DNA of 64,000 nt. It comes from Phenylobacterium soli (GTDB lineage Bacteria; Pseudomonadota; Alphaproteobacteria; Caulobacterales; Caulobacteraceae). Under the pieces are notes generated by a model. It was not told the origin of the DNA, did not search any database, and saw only the letters and a list, made by a program, of their open reading frames with translations. Below are positions 1 through 64,000 of this stretch, in pieces; position 1 is the stretch's first letter; each line of letters opens with the position of its first letter. The position numbers and the translations under genes are program-made. The stretch spans positions 124,001 through 188,000 of the forward strand of contig NZ_QFYQ01000001.1 of the NCBI RefSeq assembly GCF_003254475.1, read 5' to 3'.

Positions 1-489
1 GGCGGGGGCGAGCAGCACCGCCCGCTTCACCCGCCCGGCGTCATCCCGCGCCAGGTAGCGGATCGCCTCCGCGCAGCCCATCGAATGGCCGACCAGGGTG
101 ACGCCGCGCAGGTCGAGCTGGTCGAGCACGGCGGCGAGGTCGGCGGCCAGGGTGTCCATGTCGTAGCCGCGGCCCGGGTCGGGCGAACGGCCGTGGCCGC
201 GCCGATCGAAGGCGACGCAGCGCAGGCCGGCCTGGCTGAGGGCGGCGACCTGCGCCTGCCACATGCGGGACGGCATGGCCCAGGAGCTGACGAACACCAC
301 CGGCGGGCCCGAGCCCCAGTCGGTGCAGGCGAGCGCGGCGCCGTCGGCGGCGCGGACGTCCGCCGATCCGAGCGGCGGAGGCGCCGCGGGGCGCGGGCGG
401 ACGGCGGCTGCGGCCGGGGAGGCAAGGGTGGCGGCGAGGGCGCCGGCTCCGCCGAGGGCGGCGGTCTGGAGAACGAGGCGGCGGTTCAT
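1..489 (-). CDS. alpha/beta hydrolase, exported (C-terminus off the window)
   Basis: The gene reads leftwards and runs off the left edge, so only the first 163 codons are visible. The ATG is preceded by AGGAG at good spacing. The N-terminus (MNRRLVLQTAALGGAGALAA) has two arginines followed by a hydrophobic stretch and an Ala-rich cleavage region, so it is exported, possibly by Tat although the twin-arginine motif is imperfect. The fold is shown by FDRRGHGRS and the nucleophile elbow GHSMG. This resembles chloroperoxidase/esterase-type alpha/beta hydrolases; the catalytic Asp and His lie outside the window. It is divergent from the XRE regulator at 600. Substrate unknown. Confidence 0.85.
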   Translation of the reverse strand, partial: MNRRLVLQTAALGGAGALAATLASPAAAAVRPRPAAPPPLGSADVRAADGAALACTDWGSGPPVVFVSSWAMPSRMWQAQVAALSQAGLRCVAFDRRGHGRSPDPGRGYDMDTLAADLAAVLDQLDLRGVTLVGHSMGCAEAIRYLARDDAGRVKRAVLLAPA

Positions 490-547
490 GGGACGGCTCC
501 TGTGGAAAGGTCGGCCAACAGGACGCCATCGTCGGGGAAGCGCGTCG

Positions 548-564
548 ATTACCCGGCAGGTAAT
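548..564. promoter_or_regulatory. candidate operator, inverted repeat ATTACC-N5-GGTAAT
   Basis: Perfect 6-bp arms separated by CGGCA lie in the 110-bp gap between the divergent hydrolase and the XRE regulator, 36 bp before the regulator start. Autoregulation through such a site is common for XRE proteins, but that it is bound by this one is inference. Confidence 0.4.
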
Positions 565-599
565 GGCGCAGCGGCCGGCGGCAGGCTTAGATCGCCGCG

Positions 600-1433
600 A
601 TGAGCACCCTCGCCGCCTCGCCCCGCAGTCCCACTCCAGGCGTCGGTCCCGGCCCGACCGTCGGCGCCCTGATCCGCGAGTGGCGTGAGCGGCGAAGGCT
701 GAGCCAGCTCGACCTTTCGTGCGACGCGGGGATCTCGACACGGCACCTGAGCTTCATCGAGACCGGCCGCGCGCGGCCGAGCCGCGAGATGGTGCTGCGC
801 CTCGCCGAGGAACTGAACGCGCCGTTGCGCGCCCGCAACGCCCTGCTGCTGGCCGCCGGCTTCGCCCCGGCCTTCGCCGAGCGCAGCCTGGACGATCCGG
901 CCCTGGCGGGCGTGCGCCGTTCGATCGACCTGGTGCTGGCCGGCCACGAGCCCTTTCCGGCGCTGGTGGTGGACCGCGGCTGGCGGATGCTCGCCGCCAA
1001 CCGCGCGCTCGGCCCGCTGCTGGCCGGCGTCGCCCCCTTCCTGCTCGAGCCGCCGGTCAATGTGCTGCGGGTCAGCCTGCACCCGGAGGGGCTCGGCCCC
1101 CGGATCGCCAACTTCGCCGAATGGCGGGCGCACATCCTCGAGCGGCTGAAGAGCCAGATCGAGGCCACCGCCGACGCCGAGCTGCAGGTCCTGCTTGAGG
1201 AGCTGGCCGCCTATCCCGCGCCGCCGGAGCAGACGGCGGCCGATCCCGGCGCGGACTACGGCGGGCTCGCCGTGCCGCTGCAGCTGCGCACCCCGGACGC
1301 CGGCGTGCTGTCGTTCTTCAGCACGACGACGGTGTTCGGCACGCCGCTCGACGTCACCCTCTCGGAGCTGGCGCTGGAGACCTTCCTGCCGGCCGACGCC
1401 CACACGGCGCAGGCGCTGCGGCGACTGGCCTAG
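600..1433 (+). CDS. XRE-family regulator with MmyB-like ligand-binding domain
   Basis: A 277-aa transcription factor. Residues about 20-80 form a Cro/C1 helix-turn-helix (GALIREWRERRRLSQLDLS followed by ISTRHLSFIETGRARPS). The remainder matches the pattern of the MmyB-like domain found in many XRE regulators (FPALVVDRGWRMLAANRA, then FAEWRAHILERL and a conserved FFSTTTVFGTPLDVTLSELALETF ending). In this family the C-terminal PAS-like domain is thought to bind a small, possibly fatty, ligand. No clear Shine-Dalgarno precedes the ATG. It is divergent from the exported hydrolase, which is its most likely target together with itself. Confidence 0.9.
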   Translation: MSTLAASPRSPTPGVGPGPTVGALIREWRERRRLSQLDLSCDAGISTRHLSFIETGRARPSREMVLRLAEELNAPLRARNALLLAAGFAPAFAERSLDDPALAGVRRSIDLVLAGHEPFPALVVDRGWRMLAANRALGPLLAGVAPFLLEPPVNVLRVSLHPEGLGPRIANFAEWRAHILERLKSQIEATADAELQVLLEELAAYPAPPEQTAADPGADYGGLAVPLQLRTPDAGVLSFFSTTTVFGTPLDVTLSELALETFLPADAHTAQALRRLA

Positions 1434-2266
1434 GCGACGAAGCGCTTCTGGCGCATCAGCTCGCCGCAGTTCTCGGCGATGAAGCGGGCGGTGTCCGCGT
1501 CGAGGCGGGTCTTCCAGTCGTCGGGCAGGCCCTTGCGTAGGAAGGAGCTGGGATCCTCATCGCCCGGCTTGCGGCCGGAGACCGCCTCGAAGGAGGTCTG
1601 GGCGGCGATCATCCGCATCAGCACGGGCTGGTCGCTGACGCCGAGGAAGGAGAACAGCCGGGTGTTCTCGCTGACCGGATCGGCGTGCAGGTCGCGATAG
1701 CGCACCTCGTGCACCCGGCCGGGGTGGGCGTCGGCGAAGGCCGCGACCTTGGCCACCGCCTCCTTCCAGCCCAGGATCGTCGCCTCGACGGCGTCGCGAT
1801 GCTGCTGCGACCCGGGGCGGAACACGTCCCACAGGCCGACGCGGTGGGAGTGGCCCATGCGCGACACGGCCACGTCCCGCGGGTCGCGGACGATGTGGAT
1901 GAAGCGCGCCTCGGGGAACAGGCGGTTGAGCTGTTCGAGCTGGTGGGTGTAGCGCGGGGTCTTGTCGCCCACCCAGCGCGCCTCGGGCCCGGCCCGCGAG
2001 CTGAGCCGCGAGAGGATGAAGGCGCGCGCCACCGCGTCGAACTCGGCCTGGCTGACCGGCTGGTAGTAGGGCTCGCCCTGGTAGACCTGGTCGGTCTCGA
2101 TCGCGAGGTCCTCGTTGTAGCCGCGGACGACCTGGGCCAGAGGCCCGGTGAAGCGCTCGATGAAATGCCCCTCGCCCGAGCAGCAGACCTCGGGATGGGC
2201 GTCGAGGACGCGCTGCATCCACGTCGTGCCCGACTTGGGCGCTCCGCACACGAAGAAGACGTTCAA
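1430..2266 (-). CDS. sulfotransferase family protein
   Basis: A 278-aa protein beginning MNVFFVCGAPKSGTTWMQ. The PKSGTTW loop is the 5'-phosphosulfate-binding motif that binds PAPS, and the second motif IVRDPRDVAVSRMGHS holds the 3'-phosphate-binding Arg and Ser. It would transfer sulfate from PAPS to an unknown acceptor, probably in the cytoplasm as there is no signal peptide. Its stop codon overlaps the stop of the XRE gene by four bases in convergent arrangement. No PAPS-synthesis genes are nearby, and the substrate cannot be deduced. Confidence 0.88.
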   Translation of the reverse strand: MNVFFVCGAPKSGTTWMQRVLDAHPEVCCSGEGHFIERFTGPLAQVVRGYNEDLAIETDQVYQGEPYYQPVSQAEFDAVARAFILSRLSSRAGPEARWVGDKTPRYTHQLEQLNRLFPEARFIHIVRDPRDVAVSRMGHSHRVGLWDVFRPGSQQHRDAVEATILGWKEAVAKVAAFADAHPGRVHEVRYRDLHADPVSENTRLFSFLGVSDQPVLMRMIAAQTSFEAVSGRKPGDEDPSSFLRKGLPDDWKTRLDADTARFIAENCGELMRQKRFVA

Positions 2267-2346
2267 ATCAGGCTCGCCGACTCAAGCATGGCCCCCCGGC
2301 CGACGCCCGCATATCACGCCTTGCGTGTATGAAAGCTTCACACAGG

Positions 2347-3036
2347 TTATTCGAGCGAACCGACGATCGAGGCGCGTTGGGAAAGCTCGATCCAGTTGCC
2401 GTCGGGATCGCGCACCATGGAGATCCGCGCCGTCGAGCCGAGGGTGACGGGGGCGAGGGCCTCGCGGCCGCCGCGGGCCAGCACCTTGGCGTGCTCCTCG
2501 TCGACCTTGAACACCTGAAAGGTGATGTAGCGCCAGCCCGGGCCCTGCATGGCGGCGTCGACCGGCGCGCTCGGGTCCTCTTCCAGGATGATCAGGGTCT
2601 CGCCGGCGCGGAACCGGCCCGGAGTCCGTTCAGGTTCCTCCTCCGGAAGCTCCAGGGCCTCGCGGTAGAAGCGGCGGTGGGCGGCGAGGTCGCGCACGGC
2701 GATGCGGACGCCGACCTGGCGCACGCCCTGCCAGCCCGGAGGGACGAGGCTGACGCGATTGCCCTCGGGATCGGCGAGATGGCGTGGGGCGGTGAGGCCC
2801 TCTCGGGCGATGATCAGCTCGCGATAGCCGGCGGGCGGATTGGCCGGCAGCGGCTCGGCGTGGTGGTTGATCTTCAGCACGCTGCCGTTGGCGTCGTGGC
2901 GGTGCTGGTCCTGGCCGGGCCGGATCGGCAGCAGGTGGTCGAACGGCACACCCGCCTCGTTCTGCCAGAAGGCCAGCATGGGCTCGAGGTGGTTGGTGGA
3001 CAGGCCGATGTCCACGCGCGGTTTGGCCAGCTGCAT
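2347..3036 (-). CDS. VOC-superfamily (glyoxalase/dioxygenase-like) protein, two modules
   Basis: A 229-aa protein with two vicinal-oxygen-chelate modules. Residues about 5-105 (VDIGLSTNHLEPMLAFWQNEAGVPFDH...HLADPEGNRVSLV) and about 110-225 (RQVGVRIAVRDLAAHRRFYREALEL...DPDGNWIELSQ) each show the beta-alpha-beta-beta-beta pattern with a conserved DPDGN/DPEGN turn. Such proteins bind a divalent metal and act as glyoxalases, dioxygenases or isomerases; which applies here cannot be told. It is divergent from the oxidoreductase operon that starts at 3116 and shares the palindrome-bearing gap with it. Confidence 0.85.
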   Translation of the reverse strand: MQLAKPRVDIGLSTNHLEPMLAFWQNEAGVPFDHLLPIRPGQDQHRHDANGSVLKINHHAEPLPANPPAGYRELIIAREGLTAPRHLADPEGNRVSLVPPGWQGVRQVGVRIAVRDLAAHRRFYREALELPEEEPERTPGRFRAGETLIILEEDPSAPVDAAMQGPGWRYITFQVFKVDEEHAKVLARGGREALAPVTLGSTARISMVRDPDGNWIELSQRASIVGSLE

Positions 3037-3082
3037 CGAAGCTCCCCTTGCGTCATCAGCATGGCCGTGGGATGCGTGAAGT

Positions 3083-3096
3083 CAAACAGATGTTTG
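3083..3096. promoter_or_regulatory. candidate operator, palindrome CAAACA-GA-TGTTTG
   Basis: A 14-bp inverted repeat with perfect 6-bp arms in the 79-bp gap between the divergent VOC gene and the oxidoreductase operon, ending 20 bp before the oxidoreductase start. The size and symmetry fit a TetR-type operator. No TetR gene is adjacent, so the regulator is unknown. Confidence 0.4.
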
Positions 3097-3115
3097 GATG
3101 AGAGGAAGCCCCGGG

Positions 3116-4081
3116 ATGAAGGCTGCGGTGTACTATGAGAACGGCGGGCCCGACGTTTTCCGCTACGAGGAGACGCCCGATCCGCAGTGCCACCCCAAGG
3201 GCGTGGTCATCCGCGTCGAGGCCGTGTCGATCGAGGGCGGCGACACCCTGAACCGCTTCCGCGGGGCGCTGGTCACCAAGCCGCACATCGTCGGCTACCA
3301 GGCGGCGGGCGAGATCGTCGAGGTGGGCGCCGAGGTCGAGGACCTGAGGGTCGGCCAGAAGGTGGTCACCACCGGCTCGCACGGCAGCCACGCCGAGCTG
3401 CGGGCCGTGGCGGCGCGCGCCGCCTGGCCGATCCCGGACGGCATGGACGTCAAGACCGCGGCCTGCGTGCCGATCCCGTTCGGCACGGCGCACGAGTGCC
3501 TGTTCGAGTTCGGCCGGATGAAGAAAGGCGAGGTGGTGCTGGTGCAGGCGGGCGCCTCGGGCGTCGGCATCGCCGCCATCCAGCTCGCCGCCCGGGCCGG
3601 CGCCTCGATGGTGCTGGCCACCGCCTCCTCGGACGCGCGGCTGGAGAAGCTCAAGGCCTATGGCCTGACCCACGGCATCAACTACCAGCGCGACGACGTG
3701 GTCAGCGAGGTGATGCGGCTGACCGACAAGAAGGGCGCCGACGTGATCGTCGATCCGGTCGGCGGCAGCACCCTGCAGGGCTCGATCCTGTCGCTGGCCT
3801 ACCGCGGGCGGGTGTCGATGGTCGGCGCGGCCGGACGCGAGCCGATGAAGGTGGACGTCTCGACCATGATGGGCGGCAACCGCAGCCTGTCGGGCGTCTT
3901 CCTCGGGGCCGAGATCGGCACCGACCGGGTCTACGACATCATCAAGGGGCTGATCGCCGACGTCGCCAAGGGCGAGCTGAAGGTCGTCATCGACCGCACC
4001 TTCAAGCTGTCGGAGGCCGCCGACGCCCACCGCTACATCGAAAGCCGCCAGGCCGTCGGCCGCGTGCTGCTGATCCCGTAA
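3116..4081 (+). CDS. NADPH:quinone reductase-like MDR oxidoreductase
   Basis: About 321 aa from the ATG at 3116, which is preceded by AGAGGAAG at 7-bp spacing; an in-frame ATG at 3098 lacks this. The N-terminal GroES-like part (MKAAVYYENGGPDVFRYEE) and the nucleotide-binding part (VLVQAGASGVGIAAIQLAARAGA, then DVIVDPVGG) are typical of the zinc-independent quinone-oxidoreductase branch of the medium-chain dehydrogenases. It probably reduces quinones or alpha,beta-unsaturated carbonyls with NADPH. It heads a likely operon with the hydrolase (14 bp later), the SDR and the histidine phosphatase. Substrate not determinable. Confidence 0.92.
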   Translation: MKAAVYYENGGPDVFRYEETPDPQCHPKGVVIRVEAVSIEGGDTLNRFRGALVTKPHIVGYQAAGEIVEVGAEVEDLRVGQKVVTTGSHGSHAELRAVAARAAWPIPDGMDVKTAACVPIPFGTAHECLFEFGRMKKGEVVLVQAGASGVGIAAIQLAARAGASMVLATASSDARLEKLKAYGLTHGINYQRDDVVSEVMRLTDKKGADVIVDPVGGSTLQGSILSLAYRGRVSMVGAAGREPMKVDVSTMMGGNRSLSGVFLGAEIGTDRVYDIIKGLIADVAKGELKVVIDRTFKLSEAADAHRYIESRQAVGRVLLIP

Positions 4082-4094
4082 AGGAGCCTCGCCC

Positions 4095-4937
4095 ATGCCC
4101 CGCGCACGCAATGGCGCCGTCGAGCTGGAGTACGAGACCTTCGGCGACGACCGGCCCGAGACCATCCTGCTGATCAACGGCCTCGGCTCGCAGATGACCC
4201 GCTGGCCCGAGCCCTTCTGCGAGAGGCTGGTGGCCCGCGGCTACCGCGCCATCCGCTTCGACAACCGCGACGTCGGCCTGTCGAGCTGGCTGGACGGGCA
4301 GAGCTACACCCTCTCCGACATGGCCGCCGACGCCATGGCGGTGCTGGACGCCGCGGGCGTCGAGCGCGCCCACGTGGCGGGCGTCTCGATGGGCGGGATG
4401 ATCACCCAGAAGGTGGCCATCGACCATCCGCACCGGGTGCTGTCGATCACCTCGATCATGTCGGCGCCCGGCGTCGGCCCGGCCCTGCAGTCGACCCCCG
4501 AGGCGGCGGCGGTGCTGAACACCCCGCCGCCGGATCCGGCGGCCGACTTCGAGGCCTTCGTGGCGCACGGGGTGAAGAACGCCCGGATCATCGGCAGCCC
4601 CGGCTATCCGTGGGACGAGGCGGCGCTGCGCGAGCGGGTGATCGCCGAGCACCGGCGGGCGTTCAATCCGGAGGGCGTGGCGCGGCAGCGGCGGGCGATC
4701 TTCAACGATGGCGACCGCGCGCCGGACCTCGCCAAGCTCAGCGTCCCGGCGGTGGTGGTGCACGGCACGCACGACCCGCTGGTCCAGCCGATCGGCGGCG
4801 AGCTGACCGCCAAGGCGGTCCCGGGCGCGGAGCTGCGCGTCGTCGAGGGCATGGGCCACGACCTGCCGCCCGGGCTCTACGACACCATCGTCGACGCCAT
4901 CGTCGCGGCCGCCAGCCGCGCCAGGGCCGCGGCCTGA
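4095..4937 (+). CDS. alpha/beta-fold hydrolase
   Basis: A 280-aa cytoplasmic protein with AAAGGAG just upstream of the ATG. The oxyanion region is LLINGLGSQMTRW, the nucleophile elbow is GVSMGGM, the acid is probably in VVHGTHDPLV, and the histidine is in EGMGHDLPPG. This layout matches the family of alpha/beta hydrolases often annotated as 3-oxoadipate enol-lactonase-like or polyketide-type esterases. It sits second in the operon after the quinone-oxidoreductase-like gene, so a catabolic role on a cyclic or aromatic compound is plausible but unproven. Confidence 0.9.
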   Translation: MPRARNGAVELEYETFGDDRPETILLINGLGSQMTRWPEPFCERLVARGYRAIRFDNRDVGLSSWLDGQSYTLSDMAADAMAVLDAAGVERAHVAGVSMGGMITQKVAIDHPHRVLSITSIMSAPGVGPALQSTPEAAAVLNTPPPDPAADFEAFVAHGVKNARIIGSPGYPWDEAALRERVIAEHRRAFNPEGVARQRRAIFNDGDRAPDLAKLSVPAVVVHGTHDPLVQPIGGELTAKAVPGAELRVVEGMGHDLPPGLYDTIVDAIVAAASRARAAA

Positions 4938-4963
4938 ACACCACACCAACGAAGGGGATATCC

Positions 4964-5749
4964 ATGGGACGTCTGGAGGGCCGCTCGGCCGTGATCACCG
5001 GCGCGGCCAGCGGCATCGGCCGCGCCGCCGCCAAGCTGTTCGCCGCCGAGGGCGCGCGGGTGGTGTGCGTCGACCGCGCCGAGACGGTGGCCGACACTGC
5101 CAAGGCCATCACCGAGGCCGGCGGCAAGGCGCTGGCCCTGACCGGCGATGCGGCCGACGAGGCCTTCGTGGCGAGCTATGTGAAGCGGGCGGTGGACGAC
5201 CACGGCGGCCTCGACGTGCTGTGGGCCAACGCCGGCGTCTCCGGCGGCTGGGTTCCCATGCAGGAGCAGGACGCCGCCCACTGGGCCGAGATCGTCCGCA
5301 TCAACCTGATCGGCCACTTCCTGGCCCTGAAGCACGCCGCCCCGATCATGGTCGCCGCGGGCAAGGGCTCGATCATCATGACCGCCTCGGTGGCCGGCAT
5401 CCGCTCGGGCGCCGGCGGCATGCCCTATTCGGCGTCGAAGGCCGGCGTCATCAGCCTGGCGCAGACCTCGGCCAATGAGCTCTACGGCACCGGCGTGCGG
5501 GTCAACGCCATCTGCCCGGGGCTGATCGAGACCGGCATGACCAAGCCGGTCTACGACCAGGCTCGCGCCCGCGGCACCGAGGAGAAGATCGGCCAGCTCA
5601 ACCCGCTGACCCGCGGCGGCGAGCCCATCGAGATCGCCAACATGGGCCTGTTCCTGGCCTCGGACGAAGCGTCCTACGTCAACGGCCAGTTCATCGCGGT
5701 GGACGGCGGCCTGTCCTCCTCGCACCCCGTCGTGCGGCGCAAGCGGTGA
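4964..5749 (+). CDS. short-chain dehydrogenase/reductase (SDR)
   Basis: A 261-aa classical SDR. The Rossmann motif TGAASGIG is at about residues 12-19, the NAG-type motif appears as ANAGVSGG, the catalytic Ser lies in IIMTASVAG, and the active-site pair is YSASK. The ICPGLIETGMT segment after strand six and the terminal VDGG are also typical. The acidic residue after strand two (VCVDRAE) suggests NAD rather than NADP. It is 26 bp after the hydrolase and overlaps the next gene by 4 bp (GTGA), so it belongs to the same operon. Substrate unknown. Confidence 0.93.
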   Translation: MGRLEGRSAVITGAASGIGRAAAKLFAAEGARVVCVDRAETVADTAKAITEAGGKALALTGDAADEAFVASYVKRAVDDHGGLDVLWANAGVSGGWVPMQEQDAAHWAEIVRINLIGHFLALKHAAPIMVAAGKGSIIMTASVAGIRSGAGGMPYSASKAGVISLAQTSANELYGTGVRVNAICPGLIETGMTKPVYDQARARGTEEKIGQLNPLTRGGEPIEIANMGLFLASDEASYVNGQFIAVDGGLSSSHPVVRRKR

Positions 5750-6354
5750 TCTACCTCGTCCGCCACGGGCAGACGGAGTGGAACGTCGAGCAGCGGATCC
5801 AGGGCCGCACGGAGTCCCCGCTGACGCCGCGCGGCCGCCTGCAGGCGCAGGCCATGGCGGAGCTGCTGGCCCAACGACTGTCGGCCGAGGGCGCCGCCGG
5901 GGTCGGCCCGGGGGGCTGGCGGCTGGTGGCCAGCCCGCTCGGCCGGGCGCAGGCGACCGCCGCCGCCATCGCCGAGCGGACGGGACTTCGCCTCGAGACC
6001 GAGGATCGCCTGGCGGAGATCTGCTGCGGCGAGTGGGAGGGACGGCTGCGGAGCGAGATCTTCCGCCTCCATCCCGAGCGCCTCGCCAACAAGGAATGGT
6101 TCTACGGCGCGCCGGGGGGCGAGACCTATGAGGCGGTATGGCGGCGCGTGGCGGACTTCCTCGCCGACCTGCCGCCCGAGCCCGAGCGGCGCCTGATCGT
6201 GGTGGGCCATGGGGTCTCGGGCCGCCTGTTGCGCGGCGCCTATGCCGGCTTCTCCCGCCGGGAGACCATCGATCAAGACGTGCCGCAGGACGCCGTCTTC
6301 CGCCTCGTGGGCGGCCGCATCGAGCGGTTCGACTGCCCGGAGGTCCCGGCCTAG
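5746..6354 (+). CDS. histidine phosphatase family protein (phosphoglycerate-mutase-like)
   Basis: A 202-aa protein that starts at a GTG overlapping the stop of the SDR gene. MIYLVRHGQTEWN holds the phospho-accepting His7, the second Arg lies in ASPLGRAQATA, and the second catalytic His is in VVGHGVSGR. The family removes phosphate from small molecules such as adenosylcobalamin precursors or sugar phosphates. The operon gives no clear hint of its substrate. Its stop codon lies inside the first copy of a 14-bp tandem repeat. Confidence 0.9.
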   Translation: MIYLVRHGQTEWNVEQRIQGRTESPLTPRGRLQAQAMAELLAQRLSAEGAAGVGPGGWRLVASPLGRAQATAAAIAERTGLRLETEDRLAEICCGEWEGRLRSEIFRLHPERLANKEWFYGAPGGETYEAVWRRVADFLADLPPEPERRLIVVGHGVSGRLLRGAYAGFSRRETIDQDVPQDAVFRLVGGRIERFDCPEVPA

Positions 6355-6369
6355 CGGTCCCGGCCTAGC
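6342..6369. repeat. perfect 14-bp tandem duplication at a convergent gene end
   Basis: The unit GGTCCCGGCCTAGC occurs twice back to back and is followed by GGTC. The first copy carries the TAG stop of the phosphatase gene, and the second carries the stop of the opposing regulator gene. It looks like a simple slippage duplication that separated two stops that previously overlapped. Confidence 0.75.
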
Positions 6370-8296
6370 GGTCGAGCAGGCGGCGGACCTCGGCCTTGAG
6401 GTCGTAGATCGGGGCGACCTCGGCGGCGAAGTCGGGCCAGTGGTCGCTCGCCGCCCAATACTCCGCCAGCCCCAGCTTGACGCACAGGCGCACGAACCTC
6501 GGGTCGGCGCGCATGGCCTCGTAGGAGGCGGTGAACAGCACGTTCAGCGCCGTCTCCCCGGACGTCAGCAGGCCCTCCGAATGGTAGAGGTGGTCGAAGC
6601 TGGCGTCCTCGAGGATGTCGTAGATGGGCCCGGCAAGGCCGAGGCCGGCGGGCAGGCCAAGGCCGCCGAGCGGCGCCGTGCCGGTCTGCGCCACGCTGGT
6701 CCGCAGCTCGTCCACCACCTGGCGGGCGATCGCCGGCGACCAGCCGCGGACACGCTCGGCCATCAGCAGGAGACCTCGCACGATCGGGGAGGCGAGCGAC
6801 TCCGGCGGCAGGACGGCGCGCTCGCGTTCGAAGCGGGCCCAGTCCCCCGCCTCCACCGCGAAGCGCATGGCCACGATGTGCAGGACGATGATGTCGGGCC
6901 AGCGCTCGACGTCGCGGTCGAGGGTCGAGCGGGCCTCCTGGCGCAGGCCGACGCTCTCCTGGAGGTAGGGCAGGTAGAAGGCGGCGTAGCGGGGGTCGAG
7001 GCGGTAGGCGCGGGCGATGTAGCTGTAGGCCAGGGCCTGATGCCCGAGGATGTCGTGCAGGCCCGCCATGTGGGTCAGCACCATCGGGTCGTTCGGCGCG
7101 GCGGCGAGGGCCAGGTCCACCAGGCTGAGCCGCTTGGCGTAGGCGCCGCACATCGGCTCGATCATCTCGAGGGCGAGGTAGGCGTGGGCCGCCCGCGGAT
7201 CGAGGGCGAGAGCCCGCTCCGCCGCCTCCATGGCGCCGCGGCGCAGGGCCGAGGCCTGGGCGGCGTCGACCCCGAGCCAGCGGCGGGATATGGCCCGGGC
7301 GAAGGCCAGCAAGGCCCAGGCCTCGGCGAAGTCCGGCGCCAGGGCCACCGCCTGCTCGAGCAGGGGGGCGTTGAAACCGATGAGGTCCGGCCCCGGCGCG
7401 CGGGCCCGCAGCACGAGGTCGAAGGCGGCCGGATCGATCGGGCCGGCGCTGACCGAGGGCGCGAACTTCGCCTTCAGGGCCGCCGCCACATGGGCCGCGA
7501 TCTCGTCCTGCAGGGTGAAGACGTCGGCCAGCCGCCGGTCGAAACGATCGGTCCACACCGTGGTCTGGCTGGCGCAGTCGACGAGCTCGACAGAGATCCT
7601 GACGCTGTCGCCGGCGCGGCGCACCGCCCCGTCCAGCACATGGGTCGCGCCAAGTTCGTCGGCGACGCGGCGGACCGACTTGTCCGCCCCGCGGTAGTGG
7701 AAGCTGGAGGAGCGGCCGAGCACCCTGAGGCCCGTCGTCTTGGCGACGGTCAGCAGCACCTCCTCGGAGATGCCGTCGGAGAAGTAGAGGAAGTCGGCGT
7801 CGCCCGAGAGGTTGTCGAAGGCCAGGACCGCGAGCAGCGGGTCGCCGTCGCCGGCCTGGGCCGCCGCCGCCGCCGCCACGAGGCCGGCGCCGACCAGCCG
7901 ATAGCCGACCTTGGTGATGGTTTCGATCCGGAGCTCGCCGCCGGTGAGGTGGTCGCAGAGCTTGCGGAGCTGGCCGATCACCCGGTTGAGCGCATCCTCG
8001 CCGACCACCATGCCCGGCCAGCAGGTGGCCAGGAGCTCGTCGCGCGACAGGATCTCGCCCTCGGCGCGGGCGAGCGCCACGAGCACCTGCATGACCCGCG
8101 GCTGGAGGATCTGCTGGCGGCCGTCGGGATGGGTCACGCGGCGCAGCGCCGGCTGGACGCTGAGCCCGCCCATGTCGAAGGGCGCCTCGTGGGCGAGCCG
8201 AACGGGATCTGGACGAGCGGAATTTGGCCGAGTCGGATCGGGCGCGTCGGACGTCGCGACGCCGCGCACCCTCGCCCCGTCCCTGATCCCGCCCAT
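6365..8296 (-). CDS. CadC-like regulator: winged helix, TolB/FlgO-like domain, TPRs
   Basis: About 643 aa from the ATG at 8296. The start is uncertain: an in-frame GTG lies about 11 codons later and the conserved domain begins only around residue 40. Order: OmpR-type winged helix (ILQPRVMQVLVALARAEGEILSRDEL ... VIGQLRKLCD ... TKVGYRLV); then a TolB-like/FlgO-like domain (VLAFDNLSGDADFLYFSDGISEEV ... RRVADELGATHVLDGAV); then tetratricopeptide-like helices. This architecture is seen in CadC-type and adenylate-cyclase-associated sensors. A short Ala-rich linker replaces the usual transmembrane helix, so it may be cytosolic. Target and signal unknown. Confidence 0.85.
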   Translation of the reverse strand: MGGIRDGARVRGVATSDAPDPTRPNSARPDPVRLAHEAPFDMGGLSVQPALRRVTHPDGRQQILQPRVMQVLVALARAEGEILSRDELLATCWPGMVVGEDALNRVIGQLRKLCDHLTGGELRIETITKVGYRLVGAGLVAAAAAAQAGDGDPLLAVLAFDNLSGDADFLYFSDGISEEVLLTVAKTTGLRVLGRSSSFHYRGADKSVRRVADELGATHVLDGAVRRAGDSVRISVELVDCASQTTVWTDRFDRRLADVFTLQDEIAAHVAAALKAKFAPSVSAGPIDPAAFDLVLRARAPGPDLIGFNAPLLEQAVALAPDFAEAWALLAFARAISRRWLGVDAAQASALRRGAMEAAERALALDPRAAHAYLALEMIEPMCGAYAKRLSLVDLALAAAPNDPMVLTHMAGLHDILGHQALAYSYIARAYRLDPRYAAFYLPYLQESVGLRQEARSTLDRDVERWPDIIVLHIVAMRFAVEAGDWARFERERAVLPPESLASPIVRGLLLMAERVRGWSPAIARQVVDELRTSVAQTGTAPLGGLGLPAGLGLAGPIYDILEDASFDHLYHSEGLLTSGETALNVLFTASYEAMRADPRFVRLCVKLGLAEYWAASDHWPDFAAEVAPIYDLKAEVRRLLDR

Positions 8297-8404
8297 CGGC
8301 CGCCGACGCCCCCGATCGGGCCGGCTGCGTGGCCCGATACGCCTGTGGTGTACCAGCGCCGGCCGCACGCCGCCATAAGCCAAGCTTCAGAGGGAGCGGT
8401 CATC

Positions 8405-8752
8405 CTAGCGGCGGGTTTCCTGGAAGGCGCCGGCGGGCGCGTCCTCGCCGCGGTGCAGCCGCACCAGCCGCGCATCGCCGAGCATCCGGATCGCCCGCGC
8501 CACGGTGTCCTCGACGCAGGCCTCGTAGCGGGACGCCGCCAGCTTCGCCTCCTTGGGGCCGCCGCAGGTGACGCCGGCGGCGGAGCGGATCCTGGCGAGC
8601 ACGGCGCGCGCGCCGGCCTCGCTCTGGAGGTCGACCTCCAGGGCGAAGACCGCGTCGGCCGCGGCGCGCGTGGGGTGAGGCTCGGCGCGCCCCGGCGCGG
8701 CGAAGAACGCCACGGCCAGGAAGAGTGCGCAGGCGGCGATCCTGCGGGGCAT
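8405..8752 (-). CDS. UrcA family protein
   Basis: A 115-aa secreted protein with signal peptide MPRRIAACALFLAVAFFAAPGRA. The mature part has the UrcA pattern: a valine/leucine-rich beta-like segment (FALEVDLQSEAGARAVLARIRSAA), a cysteine in VTCGGPKE, a second in YEACVEDTVARAI, and the closing LGDARLVRLH. The family is common in Caulobacterales and Sphingomonadales, has two conserved cysteines likely forming a disulfide, and no known function. The 142-bp stretch upstream (8753-8894) contains three short AGCCGATC-like repeats and nothing else that I recognise. Confidence 0.82.
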   Translation of the reverse strand: MPRRIAACALFLAVAFFAAPGRAEPHPTRAAADAVFALEVDLQSEAGARAVLARIRSAAGVTCGGPKEAKLAASRYEACVEDTVARAIRMLGDARLVRLHRGEDAPAGAFQETRR

Positions 8753-8894
8753 CGCAAATTGCCTCCGTCCGGTCGGCGGCCAGGGCTTGGCCGCTCGACG
8801 GGAGAAGGCCGATGATTTGCCCCTGGCCGGATAGGACGCCGAACCGATCTTCAGCCGATCGCCAGCCGATCATTCGCCCTGGGGACCGTCTTGG

Positions 8895-10223
8895 TCAGGG
8901 AGAGGCGGCGAGGAAGGCGAGCGCGCGCGCCATGTAGGTGGCCGGCGGCTCGTAGCCGACACTCTCGCAGTAGCCGACGCCGGGGATGATCTCCGACGCG
9001 CCGAGCCAGGACAGGGTGAGGCCGACCGGCGTCTCGCCCTGGACGCTGAGGTTCGCCGACATGAAGCTGCCGTCCACGTACCAGGGCTTGGCCTCGACGG
9101 TCAGCTCGAAGGGCGGGCCGTCGGCCACCAGGGCGCAGCTCCAGCTCACCGGCATCATGCACTGGGCGGTGAGCGGCATCAGGGCGCCGAGCCCGATGAC
9201 GCCCTCGACGGCCGTCTTCTTCCACCTGCCGTCCTCGACCGTCAGATAGAAGCCGTAGATCGCCGGCAGCTCGGTGAGCAGCGGCCCGACCTGGAAGCCG
9301 GCGACCACCATGGCGTCGCCGTTGGCGAAGTTGAAGTCGCCGAAGGTCCAGCCAAGGATGCCCGGCGGCGCGGACCAGCGGGCCGGCGGCGGGACGAGCG
9401 GATGCAGGGGCGGCACCTCGCCGTACATCATCTCGTGGTCGAGCCAGCCCTTGCCCGACACCTGATGCGTCTGGCCGCCGATGGTGACCGAGCCGGAGAC
9501 GGCGAGCTGGGGCCAGCTGTAGTAAGTGCCGGGCCGCGGCTCCGGCGTGACCCCGTCCTCGCCCTGCAGGAAGAAGGCGCTCTCCACCGGCATGTCGGTG
9601 GTGCAGGTCACGTCGATGATCAGCGGATCGGCGCGGGCGGTGTCGGCGATCAGCACCGACAGGGGCATGACATTCACGGAGCCGGCCAAGATGTCGGGGC
9701 CGCAGCGGATGACGAACGGGTCGCCGCCCATCTCGGTGATCCCGCCCATGGGCGGCCAGACAAGGTTGGGCTGGCGCGCATAGACGCGGCTGCCCTCGGG
9801 CGTGGTGTGGATCACGCAGGCGTAGCTGAACAGGAACTGGCTCTCCGCCTCCGTCCAGCCGCTCCGCGCCAGCACGTCGGGCGAAATCGGCTGCTGCCGC
9901 TCCATGGACATGACGAAGGCGATGGTCTCGGCGCCGGCCGTGCCCGCGACATCCATGTTGGCGGTGAGCCAGTACCACTCGGGCCCGCAGCCCGGATGGA
10001 AGGCGTGGTCGCGCGGAAACCGCAGCGGGGTCTGCGGCGGCTTGCTCCAGAAGCTGGTCGCGGCGCCGAGCAGGGTGAGGATCACCTCCAGCGCCCGGGG
10101 CGAGGTCAGGCGCTCGGCGGCGGCGCGCACCGCGGCCTCGACGTCGCCGGGCGGGCGCAGATTCATCGGCAGTTCGTCGAGCGAGGCCAGCAGCGCCTCG
10201 CGCGCGGTCATCGTCCCGACCAT
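8895..10223 (-). CDS. AttH/CrtC-like lipocalin-fold protein
   Basis: About 442 aa from the ATG at 10223 (MVGTMTAREALL). A GTG at 10265 and an ATG at 10211 are alternatives, and none has a strong Shine-Dalgarno. The sequence shows features of the AttH/hydroxyneurosporene-synthase-like superfamily: FFLQGEDGVTPEPRPGTYYSWPQLAVSG, then the characteristic GKGWLDHEM motif and FGDFNFANGDAMVVAGF. These proteins are eight-stranded-barrel pairs; CrtC hydrates carotenoids, but most relatives have no known activity. No carotenoid genes are nearby, so a CrtC role is not claimed. Confidence 0.75.
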   Translation of the reverse strand: MVGTMTAREALLASLDELPMNLRPPGDVEAAVRAAAERLTSPRALEVILTLLGAATSFWSKPPQTPLRFPRDHAFHPGCGPEWYWLTANMDVAGTAGAETIAFVMSMERQQPISPDVLARSGWTEAESQFLFSYACVIHTTPEGSRVYARQPNLVWPPMGGITEMGGDPFVIRCGPDILAGSVNVMPLSVLIADTARADPLIIDVTCTTDMPVESAFFLQGEDGVTPEPRPGTYYSWPQLAVSGSVTIGGQTHQVSGKGWLDHEMMYGEVPPLHPLVPPPARWSAPPGILGWTFGDFNFANGDAMVVAGFQVGPLLTELPAIYGFYLTVEDGRWKKTAVEGVIGLGALMPLTAQCMMPVSWSCALVADGPPFELTVEAKPWYVDGSFMSANLSVQGETPVGLTLSWLGASEIIPGVGYCESVGYEPPATYMARALAFLAASP

Positions 10224-10301
10224 GGCGCCGGCCCCCGTTCCGCGAATCAGCTTCGCGCGCCGCACCGGACCCTATCAGAAAGAACGGTATGGGCGCGGCG
10301 C

Positions 10302-11141
10302 CTAGCGGGGCAGGTAGGCCGTGGGCTCCACCAGGCGCAGGCCGGGGGTCTCGGCCGCGCACTGCTTGAGGAAGAAGGCGTGGCCGGAGCCGAACAGGAC
10401 GACGATCCGGTCGCCGGGCCGGGCCTGCTGGACGATGTTGGCGCAGATCAGGGCGTTGCGCCGGTACCAGGCGGTGAGCAGCTCCGCGCCGGGCTGCTGG
10501 GCGCCGCCGCCGACCCGCAGCATGGACCGGTAGAAGCCCTGGCCCTCGGCCACCTTGGCCGGATCGTTGACGTAGCGCAGGACGCCAGCGACGCCGGAGC
10601 GGGCGAGCACAGCCTCTTCGGCCACCACCTCGGCCTGCGCCTGGGTCATGGCCGCGGCGATCAGGCCCGCCTGGCCGTGGGCTTCCGCATAGGCCTGGAC
10701 GGCCTCGAACGGAAAATCACCGTCCACGTCGACGCCGACCGCCTGGGCGCCGGTCGCCTTCGCCAGGCGGAAGCCGAGCTGCACCACCTCGTTGCGCGAC
10801 GCCGGCAGGGTCCCGGCCTGGTAACCGGCCCAGCGCTCGGCGACGATCTCGGCGGGCCATTCCACCGCCACCTTGGTCGGCTTGAAGCGGGCCAGGGCCG
10901 CGGTCACGGCCGCGATCTCGGCCTGGCGCTTGGGGGCCAGGACGTCGTCGGCCTTCACATTGTTGAGGTCCTGGCCGGGATTGCTCATGTGGAAGGTCCC
11001 GACGACCATCACCTCCACCGGCGCCGGGGCGGCCTTCGGGGCCGCAGCCGCCCAGCTCGTCAGCGACAGGCCAGCGGCCAGCGACAGGCCCACGGCCAAG
11101 CGCATGGCCACGCCCTTTTGGCCAAGATTGAAGCGCCCCAT
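10302..11141 (-). CDS. DUF5694 / TraB-like secreted protein
   Basis: About 279 aa. The ATG at 11141 has GGGAG six bases upstream; the ATG at 11105 (MRLAVGLSLAAGLSLTSWA) also has an acceptable site and starts directly at the signal peptide. The mature part begins with EVMVVGTFHMSNPGQDLNN and later has GVDVDGDFPF and IVVLFGSGHAFFLKQ, the pattern of DUF5694 proteins, which resemble the TraB/PrgY fold of putative membrane or periplasmic hydrolases with a conserved GxFH near the start and a GxGH near the end. Substrate unknown. Confidence 0.8.
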   Translation of the reverse strand: MGRFNLGQKGVAMRLAVGLSLAAGLSLTSWAAAAPKAAPAPVEVMVVGTFHMSNPGQDLNNVKADDVLAPKRQAEIAAVTAALARFKPTKVAVEWPAEIVAERWAGYQAGTLPASRNEVVQLGFRLAKATGAQAVGVDVDGDFPFEAVQAYAEAHGQAGLIAAAMTQAQAEVVAEEAVLARSGVAGVLRYVNDPAKVAEGQGFYRSMLRVGGGAQQPGAELLTAWYRRNALICANIVQQARPGDRIVVLFGSGHAFFLKQCAAETPGLRLVEPTAYLPR

Positions 11142-11531
11142 CCCGATCTCCCGATCATCCCGGCGGCCAGATGCCAAGGCCCGGCGCGACGGCCAAGTTA
11201 GCTTTCGGTAATGCCGCCCGGGACGCGACATGTTCCGTCCGCCAGGGGCCAGGACGCTATGGGTGGTGGCGAAGTGGGCTCGAGCGCGCGGAATTCTCGG
11301 CTCGGTTGCGGGGTTCGCGCACTGATTGCTGCACTGCGGCGAGATGGCGCAGCTTGGCCTTCGCAGACGCGAAAATGCGACTGGATTTTGCCACATTTCA
11401 GCGTTGAAACGTCTTCCGACGCAACGATCACCCCCAACCCCGATCTGCGTCACACGGATGGAGCCCCGGCGAACCCCCCAGCCCGCCGGGGCTCTTTTTC
11501 TGTCCGGACTTCCGCGTCGAGATCCTGGCGG
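11142..11531. other. 390-bp gap without a recognised gene; possible small RNA
   Basis: No reading frame here looks like a protein. The right part (11330-11460) has an unusual run of A/T-containing segments for this genome and ends at a strong plus-strand terminator. It does not resemble 6S, tmRNA, SRP or RNase P RNA as I know them. It could hold a short regulatory RNA or a leader of yebC. Confidence 0.35.
11461..11499 (+). terminator. strong Rho-independent terminator, plus strand
   Basis: A perfect 11-bp stem (GAGCCCCGGCG at 11461-11471 with CGCCGGGGCTC at 11484-11494), a 12-nt loop and then TTTTTCTG. The T run is only on the plus strand, so the transcript that ends here must come from the left, where no plus-strand protein gene is recognised. 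Confidence 0.85.
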
Positions 11532-11744
11532 TCAGTCGTCCCGAGCGCGCCGCGGGCCGAGCCAGTGGACCGCGGCCAGCACGCCGAGGGTCGTCAGGGC
11601 GCCGAGCGCAAAGGCGGCGGCGGTGGCCAGCGAGATGCCCGTGGCGCCGAGGCTGATCGGCCGGGGCTCCATCCAGTGGACCAGTTCGCCGTTCGGTTCG
11701 GGCGGCAGGACGTCGTCGATATCCTCGATCACGCTGTCGCTCAT
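11532..11744 (-). CDS. small membrane protein, function unknown
   Basis: A 70-aa protein with GGAGGCG before its ATG. The N-terminal 30 residues are acidic (MSDSVIEDIDDVLPPEPNGE), followed by one hydrophobic segment of about 25 residues (LATAAAFALGALTTLGVLAAVHWL) and a short basic tail GPRRARDD. This suggests a single-pass inner-membrane protein with the tail in the cytoplasm. I recognise no family. It is divergent from yebC. Confidence 0.65.
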   Translation of the reverse strand: MSDSVIEDIDDVLPPEPNGELVHWMEPRPISLGATGISLATAAAFALGALTTLGVLAAVHWLGPRRARDD

Positions 11745-11866
11745 GTGGGCGCCTCCGCCTCTATCATCCCTGATCGCGCAAACCCCTGCGCATGGCAGGG
11801 GTTCCGCTGAGGTCGAACGTCAGGGTAGAAGGCGGCCAACCCTCTTCCTTGATCCTGCGCAAGCCG

Positions 11867-12613
11867 ATGGCCGGACACTCAAAGTTCAAGAACATCATGC
11901 ACCGCAAGGGCCGCGCCGACGCGGCCCGTTCGAAGCTCTTCTCCAAGCTGGCGCGGGAAATCACCGTAGCGGCCAAGGCGGGGCTGCCCGATCCGAACAT
12001 GAACTCGCGCCTGCGGCTGGCCGTGGCCAACGCCAAGGCCGAGTCCATGCCCAAGGACGTCATCGACCGCGCCATCAAGAAGGGCGCCGGCGGCGACGCC
12101 GAGAGCTATGACGAGATCCGCTACGAGGGCTTCGGCCCCGGCGGGGTGGGCGTCATCGTCGAGGTGATGACCGACAACCGCAACCGCGCGGCGTCCAACG
12201 TGCGCTCGATCTTCGGCAAGAACGGCGGCAACCTCGGCGAGACGGGCGCGGTGTCGTTCATGTTCGACCGGGTCGGCCAGATCGTCTATCCGGCCAGCGC
12301 CGGCTCGGAGGACGCGGTGATGGAGGCGGCCATCGAGGCGGGCGCCGAAGACGTGGAATCCGATGAGGAATCCCACACCATCTACACCGCCTTCGAGCAG
12401 CTCTCCGAAGTGGCCGGGGCGCTGGAGAAGGCCCTGGGCGAGGCCAAGTCGACCTCGGTCGTCTGGCGGCCCAAGAGCCAGACCCCGATCTCGGGCGACG
12501 CGGCGGCGACGCTCCTGAAGCTGATCGACGCCCTCGAGGACGACGACGACGTGCAGAACGTCTACTCCAACGAGGACATCCCGGCCGAGGAGCTGGAGAA
12601 GCTGGCCGGCTGA
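11867..12613 (+). CDS. yebC: YebC/PmpR family regulator / translation factor
   Basis: A 248-aa protein, the usual length for the family, starting with the hallmark [39 protein letters not shown] and [17 protein letters not shown] are further conserved blocks, and the C-terminus is acidic ([18 protein letters not shown]). YebC proteins were described as DNA-binding regulators and more recently as factors that help ribosomes through proline-rich stretches. In many alphaproteobacteria yebC lies directly before ruvC; here about 6.4 kb of other genes separate them. Confidence 0.96.
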
Positions 12614-12627
12614 GGTCGCAAATCCAG

Positions 12628-12855
12628 ATGGCCCGCCGCCCCGACCCCGACCGTTCCGACCCCCGGGTCACCGACCTTCGCCGCTACAAGCGCGACCGCA
12701 AGCGGGCCGAGCGGGCCAAGCGCGTCCAGTCGGTGCTGCACGGCCCCAAGGGCGCCGAGCCCGTGCTCGGCCGGCGCCGCAACGCGGGACTGATCCTGGT
12801 GGTGGTGATCGCCATCCTGGCGGCCATGGGCCTGCTTTCCGGCCACCACTTCTGA
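12628..12855 (+). CDS. small basic membrane protein, function unknown
   Basis: A 75-aa protein that follows yebC by 14 bp and is probably co-transcribed with it. The first 50 residues are very rich in Arg and Lys (RRYKRDRKRAERAKR), and the C-terminal 22 residues are a single hydrophobic helix (AGLILVVVIAILAAMGLLSG). The basic region would lie in the cytoplasm. I do not recognise a family. Confidence 0.65.
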   Translation: MARRPDPDRSDPRVTDLRRYKRDRKRAERAKRVQSVLHGPKGAEPVLGRRRNAGLILVVVIAILAAMGLLSGHHF

Positions 12856-12868
12856 CGCGCGGCGTCAG
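12852..12868. terminator. hairpin between converging genes, possible bidirectional terminator
   Basis: CTGACGC and GCGTCAG form a perfect 7-bp stem with a 3-nt loop. It spans the stop codon of the 75-aa protein and the end of the opposing operon. It has no T run, so termination strength is doubtful. Confidence 0.35.
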
Positions 12869-13134
12869 CCGCCGCGGGCGATGTTCTTGCGCAGGATCGC
12901 CCAGATGATCAGCAGGAAGGCGGCCAGGCGCAGCAGATAGACCCCGCCCAGCGCCTCGTCGGGAATGCCGAACAGCACCGGCACGGCCTGGTTGATGGCC
13001 ATCAGGGCGAAGGCCGCCGCGAAGGCGGCGAACAGCCGGTCGCCCGTGCGGCGCCAGAACTTCAGGAAGAACAGGCCCGCCACCAGGTAGCCGGCGGTCA
13101 GGAAGCCGGCGGTGAAGTTGGGATGCAGGCTCAC
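12865..13134 (-). CDS. DUF5985-like three-helix membrane protein
   Basis: An 89-aa protein starting at a GTG that overlaps the stop of the preceding gene (GTGA). It has three hydrophobic segments (FLTAGYLVAGLFFLKFW, FAAFAAAFALMAINQAV, VYLLRLAAFLLIIWAIL) with the FWRRTGDRLF motif between the first two, which is typical of DUF5985. It is the last gene of a three-gene minus-strand operon with a wHTH-like protein and a second protein of similar size and topology. Function unknown. Confidence 0.75.
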   Translation of the reverse strand: MSLHPNFTAGFLTAGYLVAGLFFLKFWRRTGDRLFAAFAAAFALMAINQAVPVLFGIPDEALGGVYLLRLAAFLLIIWAILRKNIARGG

Positions 13135-13403
13135 GGCTCGATCTCCCAGATGAAGCCGTAGAGCAGGATCCCGAGCGCGATCATCGCCGAGACCTGGCGC
13201 CAGATCCACAGGTCGACGGCGGGGAACACCACCATGTCGGCGACGAGCGCCAGGTTATTGAGCGCCAGGAAGACGAAGCTGGCCGCGGTCCAGAGCAGCA
13301 GGCGCGAGCGGCTGCGCAGATGGGCGCGCAGGAGCAACCAGGCGCACAGGCAGGCGGTCACAAGGCACAGAAGGTAGACCGCCGTGGGGGCCCAATCCTT
13401 CAT
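13131..13403 (-). CDS. DUF5985-like three-helix membrane protein
   Basis: A 90-aa protein with three hydrophobic segments (AVYLLCLVTACLCAWLLL, LLWTAASFVFLALNNLALV, VSAMIALGILLYGFIW) and a basic loop HLRSRSRLL after the first. It is similar in layout to the gene that follows it and probably a distant paralogue. Its ATG overlaps the stop of the 126-aa gene by four bases, and its stop overlaps the next start, so the three genes are translationally coupled. Function unknown; the pair may form a heteromeric membrane complex. Confidence 0.75.
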   Translation of the reverse strand: MKDWAPTAVYLLCLVTACLCAWLLLRAHLRSRSRLLLWTAASFVFLALNNLALVADMVVFPAVDLWIWRQVSAMIALGILLYGFIWEIEP

Positions 13404-13780
13404 TCCCCCTCCCCTCTTCTGAATTTGAACGCGTCGGCCAGCGACCGCAGCGGGTCGCGCGGGGCCGAGATCAGGTTGATGATGGCCACCGGGCGCTCAC
13501 GGTAGGCCGCCTCGAGCTGTTCGCAGAGGTCGGCGATCACCGGCGCGGCCGGACGATAGCGCCAGCAGCCGGTGTCGTCGCGGACGGCCACGCCGGCGCG
13601 GGCGAAGCGCTGCAGGTTGTCGTTGACCAGCATGGTGGAGGCGCGCAGCTCGCGCACCAGATCGGCGGCGTCCCAGCACCGCTCGGCGTCGCGCTTGAGC
13701 ACGAGCAGCAGCTCGAGCGCCCAGACCGAGCGGACGTGCTCGCGCACGAAGACCGCAAGATCCTGCTCGTCGGACAACAC
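13400..13780 (-). CDS. winged-helix-like protein of a three-gene operon, function unknown
   Basis: About 126 aa. The start is ambiguous among GTG 13792, GTG 13780 and TTG 13777; GGGGGGAAG just upstream favours 13780 or 13777. The sequence looks helical (VREHVRSVWALELLLVLKRDAERCW, DAADLVRELRASTMLVNDNLQRFARAGV) and then has a short beta hairpin VRDDTGCWRYRP, the arrangement of a winged helix. No metal or cofactor motif is seen. It heads the operon with the two DUF5985-like proteins. It could be a cytoplasmic regulator or partner of them; this is inference. Confidence 0.7.
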   Translation of the reverse strand: MLSDEQDLAVFVREHVRSVWALELLLVLKRDAERCWDAADLVRELRASTMLVNDNLQRFARAGVAVRDDTGCWRYRPAAPVIADLCEQLEAAYRERPVAIINLISAPRDPLRSLADAFKFRRGEGE

Positions 13781-13938
13781 GCTTCCCCCCACCTGCGCCG
13801 CAACGGACTGGCATCGACGGACGGGCCGTGGCGCTGGCGCTCCTTTCGGGAACGCACGACATCGCGGTTCGGTTCATTGGCGTTTGGCGGCGCCGCCGAG
13901 CTGTGCTCGACTGGGCGGATAAAGAAGGGGGAAACCGA

Positions 13939-14421
13939 ATGACCATCCGCCACGCCGTCCTCGCCGGGCTCGCCATCGCCGCCGCCGCCGGCGCCGCGCG
14001 GGCCGCCGATTACGTGACCATCCCGATCGAAACCGGCCTCGACGTGCCGGCCGACGTGGCCTGGAAGAAGATCGGCGGCTACTGCGACATCGGCGCCTGG
14101 ATGAAGACCAGCTGCGTGATCACCTCCGGCAAGGCCGACGAGGTGGGCGCGGTGCGCCGGATCGCCGACCGGGTGGACGAGGTGCTCGTCTCGCGCACCG
14201 CCTGGTCCTACACCTACGCCCAGCCGAAGTCGCCGATCGACTACCACGGCACGGTGGAGATCCGCCCGGAAGGCGCGGCCAAATCGAAGCTGATCTACAC
14301 CTTGGTCTACGACGCCGCGGCCCTGCCGGCCGGCGCCGACAAGGCCAAAGACGTGGCCGGCCGCACGGGCATGTTCACCCACGTGGTCCAGGTCATGAAG
14401 GGCGTCGCCGAGGCGAAGTAG
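13939..14421 (+). CDS. SRPBCC-like secreted protein
   Basis: A 160-aa protein with AAGGGGGAAA before its ATG and signal peptide MTIRHAVLAGLAIAAAAGAARA. The mature part (VTIPIETGLDVPADVAWKKIGGYCDIGAWM ... AVRRIADRVDEVLVSRTAWSYTYA ... YHGTVEIRPEG) follows the START/SRPBCC pattern of a helix-grip ligand-binding fold. Two cysteines (YCDIG and SCVITS) may form a disulfide in the periplasm. Divergent from the three-gene operon. Ligand unknown. Confidence 0.75.
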   Translation: MTIRHAVLAGLAIAAAAGAARAADYVTIPIETGLDVPADVAWKKIGGYCDIGAWMKTSCVITSGKADEVGAVRRIADRVDEVLVSRTAWSYTYAQPKSPIDYHGTVEIRPEGAAKSKLIYTLVYDAAALPAGADKAKDVAGRTGMFTHVVQVMKGVAEAK

Positions 14422-14428
14422 CGGGGCG

Positions 14429-14704
14429 TCAGGCCAGCCAGCGGCGGGGCCAGAGCGCGCCGAGCGGGCGGACCGCGCCTTCGCGCAGGGCCATGCGCTT
14501 GACGACCTTTGGCGAGAGGCGGGCGAAGGCCTCCACGGGCTCGACCCCGCCGACCGGGCTGGTCGCCACCTGGCCCAGGGTCAGCGCCTGGTCGACCGCC
14601 GCCCATTCGGCGCGGTTGCGGTCGTCGTGGCCGACGGCGAAGAAGTGGCGCACGGGCTTCGGCTCGTCCGCCGTCTCGACCATCACGCCCACCATCCAGC
14701 TCAC
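14429..14704 (-). CDS. hypothetical protein
   Basis: A 91-aa soluble protein from a GTG start; an ATG three codons later is an alternative. It has no signal peptide or membrane segment. The middle reads HFFAVGHDDRNRAEWAAVDQALTLG, and the C-terminus is basic (GALWPRRWLA). I recognise no family. It begins four bases after the stop of the 45-aa membrane protein upstream, so the two are likely one operon. Confidence 0.55.
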   Translation of the reverse strand: MSWMVGVMVETADEPKPVRHFFAVGHDDRNRAEWAAVDQALTLGQVATSPVGGVEPVEAFARLSPKVVKRMALREGAVRPLGALWPRRWLA

Positions 14705-14708
14705 CGGG

Positions 14709-14846
14709 TCACCGCACGAAGGTGGCGAGCACGTAGGCGAGCAGGAGCAGGAGCAGGCCGACCACCATGGCGCGGCCCATCAGCCTGCGCCGCTTCTCTT
14801 CGCGGGGATCGGGGGTGGCGGGTTCGGGCGGGCTCATGCCGCTCAT
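14709..14846 (-). CDS. 45-aa single-pass membrane protein
   Basis: A very small protein with a hydrophilic N-terminus (PPEPATPDPREEKRRRLMG) and one hydrophobic helix (MVVGLLLLLLAYVLATFV) at the C-terminus. The start may be the ATG at 14846 or the one at 14837. The Arg/Lys cluster before the helix places the N-terminus in the cytoplasm. No family recognised. Confidence 0.5.
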   Translation of the reverse strand: MSGMSPPEPATPDPREEKRRRLMGRAMVVGLLLLLLAYVLATFVR

Positions 14847-14957
14847 TTGGCCCGAACCGGGCGCCGCCGCAACGTGCGCCGACGCTTCATTTGACGTGCG
14901 CCGGAACCAAGCTCTGCCGCTCTCGGTTTCGTGACGAACCCAGAGGGAGCCCCCAAG

Positions 14958-15596
14958 ATGAACCGAGCCATCCTCGTCTGCGCCGCCGCGACCGCCGCCC
15001 TGTCGCTGGCCGCCTGCAACAAGGCCTCCAACACGGCGCAGAGCGCCTCCAACACCGCCTCCAACATGAATCCCGGCCAGAGCGAGCCGGTGAACAAGGC
15101 CCAGGACGCCATGGGCGCGGCGGTCGGCACGACCAGCGCCGCGACCATGGGCGCGCGCGACACCGGCGCGTTCGTCTCGAACGCCGCCCAGTCGGACATG
15201 TACGAGATCCAGGCAGCCAAGATGGCCGAGCAGCGGTCGAAGAACCCCGAGGTGAAGGCCTTCGCCAAGATGATGGTCAGCGACCACACCAAGCTGTCGA
15301 ACGAGATGAAGCCGCTGATCACCGCCGCCGGCCAGACCCCGCCGGCCGACCTCGACCAGCGCCGCAAGGGCTTCCTCGACAACCTCAAGGCCGCCCCCGA
15401 CGCCGACTTCGACAAGACCTACATCGACCAGCAGGTCTCGGCCCACGACGAGGCACTGACCCTGATGCAGGGCTACGCCAAGGACGGCGGCGACGCCGGC
15501 CTGAAGGCCGCCGCCGGCAAGGCCGTGCCGATCATCCAGAAGCACTCGGACGAGGCCAAGAAGATCCAGGCCAAGCTGAGCGCGGCGAAGAAGTAA
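14958..15596 (+). CDS. DUF4142 lipoprotein
   Basis: A 212-aa protein with AGAGGGAG upstream. The signal peptide ends in a lipobox (LAAC, Cys20), so it is lipid-anchored. After a low-complexity Asn/Ser/Ala linker comes a DUF4142 four-helix ferritin-like bundle: YEIQAAKMAEQRSKNPEVKAFAKMMVSDHTKL ... DKTYIDQQVSAHDEALTLM ... AVPIIQKHSDEAKKI. The family is frequent in alphaproteobacteria and often linked to stress responses, but no enzymatic role is known. Confidence 0.88.
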   Translation: MNRAILVCAAATAALSLAACNKASNTAQSASNTASNMNPGQSEPVNKAQDAMGAAVGTTSAATMGARDTGAFVSNAAQSDMYEIQAAKMAEQRSKNPEVKAFAKMMVSDHTKLSNEMKPLITAAGQTPPADLDQRRKGFLDNLKAAPDADFDKTYIDQQVSAHDEALTLMQGYAKDGGDAGLKAAAGKAVPIIQKHSDEAKKIQAKLSAAKK

Positions 15597-15640
15597 TCCG
15601 TGCCCATCGGTCCGCCGTGGCGGTATGGCTACGGCGGACC

Positions 15641-16120
15641 ATGATGCGGACCCTTTTCCTGATCGGGCTGTTGGCCCTCGGCGAGCCGGCCCTGGCGGCC
15701 GCCCCGACGCGGCTCACCGAGCCTGCGGTCCGGGACTTCGTCGGGCGACAGTCCAAGGCCTGGAACGCCGGCGACCTTGGCCGCTACTTCGCGCTGTTCG
15801 CGCCGGGCGCGACCTTCACCGACCAGGGCCGGGCCAAGGACGGCCGGGTGGTGCCCTACGGCACGAGCACCCTGGCCGAGGCCCGCGCGCAGACACGCCG
15901 GGCGCGGGCCAAGTCGAAGGTGGCCGAAACCACGCTCATCTCACGCATCGAGATCGCGCCCGACGGCCGCAGCGCCAGGGTCGTGGCCGGCGAGCAGATC
16001 GTCCTGACGACCGCCGGCCGCGCCCGCCACCTGTGCGCCGAACGGGTCCAGACGCTGATCGCCACGCCGGCCGGCCTGCGCTCCAAGGGCCAGACCGACA
16101 CCTACGGCCCCTGCCGCTAG
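15641..16120 (+). CDS. NTF2/SnoaL-like secreted protein
   Basis: A 159-aa protein with signal peptide MMRTLFLIGLLALGEPALAA. The mature sequence starts with a helix and WNAGDLGRYFALFAPGATFTD, which is the usual beginning of a nuclear-transport-factor-2-like fold, followed by beta-rich segments (TTLISRIEIAPDGRSARVVAGEQIVLT). Such proteins bind or convert small molecules in a cone-shaped cavity. Two late cysteines (HLCAERV and YGPCR) may pair. Function unknown. Confidence 0.7.
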   Translation: MMRTLFLIGLLALGEPALAAAPTRLTEPAVRDFVGRQSKAWNAGDLGRYFALFAPGATFTDQGRAKDGRVVPYGTSTLAEARAQTRRARAKSKVAETTLISRIEIAPDGRSARVVAGEQIVLTTAGRARHLCAERVQTLIATPAGLRSKGQTDTYGPCR

Positions 16121-16188
16121 GCTCCGGAACGCGCCGAACAAATCGCCTTCGCCCCGGTTGATGCGGCGGCAAAGCGAGGACGTTCGAC

Positions 16189-17001
16189 ATGAAGTCTCAG
16201 CAGATGGCGCCCGCCCACGGCGGCGCGGCCCCGGCGGTCCAGGTGCTGGATTTTCCCGGTGCGGTCTGGTCCTACGGCGGTGGTCTCAACAACCAGGGCG
16301 ACATGGTCGGCAGCTACGTCGACACCCACCATCACGGGATGGTCTACGAGAACGGACAGCTTACCGGTTTCGACTATCCGGGCGCGGTCTACACCGCCCT
16401 CTCCGATATCAACGACCGCGGCCAGATCCTCGGGATGTATGAGACCGCCGAGAAGCAGCAGCTCATTGGCTTCATCTACGACAAGGGAAGCTACGAGACC
16501 TTCAGCGCGCCGGACGCCCTGCAGACCGAGCCCACCAAGATCAACGACCGGGGCGAGGTGGTCGGGTTCTACTTCGACTCCGGCGGCGGCCACGGCTTCA
16601 TCTACGAGCATGGCGCCTTCACGGTCATCGACGTTCCGGGCGCGAGCTCGACGGAGGCGCTGGGGATCAACGACAAGGGCGAGATCGTCGGCGCCTACTG
16701 GGCCGGCGGCGTGCAGCACGGCTTCATCTACGACCACGGGACGTTCACGACCCTGGACGTCCCCGGCTCGTTCGGCACCCGGCTGAACGGGATCAACAAC
16801 CAGGGCGAGATCGTCGGCTATTCGTACAAGGGCGGCCAGGCCGCGCCGGGGTTCGTCTACAAGGACGGGATGTTCACCGAGTCCGACAGCTACAGCCTGT
16901 TCGACATCAACAACCGCGGCCAGGTGGCCGGCGACTACCAGACCGCGGACGACGTCCACGCCCTGCTCGCCAGCACGCGCAACCTGGGTTGGATGATCTA
17001 G
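16189..17001 (+). CDS. HAF-repeat protein, function unknown
   Basis: A 270-aa protein made of about six repeats of roughly 40 residues. The repeat unit is IN-x-x-G-x-IVG-x-Y, then HGFIY-x-x-G-x-F-T-x-x-D-x-PGA; for example INDKGEIVGAYWAGGVQHGF and INNQGEIVGYSYKGG. This is the HAF-family extracellular repeat pattern, probably a small beta propeller. Unlike most HAF proteins it has no visible signal peptide (MKSQQMAPAHGGAAPAVQV), so it may be cytoplasmic or exported by another route. It stands alone between a secreted NTF2-like protein and a cyclophilin. Confidence 0.8.
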   Translation: MKSQQMAPAHGGAAPAVQVLDFPGAVWSYGGGLNNQGDMVGSYVDTHHHGMVYENGQLTGFDYPGAVYTALSDINDRGQILGMYETAEKQQLIGFIYDKGSYETFSAPDALQTEPTKINDRGEVVGFYFDSGGGHGFIYEHGAFTVIDVPGASSTEALGINDKGEIVGAYWAGGVQHGFIYDHGTFTTLDVPGSFGTRLNGINNQGEIVGYSYKGGQAAPGFVYKDGMFTESDSYSLFDINNRGQVAGDYQTADDVHALLASTRNLGWMI

Positions 17002-17078
17002 GCGTTGGATGGTCTAGGGGCGGCGTCGGGTGAGCGCGCCTGATGACGCGGCCCCTTGGGCGGCTCTATGCTCGGCCC

Positions 17079-17786
17079 ATGCTCAGCAAGCGCACCCTCA
17101 TCGCCCTTCTCGCCACGCTCGCCGCCGGGCCTGCCCTGGCCCAAGCCCCAGCGGCTCAGCCCGCCGCCAAGGCCGACCCGTTCGTGAAGCTGCACACCGC
17201 CGAGGGCGACATCGTCGTCGAGCTCTATGCCGACAAGGCGCCGATCACCGTGCGCAACTTCCTGCACTACGTGGACACCAAGCGGATGGACGGGGCGACC
17301 TTCTACCGGTCCTCGACGCCGCCCGGCGACAAGACCTTCGACTACGGTATCCTGCAGGGCGGGGTGGGCACCGATCCCAAGAAGCTCTATCCGCCGATCG
17401 CCCATGAGAGCACGGCCAAGACCGGCCTGTCGCACACCGACGGCACGATCTCCATGACCCGCTACGCGCCGGGCACGGCGACCGCCAACTTCTCGATCTG
17501 CGTCGGTGACCAGACCTACCTCGACGCCGATCCGAAGGACCCCAAGGCCAACCCCGGCTACGCCGCCTTCGGGCGGGTGGTGCAGGGCATGGACGTAGTC
17601 AAGAAGATGCTGGCCGCGCCGCGCGACCCGACCAAGGGCGTCGGGGTGATGAAGGGCGAGATGCTGAAGAAGCCGATCCCGATCCTCACCGCCCGGCGCG
17701 TCGCCTGGACGCCGCCGGCCGAGACCGCGCCCGCCGCCACCGTCCCTCCGCCTGCGAGCCCCCAGCCTGCGAGCCCCCAGCCGTGA
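17079..17786 (+). CDS. periplasmic cyclophilin-type peptidyl-prolyl isomerase
   Basis: About 235 aa with signal peptide MLSKRTLIALLATLAAGPALA. The cyclophilin core is recognisable: VKLHTAEGDIVVELYADKAPITVRNFLHYVD, then GATFYRS, ILQGG, HTDGTISMTR and GYAAFGRVVQGMDVVKKM. It catalyses cis-trans isomerisation of Xaa-Pro bonds in periplasmic proteins. The start at 17079 is chosen because the signal peptide begins there. The C-terminus is a proline-rich tail with a duplicated ASPQP. The stop overlaps the next start (GTGA), so it is coupled to the EthD gene. Confidence 0.9.
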   Translation: MLSKRTLIALLATLAAGPALAQAPAAQPAAKADPFVKLHTAEGDIVVELYADKAPITVRNFLHYVDTKRMDGATFYRSSTPPGDKTFDYGILQGGVGTDPKKLYPPIAHESTAKTGLSHTDGTISMTRYAPGTATANFSICVGDQTYLDADPKDPKANPGYAAFGRVVQGMDVVKKMLAAPRDPTKGVGVMKGEMLKKPIPILTARRVAWTPPAETAPAATVPPPASPQPASPQP

Positions 17787-18151
17787 TCAAGCTCACCTTC
17801 TGCCTCACCCGCCTGCCGCACCTCAGCCGCGAGGAGTTCCAGGACTACTGGCTCAACAAGCACGGGCCGCTGGTGGCGAGCGTCGCCGAGACCCTGCAGA
17901 TCCGGCGCTATGCCCAGTTGCACTCGGCCGGGCCGGAGCTCAGCGCCGGTATCCGCGAGAGCCGCAACGCCCCGCCCGAGTACGACGGGGTGGCCGAGCT
18001 GTGGTTCGACAGCCTGGAGGCCATCATCGCCAACGGCCAGAAGTCGGAGGCGCAGAAGGCCGGGGCCCTGCTGCTCGAGGACGAGAAGAAGTTCATCGAC
18101 CTCGAAAAGTCGCCGCTCTGGTGGGGCGAGGAGAAGGTGATCGTCGGTTGA
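17783..18151 (+). CDS. EthD domain-containing protein
   Basis: A 122-aa protein that starts at GTG inside the cyclophilin stop region. MIKLTFCLTRLPHLSREEFQDYWLNKHGPLV matches the start of the EthD family of dimeric ferredoxin-like barrels, and VAELWFDSLEAI is the second conserved part. Members are associated with ether or polyketide degradation but most are uncharacterised. Its stop overlaps the TTG start of the M50 peptidase gene. Confidence 0.85.
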   Translation: MIKLTFCLTRLPHLSREEFQDYWLNKHGPLVASVAETLQIRRYAQLHSAGPELSAGIRESRNAPPEYDGVAELWFDSLEAIIANGQKSEAQKAGALLLEDEKKFIDLEKSPLWWGEEKVIVG

Positions 18152-18951
18152 CCACCGCCGTCCCGACCACGCCGGCAGATCCCCCGCCGCCGACGTCCCA
18201 CGCCGCCCACAAGCCGCCGAACAACCTGGTCGGCCTGGCGCTGCTGGCCGCCTTCCTGGCCTGCGGCTACGGCCTGACCCGCGGCGTCGCGCCGGGGATC
18301 CTGACCTTCCTGTTCGTGATGCTGGGCTGGGGCCTGTCGGTGATGGCCCACGAGTTCGCCCACGCCATCGTCGCCTACATGGGCGGCGACCACACGGTGA
18401 AGGCCAAGGGCTACCTCGCCTTCGACCCGCGCCGCTACGGCGACCTCGGCACCAGCTTCGTCCTGCCGCTGCTGTTCCTGGCGCTGGGCGGCATCGGCTT
18501 TCCCGGCGGAGCGGTCTATGTGCGCACCGACCTGATGCGCGGGCCGGTGTGGCGCGCCGCCTCGGCCCTGGCCGGACCGTTCGCCACCCTGCTGGTCCTG
18601 CTGATGCTGAGCACCATCCTGCGGGTCTGGGCCGAGGTGGGCGGCGACGGGGCGGTCTATCCGGCCCTGGCGTTCCTCGCCTTCCTGCAAGGCACGGCGC
18701 TGATCCTCAACCTAATGCCGATCCCCGGGCTCGACGGCTTCGGCGTCATCCGGCCGTTCCTGCCGCTCGCCTGGGAGCCTGGCCTGCGCAAGGTGGAGGG
18801 GCTGGTGATGATCGGCTTCTTCCTGCTGATCTTCCTCTCGCCCGTGGCCGGCCAGGTGCTGTTCGGCGCGGGCGCCGGGGTGACGACCGCGCTCGGCGTG
18901 CCGTTCGACGCCATCCGCATCGGCTTCGACACCTTTCACTTCTGGCGGTGA
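18148..18951 (+). CDS. M50 family site-2-type metallopeptidase
   Basis: About 267 aa from a TTG that overlaps the EthD stop (TTGA). The zinc-binding motif HEFAH is at residues 68-72 in a transmembrane segment, and NLMPIPGLDGFGVI near residue 190 holds the third zinc ligand Asp. Six hydrophobic segments are visible. There is no PDZ domain, so it belongs to the short SREBP/M50 group rather than RseP. It probably cuts within membranes; the substrate is unknown. The cyclophilin, EthD and M50 genes are one overlapping operon. Confidence 0.87.
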   Translation: MTTAVPTTPADPPPPTSHAAHKPPNNLVGLALLAAFLACGYGLTRGVAPGILTFLFVMLGWGLSVMAHEFAHAIVAYMGGDHTVKAKGYLAFDPRRYGDLGTSFVLPLLFLALGGIGFPGGAVYVRTDLMRGPVWRAASALAGPFATLLVLLMLSTILRVWAEVGGDGAVYPALAFLAFLQGTALILNLMPIPGLDGFGVIRPFLPLAWEPGLRKVEGLVMIGFFLLIFLSPVAGQVLFGAGAGVTTALGVPFDAIRIGFDTFHFWR

Positions 18952-18978
18952 GGCGCCGCCGGCGTCATCCTTGCGGCG

Positions 18979-19488
18979 ATGACGCCGAATCAGCCGCTCC
19001 GCATCCTGGGCCTCGACCCAGGCCTTCGCCGCACCGGCTGGGGCGTGGTGACGATCGACGGCATGCGGCTCGGCCATGTGGCGCACGGGGTGATCGCCCC
19101 CAAGGAAACCCTGCCCTTCGCCGAGCGGCTGCTGTTCCTGTTCGAGGAGATCAGCCAGGTGATCGCCGCCCACCGGCCTGACGAAGCGGCGGTGGAGGAG
19201 ACCTTCGTCAACGTCAACGCCTCCTCGACCCTGAAGCTCGGCCACGCCCGCGCGGCGTGCCTGATCGCCCCGGCCCGCGCCGGCCTGTCGGTGGCCGAAT
19301 ACGCCCCCACCGTGGTCAAGAAGGCGGTGGTCGGGACCGGCGGCGCCGACAAGGCCCAGGTCGGCTTCATGATCCGCCGCCTGCTGCCGACGGCCGGCGA
19401 CACCACCTCGGACGCGGCCGACGCCCTGGCCGTGGCCATCGCCCACGCCCATGCCCGCAAGACCCGGACGATCCGCGGCGCTGCCTGA
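18979..19488 (+). CDS. ruvC: crossover junction endodeoxyribonuclease RuvC
   Basis: A 169-aa protein of normal length. The catalytic acidic residues can be placed at Asp13 (ILGLDPGLRRTGWG), Glu73 (AAVEETFVN), Asp145 and Asp148 (SDAADALAVAIAHAHA), with the same spacing as in Escherichia coli RuvC. It cleaves Holliday junctions symmetrically together with the RuvAB branch-migration motor encoded just downstream. The gap of 90 bp to ruvA may contain a separate promoter, but I see no clear one. Confidence 0.97.
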   Translation: MTPNQPLRILGLDPGLRRTGWGVVTIDGMRLGHVAHGVIAPKETLPFAERLLFLFEEISQVIAAHRPDEAAVEETFVNVNASSTLKLGHARAACLIAPARAGLSVAEYAPTVVKKAVVGTGGADKAQVGFMIRRLLPTAGDTTSDAADALAVAIAHAHARKTRTIRGAA

Positions 19489-19578
19489 ACGGGCGCGGCG
19501 TAAGGCCCGCGCCTTCACGATTGCTCAAGCGACTCGGCTTCCGGTACGACTGGAACAGATGCTGAACGTGAGTCGGAC

Positions 19579-20193
19579 ATGATCGGTCGCCTGCGCGGGA
19601 TCGTCGCCGAGGTGGGCGAGGAAGAAGCCCTCATCGACGTGGCGGGGGTCGGCTATGTCGTGCGCTGCGGCGCGCGCACCCTGTCGCGCCTGCCCGAGAT
19701 CGGCGGCGAGACGGTGCTGCACGTGGAGACCCAGTGGGCCGAGCAGACCGGCATCACCCTCTACGGGTTTCCCACCCGCGACGACCGCCAGGTGTTCGTG
19801 ACCCTGAAGACGATCCAGGGCGTCGGGCCCAAGGCGGCGCTGGCGGTGCTCGACGTGCTGCCGCCGGGCGAGCTCGCCGCCGCGGTGGCGCGCGAGGACA
19901 AGGCCGCCGTCGCCCGCGCCCAGGGCGTGGGCCCCAAGCTCGCCCTGCGCATCGTCACCGAGCTGAAGGGCAAGCCGCTGGGCAGCGGCCCGGCCGCGAC
20001 CTTCCACGCCAACATCGCCGCGCCCGAGCCCGCGAAGCCCTCGCTGGCCGGCGAGGCGGTGGCCGCGCTGATGGGCCTGGGCGTCGCCGAGCCGCAGGCG
20101 CGGCGGGTGGTCGAGCAGGCCGCCGTTCGCCTGGGCGAGGACGCCCCCGCCCCGGCGCTGATCAAGGCCGCCCTGCAGGAGCTCGGGCGATGA
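19579..20193 (+). CDS. ruvA: Holliday junction DNA helicase subunit RuvA
   Basis: A 204-aa protein of usual length. The OB-fold domain starts [28 protein letters not shown], the first helix-hairpin-helix is [15 protein letters not shown], the second is [19 protein letters not shown], and domain III ([24 protein letters not shown]) binds RuvB. RuvA tetramers clamp the four-way junction. The stop overlaps the ruvB ATG by four bases, so the two subunits are translationally coupled. Confidence 0.97.
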
Positions 20194-21218
20194 CCCGGCT
20201 GGTCTCCGGCGAGCCCGAGGCGTTCGAGCCGCAGGACCGCGCGCTGCGGCCGCAGACCCTGGCCGAGTTCGTCGGCCAGGAGCAGGCCAAGGCCAATCTG
20301 CGCGTCTTCATCGAGGGGGCGAAGAACCGGGCCGAGGCGCTGGACCACGTGCTGCTGTTCGGCCCGCCGGGCCTCGGCAAGACCACCCTCGCCCAGATCG
20401 TCGCCCGCGAGCTCGGGGTGAACTTCCGCGCCACCTCCGGGCCGGTGCTGGCCAAGGCCGGCGACCTGGCCGCGATCCTGACCAACCTCGAGCCGCGCGA
20501 CGTCCTGTTCATCGACGAGATCCACCGGCTGGCGTCCAACGTCGAGGAGATCCTCTATCCGGCGATGGAAGATCATGTGCTCGACCTGGTCATCGGCGAG
20601 GGGCCGTCGGCGCGCTCGATCCGCATCGACCTCGCGCCCTTCACCCTGGTCGCGGCGACGACGCGGGCGGGCCTTCTGGCGACGCCGCTGCGCGACCGCT
20701 TCGGCATCCCGTTGCGGCTGGAGTTCTACACCCCGGCCGAGCTGCAGAAGGTGCTGGCCGGGGCGGCGGGCAAGATGGGCTTGGCCATGGACGCCGAGGG
20801 CGCGGCCGAGATCGCCCGCCGCTCGCGCGGGACGCCGCGGGTGGCCGGCCGGCTGCTGCGCCGGGTGCGCGACTTCGCGGCCGCCGACGGGGCGGAGATC
20901 ATCGACCGCAGGGCCGCCGCCTCGGCCCTGGCGCGCCTGGACGTGGACGAGCACGGGCTCGACGCCCTGGACCGCAAGTACCTGCGCGCCCTGATCGAGA
21001 ACTACGCCGGCGGCCCGGCCGGGGTGGAGACCCTCGCCTACGCCATCGCCGAGGCGCGCGATGCGGTGGAGGACGTTATCGAGCCGTTCCTGATGCAGCA
21101 GGGCTTCATCCAGCGCACGCCGCGCGGGCGGATGGCCACCGCGCGCGCCTACGAGCACCTCGGGCTGTCGGCGCCGACGCAGCCGAAGCCGGGCCAGGCG
21201 GGTTTGTTCGACGAATGA
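20190..21218 (+). CDS. ruvB: Holliday junction branch-migration ATPase RuvB
   Basis: A 342-aa AAA+ ATPase. The Walker A motif GPPGLGKTT is at residues 58-66, the Walker B is DVLFIDEIH, sensor 1 is in [10 protein letters not shown], and the arginine finger region is TPLRDRFG. The C-terminal winged helix contains [15 protein letters not shown]. RuvB hexamers pump DNA through the RuvA-bound junction. It overlaps ruvA at its start and ybgC at its end by ATGA, so ruvA, ruvB and ybgC form one coupled unit. Confidence 0.98.
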
Positions 21219-21676
21219 CCCAGCCGCCGAAACCCGCGACGAGCGAACCCTCCATGGGCTGGCTGGAGGGGCGCGAGCACGTCCTGCCGGTGCGCATCTA
21301 CTACGAGGACACCGACTTCACCGGCGTGGTCTACCACGCCAACTACCTGCGCTATTTCGAGCGGGGGCGGTCGGACTTCCTGCGGCTGGCGGGCGTCAGC
21401 CATCAGGGCCTGCTGCAGCTGCCCGATCCGGCGGCCTTCACGGTCACCAGGATCGCCGTCGAGTACAAGCGCGCGGCCCGGGTGGACGACGCGCTTCTGG
21501 TGCGCACCACCTACGACGCCGTGAAGGGGCCGCGGCTGATGATCAGCCAGCGGATTTTCCGCGGCGATGACCTGATCGCCACAGCGGCCGTGGAGGCCGC
21601 CTGCATCGGCATGGACGGGCGTCCCAGGCGTCCGCCGGGCGACCTGATCGCCGCCCTTCAGCCCCTGTTCGGTTGA
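21215..21676 (+). CDS. ybgC: acyl-CoA thioesterase YbgC (Tol-Pal associated)
   Basis: A 153-aa hot-dog-fold protein. [26 protein letters not shown] contains the family signature with the catalytic Asp and His region ([13 protein letters not shown]). YbgC hydrolyses acyl-CoA or acyl-ACP and is regularly the first gene of the tol-pal cluster. It overlaps ruvB by four bases and is 71 bp before tolQ, where a separate promoter for the tol genes could lie. Confidence 0.94.
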
Positions 21677-21747
21677 GCGAATTGCCTTAAAGCCGCCACC
21701 ACAGCACGCCAACCGGGGCGTGTCACATTCCGGAGCGTTACAGCCGC

Positions 21748-22452
<705 letters not shown>

Positions 22453-22455
22453 GGC

Positions 22456-22974
22456 ATGGGGCTGTCGGCCAACGACGCCTTCGCCGCCTCGGGCGGACGC
22501 CGCAGCCGCCGCCGTTACGGCCGCGGCCGGCGCGGCACGCTGTCGGAGATCAACGTCACCCCGCTGGTCGACGTGATGCTGGTGCTGCTGATCATCTTCA
22601 TGATCTCGGCGCCGCTGCTCACGGCCGGCGTGCCGGTGGAGCTGCCCAAGACCGAGGCCGGCTCGATCCAGAACCAGAACGAGCCGCTGACAGTCTCCAT
22701 CCGCGCCGATGGCTCGATCTTCCTGCAGGACGATCCGGTGGCCTTCGCCCAGCTCAGCCCGCGCCTGCGGGAGATGGCCGGCGACAACCACGCCAAGCCG
22801 ATCTACGTGCGCGCCGACGGCCGCGCCTCCTACCAGATCGTCGCCCAGGTCATGGCCTCGCTGTCGACCTCGGGCTTCAGCTCGATCAACCTGATCACCG
22901 ACACGGGGGGGCCGTCCTCGGGCGCCAAGCCGGCGGACACGGCGCCGGCCGCGCAGGAGGCGCCGCAGCCGTGA
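22456..22974 (+). CDS. tolR: Tol-Pal system protein TolR
   Basis: A 172-aa protein of the ExbD/TolR family. A basic N-terminus ([15 protein letters not shown]) precedes [21 protein letters not shown], where the Asp of [10 protein letters not shown] is the essential proton-carrying residue in the membrane helix. The periplasmic domain follows ([12 protein letters not shown] ... [22 protein letters not shown]). It ends with a 25-residue Ala/Pro-rich tail. Its stop overlaps the tolA GTG start. Confidence 0.95.
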
Positions 22975-23765
22975 GACGCAGCGAGGTCTCGCCGGCGTTC
23001 CTGGGCTCGCTCGCCCTGCACGGGACGGTGCTCGCCGCCCTGCTGATCTCCTGGCGTTTCTCGCACGACCTGAAGATCGGCACGGTGGTGCCGGTGACCA
23101 TCGTCGCCAACGCCCCGGCGACGGACCTCAAGGCCGCCGAGCAGGCGCCGCAGGAACAGACCGCCCAGACCGAGCAGCCGGTGGCCGAGGCCCCGCCCCA
23201 GGCGAGCCCGCCGCCGCAGGCCGCGCCGCCGCCGCCCGCGCCCTCTCCAAAACCCGAGCCGGCCAAGCCGGTCCCGACGCCGACGCCCAAGCCGGCCCCC
23301 GCCAAGCCGCAGCCGAAGCCCGAAAAGAGCCTCGACTTCGACGCCCTGGCGGCCAGCCTCTCGAAGTCGATCAAGCCGACGCCGCCGAAGCCCTCGTCCG
23401 CCACCAAGGGCCCGGCCCGACCGGAGACCGCCCTGCAGGCGCGGCCCGCCGCCGGCTCCGGCAATTCCGCCGCCGCCATGAGCGGCCTCGCCAACGAGCT
23501 GCAGCGCCGCTGGAATCCCAACTGCGAGGTCGAGGGCGGCCGCGACGTGGTGATCAAGGTCGGCTTCCAGCTCGGCGCCGGCGGCAATGTGGTGGGCGAC
23601 GTGAGCTCGCAGATCCTGCGCGGGCCGCAGAGCGCCGTGGGCCAGGCCGCCGCCGACCGGGCGGTGCGCGCCGTCTATGCCGCCGCCCCGTTCCGGGACC
23701 TGCCCCGGGAGTTCTATGGTCAGCGGATCACCGTCAACTTCAACGCACGCGAGGCCTGTTCGTGA
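22971..23765 (+). CDS. tolA: Tol-Pal system protein TolA (TonB-like)
   Basis: A 264-aa protein from a GTG overlapping the tolR stop. It has one N-terminal membrane helix ([18 protein letters not shown]), a middle of about 90 residues dominated by Pro, Ala, Lys and Gln ([14 protein letters not shown] and similar), and a C-terminal TonB/TolA-like domain ([21 protein letters not shown] ... [14 protein letters not shown]). The proline-rich middle differs from the long Ala/Lys/Glu helix of enterobacterial TolA and recalls TonB. It bridges the TolQR motor to Pal and TolB. Confidence 0.93.
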
Positions 23766-23785
23766 CCCTTCTTCGGAGCGCATCC

Positions 23786-25084
23786 ATGCGGCTGACGACC
23801 CTGGTCCTGACCCTCTTGGCGGCCTGCGCGGTCAGCCTGGCGGGCCCGCAGGCGGCGCGCGCCGAGATCGAGGTCAACGTTAACCGCGGCGACGTCCAGC
23901 CCCTGCCGATCGCGATCCCCGCCTTCGGCGGCGGCCAGGTGGGCGGCGACATCGCCGGGGTGATCTCCAACAACCTGAGCCGCTCGGGCCTGTTCCGGCC
24001 GCTCGATCCGGCCAGCTTCGTCGACCACGACCTGTCGATCGCGGTGCAGCCGCGCTTCCCGGCCTGGAAGCAGATCAACGCCCAGGCCCTGCTGAATGGC
24101 CAGGTGGTCAACGACAACGGCCGGCTGCGCGTCTCCTTCCGCCTGTGGGACGTCTATTCCGAGCAGCAGCTGCTGGGCCTGGAGTTCACCGCCAGCCCCG
24201 AGAACTGGCGGCGCATCGCGCACAAGATTTCGGACGCGGTCTATGAGCGGCTGACCGGCGAGAAGGGCTATTTCGACACCCGGGTGGTGTTCGTCGCCGA
24301 GAGCGGCGGGCGCGGGTCCAAGGTCAAGCGCCTGGCGATCATGGACCAGGACGGCGCCAACCCGAGCTACCTGACCGACGGCTCGTCGATCGTCATGACC
24401 CCGCGGTTCTCCTCCAACAGCCAGGAGATCACCTACATGGCGCTGCGGCCCGAGGGCTCGTCGGTCTACCTGCTGAACCTCGAAACCGTGCGCCGCGAGA
24501 GCCTCGGCCAGTTCCCGGGCATGGTGTTCGCCCCGCGCTTTTCGCCGGACGGCTCGAAGGTGGCCTTCTCCGTCGAGCGGAGCGGCAACAGCGACATCTT
24601 CGTCATGGACCTGCACAGCCACACCAGCGCCCGGCTGACCGCCGACCCGGCGATCGACACCTCGCCGTCGTTCTCGCCGGACGGGCGCCAGATCGTCTTC
24701 AACTCCGACCGCTCCGGCACGCCGCAGCTCTACGTGATGAACGCCGACGGCTCGAACCCGCGGCGGATCTCCTACGGCCAGGGCAAGTACACGACCCCGG
24801 TCTGGAGCCCGACCGGGGAGTTCATCGCCTTCACCAAGCAGACCGGCGGCGAATTCCACATCGGGGTGATGAAGCCGGACGGCTCGGACGAGCGGCTCCT
24901 GACCTCGAGCTACCTCGACGAGGGCCCGACCTGGGCGCCGAACGGCCGGGTGCTGATGTTCTCGCGCGAGACCTCGGCCGGCGCCTCCAAGCTGTGGACC
25001 GTCGACGTGACGGGCAGGATCCTGCAGCCGGTGCCCTATCCGGGCGCGGCGTCCGACCCCGCCTGGTCGCCTCTGCTGCAATAG
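23786..25084 (+). CDS. tolB: Tol-Pal system periplasmic protein TolB
   Basis: About 432 aa from the ATG at 23786, which has GGAG seven bases upstream and begins the signal peptide [24 protein letters not shown] at 23762 overlapping the tolA stop would add eight residues. After the N-terminal domain ([21 protein letters not shown]) there is a six-bladed propeller of WD40-like repeats: [55 protein letters not shown] and [14 protein letters not shown]. TolB binds Pal and TolA in the periplasm. Confidence 0.96.
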
Positions 25085-25147
25085 ACTTGCGCCTTCACCG
25101 TCATCGTTGGACTCTCACCCCTTGAAACCGAAGGAGACGTCTTCGCC

Positions 25148-25708
25148 ATGGTCATGAGCCTGAACCGCAAGACCGCCTTGCGTCTGGTCCTCGTCGGGGC
25201 CGCCGCGGCCTCGATGGCCGCCTGCGCCTCGAAGCCGAAGCCGGCCTACCCGACGACGCCGACCACGCCCGCGCCGGCGCCCTCGACGCCCGCGCCCGCG
25301 CCGACGCCCGGCCCAGTGAGCGAGCAGGCCCTGCCCGGCTCCGAGCAGGACTTCACCGTCAACGTCGGCGACCGCGTCTATTTCGACTTCGACCGCTACG
25401 ACATCCGCGCCGACGCCCAGCCGCTGCTGGCCTCCCAGGCCGCCTGGCTGAAGAAGTACCCGGCGGTGATGGTCCGCATCGAGGGCAACTGCGACGAACG
25501 CGGCACCCGCGAGTACAACCTGGCCCTCGGCGCCCGCCGGGCCAACACGGTGCGCGACTTCCTCGTCTCGCAGGGCGTCGCCCCGTCCCGGATCACCACC
25601 ATCTCCTACGGCAAGGAGAAGCCGATCGACCAGGGCAGCGGCGACGAAGCCGACCAGCACAACCGCAACGCCCGCACGGCCATCGTCTCGGGCGCCCGGA
25701 CCCGCTGA
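25148..25708 (+). CDS. pal: peptidoglycan-associated lipoprotein Pal
   Basis: A 186-aa outer-membrane lipoprotein. AAGGAGA lies 11 bp before the ATG. The lipobox is SMAAC with Cys26. A Pro/Thr/Ala linker (TTPTTPAPAPSTPAP) leads to the OmpA-like domain: VYFDFDRYDI, then VRIEGNCDERGTREYNLALGARRANTV, the residues that bind diaminopimelate in peptidoglycan, and ISYGKEKPID. Pal tethers the outer membrane to the wall and binds TolB. Its stop shares one base with the cpoB start. Confidence 0.97.
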   Translation: MVMSLNRKTALRLVLVGAAAASMAACASKPKPAYPTTPTTPAPAPSTPAPAPTPGPVSEQALPGSEQDFTVNVGDRVYFDFDRYDIRADAQPLLASQAAWLKKYPAVMVRIEGNCDERGTREYNLALGARRANTVRDFLVSQGVAPSRITTISYGKEKPIDQGSGDEADQHNRNARTAIVSGARTR

Positions 25709-26571
25709 TGACCGGCCGCAGTCGCGCGTTTCCTGCCTCGGTCCCGGCCGTGCTTCTGGGGCTGGCGCTCGCCGCCGGCCCCGTGGCCCTGCCGGCCTTC
25801 GCCCAGGTCCCGATCGACGAGTCCATCTCCAAGCGTGACGCCCGCCGTCTCGACAACATGGAGAAGGTCGTCAGGGAGATGCGCGACATCGTCTTCAAGG
25901 GCCGAGACACCGGCAAGCCGGTGGTCGTGGAGCCGGCGGACACCGACGCGCGGATGGCGGAGTTCACGAACCGGATCAGCGACCTCGAACAGTCGCTGAC
26001 CCGGATCAACGGCTCGCTGGAGACCGCGACCCACGACCTCGACCAGGCGCGCAAGGACAACGCCGCCCTGTCGGCCCAGGTGAAGGCGCTCACCGACCGG
26101 CTGACGGCGCTGGAGCAGAGGCAGGAGGCGGCGGCGCAACCCCCGCCCCCCGCCGCCGGCCCCACCGCGGCCCCGGCCGCGGACGGCCCGACCCCGACCG
26201 AAGCCTTCGCCCACGCCCGCCAGCTGATGCTGGCCGGCAATTACGACGGCGCGGAGGGGGCGTTCCGCGATTACGTCCAGGCCTATCCGGACGCGCCGAA
26301 GACGCCGGAGGCGCGCTACTGGTGGGGCAAGACCCTGTCGGTGCGCGGGGCGCACGCCGAGGCGGCGACCGCCTACATCGGCGCGATCCGCGGCTGGCCA
26401 CAGACGACCTGGGCGCCCGATGCGGTGGTCGAGCTGGCGCGCGAGCTGGTGGCGTTGAAGAAGCCGTCGGACGCCTGCCAGGCGCTGGCCGAGCTGCCCA
26501 AGCACTATCCCAAGGCGACGAGCGTCAAGGCGCGCGCCGGACAGGTCGCCGCCCAGGCGAAGTGCAGCTAG
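25708..26571 (+). CDS. cpoB: Tol-Pal cell-division coordinator CpoB (YbgF)
   Basis: A 287-aa periplasmic protein. The signal peptide is followed by an N-terminal coiled coil (about residues 75-145: ARMAEFTNRISDLEQSLTRI ... ALTDRLTALEQRQEA), a Pro/Ala linker, then TPR repeats from about residue 165 (EAFAHARQLMLAGNYDGAEG, DAPKTPEARYWWGKTL, AVVELARELVALKKPSDACQ). CpoB trimerises through the coiled coil and links Tol function with peptidoglycan synthesis at the septum. Its end overlaps the tilS start by 10 bp. Confidence 0.93.
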   Translation: MTGRSRAFPASVPAVLLGLALAAGPVALPAFAQVPIDESISKRDARRLDNMEKVVREMRDIVFKGRDTGKPVVVEPADTDARMAEFTNRISDLEQSLTRINGSLETATHDLDQARKDNAALSAQVKALTDRLTALEQRQEAAAQPPPPAAGPTAAPAADGPTPTEAFAHARQLMLAGNYDGAEGAFRDYVQAYPDAPKTPEARYWWGKTLSVRGAHAEAATAYIGAIRGWPQTTWAPDAVVELARELVALKKPSDACQALAELPKHYPKATSVKARAGQVAAQAKCS

Positions 26572-27815
26572 CGAGAACCGCGGCCGAGCCCATCGACCTC
26601 GACCGGTCGGTCGCGGCGGCGCTCGACGAGCGCCTCCTGCGCCATGGGACGCGGCCCCTCGCCGTGGCCCTGTCCGGCGGCGGCGATTCCCTCGCCCTGC
26701 TGCTCGCCGCCCATGGGTGGGCGCAGCGCGCCGGGCGCCGCCTCCTGGTGCTCACCGTCGACCATGGCCTGAACCCACAGAGCGCCGACTGGACGGCGGC
26801 CTGCCGCGCGCGCGCCGCCGCTTTGGGCGCGGACTTCCGGGCCCTGGCCTGGATGGGCGTGAAGCCGGCCGCCGGCCTGCCCGCCGCGGCGCGGGCGGCG
26901 CGCCACCGCCTGCTCGCCGAGGCCGCGCGTGAGGCCGGCGCGGCGGTGATCCTCATCGGCCACACCGCCGACGACGTGCTGGAGGCCCGCGCCATGCGCA
27001 CGGCGGGCGCCAGCACGCCCGAGCCCCGCCCCTGGTCGCCGTCCCCGGCCTGGCCGGAAGGACGCGGCGTCTTCCTGCTGCGGCCGCTGCTGGCGGTCCG
27101 GCGGGCGGCGATCCGCGACTGGCTGGCGGCGCGGGGCGAGACATGGATCGAGGATCCGTCCAACGCCGACCTGCGCTTCGCCCGGGCCCGGGCGCGGGCG
27201 GCGGGCGGGCTGGAGAATGAAGCGGCGCCGCCGCGAGCGCCTGCCCTGCAGGGGCTGGCCGGGCGCTGCGAGATGGACACGGCGGGTGTGTTGCGCCTTC
27301 CCCGCGAGGCCCTGCGCGCGCCGGCGGCCGAGGCCTTCGTCGGCGCCGCGGCGCTCTGCGCGGCGGGCACCGGCCGGCCACCGCCCGCCGCACGCCTGCG
27401 CCGGCTGGCCGCGCAACTCGCCGGCGAGGCGGCGTTCGTGGCGACGCTCGGCGGGGCGCGGATCGAGGCCGACGAGGAGGCGGTGCGCTTCCTGCGCGAG
27501 CCGGGCGAGGCGGCGCGGGGCGGGCTCGCCAACCTGGGCGCGGCGGCGGGCGAGACGGTCGTGTGGGACGGACGCTTCGAGATCACCGCTGAGCGCGCGA
27601 TGGAGATCCGGCCGCTGAGCGGCCTGGCGAGCCGGCTGCCGGACGCCGCGCGCGAGGCCGTGCGGGGCTTCGCGGCCAAGGCGCGGCCGGGGCTGCCGGC
27701 GGCTGTGGAGGACGGGGCGGTGACCTGTCTGGCGCTCGATCGGGCGCGCTGCCGGCCGCTGGCCCTGGCGCGCCTGCACGCCGCCTGCGGCCTGGTGGAG
27801 CGCGAGCCGGGTTAG
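26562..27815 (+). CDS. tilS: tRNA(Ile)-lysidine synthetase TilS
   Basis: About 417 aa from a GTG that overlaps the end of cpoB. The ATP-pyrophosphatase loop SGGGDS is at residues 38-43, followed by VLTVDHGLNPQSADW, the conserved HTADDVLEARAMR and WIEDPSNADLRFARARAR. TilS attaches lysine to C34 of the CAU-anticodon tRNA-Ile so that it reads AUA. The C-terminal substrate-binding part is Ala- and Arg-rich. In many relatives ftsH follows; here two convergent minus-strand genes follow instead. Confidence 0.94.
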   Translation: MQLARTAAEPIDLDRSVAAALDERLLRHGTRPLAVALSGGGDSLALLLAAHGWAQRAGRRLLVLTVDHGLNPQSADWTAACRARAAALGADFRALAWMGVKPAAGLPAAARAARHRLLAEAAREAGAAVILIGHTADDVLEARAMRTAGASTPEPRPWSPSPAWPEGRGVFLLRPLLAVRRAAIRDWLAARGETWIEDPSNADLRFARARARAAGGLENEAAPPRAPALQGLAGRCEMDTAGVLRLPREALRAPAAEAFVGAAALCAAGTGRPPPAARLRRLAAQLAGEAAFVATLGGARIEADEEAVRFLREPGEAARGGLANLGAAAGETVVWDGRFEITAERAMEIRPLSGLASRLPDAAREAVRGFAAKARPGLPAAVEDGAVTCLALDRARCRPLALARLHAACGLVEREPG

Positions 27816-28681
27816 GCCTTGGCGGCGGCCAGCACCTGTTCGACGCCGCGGACGATGGGGTCGGCGAAGCGCTGGCCGAGCAGGCTGGCGTGCTTGGCCC
27901 CGGCGACGTGCTCGATGTAGCCGTGGCGCGAGGCGAGCGCCGGCACCGCCTGGATCGACTTCAGGAGCGGGCGGCTGCGCTCGGCGCCGGCGGTGATCAC
28001 CGCGATCGGCAGGGCCGGCGGGAACTCGGTCTCCTCGGACTGGCGCGAGGTGGTCGGCCACATGGCGACCTCCTCGGCCGCCCAGTGGGCGTGCGAGGGT
28101 GAGCCGTGGATGCCGCGCTTCTCCGACTTCGCCGGCTCGTCGAGGCCGATGAGGTTGTGGGTGAGCAGCGAGACCGGCCGCATCAGGCCAAGCCGCGCCG
28201 CCGCCCGCGTGGCCCGCAGCAGCCGGCCGAAGGCCCTGATCCCGGCCGGCCCGGCCGGCAGGCGCATGATGTCGGGGGTCACGGCGTCGACGAGCACCAC
28301 GCCCAGCACCCGGTCGGGATGGGTGAGGGCGAAGAGCCGGACCATCAGCCCGCCCATGGAATGGCCGACGACGACCACCGGGCCGCGCTCATCCAGGGCG
28401 CGCAGCAGGGCGGCGAGATCGGAGACGATGGCGCGGCCGTCGCGCGGCTGCGGGCCCGGATCGGAGTGGCCGAGGCCGGCGCGGTCGTAGGCGAGGCTGC
28501 GGAACCCCTTGGCCGCGAGCCGCGCCTGGACCACCGCCCAGTCGGCGGCGCAGCCGAAGGCGCCGTGCTCCAGCACGATCAGCGGCCGCGCGGCCGCCGG
28601 CCCCGCCCGGACCACACGCAGCGCACGCCCGCCGACATCGATGAATTCGCCGCGGACGCCCGCACGCGGAACCGAGACCAT
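27812..28681 (-). CDS. alpha/beta hydrolase
   Basis: A 289-aa protein. LIVLEHGAFGCAADW is the oxyanion-hole region, AYDRAGLGHSDPGPQPR the following loop, GHSMGGLMVR holds the nucleophilic Ser, LVDAVTPD may carry the acid, and HVAGAKHASLL provides the likely catalytic His. It lacks a signal peptide. Its stop codon overlaps the tilS stop in convergent arrangement. A 15-bp gap links it to the aldo/keto reductase upstream, so the two are probably co-transcribed. Substrate unknown. Confidence 0.88.
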   Translation of the reverse strand: MVSVPRAGVRGEFIDVGGRALRVVRAGPAAARPLIVLEHGAFGCAADWAVVQARLAAKGFRSLAYDRAGLGHSDPGPQPRDGRAIVSDLAALLRALDERGPVVVVGHSMGGLMVRLFALTHPDRVLGVVLVDAVTPDIMRLPAGPAGIRAFGRLLRATRAAARLGLMRPVSLLTHNLIGLDEPAKSEKRGIHGSPSHAHWAAEEVAMWPTTSRQSEETEFPPALPIAVITAGAERSRPLLKSIQAVPALASRHGYIEHVAGAKHASLLGQRFADPIVRGVEQVLAAAKA

Positions 28682-28696
28682 GCTCCCCGATACGCC

Positions 28697-29746
28697 CTAG
28701 TCGGCCGGCTTGAAAGGCTTTGGAACCCGTGCCGCGCCCTGGCGGGACAGCATCCAGCCTGGGTACTCGGCCGGCAGCTCGCTGACGTCGTCCAGCCGGG
28801 TCATCTCCTCTCCGGAGAGAACGAGGTCGGCGGCGGCCAGGTTGTCCTCGAGCTGCTCGGTGGTCTTGGCGCCGATGATGACGCTCATCACCGCCGGCTT
28901 GTGGAGCAGCCAGGCGAGCGCCACGCGGGCCACCGAGACGCCGTGCGCCTCGCCGATCTCGCGCATGACCTCGACGCACTTCCAGGCGCGGTCGCGATCG
29001 ACCGGCGGGAAGTCGAAGTTTGTGCGCCGGGCGTCGGTCGGATTGTTGGAGCCGGGCCCGAACTTGCCGGAGAGCAGCCCGCCGGCCAGCGGCGACCAGA
29101 CCATCAGGCCGAGCTGCTCGGCGGTCAGCATGGGGACCAGATCGCGCTCGAGGTCGCGGCCGGCGATGGAGTAGTAGGCCTGCAGGGTCTCGAAGCGAGC
29201 GTAGCCTCTCGCCTCGCTGATCCCGAGCGCCTTGGCGATCTTCCAGGCCTGCCAGTTGGAGACGCCGACGTAGCGGACGAGGCCCTGGCGGACGAGGTCG
29301 TCGAGGGCGCGCAGGGTCTCCTCGATGGGGGTCACCGGGTCGTTGGCGTGGATCTGGTAGAGGTCGATGTGATCGGTCTGCAGCCGTTCGAGGCTCATCT
29401 GGACGCTGTCCATGATGTGGCCGCGCGAGGCGCCGCGGTCGTTGGGCCTGGGCCCCATCTCGCCATAGACCTTGGTGGCAATCACCACATCCTTGCGTGC
29501 GACCCCGAGGTTCTTCAGGGACTGGCCGAGCAGGCGCTCGCTCTCGCCGAACGAATAGACGTCGGCGGTGTCGATGAAGTTGACGCCGGCCTCCAGGGCG
29601 CGGCCGACGATGGCGTCCACCTCGCCCTGCTGCAGGGCGCCGATGGCGCGCCACATGCCCGCCTGTTCGGAGCCGCCGAAAGTCATGGTCCCCAGGCAGA
29701 TCTCGGAGACGTAGAGGCCTGTGCGGCCAAGCTGCTTGTACTTCAT
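28697..29746 (-). CDS. aldo/keto reductase
   Basis: A 349-aa TIM-barrel oxidoreductase. The catalytic residues can be assigned as Asp59 and Tyr64 (NFIDTADVYSFGESE), Lys92 (VVIATKVYG) and His in DLYQIHANDP. GVSNWQAWKIAKAL and VIIGAKTTEQLEDNL are the NADPH-binding parts typical of the YajO/YccK-like group of AKRs. It would reduce aldehydes or ketones with NADPH. It is first of a probable two-gene minus-strand unit with the hydrolase. Physiological substrate unknown. Confidence 0.93.
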   Translation of the reverse strand: MKYKQLGRTGLYVSEICLGTMTFGGSEQAGMWRAIGALQQGEVDAIVGRALEAGVNFIDTADVYSFGESERLLGQSLKNLGVARKDVVIATKVYGEMGPRPNDRGASRGHIMDSVQMSLERLQTDHIDLYQIHANDPVTPIEETLRALDDLVRQGLVRYVGVSNWQAWKIAKALGISEARGYARFETLQAYYSIAGRDLERDLVPMLTAEQLGLMVWSPLAGGLLSGKFGPGSNNPTDARRTNFDFPPVDRDRAWKCVEVMREIGEAHGVSVARVALAWLLHKPAVMSVIIGAKTTEQLEDNLAAADLVLSGEEMTRLDDVSELPAEYPGWMLSRQGAARVPKPFKPAD

Positions 29747-29846
29747 CGTCGATCCCCTCGGTTGGCGGCCCGGCTCATATGGCCCCTCGTTCGTAACGCT
29801 TCGAGGCGCCCCCGAGGACAAATCCGCAGCGAAGATCGGCCGAGGA

Positions 29847-30671
29847 TCAGAGGCTGAGGCGCACCCGCACCCGTCCGTGCGCCCGGGAGGCGGCGGCGAG
29901 CTTCTCGGTGATGTCCGGCGCAGCGCCCTCCTCGGCGTCGAGGCCGCGCGCTTCAGCGAGCTTGGCCTCCATCTGGGCGCGCTTGCTGCGGGGGATGCGC
30001 GAGACATAGGCGACACGGACGTGACGCGGGACACGGCGGGCCTCGCGCAGGGGCAGCTCGGCGCGGGTGGCGAAGGCGCGGCCGATGAACAGCTCCGGAT
30101 TGAGCGGCTGGCCCTTGGCGTCGTGGATCTCGAAATGCAGGTGGACGCCGGTCGAGGAGCCGGTCGAGCCGAGCTGGCCGAGCGGGGCGCCGGCCTTCAG
30201 CGCCTGGCCGGTGCGAACCTCGGCGCGCTGCAGGTGCCCGTAAAGGGTGGTCAGACCCTCGGCGTGGGTGACCTCGACGAAGCGGCCGTAGCCCGCATCC
30301 TCGCCGACCCGGGTGACGACCCCGTCGGCGGCGGCGAGCACCGGCTCGGGATCGGGCGCCACCACGTCGACGCCGGCGTGCAGCCGGGCGCGCTCCTCCC
30401 ACGGAAGCTGGCGCAGGCCGAAAGGCGAGCCGACCTCGCCATCGGGCACCGGCGGCCGGAAGGCGATCAGCACCGGCGGCGGCGCCGGCGCAGGGGCGGC
30501 GGCGACCGGCGGGGCCGACGGCCGCGCGGGCGCGGCGAGCGGCGTGCGGACCAGCTCCGGCAGGGAGGCATGGGCCACGGTGATCGCCACCAGGGTCACG
30601 GCGCCGCCGAGCACGCCCTCGACGACTCCGCGCCGCAGGCGTGCGGCGCGAGGCAGGTTCGTCTCGCTCAA
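29847..30671 (-). CDS. M23 (LytM-type) metallopeptidase
   Basis: A 274-aa protein with an N-terminal membrane anchor (VLGGAVTLVAITVAHASL), a Pro/Ala linker and a peptidase domain at about residues 85-200. The zinc motifs are HAGVDVV (HxxxD) and HLHFEI (HxH), with YGHL in between, all of which are intact, so it should be an active endopeptidase on peptidoglycan cross-links. The C-terminal 75 residues are charged and helical (RAQMEAKLAEARGLDAEEG). It stands alone, with 208 bp without a gene before the autotransporter. Confidence 0.9.
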   Translation of the reverse strand: MSETNLPRAARLRRGVVEGVLGGAVTLVAITVAHASLPELVRTPLAAPARPSAPPVAAAPAPAPPPVLIAFRPPVPDGEVGSPFGLRQLPWEERARLHAGVDVVAPDPEPVLAAADGVVTRVGEDAGYGRFVEVTHAEGLTTLYGHLQRAEVRTGQALKAGAPLGQLGSTGSSTGVHLHFEIHDAKGQPLNPELFIGRAFATRAELPLREARRVPRHVRVAYVSRIPRSKRAQMEAKLAEARGLDAEEGAAPDITEKLAAASRAHGRVRVRLSL

Positions 30672-30880
30672 ACCTGGAACACTCCCAGTTCAGGCCGAGC
30701 GCTCACGCAGCCCGCCCCCGTTCGAGCGGCAAAGCGTCGGCGTCTCATCTGACGATGGGCGGCTAACTTGCGGCCCTTTTAGGCGGAAAAAGGGCGCAGT
30801 CCAGACGATTTGCCTGACGATTACTTTTGACAGTCCAGCGTCATCTGAACCCGAATTTCAAATGACAAAGGCGTTGCGCG

Positions 30881-33800
30881 TCAGAACCGGAAGCGGATCG
30901 TGCCGCGCACGTCATACTCGCGGGTGCGGTCGTCGATGGCTGCGCCGCCGTCGAGGGCGAAGTACATCTGGTCGCCCGTCGCCTTGAGGCCGAGCCGGAC
31001 GATGCCGCCGCCGGACGAGGGCGTCTCCGGATCGAGGGTGAAGGCCGTCCCGCCCTGGAAGCGGGCGGCGGTGACGCCCGGCGCGCCGGAGATCTTCTGC
31101 CGCCAGCCGAGCTTGAGCTCGGGCGCCCAGTGGGACTGGTCCTCGCCGAACTCCCAGCCGAAGGCGACGAGGGCCTGGCCGGTGAAGAGGTCGCCGTCGC
31201 GGGACTCGACCTTGAGGTCGAAGCCCGCCCCGCCGCCGGCCTCCTGGTAGCCATCCTCGGAGAGGCGGATGTAGTCGAGGGAGATTTCGGGCCGGGCGTA
31301 GAAGGCGCCCGCCTTCAGGACGTAGGAGGCGCCGGCGTGGGCGTCGGCGAGCCAGCCGTTCCACTTGCCCCTGGTCGAGCGCGACAGGCCCGCGCCGCCG
31401 AGCCGGCGGTCGCCGTCGAACCAGACGTAGCCGACGCCGGCCCGGGCGTCGGCCTGCAGCGGCCCCTGGCGCAGCCGCCAGTAGGCGCCCGCCTCGGCGA
31501 AGTTCATCACCACCCGCTCGCCCACCTCGGCGCCCTTGTCCTTGTATTCGGTGGTCACGAAGCTGGCGGCGAGGCCGAGGGCGTTCTTCTCGCCGACCAT
31601 CTCGGCCCCGCCGGCCAGGCCGTAGCCGGTGGAGGTGAAGCCGGCGGCCTGTTCGCGGTCGCGGTCGATGCGGAAGGCGATCTCCTGGGCCCAGATGGCC
31701 GAGCCGCCGTAGCCGTCGTGCGGCAGGGCCTGGCCCACCGCCTGGGAGATGGCGCCCGAGATGGCGGCGGCCGACATCAGCGCCCCGCCCGAGTGGTCGG
31801 GCAGCATCTGGTCGTAGAGGGCGCGGAAGCCGCCCTGGGTCTTCTGGGCGAGGAAGGCGCCGCCGATCGCCGGGTCCTTGTCGAGGGCGGCGAACACCGC
31901 CGAATAGGCCTGGGCCCCGGAGCGGTTGAGGCCCAGCTCGGCCGCCGTCTTGGGCCGCAGGTCGACGTTCAGCGAGCCCGCCGCGGCGTCGGCGCGCAGC
32001 GTGGCCTGGTAGAGGAACGGCGCGCCCATGAGGCTCGTACCGACGGCGCCGGCCTGTAGGCTGGCGGCCTTGATCAGCTCGAAGCTCTTCGCGCCTTTGA
32101 GCAGGGAGGCGAGGCTCAGCTCCACACTGGAGCCGCTGGCGAGGCTCGCCGCGCCGGAGACGTCGAAGCGAGTGGCGGTGTTGGCGACCGGATCGATGGT
32201 CACGGCCAGCACCGCCTTGGGGCCGAGCGTCAGGGCGCTGACCTGCAGGGCGCCGGTGTTGGCCAGGGCCAGGCGGCCGTTCTCCACGTCGATGGTGAGG
32301 CGCCCGTCGCTGTCGGTCAGCTTGCCGGCGACGCTGGCGCCGCCGTCGAGGACGAGGGTGTCGGCGCCGGCCCCGAACGAGATGGCGCCGGCGACCGCGC
32401 CGCCCAGCACCTCCAGCCGGTCGTCGCCCGAGCCGAACCGGACCTCGCCGACGATGGCGGGCTTGGAGGTCTCGGTCGCCTTCGACTGGCGGACCACCGC
32501 GCCCGTGGTGTTGGCCGAAAGGTCGATGGCGATCGCCTGGCCGAGGTTGGTCGAGCCGGCCTTGGGCGTGACCGCGGCGGTGATCGCGCCGGTGTTCTCG
32601 ACCAGCTTGAGGCTGCCGGAGAGGTCGACAATGGCGCGGGCGTCCTGCGACCCGCCGGCGAGAGTCGCCTGGATGACCCCGGAGTTCTTGAGCGCCGGGA
32701 CCGCGGCGCCGGCGTTGATCAGCAACGCGGTGGCCGCGCCCCCCTGCGCCGTGACGTCCGCCCCGAAGGCGCTGGCGCTGATCGTGCCGCCCTGGTTGTT
32801 GATCCCGCCGACCAGGGTCGTGGTCCCGCCGCCGGCCTGGCCGACGCGGATGGCGGTGGCCGCCACGCCGTCGTTGACGCCGGCCCCGGTGACCGCGCCG
32901 CGGATCACCAGCCCGTAGCCGTTCTCGCCGGTCCCGACCGCGCCGATGGTGGTGGCGCGGCCCGAGCCCAGGTCGAGGGCCGGAGCCGCGCCGAAGGACG
33001 TGACGCTCGCGGTGCTCTCCTGGGCGTCAGGCGTCCCGTCGTTGTCCTCGTCGGGGTTGCTCGCGTCCTTGTCGGCCGGCGGCTTGTCGAGGAGGATTCC
33101 CTGGCCGACACTGGCCGTCACGCGCACGGCCGCGCCGCCCTGTAGCAGGTCGTCGGCGTCGAGCTTGGCCCGGACGCTGTCGGCCAGGCGCTCGGTGGAG
33201 CGATAGCCGGTGGCGGTAATGGCGTTCTGCAGCAGGAGCGCGCCGCCGACGTCGCCGTTGAGGACGACCCCGCTGGCGCCGCCGCCCTGGGCGACCACCG
33301 CGCCGGTCACCCGCACATCGCCCGTGACCTGCTGGGCCGAGAGGCCGACCGAGCGGTCGCCGATGACGCTGATCGCGCCGGCGTCGACCAGGTTGCCCGC
33401 AAGCTGGGTCTCCACCGAGATGGCGGCGGAGTCGGCGCCTTCGACCGTGATCGAGGCGCCGAGGTTGCTGCGGATGTCGCCGGTGAAGGCGGCCGGGCCG
33501 GTCACGCGGACGCCGAAGCGGGCCGAACCCTGGGCGAAGGGGCCGTCGGGATCGCCGTCGTTGTCGGCGTCGGCGGGGGTGTAGTCCTCGAGCAGGTTGA
33601 TGGCGCCGGTGTTGGTCACCGAGCCCGTATGGCCGCCGAGCGCCAGGACGCCGGTCGCCCCGCTGACGTTGTTGAAGCCGACGACGCCGGCGTTCTTCAC
33701 CGCATTGTTGGAATCGAGGGTCACGGCGGCGCCGGCGGCGGTGGGCTTCACCGAGCCGGCGGAATCGATGGTCAGGTCGTCGGGCGCGCCGCCGGCCGCG

Positions 33801-33910
33801 GTCGAGGTCTTCACCGGCGTGGTCACCGCGGTGGTGATCTTGGTCTCGGCGCGGGCCGCCGAGGCGAGCGCCAGGGGCAGGAGGGCGGCGGTGACGAACA
33901 GACGGCGCAT
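30881..33910 (-). CDS. autotransporter with beta-barrel domain
   Basis: A 1009-aa protein with signal peptide MRRLFVTAALLPLALASAARA. Residues about 25-690 are a repetitive passenger rich in Ala, Gly, Val and Asn, as in beta helices (GSVTNTGAINLLE, NVSGATGVLALGGHTG). From about residue 730 to the end lies an autotransporter barrel that begins near GGSAIWAQEIAFRI and ends in alternating aromatic strands with a terminal Phe (GTIRFRF). Two acidic D-x-D-N-D-G-x-P-D motifs at residues 114-123 and 287-296 look like calcium sites. It is divergent from an XRE regulator. Role probably adhesion or surface protein. Confidence 0.9.
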   Translation of the reverse strand: MRRLFVTAALLPLALASAARAETKITTAVTTPVKTSTAAGGAPDDLTIDSAGSVKPTAAGAAVTLDSNNAVKNAGVVGFNNVSGATGVLALGGHTGSVTNTGAINLLEDYTPADADNDGDPDGPFAQGSARFGVRVTGPAAFTGDIRSNLGASITVEGADSAAISVETQLAGNLVDAGAISVIGDRSVGLSAQQVTGDVRVTGAVVAQGGGASGVVLNGDVGGALLLQNAITATGYRSTERLADSVRAKLDADDLLQGGAAVRVTASVGQGILLDKPPADKDASNPDEDNDGTPDAQESTASVTSFGAAPALDLGSGRATTIGAVGTGENGYGLVIRGAVTGAGVNDGVAATAIRVGQAGGGTTTLVGGINNQGGTISASAFGADVTAQGGAATALLINAGAAVPALKNSGVIQATLAGGSQDARAIVDLSGSLKLVENTGAITAAVTPKAGSTNLGQAIAIDLSANTTGAVVRQSKATETSKPAIVGEVRFGSGDDRLEVLGGAVAGAISFGAGADTLVLDGGASVAGKLTDSDGRLTIDVENGRLALANTGALQVSALTLGPKAVLAVTIDPVANTATRFDVSGAASLASGSSVELSLASLLKGAKSFELIKAASLQAGAVGTSLMGAPFLYQATLRADAAAGSLNVDLRPKTAAELGLNRSGAQAYSAVFAALDKDPAIGGAFLAQKTQGGFRALYDQMLPDHSGGALMSAAAISGAISQAVGQALPHDGYGGSAIWAQEIAFRIDRDREQAAGFTSTGYGLAGGAEMVGEKNALGLAASFVTTEYKDKGAEVGERVVMNFAEAGAYWRLRQGPLQADARAGVGYVWFDGDRRLGGAGLSRSTRGKWNGWLADAHAGASYVLKAGAFYARPEISLDYIRLSEDGYQEAGGGAGFDLKVESRDGDLFTGQALVAFGWEFGEDQSHWAPELKLGWRQKISGAPGVTAARFQGGTAFTLDPETPSSGGGIVRLGLKATGDQMYFALDGGAAIDDRTREYDVRGTIRFRF

Positions 33911-34087
33911 GAGGATTCCCCGAAACGTGCAGTGGCCGGGCTCGACCTGACGCGAGGGGGACTCCCCAGCGGCGGCGAACGTGTTATCTCTCTCACAAGC
34001 GCGATTGCGTCTTGTAAGTACGAGTTAAGTAAAAACTGTATATCTGTTTCGTCGGCCCCATCAAGGGGGCGCGTCCGGAGTCTCGCC
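33911..34087. promoter_or_regulatory. divergent promoter region of autotransporter and XRE gene
   Basis: This 177-bp gap is distinctly AT-rich for the window, especially 33980-34055, as expected for promoters reading both ways. At 33995-34015 there is an inverted repeat (ACAAGCGC, GATT, GCGTCTTGT with one bulged base) that could be an operator for the adjacent XRE protein. Confidence 0.5.
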
Positions 34088-34414
34088 ATGCCCCGTCCCG
34101 CCGCCAGCCCCGCCAAGGCCGCCGAGATCAAGCGGCTGCGCCAGCAGGCCGGCCGCTGGCTGAAGGAGGCGCGGGAAGGCGCCGGCCTGACCCAGGCCGA
34201 ACTCGCCGAGCGGGTGGGGCTGCGCTACTACACCTTCGTCTCCCAGGTGGAGAGCGGGCTCGGCCGGCTGCCGATCGAGACCCAGGGCGCCTGGGCCCAG
34301 GCGCTGGGCCGGGAGCCGCGCGAGTTCGCCCAGACCCTGCTGCGCTACTACGAGCCCGAGCTCTATCGCCTGCTGTTCGACGGCGAGGGCGGCCGCTCGG
34401 CGGTCCAGGCCTGA
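34088..34414 (+). CDS. XRE-family transcriptional regulator
   Basis: A 108-aa protein that is essentially one helix-turn-helix domain: IKRLRQQAGRWLKEAREGAG, LTQAELAERVGLRYYTFVSQ and VESGLGRLPIETQGAWAQALG. A short C-terminal helix (FAQTLLRYYEPELYRLLF) may dimerise. It is divergent from the autotransporter and is followed after 10 bp by the 364-aa unknown protein, so it could control both. This is inferred from position only. Confidence 0.88.
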   Translation: MPRPAASPAKAAEIKRLRQQAGRWLKEAREGAGLTQAELAERVGLRYYTFVSQVESGLGRLPIETQGAWAQALGREPREFAQTLLRYYEPELYRLLFDGEGGRSAVQA

Positions 34415-34424
34415 GGCGGCGGCG

Positions 34425-35519
34425 GTGGGGCAGGTCGTTCCCTTCATCCGCAAGGTCAGCGCCAGCGGCGCCTGGACCGAGGACGAGCGCGCGCGGCTGG
34501 CCGAGCTCGGCGAGCGGCTGATCGCCGCCGGGCTGAAGGTCGAGGTGATCTATGGGGTCAGCGAGGAGGGCGACCCCTGGTGCGTGGTCAAGGACGAGCA
34601 CGAGGACGTGCTGATCCACGTGGCGCGGATCGGCGGCGTCTTCGTCATCCACCATTCCTTCGACGACAGCCTGCGCGAGGGCGAGGACCTGCCCGCCATG
34701 CTCGGCGAGCGGCTGGCCTGGGAAGAGACCCGCGGCGTGGTGATGCCGTTCTCGCGCCAGGCGCAGAGCATCCTGGCGCTGATCGTCGCCACGGCCTTCT
34801 TCTACGAGACCGCCGGACGCGACGAGCCGGACGCGCCTTCGCCGTTCCATCTGCACCTGGTGGGCGGCGACGGCCTGGCCGCCCATGCGGCGTCGGCCCT
34901 CGACGTCGCCCCGCTCGGCGAGGCGGCCCACGACGGGACGGCCGCCGCGCTGCCGCCGTCGCTGGTGGGTTCGGCCGCGAGCGAATGGCGCTCCTTCGCC
35001 TTAGAGGACGACGGCGCCTTGCCGACCGACCACGGCGCCCAGGCCCTGGCCGCCGGGACCGGCGGGCCGGGCGGGGTCTCGCCGATCGCCAACCTGGAGG
35101 TGGCGGCGCCGGCCGCGGTGGCCGCCGCCCCGGTGGTGCTGGCCTTCGAGCCGCGCCTGGCCATGGCCGCCGGCCCGGGCGGCCTCGCGCCCAAGACCAC
35201 CGAGACGCCGACCAACCCGCCGGAGTCGACCTTCGTCGGGGCGGGATTCGTGGGCGCGAGCTTCCGGCCGACCGCGACGGATCACCCGACGCCCTCGACG
35301 CCGGAGCCTCAGGTCACCGCGACCGTCACGCCGGCCAATTCACACTGGGTGGACCTGGATCTCGACGGCGACGGGCGGCCGGACGTGCGGGTGCTGGTCC
35401 CCGACGAGGCCAGGCCCGCGGCCAGGCCGCAGGATCCGCCGGCGCCGGATCACGAGCCGGTCCTGCACGAACCGATCCTGGCGGTCGGCCACGGCTTCCC
35501 GCACGCCGAGTTCGCGTGA
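34425..35519 (+). CDS. unrecognised 364-aa protein with acidic DLDLDGDG motif
   Basis: I do not recognise this protein. It starts at a GTG 10 bp after the XRE gene. Residues 1-130 look like a compact alpha/beta domain (WTEDERARLAELGERLIAAG, KVEVIYGVSEEGDPWCVV, VARIGGVFVIHHSF) with a hydrophobic stretch SILALIVATAFFY near residue 110. Residues 130-300 are low-complexity Ala/Pro/Gly. Residues 310-320 read DLDLDGDGRPD, a calcium-loop-like motif also seen in the divergent autotransporter. Position and shared motif suggest a link to that protein. It might be a cytoplasmic or membrane partner. Confidence 0.75.
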   Translation: MGQVVPFIRKVSASGAWTEDERARLAELGERLIAAGLKVEVIYGVSEEGDPWCVVKDEHEDVLIHVARIGGVFVIHHSFDDSLREGEDLPAMLGERLAWEETRGVVMPFSRQAQSILALIVATAFFYETAGRDEPDAPSPFHLHLVGGDGLAAHAASALDVAPLGEAAHDGTAAALPPSLVGSAASEWRSFALEDDGALPTDHGAQALAAGTGGPGGVSPIANLEVAAPAAVAAAPVVLAFEPRLAMAAGPGGLAPKTTETPTNPPESTFVGAGFVGASFRPTATDHPTPSTPEPQVTATVTPANSHWVDLDLDGDGRPDVRVLVPDEARPAARPQDPPAPDHEPVLHEPILAVGHGFPHAEFA

Positions 35520-35550
35520 CGTCGGGTTCGCTTAAGGCCCGGGACAGGAC

Positions 35551-36972
35551 CTAGAGGGCCTTCAGGATCCCTTCGACCATCTTCTTGGCGTCGCCGAACA
35601 GCATCATGGTGTTGTCGCGGAAGAAGAGCTCGTTCTCGACCCCGGCGTAGCCCGAGCCCATGCCGCGCTTCACGAACAGCACGGTGCGGGCCTTCTCGAC
35701 GTCGAGGATGGGCATGCCGAAGATCGGCGAGGAGGGATCGGTCTTGGCCGCCGGGTTGGTGACGTCGTTGGCGCCGATGACGAAGGCGACGTCGGCGGTC
35801 GGGAACTCGGCGTTGATGTCCTCCAGCTCGAAGACCTCGTCGTAGGGGACGTTGGCCTCGGCGAGGAGGACGTTCATGTGGCCCGGCATGCGGCCGGCCA
35901 CGGGGTGGATGGCGTACTTCACCTCCACGCCCTCTTCCTTGAGCTTGTCGGCCATTTCGCGGAGGGCGTGCTGGGCCTGGGCGACGGCCATGCCGTAGCC
36001 GGGGACGATGATCACCTTGGAGGCGTTCTTCATGATGAAGGCCGCGTCGTCTGCCGAGCCCTGCTTGACGGGCCGCGTCTCGACCCGCCCGCCGCCGGCG
36101 CCCGCCGCCGCGTCGTCGGCGCCGAAGCCGCCGAGGATCACCGAGATGAAGCTGCGGTTCATCCCCTTGCACATGATGTAGCTGAGGATGGCGCCCGAGG
36201 AGCCGACCAGGGCGCCGGTGATGATCAGGGTGATGTTCTCGAGGGTGAAGCCGAGAGCCGCCGCCGCCCAGCCCGAATAGCTGTTCAGCATCGAGACCAC
36301 GACCGGCATGTCGGCGCCGCCGATCGGGATGATCAGGGTGACGCCGATCAGCAGGGAGAGGCCGAAGATCCCCCAGAAGGCCCACAGGGCCGAGCCGCCG
36401 CTCATCACCAGCACGACGATCAGGGCGACGATGCCCAGGCCGATGGCGATGTTCAGCAGGTGGCGGGCGGGCAGCAGGATCGGTGCGCCGCTCATGTTGC
36501 CGTTCAGCTTGGCGAAGGCGATCACCGAGCCGGTGAAGGTGACCGCGCCGATCGCGAGGCCGACGGAAAGCTCGATGAGCGACTTGAGCTGCACCGCCCC
36601 GTCAGGGCCGACGATGCCGTAGGCCGCCGGGGTGTGGATGGCGGCCACCGCCACCAGGCAGGCGGCCATGCCGACCAGGCTGTGGAAGGCGGCGACGAGC
36701 TGCGGCATGGAGGTCATGGCCACGCGGCGGGCGATGATCGCCCCGACCGTGCCGCCGATGGCCACGCCGACCCCGATGAGGCCGAGGGTGAGCACGTCCA
36801 GCACCCCCTGCCCCCAGAGGGTGGCGAGGGTCGTGGCCACGGCGATGGCCATGCCGATCATGCCGTTGCGGTTGCCGGTGCGGCTGGTTTCCGGGCTCGA
36901 CAGGCCGCGGAGCGCCAGGATGAAGAGGACGCCTGACGCGAGGTACAGGACGGCGGCGAGATTGGCGTTCAT
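35551..36972 (-). CDS. pntB: NAD(P) transhydrogenase subunit beta
   Basis: A 473-aa protein with about nine membrane helices (from NLAAVLYLASGVLFILALRG to ALVGSSGAILSYIMCKG), then a cytoplasmic NADP-binding domain III from about residue 285. This contains VIIVPGYGMAVAQAQHALREM, IHPVAGRMPGHMNVLLAEA and GANDVTNPAAKTDP, all family hallmarks. The complex passes hydride from NADH to NADP+ driven by proton entry. It is last in the pntAA-pntAB-pntB operon. Confidence 0.97.
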   Translation of the reverse strand: MNANLAAVLYLASGVLFILALRGLSSPETSRTGNRNGMIGMAIAVATTLATLWGQGVLDVLTLGLIGVGVAIGGTVGAIIARRVAMTSMPQLVAAFHSLVGMAACLVAVAAIHTPAAYGIVGPDGAVQLKSLIELSVGLAIGAVTFTGSVIAFAKLNGNMSGAPILLPARHLLNIAIGLGIVALIVVLVMSGGSALWAFWGIFGLSLLIGVTLIIPIGGADMPVVVSMLNSYSGWAAAALGFTLENITLIITGALVGSSGAILSYIMCKGMNRSFISVILGGFGADDAAAGAGGGRVETRPVKQGSADDAAFIMKNASKVIIVPGYGMAVAQAQHALREMADKLKEEGVEVKYAIHPVAGRMPGHMNVLLAEANVPYDEVFELEDINAEFPTADVAFVIGANDVTNPAAKTDPSSPIFGMPILDVEKARTVLFVKRGMGSGYAGVENELFFRDNTMMLFGDAKKMVEGILKAL

Positions 36973-36993
36973 GTAAGCCCCCCAGACCCCGCG

Positions 36994-37311
36994 CTACTTC
37001 TGCTTCTTCTTGTACATGGCGAGCATTCGCTGGGTGACCAGGAAGCCGCCGAAGATGTTGACCGCCGCGAAGCCGGCGGCGACCGCGCCGGCGCCTTTCG
37101 AGATGAGGACGTTGCGGGTCAGCTCGCCGCCGGCGCCGTGCGCCGCGGCGGCCAAGAGGGCGCCGACGATGATCACCGAGGAGATGGCGTTGGTGACGGC
37201 CATCAGCGGGGTGTGCAGGGCCGGCGTCACGCTCCAGACCACGTAGTAGCCGACGAAGATCGCCAGCACGAAGATGGCCAGGCGGAAGACGGTGGGATCG
37301 ACGGCGTCCAT
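36994..37311 (-). CDS. pntAB: NAD(P) transhydrogenase subunit alpha part 2
   Basis: A 105-aa membrane protein with three to four helices (FRLAIFVLAIFVGYYVVWSV, HTPLMAVTNAISSVIIVGALL, VAAGFAAVNIFGGFLVTQRML). It matches the membrane part that in Escherichia coli is fused to PntA; splitting into separate alpha-1 and alpha-2 proteins is usual in alphaproteobacteria. HTPLMAVTNAISS is the conserved core. It lies 21 bp before pntB and 14 bp after pntAA. Confidence 0.95.
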   Translation of the reverse strand: MDAVDPTVFRLAIFVLAIFVGYYVVWSVTPALHTPLMAVTNAISSVIIVGALLAAAAHGAGGELTRNVLISKGAGAVAAGFAAVNIFGGFLVTQRMLAMYKKKQK

Positions 37312-37325
37312 GTGCTGCCTCGCGC

Positions 37326-38459
37326 TCAGGCCTTCAGGGCGGGATGGGTGATCGCGCCGGCCTGGGTGACCAGGGCGGCCTTGAGGATCTCGTCCTCGTA
37401 GTCGGGGGCGAACTTGCCCTCCTTGTCGAGGAACAGGCCCGCGAAGGCGAACAGGTTGCGGGCGTAGAGCGCCGAGGCGTCCGCGGCGATGCGGCCCGGC
37501 AGGTTGGGGATGCCGAGGATCTTCACGCCGTTCTTGGTCACCGCGACCTCGCCCAGCTTGGCGCCTTCGACGTTGCCGCCCTGTTCGACGGCGAGGTCGA
37601 CGATCACCGAGCCCGGCTTCATCGAGGCGACCTGGGCGGCGCTGACCAGCCTGGGCGCGGGGCGACCGGGGATCAGGGCCGTGGTGATGACGATGTCCTG
37701 CTTGGCGATGTGCCCGGAGACCAGTTCGGCCTGCTTGGCCTGGTACGCCGCGGACATTTCCTTGGCGTAGCCGGCGGCGGTCTCGGCGGCCTTGAACTCC
37801 TCGTCTTCGACGGCGACGAACTTGGCCCCGAGGCTCTCGACCTGTTCCTTGGTGGCCGGGCGCACGTCGGTGGCGGTGACCACCGCGCCGAGGCGGCGGG
37901 CGGTGGCGATGGCCTGCAGGCCGGCGACGCCGACGCCCATGACGAACACCTTGGCCGCGGCGACGGTGCCGGCGGCGGTCATCATCATCGGCATGGCCTT
38001 GCCGTAGGCCTCGGCGGCCTCGATCACCGCGCGGTAGCCCGCGAGGTTGGCCTGGCTGGACAGGGCGTCCATCACCTGGGCGCGGGTGATCCGCGGCACG
38101 AACTCCATGGCGAAGGCGGTCGCACCCTTCTTGGCGAGGGCGTCGAGGCTGGCCTTGTCCTGGTGTGGATTGAGCAGGGCGACAACGATGGCGCCCGACT
38201 TCAGGGCGGCGATCTCGTCAGCCTCGGGGGCGCGCACCTTGAACAGGATGTCGGCCGCGCCGACCGCGTCCTTGGCGGTCTTGGCGATGGTCGCGCCGGC
38301 CGCCTTGTAGTCGTCGTCGAGATAGGAAGCGGCAAGGCCGGCGTCGGCCTCGACGGTCACGGAGAAGCCGGCTGCGATGAGCTTCTTCACCGTCTCGGGG
38401 ACCGCGGCGACGCGGGTCTCGCCTGCGCGGCGCTCCTTGGTGACGGCGATAGAAGCCAT
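37326..38459 (-). CDS. pntAA: NAD(P) transhydrogenase subunit alpha part 1
   Basis: About 377 aa from the ATG at 38459. It is the soluble NAD-binding domain I, related to alanine dehydrogenase: IAVTKERRAGETRVAAVPETV at the start, the dinucleotide motif VFVMGVGVAGLQAIATARRLGA and TDVRPATKEQVESLGAKFV. The mobile-loop region is VITTALIPGRPAPRLVS. It heads the pnt operon. A palindrome lies about 90 bp upstream. Confidence 0.96.
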   Translation of the reverse strand: MASIAVTKERRAGETRVAAVPETVKKLIAAGFSVTVEADAGLAASYLDDDYKAAGATIAKTAKDAVGAADILFKVRAPEADEIAALKSGAIVVALLNPHQDKASLDALAKKGATAFAMEFVPRITRAQVMDALSSQANLAGYRAVIEAAEAYGKAMPMMMTAAGTVAAAKVFVMGVGVAGLQAIATARRLGAVVTATDVRPATKEQVESLGAKFVAVEDEEFKAAETAAGYAKEMSAAYQAKQAELVSGHIAKQDIVITTALIPGRPAPRLVSAAQVASMKPGSVIVDLAVEQGGNVEGAKLGEVAVTKNGVKILGIPNLPGRIAADASALYARNLFAFAGLFLDKEGKFAPDYEDEILKAALVTQAGAITHPALKA

Positions 38460-38549
38460 GCCCTCGAATCCCCCCGTCAGGCTGACGTCGAGCCGGACCA
38501 TAGGGGGCTCCGTCACCCTCTGTCCAGATAACGCCGAGCCGATTTCGAA

Positions 38550-38559
38550 CAAACGTTTG
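38550..38559. promoter_or_regulatory. candidate operator, palindrome CAAACGTTTG
   Basis: A perfect 10-bp palindrome within the 142-bp gap upstream of pntAA. It resembles the CAAACA/TGTTTG palindrome at 3083. Whether the same regulator reads both is speculative. Confidence 0.3.
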
Positions 38560-38601
38560 AAGTCGCCCGCCGACCTTCGACGGCGGGCGCTCGCGGAGCC
38601 T

Positions 38602-38847
38602 TTAGTGGGCGGCCGCGGCCTCCGGCTTGTCGCGCAGAAGGAAGACGCCGAGGCCCACCACGACCGCGGTGGCGATCGCCGCGCCGAGGAAGCCCGCGGG
38701 CGTGCAGAACCACAGGGTGAGGAACAGCAGCAGGGCGCCGACGAACAGCGAGCCCCACTTGGTCAGGGCGTTGAACAGCTCGAAGGTGGAGACCTGCTCG
38801 GCGATGTCCATATCGCCGCGGTGGTAGTCGGAAGCCGCTCCGGCCAT
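38602..38847 (-). CDS. aa3-type cytochrome c oxidase subunit IV
   Basis: An 81-aa protein. DYHRGDMDIAEQVSTFELFNALTKWG is the signature of the small bacterial aa3 oxidase subunit IV, followed by two hydrophobic segments (LFVGALLLFLTLWFC and GAAIATAVVVGLGVFLL). This subunit is an accessory part of the terminal oxidase. It commonly lies next to the pnt genes in alphaproteobacteria while the catalytic subunits are elsewhere, as appears to be the case here. Confidence 0.9.
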   Translation of the reverse strand: MAGAASDYHRGDMDIAEQVSTFELFNALTKWGSLFVGALLLFLTLWFCTPAGFLGAAIATAVVVGLGVFLLRDKPEAAAAH

Positions 38848-38930
38848 GAACGCTCTCTCTGGTTTCGTGCGCAGAAGAAATTCGGTGGGGCGTGCCTACA
38901 CGAGACCACGCCCCTGCTCAAGAACACCGC

Positions 38931-39989
38931 TCAGTGAGGCCATGCGGCCAATAGCGCGCGCAGCGCCGCGACCAGCGCCAGCGGCTGGTCGATCATCACG
39001 TGGTGGTGGGAATCCGGGATCTCGATTTCCAGCACGTCGTCCGGCAGGGGCGAGGGCGCGCCCGCCTTGCGGTGCTCGATGATCCGGCTGTTGGCGCCAT
39101 AGATGTGGGCCAGCGGAACCTCGACCTTCACCTTGCCTGCGCCGCCGTTGGAGAACTCCATCCCCGAGCGGGTGAGCTTGTTCCACATCTCCGGATCGAA
39201 CCGCCAGGTCCAGCCCTCGCCCGAGCCGTCGGGAAGCGGGGCGCGCTTCAGCGAGCGGCGGGCGATGAAGTCGGCGATGAACGGATTGCCGGCCGGCTGC
39301 GGCGGCATCAGGCGGAAGCGGGCGAGCGCCGCCTCCAGGGTCGGATAGACCCGGCTCGGCCGGTCGACCGTCGGGATGTTGCGGACCATCTCGGCCTGGC
39401 GCTTGCGGCGCTCGAGCTCCTCGGGCGGCGGGCCGCCGAAGCCGGTGTCGACCAGGATCGCGGCGTGCATCCGCTCGGGGAAGCGCGAGGCTGCGTAGAA
39501 CACCTGGCCGCCGCCGAACGAGTGGCCGATGTAGATCGGCTTGCGGCCGCCGGCGTAGAGCCCGGTGGCCTGGGCCACGGCCTCGGCGTCGTCCGCGAAG
39601 TCGCCGAAGGCGTACTTCTCGCGCCAGTCGGAAGCGCCCATGCCGGCCAGGGACATGGAGGTGACGCGATAGTCGTCGGCGAAGTAGGGGGCGATGAAGC
39701 TCCACCAGTCGGCGTGGGCCGAGTTGCCGTGCACCAGCAGCAGGCCGGGCTTGCCGACCTCGCCCCAGCTCAGGACCTCGAGCTTCGAGCCGAGGCTCTC
39801 CACGAAGCCGCGCTCCGGCTCGATGGCGACGGCGTCCTTGAACCACTTCGGCGTCGGCGGCTCGGCGCCCTTGTAGATAGCGAGCGGCGCCTGGACCTCG
39901 GGCGGCAGCTCGCCGGGCTCGAGATGGGTGGGCCGGTCGTCGTAGGCCTCCCGGGGCGCCTCGGTCTCAATACGGGCTTCGTCAGCCAT
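38931..39989 (-). CDS. alpha/beta hydrolase
   Basis: About 352 aa from the ATG at 39989 (MADEARIETEAPREAY). The first 70 residues are a polar extension. The hydrolase core has LLLVHGNSAHADWW, SMSLAGMGASDWR, the nucleophile elbow GHSFGGGQV and probable catalytic His in IPDSHHHVMIDQP. Relatives are annotated as general esterases or lipases. It has no signal peptide. Upstream lies an AACG/CGTT element at 40040. Substrate unknown. Confidence 0.87.
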   Translation of the reverse strand: MADEARIETEAPREAYDDRPTHLEPGELPPEVQAPLAIYKGAEPPTPKWFKDAVAIEPERGFVESLGSKLEVLSWGEVGKPGLLLVHGNSAHADWWSFIAPYFADDYRVTSMSLAGMGASDWREKYAFGDFADDAEAVAQATGLYAGGRKPIYIGHSFGGGQVFYAASRFPERMHAAILVDTGFGGPPPEELERRKRQAEMVRNIPTVDRPSRVYPTLEAALARFRLMPPQPAGNPFIADFIARRSLKRAPLPDGSGEGWTWRFDPEMWNKLTRSGMEFSNGGAGKVKVEVPLAHIYGANSRIIEHRKAGAPSPLPDDVLEIEIPDSHHHVMIDQPLALVAALRALLAAWPH

Positions 39990-40039
39990 CCGAACCAATC
40001 CTGGAAATATCGTCAGCGCTTGAAATCGACGACGTGACT

Positions 40040-40049
40040 AACGGTCGTT
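40040..40049. promoter_or_regulatory. candidate operator AACG-GT-CGTT
   Basis: Arms AACG and CGTT around GT, within the context ACTAACGGTCGTTTGA, lie about 50 bp upstream of the minus-strand hydrolase. TetR-type operators often have this core. No TetR gene is adjacent, so confidence is low. Confidence 0.25.
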
Positions 40050-40206
40050 TGAAAAATGGCAAGGCGTAAGGCGCCGCGGCGGCCTACGGCAGAGCTTAAG
40101 GTTAACTATACGAATCGCGCCTTAGGCAGGGTGAAAGCCACGGGTTTGGGGCTCGCGCGGACGACGTCGCGGCGACCAGCGGCGGCGACCAGACGGGAGA
40201 CGCGAG

Positions 40207-41706
40207 ATGTCGAGAGAGACGCTCGGGGCCGACGACAGGTTCGCAGCCGCCATCAAGGCGCTGCTGGCCCGCAACCCCAATCCCTTCTTCGTCCAGGTCG
40301 GCGGTTACGACGGGGTCAGCTTCGATCCGCTGCGGCCGCATGTGGTGGCCAGCAACCTTTCGGGCGTCATCGTCGAGCCGGTGCCCGGCTATTTCGCCAA
40401 GCTGCAGGCGCTCTACGCGGGCTCCGACCGGGTGACGCCGATCAACTGCGCCATCTCCGAGGAGGACGGCGAGCGGGTGATCTGGCGCTTCAAGCCCGAG
40501 GCGGTGGAGAGCGGCATGCTGCCGCCGCACTTCGGGGGCATCTCGTCGTTCCTGATGGAGGACCTGCTGGCCGAGACCGGCGTGCTGGGGCGCTCCAGCC
40601 CGAACGCCGAGACGACCGCCATCCTGCGCACCCTGGTCGAGCCGGTGCCGGTGCAGAGCCGGACCATGACGAGCCTCCTGGCCGAACTCGGCGTCGAGCG
40701 GGTGGACATCCTGCAGGTCGACACCGAGGGCTACGACTACCGGATCCTGCAGCTGTTCGACTTCGCGCGCTTCCGGCCGGCCGTCGTGCACTACGAGCAC
40801 CAGCACCTGCAGCCGCCGGACCGGGCGGCCGCCGAGCAACTGCTGCGCAGCCATGGCTACAGCCTGAGCTTCGATTCCTACGACACCCTGGCGGTTCTGG
40901 AGGAGAGCGGCGCCGCCACCCAGCCACTGCGCGCCCTGGCCGGGCGGATGCAGGCGGGCGGGCTCCACGCCGAGGCGATCACCGTCCTCGAGCACCTGGT
41001 GAGCCTGGGTCCCGATCCGGAAGCGCTGCTGGCGCTGGCCCAGTCGCTGGCCGCCTCGGGCCGGATGCTCGACGCCCTCGCCCGGCTCGGCGAGCTTCAG
41101 CAGCTCGGCGGGCCGACGGCGCAGGCCGCCGCCGGGTTCCAGGCGATCACCGCCGCCGCCGCCGAGATGTTCAACGAGCGGCTGCGCGCCAACGACGTGG
41201 CCACGGCCGAGCTCTACGTCGCCGCCCTCGTCGCCCTGGTCCCCGGCCAGCCGGAACTGCTCGGCGCGGCCCTGTCCTGCAACCTGGTGCTCGGCCGCGA
41301 GGACGCCGCCGCCCGCTACGCCCAGGACCTCCTGGCGCTGAACCCCGGCGACCTGCGCGCCCGCGAAGTGCTGGCCGAGGTGGCGGGCCGCCGCGGCGAG
41401 GCCGCCGCCGCGATGAGCCACCGCATCGTGCTGGCGGTCAGCCCCGACACGCCGCTGGAGCCGCAGGAGCGGCTGCGGCGCATCCACGAGCTGGCCGGCG
41501 AGATCCTCGGCGCGCCGATGACCGAGCACAGCCTCGACCAGCTGCACGTGCTGCTGGCCGCCAGCCGTCATCTCCAGGCCCCCGCCGCCTCCCCCGCCGA
41601 CTGGGCGCGCATCTTCCAGGTGTCGGCGCCCGGCATGGAGCCGGCCAACCAGGCCGAGCCGCCCCAAGCCCCTCCGGCCAAGAAGGCCCGCGCCCGCACG
41701 CGTTAG
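40207..41706 (+). CDS. FkbM family methyltransferase with TPR-like C-terminus
   Basis: A 499-aa protein. Residues about 25-215 match the FkbM methyltransferase pattern: FFVQVGGYDGVSFDPL for SAM binding, GVIVEPVPGYFAKLQ, and ERVDILQVDTEGYDYRILQL with the conserved D-x-E-G-x-D. Residues about 230-430 are helical repeats of TPR type (AEAITVLEHLVSLGPDPEALL, GREDAAARYAQDLLALNPGD). The tail is Pro/Lys/Arg-rich. FkbM enzymes O-methylate sugars or polyketides. The repeat domain suggests recruitment to a protein or glycan complex. Acceptor unknown. Confidence 0.88.
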   Translation: MSRETLGADDRFAAAIKALLARNPNPFFVQVGGYDGVSFDPLRPHVVASNLSGVIVEPVPGYFAKLQALYAGSDRVTPINCAISEEDGERVIWRFKPEAVESGMLPPHFGGISSFLMEDLLAETGVLGRSSPNAETTAILRTLVEPVPVQSRTMTSLLAELGVERVDILQVDTEGYDYRILQLFDFARFRPAVVHYEHQHLQPPDRAAAEQLLRSHGYSLSFDSYDTLAVLEESGAATQPLRALAGRMQAGGLHAEAITVLEHLVSLGPDPEALLALAQSLAASGRMLDALARLGELQQLGGPTAQAAAGFQAITAAAAEMFNERLRANDVATAELYVAALVALVPGQPELLGAALSCNLVLGREDAAARYAQDLLALNPGDLRAREVLAEVAGRRGEAAAAMSHRIVLAVSPDTPLEPQERLRRIHELAGEILGAPMTEHSLDQLHVLLAASRHLQAPAASPADWARIFQVSAPGMEPANQAEPPQAPPAKKARARTR

Positions 41707-41709
41707 GCG

Positions 41710-42132
41710 TCAGATCTTCTCGGTCGCCAGGAGGATCGAGGTCTCGGTCGAGGCGATGCCGTCGATCGTGCGGATCTGATCGAGCGTACGGCTGAACTCG
41801 GCGAGGGTGGCGGTGTCGAGCTCGGCCACCAGGTCCCAGCGACCGTTGGTGGTGTGGATCGCCGCCACTTCGGGCAGGCCGCGCAGAGCGCGGACGACGG
41901 ATCGCGAGCGCTCGCCCTCGATGGCGATGGTCATGATCGCCCGCACGCGGTTGGGTTCGAGCCCCCGGCCGGTGCGCACGGTGAAGCCTTGGATGACACC
42001 CTCAGCCTGAAGCCGGGCGATGCGGTTCTGCACCGTACCGCGCGAGACCTTGAGGGCCTTGGCCAGGGCGGCGGCCGACTCGCGCGCGTCGGCGCGCAGG
42101 AGGCCCAGGAGCTTGTGGTCGAGGTCGTCCAT
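41710..42132 (-). CDS. Lrp/AsnC family transcriptional regulator
   Basis: A 140-aa protein with the two standard parts: an N-terminal helix-turn-helix (LDHKLLGLLRADARESAAALAKALKVSRGTVQNRIARLQAEGVI) and a C-terminal RAM domain (IMTIAIEGERSRSVVRALRGLPEVAAIHTTNGRWDLVAELD) that binds amino acids and forms the oligomer. It is divergent from the amidinotransferase-like gene and rocD, and directly repeated elements lie in the 124-bp gap, so it very likely controls those two genes in response to an amino acid such as arginine or ornithine. Confidence 0.94.
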   Translation of the reverse strand: MDDLDHKLLGLLRADARESAAALAKALKVSRGTVQNRIARLQAEGVIQGFTVRTGRGLEPNRVRAIMTIAIEGERSRSVVRALRGLPEVAAIHTTNGRWDLVAELDTATLAEFSRTLDQIRTIDGIASTETSILLATEKI

Positions 42133-42149
42133 CGGATCGCCAATCCTGC

Positions 42150-42178
42150 CTGACGAAACGCCAGTTATGCTGACGAAA
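42150..42178. promoter_or_regulatory. candidate Lrp operator, two CTGACGAAA repeats 20 bp apart
   Basis: CTGACGAAA occurs at 42150-42158 and exactly again at 42170-42178, i.e. two helical turns apart on the same face. They lie just upstream of the Lrp-type gene and 79 bp before the arginine-catabolism pair. Direct, helically phased repeats suit an oligomeric Lrp protein; binding is inferred. Confidence 0.5.
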
Positions 42179-42256
42179 TCTAGCAGCTTGCCGGCTTTTC
42201 GCTAGCGCCGCCGCGCGAGACCCTATGGCCCAGTTCGTTTCCATGGGGAGCCAGGC

Positions 42257-43138
42257 ATGACCGAGCGGCCGCTCTATCTGATGACCGATCCGGGATGTTT
42301 CGACGTCTGCTACCAGATCAATCCCTGGATGAAGCCGGACGCCTGGAAGGCCGATCCGAGCGCCTGCCTGACCGCCGCCAAGACCGCCTCGGGCGAGCTG
42401 AAGCAGGCGCTGCAGGGACTTGGCGCGCAGGTGGAGACCATCGGCGCGGTCCAGGGCCTGCCGGACCTCGTCTTCCCGGCCAACGCCGCCATCGTGCTGG
42501 ACGGCCGCGCCCTGCCGGCACGCTTCCGCTACCCCGAGCGCCAGGGCGAGGAGGCGATCTTCCGCGAGGTGTTCTGCCGCCTGAAGACCCGCGGCCTGAT
42601 CGACGAGATCGTCGACCTGCCCGAGGGCGTCTTCCAGGAGGGCGCGGGCGACGCGATCTGGGACGCCGACCGCAGCTTCTTCTGGGCCGGCCATGGCCCG
42701 CGCTCCAGCCGGGCCTCGCTGTCGGTGATCCACAAGGTCTTCGGTCAGGAGGTGGTCGGCCTCGAGCTCGCCTCGGACCGCTACTACCACCTCGACACCT
42801 GCTTCTGCCCGCTGGCCGGCGGCAAGGTGCTCTACTACCCGGCGGCCTTCACCGCCGACGCCCTGGCGACCATCCGCGCTCGCGTGCCGGAGCACCTGCG
42901 CATCGAGGCCTCGGACGAGGAGGCGCAGGCCTTCTGCGTCAACGCCGTCAACCTCGGCCAGCGCATCGTCATGGCCCGCGCGCCGGACAGCCTGAAGGCC
43001 AAGCTGGCCGGCGCCGGCTACAGCCTGACCGAGGTCGACCTCTCGCCCTTCATCCTGTCCGGCGGCGCCGCCTACTGCATGACCCTGCGCCTCGACCGGA
43101 AGAGCCGTCCCGAACGGGCCATCCTCGCCGCGGAGTGA
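42257..43138 (+). CDS. dimethylarginine dimethylaminohydrolase-like protein, possible arginine dihydrolase
   Basis: A 293-aa enzyme of the guanidine-modifying (amidinotransferase/deiminase) fold. Active-site features: [13 protein letters not shown] with the substrate-binding Asp, [10 protein letters not shown], the catalytic His in [11 protein letters not shown] and the nucleophilic Cys in [11 protein letters not shown]. The early INPWM (Asn22) is a motif I associate with arginine dihydrolases that release ornithine and ammonia; this needs an alignment. Followed by rocD after 20 bp, it would feed ornithine to it. The alternative is a dimethylargininase giving citrulline. Confidence 0.85.
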
Positions 43139-43158
43139 TCCTCCAGAAGGAATTCGCC

Positions 43159-44376
<1,218 letters not shown>

Positions 44377-44382
44377 GGCTGC

Positions 44383-44413
44383 GCCTCTCCCCAAGCCAAG
44401 CTTGGGGAGAGGC
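44383..44413. terminator. 13-bp inverted repeat between converging genes
   Basis: GCCTCTCCCCAAG (44383-44395) pairs perfectly with CTTGGGGAGAGGC (44401-44413) around a 5-nt loop. It separates rocD from the opposing PQQ dehydrogenase. There is no T run on either side, so it may be a bidirectional Rho-independent-like terminator of reduced efficiency or just an mRNA-stabilising hairpin. Confidence 0.6.
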
Positions 44414-44420
44414 GAGAGGC

Positions 44421-46547
44421 CTACTTCGCGCCGGCGGCGGTCTTGGCGCCGGCGGCCGGGATCGGCAGGGGCTCGCCCTTGGCCTGGCTGATCAGGAAGG
44501 CGCGCACGTCCTCCACGTCCTGCGGCTTCAGGAACCGCGAGAAGCTGACCATGCCGTTGTGGGCCCGCACGCCCTGGATCACCACCGAGTTGAAGTTGTC
44601 GGCCGTGGTGATCATCGGCGAGCGCTTCAGGTCCGGCAGCCAGGAGCCGGTGGCGTTGGCGCCGTGGCAGACCTGGCAGTTGTTGTTGAAGACGACGTAG
44701 CCGTGGGACTTGTCGCCCGTGGTGGTGACGCCGGTCAGGTCGAGCGGCGGCAGCTGGGCGATCTTGAACTCCGGAGCCTGGGCCTTGGCGCCGAGCTTGA
44801 AGACCAGCAGGCGGCCCGGCAGGCGCGGACGCGTCGGCAGCAGCGAGGGGGCCGAGACCTGGCCGCCGCCGCCGGCGCCGACCATCAGGGCCACGTACTG
44901 CTCGCCGTTCAGCTCGTAGGTCATCGGCGCGGCGATCACGCCGTTGCCCGTCGGATAGGACCAGAGCTGTTTCCCGTTGGCCGCGTCGTAGGCGTAGAAC
45001 TGGCCCTCGGCCGCGCCCTGGAAGACCAGGCCGGGCGTCGCCAGGATGCCGGCGTTCCAGAAGTAGGGATGCTGCACGCTCCAGGCCGGCTTCTGGTTCA
45101 CCGGATCCCAGGCGATCAGGGCGCCCTTGAGGTTGGCGGCGAACTGCTTGGCCTGCTCGGGCGTCATGTTGCCGGCGTTGGCCAGCAGGTTGACGCCGAG
45201 GTTCCAGCCGCCCGGCTTGTAGACGAAGTTCGGATCCGCCGCGTAGGCGAAGGGCATCGACTGGGCCGGGATGTAAACGAGGTTCGTCTTCGGGCTGTAG
45301 GCCATCGGGTGCCAGTTGTGGGCGCCCAGCGGGGCCGGCATCTGCAGCTCGGGGCCGTCCTTGTAGCGGGCCGCCGGGTTCTCAACCGGACGGCCGGTCT
45401 TGATGTCGATCTCCTTGGCCCAGGTGACCGGCACATAGGGCTTGGCCGAGATCAGCTGACCGTTGGTGCGGTCGATCACGTAGAAGAAGCCGTTCTTCGG
45501 CGCCTGCATCAGCACCTTGCGCGGCTGGCCGCCGATGTTGAGGTCGGCGAGGGTGATCTGCTGGACGGCCGAGTAGTCCCAGCTCTCGCCCGGGTTCACC
45601 TGGTAGTGCCAGACGTACTCGCCGGTGTCGGCCTTCACGGCGACGATCGAGGAGACGAACAGGTTGTCGCCCTTGCCGCCGGAGCGCTCCTCCTGGTTCC
45701 AGGGGGTGCCGTTGTCGACGCCGAAGTAGATCATGTCGAGGGCCGGGTCGTAGGCGATGGCGTCCCAGACGGTGCCGCCGCCGCCGACCAGCTTCCACTT
45801 GCCTTCCGGCCAGGTGACCGCGGCCTTGTCCTTCAGCACCTTGTCCGAGGGCTCGCCGTCCGGTTTCCCGTCGGGGCTGGGGATGGTGTAGAAGCGCCAG
45901 GCCTTCTTGCCGGTGGCCGCGTCATAGGCGGTGATGTAGCCGCGCACGCCGTACTCGGCGCCCGAGTTGCCGATCAGCACCTTGTCCTTCACGACGCGCG
46001 GCGCCTGGGTGATGGTGAAGGGCTTGGCCGGGTCGGTGGTCTGCACCGACCAGACGACGTGCCCGTCCTTGGCGTCCAGCGCGATCAGGCGGCCGTCGAG
46101 GGCGCCGACATAGACCTTGCCCTTCCAGACGGCGACGCCGCGGTTGACCACGTCGCAGCAGGCGTCGAAGCCCTTCCGGCCGTCGACCTTGGGATCGTAG
46201 GACCAGAGCAGTTTGCCGCTGGCGGCGTCGAAGGCGTAGACCTTGGACCAGGCGGTGGTGGTGTAGAGCACCCCGTCGACCATCAGGGGCGTCGCCTCCT
46301 GGCCGCGGTCGGTGTCGAACTGGGCGTACCAGGCCAGGCCCAGCTGTCCCACGTTGGAGGCGTTGATCTTGTCGAGCGGCGAATAGCGCTGCTCGGAGTA
46401 GCCCTTGCCGTAGCTGACCCATTCGCCGTTGGTGTCGGCCGCGGCGATCCGCGCTCCGTCCACGTTCCCGGGCCCCTTGGCCGCCTTCTGGCAGGCCACC
46501 AGGCCCACCGCGAGGGCCAGAGCCAATCCAAGCTTGATCACGCGCAT
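44421..46547 (-). CDS. PQQ-dependent quinohemoprotein alcohol dehydrogenase
   Basis: A 708-aa periplasmic enzyme. The N-terminus has a possible lipobox (LVAC, Cys19). The eight-bladed propeller has the adjacent Cys130-Cys131 pair that caps PQQ, Glu198 and Asn279 as metal ligands, and catalytic Asp324 in GESWDYSAVQQ. The residue two places later is Ser326, not Asp, so calcium rather than a lanthanide is predicted. A C-terminal cytochrome c domain has NCQVCHG (CxxCH). It oxidises an alcohol and passes electrons through its own haem. No PQQ biosynthesis or cytochrome partner genes are nearby. Confidence 0.94.
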   Translation of the reverse strand: MRVIKLGLALALAVGLVACQKAAKGPGNVDGARIAAADTNGEWVSYGKGYSEQRYSPLDKINASNVGQLGLAWYAQFDTDRGQEATPLMVDGVLYTTTAWSKVYAFDAASGKLLWSYDPKVDGRKGFDACCDVVNRGVAVWKGKVYVGALDGRLIALDAKDGHVVWSVQTTDPAKPFTITQAPRVVKDKVLIGNSGAEYGVRGYITAYDAATGKKAWRFYTIPSPDGKPDGEPSDKVLKDKAAVTWPEGKWKLVGGGGTVWDAIAYDPALDMIYFGVDNGTPWNQEERSGGKGDNLFVSSIVAVKADTGEYVWHYQVNPGESWDYSAVQQITLADLNIGGQPRKVLMQAPKNGFFYVIDRTNGQLISAKPYVPVTWAKEIDIKTGRPVENPAARYKDGPELQMPAPLGAHNWHPMAYSPKTNLVYIPAQSMPFAYAADPNFVYKPGGWNLGVNLLANAGNMTPEQAKQFAANLKGALIAWDPVNQKPAWSVQHPYFWNAGILATPGLVFQGAAEGQFYAYDAANGKQLWSYPTGNGVIAAPMTYELNGEQYVALMVGAGGGGQVSAPSLLPTRPRLPGRLLVFKLGAKAQAPEFKIAQLPPLDLTGVTTTGDKSHGYVVFNNNCQVCHGANATGSWLPDLKRSPMITTADNFNSVVIQGVRAHNGMVSFSRFLKPQDVEDVRAFLISQAKGEPLPIPAAGAKTAAGAK

Positions 46548-46588
46548 GTCGACGCCTCCCCGATCCTATGATGGACCTTGGGCGGCAG

Positions 46589-47680
46589 TTACGCTCGGAC
46601 AGGCGCGCCGGGCAAGCGGTCCGCAGCGTCAACCACGAGCGCGGCGATGCGATCGGCGGTCGCGGAGAGGTCGGCCGGGGCGACGCCCGCCATGTCGATG
46701 TCGGCCAGGCGCGGGTGCTCGTCCCTGCGGCTGGAGCGCCGGTAGGCGGGGTCGTAATGCAGCTCGATGAGGGCCGCGGCCAGGGCTTCGAAGTCGCCAG
46801 CCTCGGCGAGGCCGCGCCATTCGGCGAGGCGCTTGCGGCCCGGCCGGTCGGGCACGCGGGCCAGGAGGTCGTCGAGGGCGGCGCGGTCCTGGGTGATCTC
46901 GCGGTAGGCCGACAACAGGTAGCGGGCGCGGGCCTCGGCCGGCGCCGAGACCTCGATGCGCGGCGCCGCCTCCATCAACTTCCAGAGCGCCGGCGGCAGG
47001 ACCCGCTCGCCGATCTTCGAGGATTCCGCCTCGACCAGCACGGGGCGGGCGGGATCGAGGCCCTCGAGCGCGCCGAGGAGCCGGCTCTCGAACATCTTCT
47101 GGCTGGGCTGGGGCACGCCCGGCAGGCCGCCGAACAGCGAGCCGCGGTGGGCCGCCAGGCCCTCGAGGTCCAGCACCTGGACGCCGCGCCGGGCGACGAG
47201 GCCGAGGAGCTCTGTCTTGCCGCAGCCGGTAGCCCCGTCGAGCAGCACGAGGCGGTGCGGCAGGGCGCGGTCGTAGAGCTCGGCCGAGACGCGCCGGCGG
47301 TAGGTCTTGTAGCCGCCTTTGAGCAGGCCGGTGCGCCAGCCCACGGAATCGAGGATCACCGCCATGGCGTTGGACCGCTGGCCGCCCCGCCAGCAGTAGA
47401 CGAGCGGGCGGAAGGCGCCGTCCCGGTCGGCCAGGACAGTCTCCAGATAGCTCGCCACGTTGCGCGCGATGTAGGCCGCGCCGATCCGGCGGGCCTTGAA
47501 GCGGCTCTCCTGGACGTAGATCGTGCCGACCTCGGCGCGCTCCTCGTTGGAGAGCACCGGCAGGTTCACCGCGCCCGGGGCGTGGTCCTCGGCGAACTCG
47601 CCCGGGCTGCGCACGTCGATGATCATGTCGAACCGCGAAAGCGTCCCCGGATCCGCCGTCTCAACCACCTCGATCGTCAC
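46589..47680 (-). CDS. mnmH: tRNA 2-selenouridine synthase
   Basis: A 363-aa protein with a rhodanese domain and a P-loop domain. The rhodanese active-site Cys96 lies in YCWRGGQRS, and the Walker A motif GATGCGKT is at residues 149-156. MnmH (SelU) replaces the 2-thio group of the wobble uridine in mnm5s2U tRNAs with selenium, using selenophosphate, with geranylated tRNA as intermediate. It is divergent from selD with only 41 bp between the starts, which gives a shared promoter region and a matching supply of substrate. Confidence 0.95.
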   Translation of the reverse strand: MTIEVVETADPGTLSRFDMIIDVRSPGEFAEDHAPGAVNLPVLSNEERAEVGTIYVQESRFKARRIGAAYIARNVASYLETVLADRDGAFRPLVYCWRGGQRSNAMAVILDSVGWRTGLLKGGYKTYRRRVSAELYDRALPHRLVLLDGATGCGKTELLGLVARRGVQVLDLEGLAAHRGSLFGGLPGVPQPSQKMFESRLLGALEGLDPARPVLVEAESSKIGERVLPPALWKLMEAAPRIEVSAPAEARARYLLSAYREITQDRAALDDLLARVPDRPGRKRLAEWRGLAEAGDFEALAAALIELHYDPAYRRSSRRDEHPRLADIDMAGVAPADLSATADRIAALVVDAADRLPGAPVRA

Positions 47681-47709
47681 GCGCCGTCGCCTCCCGCACT
47701 CGCGGTCCT

Positions 47710-47715
47710 TATACT
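47710..47715 (+). promoter_or_regulatory. possible -10 element for selD
   Basis: TATACT lies only 7 bp before the selD ATG in the 41-bp divergent gap. If used, the selD message would have almost no leader, and no Shine-Dalgarno is seen there. Matching -35 not evident. Confidence 0.25.
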
Positions 47716-47721
47716 GGAATT

Positions 47722-48795
47722 ATGAGCCCGCTCGACCAAAGCCCCGCATCGCCCGACGCCGTCCGCCTGACCTCCCTGGCCCACGGCGGCGGCTGCGGCT
47801 GCAAGATCGCCCCGGCCGTGCTGCAGGACATCCTGAAGGGCATGCCGGCGGCGGCCGCCTTCCCCGACCTGATGGTCGGCACGGAGACCTCGGACGACGC
47901 CGCGGCCTGGCGGCTGAACGAGAGCCAGGTGCTGGTGGCGACCACCGACTTCTTCATGCCGGTGGTCGACGATCCCTTCGACTTCGGCCGCATCGCCGCG
48001 ACCAACGCCCTCTCGGACGTCTACGCCATGGGGGCGAGGCCGATCCTCGCCCTGGCGATCGTCGGCATGCCGATCGGCAAGCTCTCCACCGAGACCATCG
48101 GCCAGATCCTCGCCGGCGGGGCGAGCGTCTGCGCCGCGGCCGGCGTGCCGGTGGCGGGCGGCCACTCGATCGACAGCGTCGAGCCGATCTATGGCCTGGT
48201 GGCGCTCGGCCTCGTCCATCCGGACCGGCTGCTGACCAACCGCACGGCCAGGGCCGGCGACGTGCTGATCCTCACCAAGGGCCTGGGCGTCGGCGTCCTC
48301 TCGGCGGCCTTCAAGCAGGAGAAGATCGCGCCGGAGGGCTATGCGGCGCTGATCGACTCCACGACCCAGCTCAACGTCCTCGGGGCCGAGCTCGGCGAGA
48401 CCCACGGCGTGCACGCGGTGACCGACGTGACCGGCTTCGGCCTGCTCGGCCATACGCTGGAGATGTGCCGCGGCGCGGGCCTGACGGCCGAGATCGAGGC
48501 GTCGGCGCCGGTGATCCTGCCGACCGTCGAGGCGCTGGCCAGGGACGGGGTGCGCACCGGCGCCTCGGGCCGGAACTGGGCGAGCTACGGCGCGGCGGTC
48601 CGCCTGCCGGCGGACCTGGCGGACTGGCGGCGCGACCTGCTCACCGACCCGCAGACCAGCGGCGGCCTGCTGATCGCCGTCGATCCGGCCCACGCCGAGC
48701 AGGTGCTGACGCTCGCCCGCGCGCGGGGGTTCGACAAGGCCGCGGTGGTCGGCCGCTTCCGCGAAGGACCGCCCGAGGTCCGCGTTCTCGCCTGA
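47722..48795 (+). CDS. selD: selenide, water dikinase SelD
   Basis: A 357-aa enzyme that makes selenophosphate from selenide and ATP. The catalytic glycine-rich loop reads GGGCGCKIAP with Cys25, Cys27 and Lys28, corresponding to Cys17/Cys19/Lys20 of Escherichia coli; the codon is TGC, so it is a cysteine and not a selenocysteine form. Further ATP-binding blocks are TDFFMPVVDDPFDFGRIAATNALSD and GHSIDSVEPIYGL. It is divergent from mnmH. No selA or selB is in the window, so selenium use for tRNA is the role that can be supported here. Confidence 0.96.
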   Translation: MSPLDQSPASPDAVRLTSLAHGGGCGCKIAPAVLQDILKGMPAAAAFPDLMVGTETSDDAAAWRLNESQVLVATTDFFMPVVDDPFDFGRIAATNALSDVYAMGARPILALAIVGMPIGKLSTETIGQILAGGASVCAAAGVPVAGGHSIDSVEPIYGLVALGLVHPDRLLTNRTARAGDVLILTKGLGVGVLSAAFKQEKIAPEGYAALIDSTTQLNVLGAELGETHGVHAVTDVTGFGLLGHTLEMCRGAGLTAEIEASAPVILPTVEALARDGVRTGASGRNWASYGAAVRLPADLADWRRDLLTDPQTSGGLLIAVDPAHAEQVLTLARARGFDKAAVVGRFREGPPEVRVLA

Positions 48796-48815
48796 TCGGC
48801 CCACGGAGACTCCCG

Positions 48816-49319
48816 ATGCGAAGCCTGGCCCTGACGCTTCTCCTCGCCGCCGCGGCGGCGCCGGCCGCCGCCTGGGCCGGCCCTGTCCACCCGGGCGAGC
48901 AGCGGGGCCTTGGCCTGATCGCGCCGGACGTGCCGCCGCTGCTGAAGGAGGCGCGGGCCAACCCGTACGCCCTGCCGGCGGATGTCAGCTGCCCGGCCCT
49001 GCTCGACCAGATCGCCGCCCTCGACGCCACCCTCGGCCCGGACCTCGATGCGCCCCAGGCGAGGAAGGACAACGATCTCGTCATGGCCGGGGTGCGATCG
49101 GTGCTGCCCTACGGCGGGGTGGTGCGGTTCGTCACCGGGGCCGGCCGCAAGGAGAAGCAGATGGTCGACGCCGCCCTCGCCGGCTGGGAGCGGCGCGGGT
49201 TCCTGAAGGGCACGGCGCGGATGATGGGCTGCGCCGTCTTCGGCCAGCCGGAGAACCCGGCGCTCGCCCACGCCTACCCGCCAGCCGCGAAACCGGCCGA
49301 ACAACCCGCGCCGCGTTAA
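48816..49319 (+). CDS. hypothetical secreted protein
   Basis: A 167-aa protein with signal peptide MRSLALTLLLAAAAAPAAAWA and ACGGAGA upstream of the ATG. The mature part contains YALPADVSCPALLDQIAALDATLGPD and later FVTGAGRKEKQMVDAALAGWERRGFLKGTARMMGC. The two cysteines may form a disulfide. I do not recognise the family, although similar proteins with a central PYGGVVRFVTGA segment seem common in related bacteria. It follows selD by 20 bp. Confidence 0.7.
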   Translation: MRSLALTLLLAAAAAPAAAWAGPVHPGEQRGLGLIAPDVPPLLKEARANPYALPADVSCPALLDQIAALDATLGPDLDAPQARKDNDLVMAGVRSVLPYGGVVRFVTGAGRKEKQMVDAALAGWERRGFLKGTARMMGCAVFGQPENPALAHAYPPAAKPAEQPAPR

Positions 49320-49432
49320 CCCCTGACTCAGGCTTCCGAAACCCCGCCTTTACCCCTGGGCTGTATCAAATCGAGCCACAAAGAGGCCCGTCCGTTCGAG
49401 GCGGGGCCCGGTTCGATGTGGGTGTTTTCGCT

Positions 49433-50917
<1,485 letters not shown>

Positions 50918-51003
50918 CCACTTGGCCGTTAGGCTGGCGCGACCTTAATCTCTGGGTTGCGGCGGACGTCCGTCGCCGGTCTGCAGTCGGGGCGGGGGAT
51001 CGG

Positions 51004-52467
51004 ATGCGCAAGACGGGATGGGTGCTGGCGGCCCAGATGCTGGCGGGCTGCATGCTGGCAGGCCTGACGGCGCCGCACGCCACGGCGGCCGACTGGGCGC
51101 CGGCCACCAAGAGCAACATCGGCGACCGCTACGACGTCGACCTCGACACCGTGACCCGCAACGGCGACATCGCCCGCTCCTGGGTGCGCGAGACCCTGCA
51201 GCGGCCGATGCGCGACGAGCGCACGGGAAAGACCTTCGTCCAGACGGTCGCCGAGCGTTTCGACGACTGCGTCCGCCGCCGCTACGCGACGGGGAGCTTC
51301 GTGCATCATGACGCCCGCGGCGGCGATGCCGGCAGCGGGGCGGGTTCGTCGTCCGCCTGGCAGGAGATCGTGCCGGGTTCGGTCGCCGAGGGCATCTGGT
51401 CGACGGTGTGCGCCATCTCCTCCCCGCCGAGCGACAAGGCGTTCATGGACGCCGCCGACGAAGGGACCTGGACGGACCTCGGGATCTCGAAAGACCGGAC
51501 GTTCCACATCAATCTGCGCCTCGACAAGGTGATGAAGATCGACGACCGGCTCGTGCTGGCCCTGACGCGGACCGACTACGCCGAGCCCGTCTGGATGGGC
51601 GGCCTGCCCGTGCGCTATGTGATCGCGGCCGAGGCGATCGACTGCTCCACCGGCGCTTCGGGCGCCCTGGGCGGCGACTTCTACCTGTCCCGCAAGGTGC
51701 GCGTGGCGGCCAAGCGGATCGCCCTGGAAAAGGTGAAGCTGGAGCCGGCGACGCCAGGCAGCTTCATCGCCAACAACCTCAAGCTCATCTGCAATTCGGC
51801 GCGGGCGTCGGAGGCGGCCGACGAAGGCCGCGGCGACAGCCTCTCCGTGGGCACCGCCTGGGGCGTCGACAAGGGCTATCTGGTCACCGCCAGCCACGTG
51901 GTCCACGGCGGCAGCGCCATCGAGGTCTACGACAACGGCGAGAAGGTGGGCGATGCGCAGCTCGTCGCCGAGGACGCCACCAACGACCTGGCGATCCTCA
52001 AGTACAAGCCGGCGCGGCCCGGCAAGCTCACCATCCTGCCGCTCGCGCCGCACACCCCGGGCCTGGGGCGCAGCGTCTTCGTGCTCGGCTATCCGGCCCC
52101 GGACGCGCTCGGCCAGAAGATCAAGATGACCGCCGGCCAGGTCAGCAGCACCGCCGGCTACCAGGACGACCCGCGCGAGATCCAGATCTCGGTCCCCATC
52201 CAGCAGGGCAATTCCGGCGGGCCGGTCATCACCTGGGACGGCACCGTAGTGGGCGTCGTCGAGTGGAAGCTGATCGGCTTCGGCAAGGACGATAAGGGTC
52301 CCGCCCCGGAGATGATCAACTACGCGCTCAAGGCCTCCTACGTGCGCGCTATGCTCGAGGAGCTGCCGGACCTGTCGAACTATGCGCCGGTGAGCCCCGG
52401 GGCCAGCCACGATCAGATGGTGGCCGCCGCCCGCAAGGCGGTGTTCATGGTGGTGGTGAGCCCTTGA
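51004..52467 (+). CDS. trypsin-like serine protease with surface-adhesin-E-like N-terminal part
   Basis: A 487-aa exported protein. A lipobox-like LAGC (Cys16) lies early, but a signal peptidase I site near ATA-A (about residue 28) is also possible. Residues about 30-240 contain two beta-rich segments (DWAPATKSNIGDRYDVDLDTV; and TWTDLGISKDRTFHINLRLDK), which resemble surface-adhesin-E-like domains. The protease domain has the triad His298 (TASHVVHGG), Asp328 (ATNDLAIL) and Ser404 (GNSGGPV), so it should be active. It has no PDZ domain. Substrate unknown. Confidence 0.87.
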   Translation: MRKTGWVLAAQMLAGCMLAGLTAPHATAADWAPATKSNIGDRYDVDLDTVTRNGDIARSWVRETLQRPMRDERTGKTFVQTVAERFDDCVRRRYATGSFVHHDARGGDAGSGAGSSSAWQEIVPGSVAEGIWSTVCAISSPPSDKAFMDAADEGTWTDLGISKDRTFHINLRLDKVMKIDDRLVLALTRTDYAEPVWMGGLPVRYVIAAEAIDCSTGASGALGGDFYLSRKVRVAAKRIALEKVKLEPATPGSFIANNLKLICNSARASEAADEGRGDSLSVGTAWGVDKGYLVTASHVVHGGSAIEVYDNGEKVGDAQLVAEDATNDLAILKYKPARPGKLTILPLAPHTPGLGRSVFVLGYPAPDALGQKIKMTAGQVSSTAGYQDDPREIQISVPIQQGNSGGPVITWDGTVVGVVEWKLIGFGKDDKGPAPEMINYALKASYVRAMLEELPDLSNYAPVSPGASHDQMVAAARKAVFMVVVSP

Positions 52468-52531
52468 GGGATACACACGCTTGACGTGCAGTCAGGCTCA
52501 TGATCGCCTTGCTGCCGAAGTGGAGACGGCG

Positions 52532-52720
52532 ATGAAGCACCGCAGGGCGCGCTGGATGGTGGCCATAGGCCTGCTGCTGATCACGGCGGCCATGATCCTG
52601 CACCACGAGGGACCGGCGGCGCTTCGGAACGATGGCCTGTTCGGCTTCCTGATCGGCGTCGGCATGGCGCTGGAGCTGCTCGGCGTCGTGGAGCTCGAGA
52701 AGGCGAGGCGCGCCGATTAG
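52532..52720 (+). CDS. small two-helix membrane protein
   Basis: A 62-aa protein with GGAGACGGCG before its ATG. Two hydrophobic segments are visible (WMVAIGLLLITAAMILHH and GLFGFLIGVGMALELLGVV) with a basic N-terminus MKHRRAR and a basic C-terminal tail. No family recognised. Its stop overlaps the stop of the opposing basic protein. Confidence 0.6.
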   Translation: MKHRRARWMVAIGLLLITAAMILHHEGPAALRNDGLFGFLIGVGMALELLGVVELEKARRAD

Positions 52721-53022
52721 CCCTCGCGCTTGCGGCGGAACGGCCGGCGCTTCAGCTCCTTCTTCTCGCCCTTGGCCTTGGCGGCGATTTCCTTGAGCTT
52801 CACGGCCTGCATGGCCGACAGCGCCTCGCCCGGCGCGCCCTTCTCGGGATCGCCGAAGGCGCGGCCATAGGTCTTCACCCGGCCCGAGACACTGTCGAGG
52901 AACTCGCCCTCCCATTCGGAGAGCTGGACGCCGGCCTTCTCGGCCATGCGCCGCGCGCGCTTGAGGGCGCCCAGCGCGGCCCGCTGGGCCTGCGCCTTCC
53001 GATCCGGCGGCTTGCGGTTCAA
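52717..53022 (-). CDS. basic hypothetical protein in the gapR operon
   Basis: A 101-aa protein from a TTG that overlaps the gapR stop (TTGA). It is rich in Lys and Arg throughout (RKAQAQRAALGALKRARRMA, KAKGEKKELKRRPFRRKR) with a central acidic-aromatic patch (LSEWEGEFLDSVSGRVKTYGRAFG). It has no signal peptide, so it is probably a cytoplasmic nucleic-acid-binding or nucleoid-associated protein. Co-expression with gapR by translational coupling is consistent with that. No family recognised. Confidence 0.65.
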   Translation of the reverse strand: MNRKPPDRKAQAQRAALGALKRARRMAEKAGVQLSEWEGEFLDSVSGRVKTYGRAFGDPEKGAPGEALSAMQAVKLKEIAAKAKGEKKELKRRPFRRKREG

Positions 53023-53285
53023 ACCTCTCCGAGCGCGGAGAGATAGAGGTCGAGCAGGGCCTCTTCCTCCTGTCGCTTGGCGCGGTCCTGCTTGCGCAGG
53101 CGGACGACCTTGCGGAGCGTCTTGACGTCGTAGCCGTTGCCCTTGGCCTCGGCGAAGACTTCCTTGATCTGCTCGGCCACCTCGGCCTTCTCGGCTTCGA
53201 GGTTCTCGATCCGCTCGATGATGCTCTTCAGCTGCGCCTGGGCGGTGGAGTTGAGAACGTCGATGTTCGAGCTGTCGTCGGCCAT
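53019..53285 (-). CDS. gapR: GapR/DUF2312 nucleoid-associated protein
   Basis: An 88-aa all-helical protein: LKSIIERIENLEAEKAEVAEQIKEVFAEAKGNGYDVKTLRKVVRLRKQD, where the end region is the DNA-binding loop. It matches DUF2312, the family of Caulobacter GapR, which forms a tetramer around overtwisted DNA ahead of replication and transcription forks and stimulates type II topoisomerases. Length is standard. The gene heads a two-gene minus-strand unit, and its upstream region carries two palindromic elements. Confidence 0.94.
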   Translation of the reverse strand: MADDSSNIDVLNSTAQAQLKSIIERIENLEAEKAEVAEQIKEVFAEAKGNGYDVKTLRKVVRLRKQDRAKRQEEEALLDLYLSALGEV

Positions 53286-53340
53286 GGCGCGGAGCCTCTT
53301 ACGAGTCGGGGGAGTTGCGGAAGCGCGCGACCCCTCGACC

Positions 53341-53377
53341 ACGATGCGAGCAGGCGACCGCCTGCTCGTTGAATCGT
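53341..53377. repeat. palindromic element A (nested inverted repeats)
   Basis: ACGAT (53341-53345) and ATCGT (53373-53377) enclose CGAGCAGGCG (53347-53356) and CGCCTGCTCG (53359-53368). It is a nearly continuous 37-bp palindrome in the 250-bp gap between gapR and folE. It would form a strong hairpin in RNA or a protein-binding site. Confidence 0.75.
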
Positions 53378-53396
53378 GCTCGAGACCCGAAAATCG

Positions 53397-53445
53397 GAAC
53401 GGGCCGCGGGCGCAAAAGTGGATGCCACTTTTGCTCGGCCCGTTC
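53397..53445. repeat. palindromic element B, REP-like
   Basis: GAACGGGCC (53397-53405) pairs with GGCCCGTTC (53437-53445), and inside it GCAAAAGTGG (53412-53421) pairs with CCACTTTTGC (53425-53434) around ATG. The CAAAAGTGG / CCACTTTTG core resembles widespread alphaproteobacterial palindromic repeats, so other copies are expected in this genome. Confidence 0.75.
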
Positions 53446-53535
53446 TAGTCGGGGGGCGCTCGGCTGTCACCGCCCGTCTGAACCTTCGCCGGTGGACAAT
53501 CGTTGAGACCCATCGACGCGGAGGGATCCGAAGCC

Positions 53536-54126
53536 ATGTCTGACGCCAAGCGCCGGCCCAGCGAAGCCGAGGCCGAGGCCGCCGTGCGCACCCTCATCGA
53601 ATGGGCCGGCGACGATCCGGACCGCGAGGGGCTGCGCGACACGCCGGGCCGGGTGGTGCGCGCCTATCGCGAGCTGTTCGCCGGCTACGAAACCGATCCG
53701 CGCGCCTACCTCGAGCGCACCTTCGACGAGGTGGGCGGCTACGACGAACTGGTGCTGCTGAGCGACATCCGGGTGGTGAGCTTTTGCGAGCATCACATGC
53801 TGCCGTTCCTCGGCAAGGCCTACGTCGCCTACCTGCCGTCCAACCGGGTGGTCGGCATCTCGAAGCTGGCGCGGGTGGTGCACGGCTTCGCGCGGCGCCT
53901 GCAGATCCAGGAGAAGCTGACCGCCGAGATCGCCGAGGCGATCCAGGACATCCTGAAGCCGAAGGGCGTCGGGGTGGTGATCGTCTCCGAGCATAGCTGC
54001 ATGACCATGCACGGGGTGAACACGCCGGGCTCCCGGCTGACCACCAGCCATCTCCTGGGCGAGGTGCGGGACGATCCCCGCACCCGGCAGGAGTTCTTCG
54101 ACCTGGTGAAGGGCGGGGTTACCTGA
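53536..54126 (+). CDS. folE: GTP cyclohydrolase I
   Basis: A 196-aa enzyme of normal length. The zinc ligands are visible in SFCEHHMLPF and SCMTMHGV, and the core includes GKAYVAYLPSNRVVGISKLARVV and EHSCMTMHG. It opens GTP to dihydroneopterin triphosphate, the first step of folate and pterin synthesis. It belongs to the zinc-dependent type IA. The gene is monocistronic apart from the EamA gene that follows after 52 bp. The palindromic elements lie upstream, between it and gapR. Confidence 0.97.
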   Translation: MSDAKRRPSEAEAEAAVRTLIEWAGDDPDREGLRDTPGRVVRAYRELFAGYETDPRAYLERTFDEVGGYDELVLLSDIRVVSFCEHHMLPFLGKAYVAYLPSNRVVGISKLARVVHGFARRLQIQEKLTAEIAEAIQDILKPKGVGVVIVSEHSCMTMHGVNTPGSRLTTSHLLGEVRDDPRTRQEFFDLVKGGVT

Positions 54127-54178
54127 TCGGCCGAACGGCCCTATCTCAACCTCTCCGGCTCTTCGGGGAGGGCCCTTC

Positions 54179-55012
54179 ATGCCGCCTCTGGTGATCGGGC
54201 TCGTGCTCGCCTCGGCGGTGCTGCACGCCTCCTGGAACGCCATGCTGCGCAGCACGCCGGACCGGCTGTGGTCGATGGCCGTGATGTGCGCCTTCTGCGC
54301 CGTCTTCGCCCTGCCCGTCGGCCTCGCCTTCGGATTGCCGGCGGGACCGAGCTGGCCCTTTCTCCTCTCCTCGGCGAGCCTGCAGATCGGCTACGCCCTG
54401 GTGCTGGTGCGATCGTACCGCACAGGCCAGCTCGCCCACGTCTATCCGATCGCCCGCGGCTCGGCGCCCCTGCTCGTCACCCTGGGCGCGGCGGTGGTCG
54501 CCGGCGAGCACCTGGCGCCGCTGAGCCTGTTGGGGGTGTTGCTCGTCTCCACCGGCATCGTCGCCATCGCCTTCGGCCATGGACGGCCGGACCTCGGCTC
54601 GACCCTGGCGGCCCTGGCCACCGGCGCCTTCATCGCCGCCTACATGGTGGTCGACGGCCTCGGCGTGCGCCGGTCGGGCAACGCCATCGGCTATGCCGCC
54701 TGGCAGGCGGTGGTCGAAGGGGCGCCCATGCCGATCGTCTACACCCTGATCCGCCGCGCCCCGCCGGCCATCCGCCTGGACCGCGGGCTCGCCACCGCGG
54801 CGGGCGGCGCCCTGGTCTCGGTGACCGCCTACGGCGTGGTGATCTGGGCGATGAGCCTTGGGCCGATGGGCAAGGTCTCCGCCCTGCGCGAGACCTCGAT
54901 CCTGTTCGCGGCGGTGATCGGGGTGGCCGTCCTGAAGGAGCGGGTGACCGCACGGCGCCTGGCCGGCGCGGCGATGATCGCCGGCGGGGCGATCGCCCTC
55001 GGCTTCGGCTAG
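54179..55012 (+). CDS. EamA (DMT superfamily) transporter
   Basis: A 277-aa membrane protein with about ten helices in two homologous halves (LVIGLVLASAVLHASWNAML at the start of the first, ALATGAFIAAYMVVDGLG at the start of the second, VTAYGVVIWAMSLGPMGKVS and ALRETSILFAAVIGVAVLKE near the end). ALRETS is a hallmark of the EamA/DMT family, whose members move amino acids, nucleosides or metabolites, usually outwards. Substrate unknown. Its stop overlaps the stop of the opposing HAD gene. Confidence 0.88.
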   Translation: MPPLVIGLVLASAVLHASWNAMLRSTPDRLWSMAVMCAFCAVFALPVGLAFGLPAGPSWPFLLSSASLQIGYALVLVRSYRTGQLAHVYPIARGSAPLLVTLGAAVVAGEHLAPLSLLGVLLVSTGIVAIAFGHGRPDLGSTLAALATGAFIAAYMVVDGLGVRRSGNAIGYAAWQAVVEGAPMPIVYTLIRRAPPAIRLDRGLATAAGGALVSVTAYGVVIWAMSLGPMGKVSALRETSILFAAVIGVAVLKERVTARRLAGAAMIAGGAIALGFG

Positions 55013-55611
55013 AGCAGCTTGCGGGCTTCGAGAGCCGGCCGCAGGGACGCCGGGTCGGTGAAGTGGTGGACATCGAAGCCGAGCGCGCTGGCCGCCGCGA
55101 TGTTGTGGGCGCCGTCGTCGACGAACAGGAAATCCTGCGGCGCGTAGCCGAAGCGTTCGCAGGCCAGGTGGAAGATCTCCGGCTGCGGCTTGATCAGCCC
55201 CTCGCGGCCGGAAGCCACCACGCCCTGCAGACGGCCGAAGGCCGGGCTCATAGCCAGGGTGGAGTCGAGGGTCTCAGTGCTGATGTTGGAGAGGCCGAAC
55301 TGCGGCACGCCCGCCGCGTGCAGGGCCTCGATGGCCGCCTCGGTCTCGGGGATGGTCCCGGAGAACATCTCCTCCCAGCGGTGACGCCAGGCCCAGATGG
55401 CGTCGGCGTGGTGAGGGTGCTGGGCGGCGAGGCGCGCGCAATTGTCCGCGAAGGTGACGCCGCGGTCGGTCTCCACGTGCCAGGCCATGGTGCACACTTC
55501 GGCGAGGAAGCGGTCACGCTCGGAGGCGTCGGGAAAAATCTTGGCATAGAGCGTGCGCGGATCCCAGCGCACGATGACGTTGCCGAAGTCCCAGAGCACC
55601 GCCTTGGGCAT
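55009..55611 (-). CDS. HAD-family hydrolase (YihX-like)
   Basis: A 200-aa protein. Motif I is VLWDFGNVIVRWD, in which the nucleophile Asp is present and the second Asp is replaced by Asn, a common variant of the YihX/HAD-IA group. Motif II is FGLSNIST, the Lys of motif III lies in GLIKPQPEIF and motif IV is FLFVDDGAHNI. YihX acts on glucose-1-phosphate; the substrate here is not known. It is followed upstream by rpmJ after 23 bp on the same strand. Confidence 0.88.
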   Translation of the reverse strand: MPKAVLWDFGNVIVRWDPRTLYAKIFPDASERDRFLAEVCTMAWHVETDRGVTFADNCARLAAQHPHHADAIWAWRHRWEEMFSGTIPETEAAIEALHAAGVPQFGLSNISTETLDSTLAMSPAFGRLQGVVASGREGLIKPQPEIFHLACERFGYAPQDFLFVDDGAHNIAAASALGFDVHHFTDPASLRPALEARKLL

Positions 55612-55634
55612 CTCCGGAACCCTCGCGAGGCTGC

Positions 55635-55760
55635 TTAGCCCTGCTTCGCCTTAAAGCGCGGGTCGGTCTTGTTGATGATGTACACCCGGCCCTTGCGGCG
55701 CACGAGCTTGCAGTCGCGGTGACGCGTCTTGAGCGACTTGAGCGAGCTTCTGACTTTCAT
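55635..55760 (-). CDS. rpmJ: 50S ribosomal protein L36
   Basis: A 41-aa basic protein read from the ATG at 55760: [20 protein letters not shown], then [20 protein letters not shown] and a final Gly. It is the C- form of L36 in which the zinc-binding cysteine set is mostly lost (only one Cys, in RDCKL), as in many alphaproteobacteria with the extended L36. It binds the base of the large ribosomal subunit. It is a single gene apart from the HAD gene downstream. Confidence 0.95.
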
Positions 55761-55945
55761 GTCCGTGCTTCGTCTGGTTCAGGCTAACGGGCCAGGCTCT
55801 TCCAAGGAATGGCCGGGCTCCAACAGAGCGCGCGCATATACGGGTCGGCGCTTTCGGAGTCAACGGAGAGGTCCGCTTTGAGGCGGAGCCACAATCGCCG
55901 GTTTCCGCATTGAGGCCCGAATCCGCGCTCACTAGATTCGGTGTG

Positions 55946-57370
55946 ATGCTTCGTCGCCTCCTTTCGCCGACCCTGGTGGTCGCCCTGCTCGCGGCCTGCG
56001 CCAGCCAGCCGGCCCGTCCCGTGGCTCCGCCGCCGACCCCGGCGCCGCAGCCGAGCCAACCGCCACCGCCCGCGCCGGTGAGCCCGGTGACCCCGCCGGC
56101 CGCCTCGGGCGACATGGTGTTCGACGCCTGGGCGGCGGATTTCTTCCCGCGCGCCGTGGCGGCGGGCATCTCGCCCGACGTGCTGCAGCGCGAGTTCGCC
56201 GGCCTGCGGCCCGACCCGCGGGTCGGCGGCGCCGACGCCCGCCAGCCGGAGTTCTCCAAGCCGTTCAGCGAATACATCAAGGGCACGGTCACCGACGGCC
56301 GGGCGGCGATGGGCGCCGCCAAGCGCAGCCAGATCGCCCAGTTCGACGCCATCGAGCAGACCTATGGCGTGCCGCGGGAAATCCTGATCGCGGTGTGGGC
56401 CATGGAATCGGGCTTCGGCGCGATTCAGGGCGACTATGACGTGGTCCGCTCCATGGCGACGCTCGCCGCCCAGGGCCGTCGCCGGACCTTCGCCGAGACC
56501 GAGCTGATCGCGGCGCTGAAGATCATCCAATCGGGCGAGGCGACGCGAGCCCAGCTGAAGGGCTCGTGGGCCGGGGCCATGGGCCAGACCCAGTTCATCC
56601 CATCGAGCTATCTGTCGACCGCCGTGGACGCCGACGGCGACGGCAAGCCGGACATCTGGAACTCGCCGGCCGATTCCCTGGCGTCCGCGGCCAACCTGCT
56701 GGCCAAGGGCGGCTGGGTGCGCGGCCAGAGCTGGGCGCGCGAGGTGATCGTGCCGCCTGGCTTCGACTGGAGCCTGTCGGAAGGCCCCAAACTGACGCCC
56801 GCGCAGTGGGCGACGCAGGGCGTGGTGCGCGCCGACGGCCTGCCCTGGACCGAGGCCGACCAGAACGCCCAGGCCCAGCTCGTGGCGCCGACGGGCGCGA
56901 ACGGGCCGGCCTTCCTGCTGTTCCCGAACCACTTCGCGATCCGCAAGTACAACAACAGCCTCGCCTACGCCCTGGCCGTCGGGCTGCTGGCTGACCGGTT
57001 CTCCGGCATGGGGCCGCTGGTGAAGCCCTGGCCACAGGAGACGCCGCTGTCGCTGTCGGAGCGGATGACCGCCCAGCGCGCCCTGGCGGTGCTGGGCTAC
57101 GACGCCGGCGCGCCGGACGGGCTGGTGGGCCTGAAGACCCGCGCGGCCCTGCGCGCCTGGCAGAAGAAGGAAGGCCTGGTGGCCGACGGCTACCTGACGC
57201 CCGCGCTCGTCCAGCAGCTCGGCGCCCAGGCCCAGGCGACGCAGTCGGCCCTGTCGCTGATGGCGCCCTCGCAGCCGGCCGATCCGGGGCTCGGCTCGCC
57301 CCTCAGCCCGCCCCTCAGCCCGCCTCGTCCGACTTCTCAAGACCCGCAATCGTCGACGCCGTCCCGTTGA
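55946..57370 (+). CDS. lytic murein transglycosylase (MltB type) lipoprotein
   Basis: About 474 aa from the ATG at 55946. The lipobox is LLAAC with Cys18, so it sits in the outer membrane. After a Pro-rich linker, the SLT_2 domain contains the catalytic Glu in AVWAMESGFG, and the conserved GSWAGAMGQTQFIPSSYL, then GDGKPDIWNSPADSLASAANLL. A C-terminal PG_binding_1 domain follows (VLGYDAGAPDGLVGLKTRAALRAWQ). It cleaves glycan strands to anhydromuropeptides. Its last 56 bp overlap the end of the convergent MFS gene. Confidence 0.94.
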   Translation: MLRRLLSPTLVVALLAACASQPARPVAPPPTPAPQPSQPPPPAPVSPVTPPAASGDMVFDAWAADFFPRAVAAGISPDVLQREFAGLRPDPRVGGADARQPEFSKPFSEYIKGTVTDGRAAMGAAKRSQIAQFDAIEQTYGVPREILIAVWAMESGFGAIQGDYDVVRSMATLAAQGRRRTFAETELIAALKIIQSGEATRAQLKGSWAGAMGQTQFIPSSYLSTAVDADGDGKPDIWNSPADSLASAANLLAKGGWVRGQSWAREVIVPPGFDWSLSEGPKLTPAQWATQGVVRADGLPWTEADQNAQAQLVAPTGANGPAFLLFPNHFAIRKYNNSLAYALAVGLLADRFSGMGPLVKPWPQETPLSLSERMTAQRALAVLGYDAGAPDGLVGLKTRAALRAWQKKEGLVADGYLTPALVQQLGAQAQATQSALSLMAPSQPADPGLGSPLSPPLSPPRPTSQDPQSSTPSR

Positions 57371-58634
57371 CCGGCCCGGGGTCGCTGCGGCGCAGGGGCC
57401 CGTTGACGAAGGCGTAGATCAGAAGGCCCGCCAGCAGCACCAGGTTCAGGGCGAACGGCGCGGCGTGGTTGAACTCGTAGAGCCGCACGAAGGCCGGGGC
57501 GAGGACGGCGTTGATGCCGTTGACCGCCGCGATGCCGCCGGCGACGCGCGCCTGGTCCTTGGCGTCCACCGCCAGGGAGGAGCCCGCCGTGAAGCCCGGC
57601 CGGGCGAAGCCGAAGCCGAGGCTGGCCACCGCATAGCCGGCCACCACCGTCCAGTAGTCGGTGGAGAGGGCGACCATGAGGTTGCCCACGGCCGCCGCGC
57701 CGGCGCCCCAGCGCAGGAGCTGGCGAGGCGTCATCTCGAACATCCGGATGATGCCCCACTGGGCCAGGAGGCCCGCGACGGCGCCGAAGGCCATGGCGAT
57801 GGCGATCGGCCGCTGGGCGGCGATAGGCGACAGGCCCAGCTTGTCGATGATCAGGAAGCCGAGGGTCTGCTGCTGGCCCGTCTGGCAGCTCGCCACCACG
57901 AAGCCGAACACCAGGAAGGGGATGACCCGCGGGTCGCGCCAGAGCGGCGGGCCCTTCTCGCTATCCAGGGCCAGCTCCTGCGCCTCGGCGAGCGGCTTGA
58001 CCGGGCTTTCCGGCAGCTTGCGCCAGACCACGAACAGCATGGCCGCGGCGATCAGGGAGAAGGTGAACAGCGGACCGGCCAGGCCCAGGACCGGGAAGAT
58101 GAACAGCGGGGCCAGGAACGGGCCGATGACCGTACCGAGGCCGAACGCGCCGGCGAGGCCCGCCATGGAGCTCGTCCGATCCTCGGGCCCGGTGTGGTCG
58201 GCGACATAGGCCTGGGTGGCCGGGTTGGAGGCCGAGCCGAACAGGCCGAACAGCGCCCGCGCCAGGAGGAAGAAGCCGAGGATCACCAGCGGCGCCGCCA
58301 TGTGGCGAAGGCCGGCGCTGACCACCACGCCGCAGAGGGCCATGGAGACCATGAAGCCCGCGAGGCCGAGCATCATCAGCGGCTTGCGACCGTACTTGTC
58401 CGAGGCCTTGGCCCAGAACGGCGACATCACCGCCCAGAGCACCGCCGAGAGCGAGAACACCGCCACGACCAGATAATCGGGGATGCCGATCGAGCGGCCG
58501 ATGGCCGGCAGGACCGAGATCAGCCCCGTATTGCCGAGGGCCGTGGCGATCGAGACGCCGAAGATGATGGCGAGGGCGCGCTTGGGCAGGCCCGCTTGCG
58601 GATATCCGCTGGAGGCGACGGCGGCGTTGGGCAT
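57315..58634 (-). CDS. MFS transporter (TetA/drug-efflux type)
   Basis: About 439 aa from the ATG at 58634, with 12 predicted membrane helices (ALAIIFGVSIATALGNTGLI first). WAKASDKYGRKPLMMLGL is the loop-2-3 signature of the major facilitator family, and GPEDRTSSMAGLAGAFGLGTVIGPFLAP resembles the motif C of drug-proton antiporters. It is probably an efflux pump; the substrate is unknown. No regulator is adjacent. The C-terminal 19 codons overlap the transglycosylase gene on the opposite strand. Confidence 0.9.
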   Translation of the reverse strand: MPNAAVASSGYPQAGLPKRALAIIFGVSIATALGNTGLISVLPAIGRSIGIPDYLVVAVFSLSAVLWAVMSPFWAKASDKYGRKPLMMLGLAGFMVSMALCGVVVSAGLRHMAAPLVILGFFLLARALFGLFGSASNPATQAYVADHTGPEDRTSSMAGLAGAFGLGTVIGPFLAPLFIFPVLGLAGPLFTFSLIAAAMLFVVWRKLPESPVKPLAEAQELALDSEKGPPLWRDPRVIPFLVFGFVVASCQTGQQQTLGFLIIDKLGLSPIAAQRPIAIAMAFGAVAGLLAQWGIIRMFEMTPRQLLRWGAGAAAVGNLMVALSTDYWTVVAGYAVASLGFGFARPGFTAGSSLAVDAKDQARVAGGIAAVNGINAVLAPAFVRLYEFNHAAPFALNLVLLAGLLIYAFVNGPLRRSDPGPVNGTASTIAGLEKSDEAG

Positions 58635-58741
58635 GCCCTGGGGCTTAAGGCGCTCCCGGCGTGCGCGCAACGGCGGTCAGGGCCGCTCACCGGCCATTAA
58701 GCATTAACACCGATCCTTCGGCTCACCTTTCGGGGGAGTCC

Positions 58742-59611
58742 ATGTTCCAGATTATCGGCATCGTGCTGCTGTTCGCCCTGGTGTTCGGCAGCTTCATCAT
58801 CTCCGGTGGCAACATCGGCGTGATCCTGCACGCCGCGCCGCACGAGCTGATGGCCATCCTGGGCGCGGCGGTCGCGAGCTTCCTGATCGGCAACTCGATG
58901 ACCGTCATCAAGGCGACCGGCGGCGGCATGGGCAAGGTCTTCAAGGGCCCGAAGTGGAAGCCGCAGGACTACAAGGACCTGCTGGCCCTGCTCTTCCTGC
59001 TGACCAAGACCATGAAGTCCAAGGGCGTGATCGCCCTGGAAAGTCACATCGAGAACCCGACCGAGAGCACCATCTTCTCGCGGTTCCCGAACATCATGAA
59101 GGACCACTTCGCCATCGACTTCATCTGCGACACCCTGCGGATGATGACCATGAACCTGGAGGATCCCCACCAGGTCGAGGATGCGATGGAGAAGCAGCTC
59201 GAGAAGCACCACCACGAGGCGCAGGCCCCGAGCCACGCCCTGCAGAGCATGGCCGACGCCCTGCCCGCCCTGGGCATCGTCGCCGCCGTGCTGGGCGTCA
59301 TCAAGACCATGGGCGCGATCACCGAGCCGCCGGAGATCCTCGGCGAGATGATCGGCGGCGCCCTCGTCGGCACCTTCCTCGGCGTGTTCATGGCCTATGG
59401 CCTGGTGGCGCCGATGGCCACGCGCATGAAGGAGGTCATCGACGAGGAGGGCTCCTTCTACAAGATCATCCAGTCGGTGCTGGTCGCCCACCTGCACGGC
59501 AACGCCGCCCAGATCTCGGTGGAGATCGGCCGCGGCAGCGTGCCGAGCGATGCGCAGCCCACCTTCCTGGAGCTGGAAGAAGCCCTGTCGAACATGCCCA
59601 ACGAGGCGTGA
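58742..59611 (+). CDS. motA: flagellar motor stator protein MotA
   Basis: A 289-aa membrane protein with GGGGGAG before the ATG. Helices: FQIIGIVLLFALVFGSFII, ELMAILGAAVASFLIG, ADALPALGIVAAVLGVIKTMG (with the conserved proline near the membrane face) and GGALVGTFLGVFMAYGLVAP. The charged cytoplasmic loop lies between helices two and three. MotA with MotB forms the proton-driven stator of the flagellar motor. No motB or other flagellar gene is in the window, as is also the case in Caulobacter where motA and motB are apart. Confidence 0.96.
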   Translation: MFQIIGIVLLFALVFGSFIISGGNIGVILHAAPHELMAILGAAVASFLIGNSMTVIKATGGGMGKVFKGPKWKPQDYKDLLALLFLLTKTMKSKGVIALESHIENPTESTIFSRFPNIMKDHFAIDFICDTLRMMTMNLEDPHQVEDAMEKQLEKHHHEAQAPSHALQSMADALPALGIVAAVLGVIKTMGAITEPPEILGEMIGGALVGTFLGVFMAYGLVAPMATRMKEVIDEEGSFYKIIQSVLVAHLHGNAAQISVEIGRGSVPSDAQPTFLELEEALSNMPNEA

Positions 59612-59699
59612 GCGGGCTGACGCCGGAACAGTTTCGGGATCATAGTCGCACCACCGCGCTGGGGCGCGGACGACGTCACACCTGGGGAGCGCAACGCCC

Positions 59700-59984
59700 A
59701 TGACCTTCCATCGCACGCTGATCGTGGCCGGCGCGGCCGTGGCCGCCCTGTCGGTCGCCGCCTGCAGCAAGACCGACAAGACCGAGGCCTCGGCCAACGC
59801 CGCCAGCGCCGAGGCCGGCAAGGCCGCCGCCTCCGCCGACGCGGCCCAGAGCGCCGCCGCCGCCGCGGCCGCCGCGGCCGAGGACGCCTCCAAGGCCGGC
59901 GCCGAGCCCGCCGCCGCGGGGACCACCAACACCACCACGACCACGACGACCACCGAGACCAAGACGGAAGCCGCGAAGAAGTAG
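59700..59984 (+). CDS. small Ala/Thr-rich lipoprotein
   Basis: A 94-aa protein with the lipobox VAAC (Cys22). The mature part is low complexity: Ala with Lys, Asp and Glu (ASAEAGKAAASADAAQSAAA) and then a run of eight Thr (TNTTTTTTTTET). It has no recognisable domain and probably forms a helical or disordered lipid-anchored rod. A clear terminator follows. Related to Ala-rich lipoproteins of unknown role. Confidence 0.7.
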   Translation: MTFHRTLIVAGAAVAALSVAACSKTDKTEASANAASAEAGKAAASADAAQSAAAAAAAAAEDASKAGAEPAAAGTTNTTTTTTTTETKTEAAKK

Positions 59985-60010
59985 GCGCGGACGCCCGTCG
60001 GGAGTAGGTG

Positions 60011-60039
60011 AAGGGCCGCCCGCGAGGCGGCCCTTCTGC
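60011..60039 (+). terminator. Rho-independent terminator after the small lipoprotein
   Basis: AAGGGCCGCC (60011-60020) pairs with GGCGGCCCTT (60026-60035) around CGCGA, followed by CTGCTTTT. The T-rich tail is on the plus strand. It separates the lipoprotein from mnmC, which begins 10 bp later. Confidence 0.8.
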
Positions 60040-60048
60040 TTTTCGACC

Positions 60049-61854
60049 ATGAGCCAAGAGACCGACCCGACCCGGACGACCAGCCCGCTCGACTGGAGCG
60101 AGGACGGCCAGCCGCGCTCGAGGCTCTATGGCGATGTCTATTTCTCCACCGAGGATGGCCTCGCCGAGACACGGGCGGTGTTCCTGGAGGGCTGCGGCCT
60201 GCCGGGCGCCTGGGCCGGCCGCCGGCGCTTCGTGGTCGGCGAGCTGGGCTTCGGCACAGGCCTGAACATCGCCGCCCTGCTCGACCTGTGGCGGCGCGCC
60301 CGGCCGGCGGGCGGCCAGCTGCACATCTTCTCCATCGAGGCCCATCCGATCGCCGCCGAGGAGGCGGCGCGGGCGCTCGGCCGCTGGCCCGAGATCGCCG
60401 AGGCGGCCGGCCCGCTGGTGGCCAACTGGGCCGGGCGGGCGCGCGGCTTCCACCGGGTGGAGCTGCCCGAGCTCGGCGCCATCCTCGACCTGGCGGTGAT
60501 GGACGTCGGCCAGGCGCTCGCCCGCTGGGACGGCGCCGCCGACGCCTGGTTCCTCGACGGCTTCTCGCCGGCGCTCAACCCGGCGATGTGGAGCGAGGAG
60601 ATCCTCCGGCTGGTGGCGGCGCGCTCGGCGCCGGGGGCGCGGGCCGCCACCTTCACGGTGGCCGGGGCGGTCCGCCGCGGCCTGGCCGGCGCCGGCTTCG
60701 CGGTGGACAAGCGGCCCGGCTTCGGGCGCAAGCGCGAGCGGCTGGAAGCGCGGCTGCCGGGCGAGCCGGCGCCGGCCTCACCGGTCCGCCGCGTCGCCAT
60801 CGTCGGGGCTGGGATCGCCGGGGCGGCCGCCGCGCGGGCCGTCCGGGCCCTGGGCGCCGAGGCGGTGGTGGTCGAGGCCGTGGGGCCGGGGGCGGGCGGC
60901 TCGGGCAACCCGGCGGGCCTGGTGACGCCGAGACTGGACGCCGGCCTCGGCGCGCCGGCCGAGCTCTTCGCCCGCGCCTTCGGGCGCGCCGTGGAGCTGT
61001 TCGAGGCCGCGCCCGGGGCGGTGGTCGCCCGTGGCGTCCTGCAGCTCGTCCAAAGCCCGCGCGACGAAGCCCGCTTCGCCAAGATCGCGGCCTCGGACCT
61101 GTTCGAACCTGGCGCCCTGGCCTTGCTGGACGGGGCCGGCGCCGCCGAACGGCTGGGCGAGGCCGCGCCGGCGGCCCTGGCGCAGGAGACCGCCCTGGCG
61201 GTCGCCCCGGCGCGGATCCTTCAGGCCTGGACCGGGCCGACGATCGGCGGCGAGGTCGCCGCCCTGCGCCCCGCGGGCGAAGGCTGGGCGCTGCTCGACG
61301 CCTCGGGCGCGGAGCTGGCGCGGGCCGACGCGGTGATCCTGGCGGCGGGGCTGGCGACGGCGCGGCTCGCGCCCGGCCTGCCGCTCGCCGCCGTGCGTGG
61401 CCAGGCGAGCTGGGCCGAAGGCGTCGAGGCCCCGGCCGCGGCGGCCTGGGGCGGCTACGTGCTGCCGACGCCGGGCGGCGTGCTGTTCGGCGCCACCCAC
61501 GACCGCGAGGACGAGGGGACGGAGGTGCGCGAGGCCGACCATGCGCGCAATCTTGAGACCCTGGCCGCCGCTCTGCCCGGCCTCGCCACGCGCCTGGCCG
61601 GCCATAGGCTGGACGGCCGCGCCTCGATCCGCGCCACGACGCCGGACCGCCTGCCCGTGGCCGGGCGCGGTCCGGCCGACGGCGTCTTCCTGCTCACCGG
61701 CTTCGGGTCGCGCGGCTTCTCGCTGGCCCCGCTGCTGGCCGAGCACGTGGCGGCCGAGGCGCTCGGCGCGCCCTCGCCGCTCCCCCGCGACCTGGCCGAG
61801 CTGGTCGCCCCCGAACGCTTCGCCCGGCGCGCCGCCCGGCGGGAACGCGCTTAG
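60049..61854 (+). CDS. mnmC: bifunctional tRNA mnm5s2U biosynthesis protein MnmC
   Basis: A 601-aa fusion. Residues 1-235 are the SAM-dependent methyltransferase (MnmC2): GELGFGTGLNIAAL binds SAM and DAWFLDGFSPALNPAMW is conserved. Residues 245-590 are the FAD-dependent demodification enzyme (MnmC1): VAIVGAGIAGAAAARAV binds FAD, followed by GSGNPAGLVTPRLD and the C-terminal GFGSRGFSLAPLLAEHVA. The enzyme turns cmnm5U to nm5U and then mnm5U at tRNA wobble uridines, a substrate for the MnmH pathway encoded at 46.6 kb. Upstream terminator implies its promoter is very near the start. Confidence 0.95.
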   Translation: MSQETDPTRTTSPLDWSEDGQPRSRLYGDVYFSTEDGLAETRAVFLEGCGLPGAWAGRRRFVVGELGFGTGLNIAALLDLWRRARPAGGQLHIFSIEAHPIAAEEAARALGRWPEIAEAAGPLVANWAGRARGFHRVELPELGAILDLAVMDVGQALARWDGAADAWFLDGFSPALNPAMWSEEILRLVAARSAPGARAATFTVAGAVRRGLAGAGFAVDKRPGFGRKRERLEARLPGEPAPASPVRRVAIVGAGIAGAAAARAVRALGAEAVVVEAVGPGAGGSGNPAGLVTPRLDAGLGAPAELFARAFGRAVELFEAAPGAVVARGVLQLVQSPRDEARFAKIAASDLFEPGALALLDGAGAAERLGEAAPAALAQETALAVAPARILQAWTGPTIGGEVAALRPAGEGWALLDASGAELARADAVILAAGLATARLAPGLPLAAVRGQASWAEGVEAPAAAAWGGYVLPTPGGVLFGATHDREDEGTEVREADHARNLETLAAALPGLATRLAGHRLDGRASIRATTPDRLPVAGRGPADGVFLLTGFGSRGFSLAPLLAEHVAAEALGAPSPLPRDLAELVAPERFARRAARRERA

Positions 61855-61916
61855 GGGCGCCGCCGAAGGGGTGTAAAAGAGCGCCAGGGGACATCCTGAG
61901 GTCGAGGACCACCATC

Positions 61917-62348
61917 ATGAGGATGACGCTCACTGGGATGACGCTCACTGGGATGACGCTCACCTTGGCCGCCGCCACCCTGCTGATCAGCGGCGCAGCG
62001 GCCGGCGAGGCGCCTTCCGGCAAGGGCGCGGCCAAGCCGCCGACCGACAGGCGCCAGTGCTTCCTGGCGTCCAACGTGACCAACTTCGCCGCCGCCGACG
62101 ACAAGACCCTCTATGTCCGGGTCGGGGTGAAGGACGTCTATCAGTTCGACATGTTCGGCCACTGCCCGGACATCGACTGGAACCAGCGCCTGGCGCTCGT
62201 CTCGCGGACCTCGTCCTGGATCTGCGACGGAATGGACGCCGACGTGGTGACCCGCACCGCCATCGGCCGTCAGCGGTGTCCGGTGCGCAGCATCCGCAAG
62301 CTGACCCCGGACGAGGTGACGGCCCTGCCCAAGCGCGCCCAGCCCTGA
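61917..62348 (+). CDS. DUF6491-like secreted protein with repeated N-terminus
   Basis: Up to 143 aa; four in-frame ATGs (61917, 61923, 61938, 61953) make the start ambiguous because the N-terminus is three copies of MTLTG-like units. All give a signal peptide (LTLAAATLLISGAAAG). The mature part has four cysteines and reads CFLASNVTNFAAADDKTLYV, VGVKDVYQFDMFGHCPDIDW, WICDGMDADV and CPVRSIRKLTPDEV, which is the DUF6491 pattern. Function unknown. No strong Shine-Dalgarno favours one start. Confidence 0.75.
   Translation: MRMTLTGMTLTGMTLTLAAATLLISGAAAGEAPSGKGAAKPPTDRRQCFLASNVTNFAAADDKTLYVRVGVKDVYQFDMFGHCPDIDWNQRLALVSRTSSWICDGMDADVVTRTAIGRQRCPVRSIRKLTPDEVTALPKRAQP
61923..61964. repeat. 15-bp tandem repeat encoding repeated start codons
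   Basis: The unit ATGACGCTCACTGGG is present twice exactly and a third time for the first 11 bases (ATGACGCTCAC). It is in frame, so the N-terminus contains MTLTG twice and then MTLT. Each unit begins with an ATG. Confidence 0.85.
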
Positions 62349-62370
62349 GGACGCAAGAGACCGAGCCGAC

Positions 62371-62402
62371 AAAAGAAGAGAGGGCGCCGCGAGGACGCCC
62401 TC
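62371..62402 (-). terminator. Rho-independent terminator of the TonB-dependent receptor
   Basis: On the minus strand GAGGGCG and CGCCCTC form a 7-bp stem around a 9-nt loop, followed by TCTTCTTTTG. It lies 33 bp after the stop of the receptor gene. Confidence 0.65.
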
Positions 62403-62434
62403 CGAAGTGACGCAATCGTGCGCCGGGGTCTTGC

Positions 62435-64000
62435 CTAGAAGCGCTTCTTGAGGCCGACCACCCAGACCCGGCCCAGCGGGTTCCCGCTGAAGGGGTCGTA
62501 GTTGTACTGGGTGGCGAAGGCGAACGGCGGGTCCTTGTCGAACACGTTCTGCACGGCGATCGTCGCCGTCGTGTCCCAGGGCAGCTGCACCGTGTAGGTC
62601 AGGTCGTGCTGCCAGTACTCCGGCACCTTGGTCGAGCCGCCCACCGCCCGGGCGATGGCCAGGGCCGTCGTCTCGGTGTTGGCGATCACCGTCGAGGAGA
62701 CCCAGCGGGTCTGCCAACGCAGGTTGTGCGGCCCACGCGACCAGTTGACGAAGCCATTGGCCCGGATGCGGTTGTAGCCGATGAACAGCGACGGCCGGTA
62801 GGAGCCGGCCCGCTCCACCGTCTCGCCCACCGCGAAGCCTTCGATGGTGTAGGGCGCCTCGGTGTAGTGCAGCAGGTAGGAGCCGTCGGCGCCGGCCTGC
62901 AGCCGGCCGCCGAACAGGTCCTCGGCGATCGTGGCGTTGATCTGGAAGTCGATGCCGTCGGTGTCGATGCTGCCGCCGTTGATGTAGTTCTGCACGAAGG
63001 AGAGGACGTTGGCCGCCCCGCCCTGGCAGTCGGCGACGCTGTTGGTGCCGGTGAAGGTGAACCGCGCGCGCACCGCGTCGTAGGCCGGGTTGGCGCAGCG
63101 GGCCGTCGAGCGGACCCCGCCGACCACCGGGAACATCAGGTTGAGGATGTCGGTGGTGGATTCGGTGGTGATCTGGTCCTTGAACTTGAACTTCCAGTAG
63201 TCGAGCGTCGCGTTGACCCGGCCCATGTCGAAGATCACGCCGACGCTGTAGGTGTCGGCCGTCTCCGGCTGCAGGTCCGCATTGCCATGCAGGTCGGTCG
63301 CCCGGTAGGTGCCGGTGGCGTTGGTCAGGTTGCGCTGGAAGTAGCTGCCCGAGGCCCAGGTGGGCAGGGGCGCGCGGTAGGTGGTGCTGGCCGAGCCGCG
63401 GAAGGCCAGCCAGTCGGTCGCCTGCCAGCGGGCGGCGATCTTCGGATTGAAGGTGTCGCCAAGGTCCTTGTACTTCTCGTAGCGGGCGGCGAGCGTCACC
63501 TCGAGGGTGTCGAGCACCGGCACGCGCCACTCGGTGAACACCGCCGCGATCTGCCGGTCGAGGTCGAACGGCCGAAGGTTGGCGTTGAACAGGAACGGAC
63601 CGTTGCCGGTGGTGGGGCAGGCCGGCGAGGCGTCGCCGAACGGCGGCGAGTCCACGCAGGGCGTGGCCGCGGCCGAGTAGAGCGCGTCCGGATCCTGGAT
63701 GAAGCGGTCGTAGCGGAACTGGGCGCCGGCGGCCCAGGAGATCGGGTCCTCGGCCCACAGCTTCAGGGGCGTCTGGCCGCTGAACACCGCGTCGGCCACG
63801 AACATCCGGGTGGTGAAGCTGTTGTACTGCTCCTCCTCCATCCAGTTGACCACCTCGGCCCGGGCGGCGGCGGCCTCGTTGTAGCCGGGGATGGTGGAGC
63901 TGGCGACGTAGAACGGGTTCGCCGGGACGTTCGAGGTGCTCTGCTGGATCGCGCTGGCGAAGGGGTTGAAATAGTAGCAGCCGATCGCGGCGTTGCCGGC
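62435..64000 (-). CDS. TonB-dependent receptor (N-terminus off the window)
   Basis: At least 521 codons of the C-terminal part of an outer-membrane receptor; the reading frame is open to the window edge. It shows the alternating strands of a 22-stranded barrel (RVPVLDTLEVTLAARYEKY, FNPKIAARWQATDWLAFRG, QPETADTYSVGVIFDMG), the conserved block after the STTYRAPLPTW segment, and a terminal Phe (VGLKKRF). Cysteines in CVDSPPFGDASPACP suggest an extracellular-loop disulfide. It imports an unknown ligand with energy from TonB; the plug and TonB box lie outside. Confidence 0.93.
   Translation of the reverse strand, partial: AGNAAIGCYYFNPFASAIQQSTSNVPANPFYVASSTIPGYNEAAAARAEVVNWMEEEQYNSFTTRMFVADAVFSGQTPLKLWAEDPISWAAGAQFRYDRFIQDPDALYSAAATPCVDSPPFGDASPACPTTGNGPFLFNANLRPFDLDRQIAAVFTEWRVPVLDTLEVTLAARYEKYKDLGDTFNPKIAARWQATDWLAFRGSASTTYRAPLPTWASGSYFQRNLTNATGTYRATDLHGNADLQPETADTYSVGVIFDMGRVNATLDYWKFKFKDQITTESTTDILNLMFPVVGGVRSTARCANPAYDAVRARFTFTGTNSVADCQGGAANVLSFVQNYINGGSIDTDGIDFQINATIAEDLFGGRLQAGADGSYLLHYTEAPYTIEGFAVGETVERAGSYRPSLFIGYNRIRANGFVNWSRGPHNLRWQTRWVSSTVIANTETTALAIARAVGGSTKVPEYWQHDLTYTVQLPWDTTATIAVQNVFDKDPPFAFATQYNYDPFSGNPLGRVWVVGLKKRF

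What the first reader, a model, noticed from the sequence alone, without database searches (positions are those of the whole stretch)
30881..35519. Autotransporter facing an XRE regulator and an unknown protein with a shared calcium-like motif
The 1009-aa autotransporter carries two D-x-D-N-D-G-x-P-D motifs inside its beta-helix passenger, and the divergent 364-aa unknown protein ends with DLDLDGDGRPD. The XRE gene sits between them with an inverted repeat in the gap. The 364-aa protein has no family I recognise. A regulated surface system is possible, with the unknown protein as an accessory or second regulator.
Basis: partly seen in the sequence, partly recalled or inferred. Interest (0 to 1): 0.55.

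Follow-up and report, generated by a model that had tools for sequence, protein, structure and literature searches.

The report
Regulator and membrane-protein pair beside autotransporter
A Phenylobacterium-like bacterium carries a conserved two-gene unit, a DNA-binding regulator plus a membrane protein of an unnamed family, that probably controls the large surface protein encoded next to it, and the same two-gene unit often sits beside protein-secretion genes in other bacteria.

Summary
The three genes are real, but the reading changes. The 364-aa protein belongs to an unnamed alphaproteobacterial family: conserved N-terminal domain (no clear Pfam, NCBIfam or PDB match), one predicted membrane helix, fast-evolving linker, usually RTX calcium repeats and a DxDGDG loop. 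The window copy has lost the RTX part; its closest relative keeps it. A dedicated XRE subfamily lies directly upstream in 61 of 63 named loci; of 289 alphaproteobacterial genomes all 15 with the domain have that XRE (17 have it). In Phenylobacterium an autotransporter faces the pair in 33 of 37 readable loci, across a conserved 46-bp block; 19 of 19 autotransporter loci without the pair beside them lack the block. Its right half also precedes XRE in 10 of 10 Caulobacter-type loci without an autotransporter. Elsewhere the pair often sits beside type I secretion genes (13 of 21). The autotransporter's calcium loops do not depend on the pair, and the reported inverted repeat was not found. Best reading: a local XRE plus membrane co-regulator module controlling itself and a surface-export gene. 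Regulation, topology and calcium binding are inferred. Seven paper searches found nothing on the pair.

The parts
30881..33910 (-). Autotransporter (type Va), 1009 aa: signal-peptide-like start, beta-helix passenger about 22-653, helical linker, barrel about 736-1008
   Evidence: Pfam PF03797 E 2.4e-30; AlphaFold2 mean pLDDT 88; Foldseek best matches EstA, AaaA, NalP, EspP; relatives in 130 of 149 genomes of the family
33545..33571 (-). Calcium-type loop 1 of the autotransporter (DADNDGDPD, residues 114-122)
   Evidence: Conserved in 31 of 31 pair-linked autotransporters; between passenger strands in the model
33026..33052 (-). Calcium-type loop 2 of the autotransporter (DEDNDGTPD, residues 287-295)
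   Evidence: 25 of 31; the loop is missing in six
33995..34040 (.). Conserved 46-bp operator/promoter-like block in the divergent gap; its consensus contains a degenerate direct repeat 15 bp apart (CGTCGCGTA / TGTTTCGTA)
   Evidence: Alignment of 29 gaps, matrix scans; its right end occurs once in this genome at up to 3 mismatches
34088..34414 (+). XRE-family regulator, 108 aa
   Evidence: HTH_3 E 3.4e-7; alignment of 19 relatives
34425..35519 (+). 364-aa membrane-type protein (GTG start), partner gene of the XRE regulator
34425..34724 (+). Conserved N-terminal domain (residues 1-100), predicted helix, five strands, helix
   Evidence: AlphaFold2 pLDDT mostly 80-88 for residues 20-90; low dN against dS between close relatives
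34761..34814 (+). Predicted membrane helix (residues about 113-130), N-in/C-out by flanking charges
35352..35384 (+). DLDLDGDGRPD calcium-type loop (residues 310-320); the RTX repeats that precede it in relatives are missing here

Best explanation
The XRE gene and the 364-aa gene are a two-gene regulatory module. XRE binds the conserved block in the divergent gap and controls its own operon and the autotransporter promoter. The second protein sits in the inner membrane with its conserved N-terminal domain in the cytoplasm, where it acts on XRE, and with its linker and calcium-type part outside, so that the state of the outer part (calcium, export, surface status) is passed to XRE. Shown by computation: the strict gene pairing, the conserved block and its presence or absence with the pair, the purifying selection on the N-domain, the neighbourhood of secretion genes elsewhere. 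Inferred: DNA binding, the sign of control, contact between N-domain and XRE, membrane topology, calcium binding.
For: XRE directly upstream in 61 of 63 named loci, median gap 17 bp. The same 29 of 100 relatives have both genes. Class-wide: domain in 15 of 289 genomes, XRE subfamily in 17 of 289, all 15 inside the 17. One of the two extra XRE genomes has a lone 102-aa N-domain relative right after XRE, without helix or RTX (L189; hhalign probability 87), so the N-domain can go with XRE without the exported part. N-domain dN 0.01-0.11 against dS 0.21-0.68 in 11 close pairs; linker dN 0.10-0.64. Conserved 46-bp block in 29 of 29 aligned gaps, matrix scores 45-78; loci not used for the matrix: L059 42.6, L061 61.4, L074 57.4, L102 64.8, L083 70.2, L095 56.7, L179 71.5. 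In 19 of 19 autotransporter loci without the pair beside them the best score is -3.5 or lower. In 10 of 10 Caulobacter-type loci without autotransporter the best hit of the locus lies about 100-220 bp upstream of XRE and keeps the right half. The right-hand 19 bp occur only once in the own genome, which suggests a local regulator. Type I secretion ABC plus HlyD beside the pair in 13 of 21 other loci (with L183 and L184); seven of these ABCs were checked and exceed the TIGR01842 cut-off.
Against: No DNA-binding or expression data. The block could be merely two promoters. The matrix was trained on pair-linked gaps; two further pair-linked loci score low (L094 16.4; L182 9.7). Autotransporter loci without the pair may lack the block simply because it was deleted with the pair or never came. 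RTX repeats and C-terminal ends are typical of secreted cargo, not of sensors. The window copy has lost the RTX part. The pair exists without the autotransporter beside it in Phenylobacterium-type genomes too (L073, L075, L095; G041).
Confidence: 0.5

Rival explanations
1. The 364-aa family are type I secretion cargoes: RTX surface proteins that leave the cell C-terminus first and stay tethered by their N-terminal helix and domain, with XRE a plain transcription regulator of the operon and of the autotransporter.
For: RTX nonapeptides (two or more) in 26 of 29 and 19 of 33 members of two sets; Pfam PF00353 in 6 of 10 scanned; C-terminal ends that look like known cargo (judged by eye against a recalled pattern); type I secretion ABC plus HlyD adjacent in 13 of 21 loci (L183 and L184). 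That RTX repeats and a C-terminal signal mark such cargo is stated in PMC8277102 (passages seen).
Against: The N-domain is the most constrained part and occurs alone beside XRE in L189; among the 63 named loci only L115, L118, L120 and L121 have such an ABC in the fetched flanks, none of the Phenylobacterium or Caulobacter-type ones; the window copy has no RTX.
Confidence: 0.3
2. Passive neighbourhood: the XRE pair regulates only itself, and the autotransporter merely shares the divergent gap.
For: Outside Phenylobacterium the pair lives without the autotransporter beside it, and the autotransporter is far more widespread than the pair (130 of 149 against 23 of 149 genomes).
Against: 24 of 29 pair genomes keep the arrangement, at two different genomic places, beside pntAB/M23 and beside glnB; the left half of the block is conserved only where the autotransporter is there, and the block is decayed in L073 and L075, where it is gone (L095, also without it, still scores 56.7).
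Confidence: 0.17
3. The pair is a toxin-antitoxin or phage-derived element.
For: Weak similarity of XRE to HipB/Y4mF antitoxins, far below cut-offs; L189 lies next to an integrase-like ORF (named by eye).
Against: No toxin family match for the second protein in Pfam or NCBIfam; conservation with fixed neighbours; membrane helix and RTX part. PADLOC and PHROGs were not searched.
Confidence: 0.03

Closest known systems
Type Va autotransporters (EstA, AaaA, NalP, EspP barrels)
   Same: Signal-peptide-like start, beta-helix passenger, helical linker, C-terminal barrel
   Different: Passenger has calcium-type loops; no passenger function assigned; sits in a divergent pair with the XRE gene
RTX proteins of type I secretion
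   Same: Relatives of the 364-aa protein carry RTX nonapeptides and often lie beside PrtD-type ABC and HlyD genes
   Different: Conserved N-terminal domain plus membrane helix and a dedicated XRE gene; the window copy has no RTX repeats
DNA-binding regulators with a dedicated membrane partner, such as LytTR regulatory systems or anti-sigma factors (recalled, not tested)
   Same: Two-gene unit of a small DNA-binding protein and a single-pass membrane protein
   Different: XRE-type HTH; the partner domain has no clear match to a known family or fold
LapA-type adhesins held at the surface by an N-terminal retention module (recalled; PMC6890996 seen as a listing)
   Same: Idea of an exported protein held by its N-terminal end
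   Different: No sequence relation was tested; here a membrane helix follows the N-terminal domain

Membership tests
Type Va autotransporter | C-terminal autotransporter beta-domain | tested here: met
   PF03797 106.6 bits, cut-off 26; barrel in the model
Type Va autotransporter | N-terminal Sec signal peptide | tested here: inconclusive
   Judged by eye from the sequence; no predictor was run
Type Va autotransporter | Beta-helix passenger | tested here: met
   AlphaFold2 strands 22-653, mostly high confidence; surface location not tested
XRE family regulator | HTH_3-type domain | tested here: met
   PF01381 30.6 bits, cut-off 23
RTX protein | GGxGxDxUx nonapeptide repeats | tested here: not met
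   None in the window protein; two or more in 26 of 29 members of the first set
Type I secretion cargo | C-terminal secretion signal and dependence on a type I secretion system | not testable with these tools
   Only neighbourhood and end sequences were seen
The XRE-partner family described here | N-domain with W17, G44, G49, P51, W52, A67, R68 | tested here: met
   Invariant in the 61 aligned sequences, window included
Type II toxin-antitoxin antitoxin (HipB/Y4mF-like) | Score above the family cut-off | tested here: not met
   26.7 bits against 71.65 (TIGR03070) and 14.6 against 79 (NF007271)

The most novel reading that the evidence does not exclude
An undescribed kind of export-coupled gene switch: the cytoplasmic N-domain holds or activates XRE, and the exported, calcium-folding tail of the same molecule reports outside calcium or the working state of the secretion machine, so that surface-protein genes (an autotransporter here, type I secretion genes elsewhere) are switched on only when their product can be delivered.
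Probability: 0.18. Interest if true: 0.82.

Novelty: new variant of a known kind. Interest (0 to 1): 0.55.

Why it matters
It ties an orphan protein family found in several alphaproteobacterial families to a dedicated regulator with near one-to-one co-occurrence, gives it a predicted operator, and links it to surface-export genes. If the membrane partner really reports on the outside to XRE, it would be a simple one-step way to couple surface-protein synthesis to export or calcium. The pairing and the predicted operator make this directly testable in culturable Phenylobacterium and Caulobacter strains.

Tried and rejected
Inverted repeat in the gap: not found beyond 9-nt arms 115 nt apart. Sigma-70 and terminator consensus scan of 33800-35650: nothing. 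Shared calcium motif as a functional link: rejected, since 13 of 19 autotransporters without the pair beside them have loop 1 as well (slightly looser pattern). Fold of the N-domain: Foldseek best E 0.17, VIA-align best Z 7.2, within the background that the tool states, PDB profile search best E 0.12; this does not show that the fold is new. Weak Pfam hits of single members (TY-Chap3 0.0087, DAC 0.0099) were not followed. PrtD presence as a predictor of the pair: useless, since 37 of 60 genomes, most Phenylobacterium among them, have one over the cut-off. A pattern for the DxDGDG loop matched nothing because it was badly written; redone. An ABC gene beside the pair in L116 is an ABC-F protein and was not counted.

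Rows dropped or added by hand: L059, L061, L074, L094 and L102 were left out of the operator training set (broken, cut or badly started autotransporter ORFs) and used as test loci. One search counted 32 of 39 Phenylobacterium-type loci as adjacent; L066 was added by eye because its XRE ORF start was called too far upstream (33 of 39); L083 and L100 have under 300 bp before XRE and were dropped for '33 of 37'. The four non-adjacent ones are L073, L075, L090, L095; L090 is titled Caulobacter and is also one of the ten Caulobacter-type loci of the operator count (the others: L097, L098, L099, L101, L103-L106, L111). L109 and L117, also titled Caulobacter or Caulobacterales, show no block and are not in those ten. 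L180, L181 and L187 repeat loci of the training set and were not counted as tests. L172 among the 19 autotransporter loci is from G041, which has the pair elsewhere. The 21 loci of the secretion-gene count are L115, L116, L118, L120, L121, L144-L157, L183, L184 (L143 is the same place as L116); L141, L142 and L158 came in the same call but are outside that set. Papers: searches are searches of which only listings were seen; one search showed passages of PMC8277102.
Full report
The window lies in a 4.0-Mb genome of a Phenylobacterium-like bacterium (genus inferred from the best named relatives). The three ORFs of the finding exist at the given places. Minus strand 33910-30881 is a 1009-aa autotransporter, modelled with mean pLDDT 88 as beta-helix, helical linker and barrel, the barrel closest to EstA, AaaA, NalP and EspP. 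The XRE protein most likely starts at 34088 (108 aa; relatives share this start). The 364-aa protein starts at a GTG at 34425, 10 bp after the XRE stop.

What the 364-aa protein is. Pfam and NCBIfam give no match worth the name. Relatives in the genus show a common plan: an N-terminal domain of about 100 residues, a hydrophobic helix near 115-131 with more positive charge before than after it (N-in, C-out by the usual rule), a linker rich in Ala and Pro, RTX nonapeptides, a DxDGDGxxDGYxLV loop and a short C-terminus. Two or more RTX motifs are in 26 of 29 members of the first set, window included; Pfam PF00353 matches 6 of 10 scanned homologues. The window copy has none. Its nearest relative found, G181 (autotransporter 67%, XRE 81% identical), has a 440-aa protein with RTX repeats, so the window copy has most likely lost that part. 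The N-domain is the most constrained part: dN 0.01-0.11 and dS 0.21-0.68 in 11 close pairs, against linker dN 0.10-0.64. AlphaFold2 gives helix, five strands, helix for residues 19-100 (pLDDT mostly 80-88) and a helix at 113-130 of low confidence. Neither Foldseek (best E 0.17) nor VIA-align (best Z 7.2) nor a PDB profile search (best E 0.12) gives a clear relative.

The pair. In 100 relatives the protein is found in 29, all of the same genus; the XRE protein (E below 1e-20) in the same 29, adjacent by coordinates. In 63 named loci from a scan of one genome per species, XRE lies directly upstream in 61; the exceptions are L119, a lone N-domain, and L120, where XRE lies 8 kb away beyond type I secretion genes. 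In 289 genomes of the class the N-domain is in 15 and the XRE subfamily (E up to 1e-15) in 17, all 15 within the 17. Of the two extra genomes one (G439, L189) has a 102-aa lone N-domain relative behind XRE; the other (G435, L188) has XRE beside a type I secretion ABC and HlyD, and no N-domain was found in the gene after XRE.

The autotransporter. Matches are in 58 of 100 relatives and 130 of 149 genomes of the family, far more than the pair (23 of 149). Of the 29 pair genomes 27 have one and 24 have it divergently next to XRE; in G016 and G020 the pair lies at a contig edge, G041 has the autotransporter elsewhere, G011 and G052 show none (at most 8 candidates per genome were scored). Of the 31 same-genus genomes without the pair 14 have it. 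Among named loci 33 of 37 readable Phenylobacterium-type loci show the arrangement (plus L066 by eye); L096, titled Sphingomonadaceae, has XRE, partner and autotransporter all on one strand. A tree of 50 autotransporters puts the pair-linked ones in two groups with pair-less ones between (quick method, long branches noted by the tool). One group, with the window, sits at pntAB/M23. The other sits beside glnB in the order autotransporter, XRE, partner, glnB (L079, L084), while its pair-less sister group has glnB directly beside the autotransporter (glnB and pntAB named by eye). The pair was thus gained or lost precisely at that spot; the data do not decide which.

The gap. 29 aligned gaps share a 46-bp block (window 33995-34040), consensus ACGAGCGGTTATACGTCGCGTATTAATTTGTTTCGTAATTACTGTA, with a degenerate direct repeat at 15 bp. 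Training scores are 45-78 bits. Loci not used for training: L059 42.6, L061 61.4, L074 57.4, L102 64.8, L083 70.2, L095 56.7, L179 71.5, but L094 only 16.4 and L182 9.7. In 19 autotransporter loci without the pair beside them the best score is -3.5. In 10 of 10 Caulobacter-type loci with the pair and without autotransporter the best hit of the locus lies upstream of XRE and keeps the right half, not the left; L109 and L117 do not show it. In L073 and L075, where the autotransporter is gone, the block is decayed (9.2 and 32.3), but in L095, also without it, the score is 56.7. The right end of the window's block occurs once in the genome at up to three mismatches. This fits an XRE that acts locally on its own promoter and on that of the autotransporter. 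No binding was tested.

Elsewhere. Among 21 distinct loci of the more distant relatives, 13 have a type I secretion ABC (40% identity or more to the ABC of L121 or L115) with HlyD within the fetched flanks (L183 and L184). Seven of these ABCs were scanned and all exceed the TIGR01842 cut-off. L183 has HlyD and TolC-like genes only. Of the 63 named loci only L115, L118, L120 and L121 have such an ABC, so the Phenylobacterium and Caulobacter-type loci serve as a contrast.

Calcium motifs. In the autotransporter, loop 1 is kept in 31 of 31 and loop 2 in 25 of 31 pair-linked copies, but 13 of 19 copies without the pair beside them also have loop 1. The likeness to DLDLDGDGRPD is that of a common calcium-binding type of loop (recalled), not evidence of shared work.

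Reading. Shown by computation: a two-gene unit of XRE and a membrane-type protein of an unnamed family, a conserved block in the gap, and repeated association with surface-export genes. Inferred: XRE controls both divergent units; the N-domain acts on XRE; the outer part senses or is exported. The main rival is that the family are tethered type I secretion cargoes. Seven paper searches (listings only) showed no description of the pair; the library holds open-licence PMC papers only.

Noticed in passing
L107, L112, L114 (Niveispirillum and relatives): Two XRE-partner pairs stand in tandem a few kb apart.
   Followed up: no
L189 1491-2101 (G439): XRE followed by a lone 102-aa N-domain without helix or RTX, next to an integrase-like ORF: possibly a mobile, minimal form of the pair.
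   Followed up: partly
L059, L061, L005: Autotransporter, PntB or partner ORFs are broken into overlapping frames; the two named contigs (L059, L061) are canu assemblies, so sequencing errors are likely.
   Followed up: no
window 18979-26571: RuvC, YbgC, TolQ, TolR, TolB, Pal and CpoB-like genes lie a few kb from the finding; named by eye.
   Followed up: no
window 16189-17001: 270-aa protein with repeat-like stretches (LDFPGAVWSYGGGLNNQGDMVGSYVD), no family looked up.
   Followed up: no
L119 10010-10315: Lone 101-aa N-domain without an XRE gene in the fetched flank, in a Rhodospirillales MAG.
   Followed up: no
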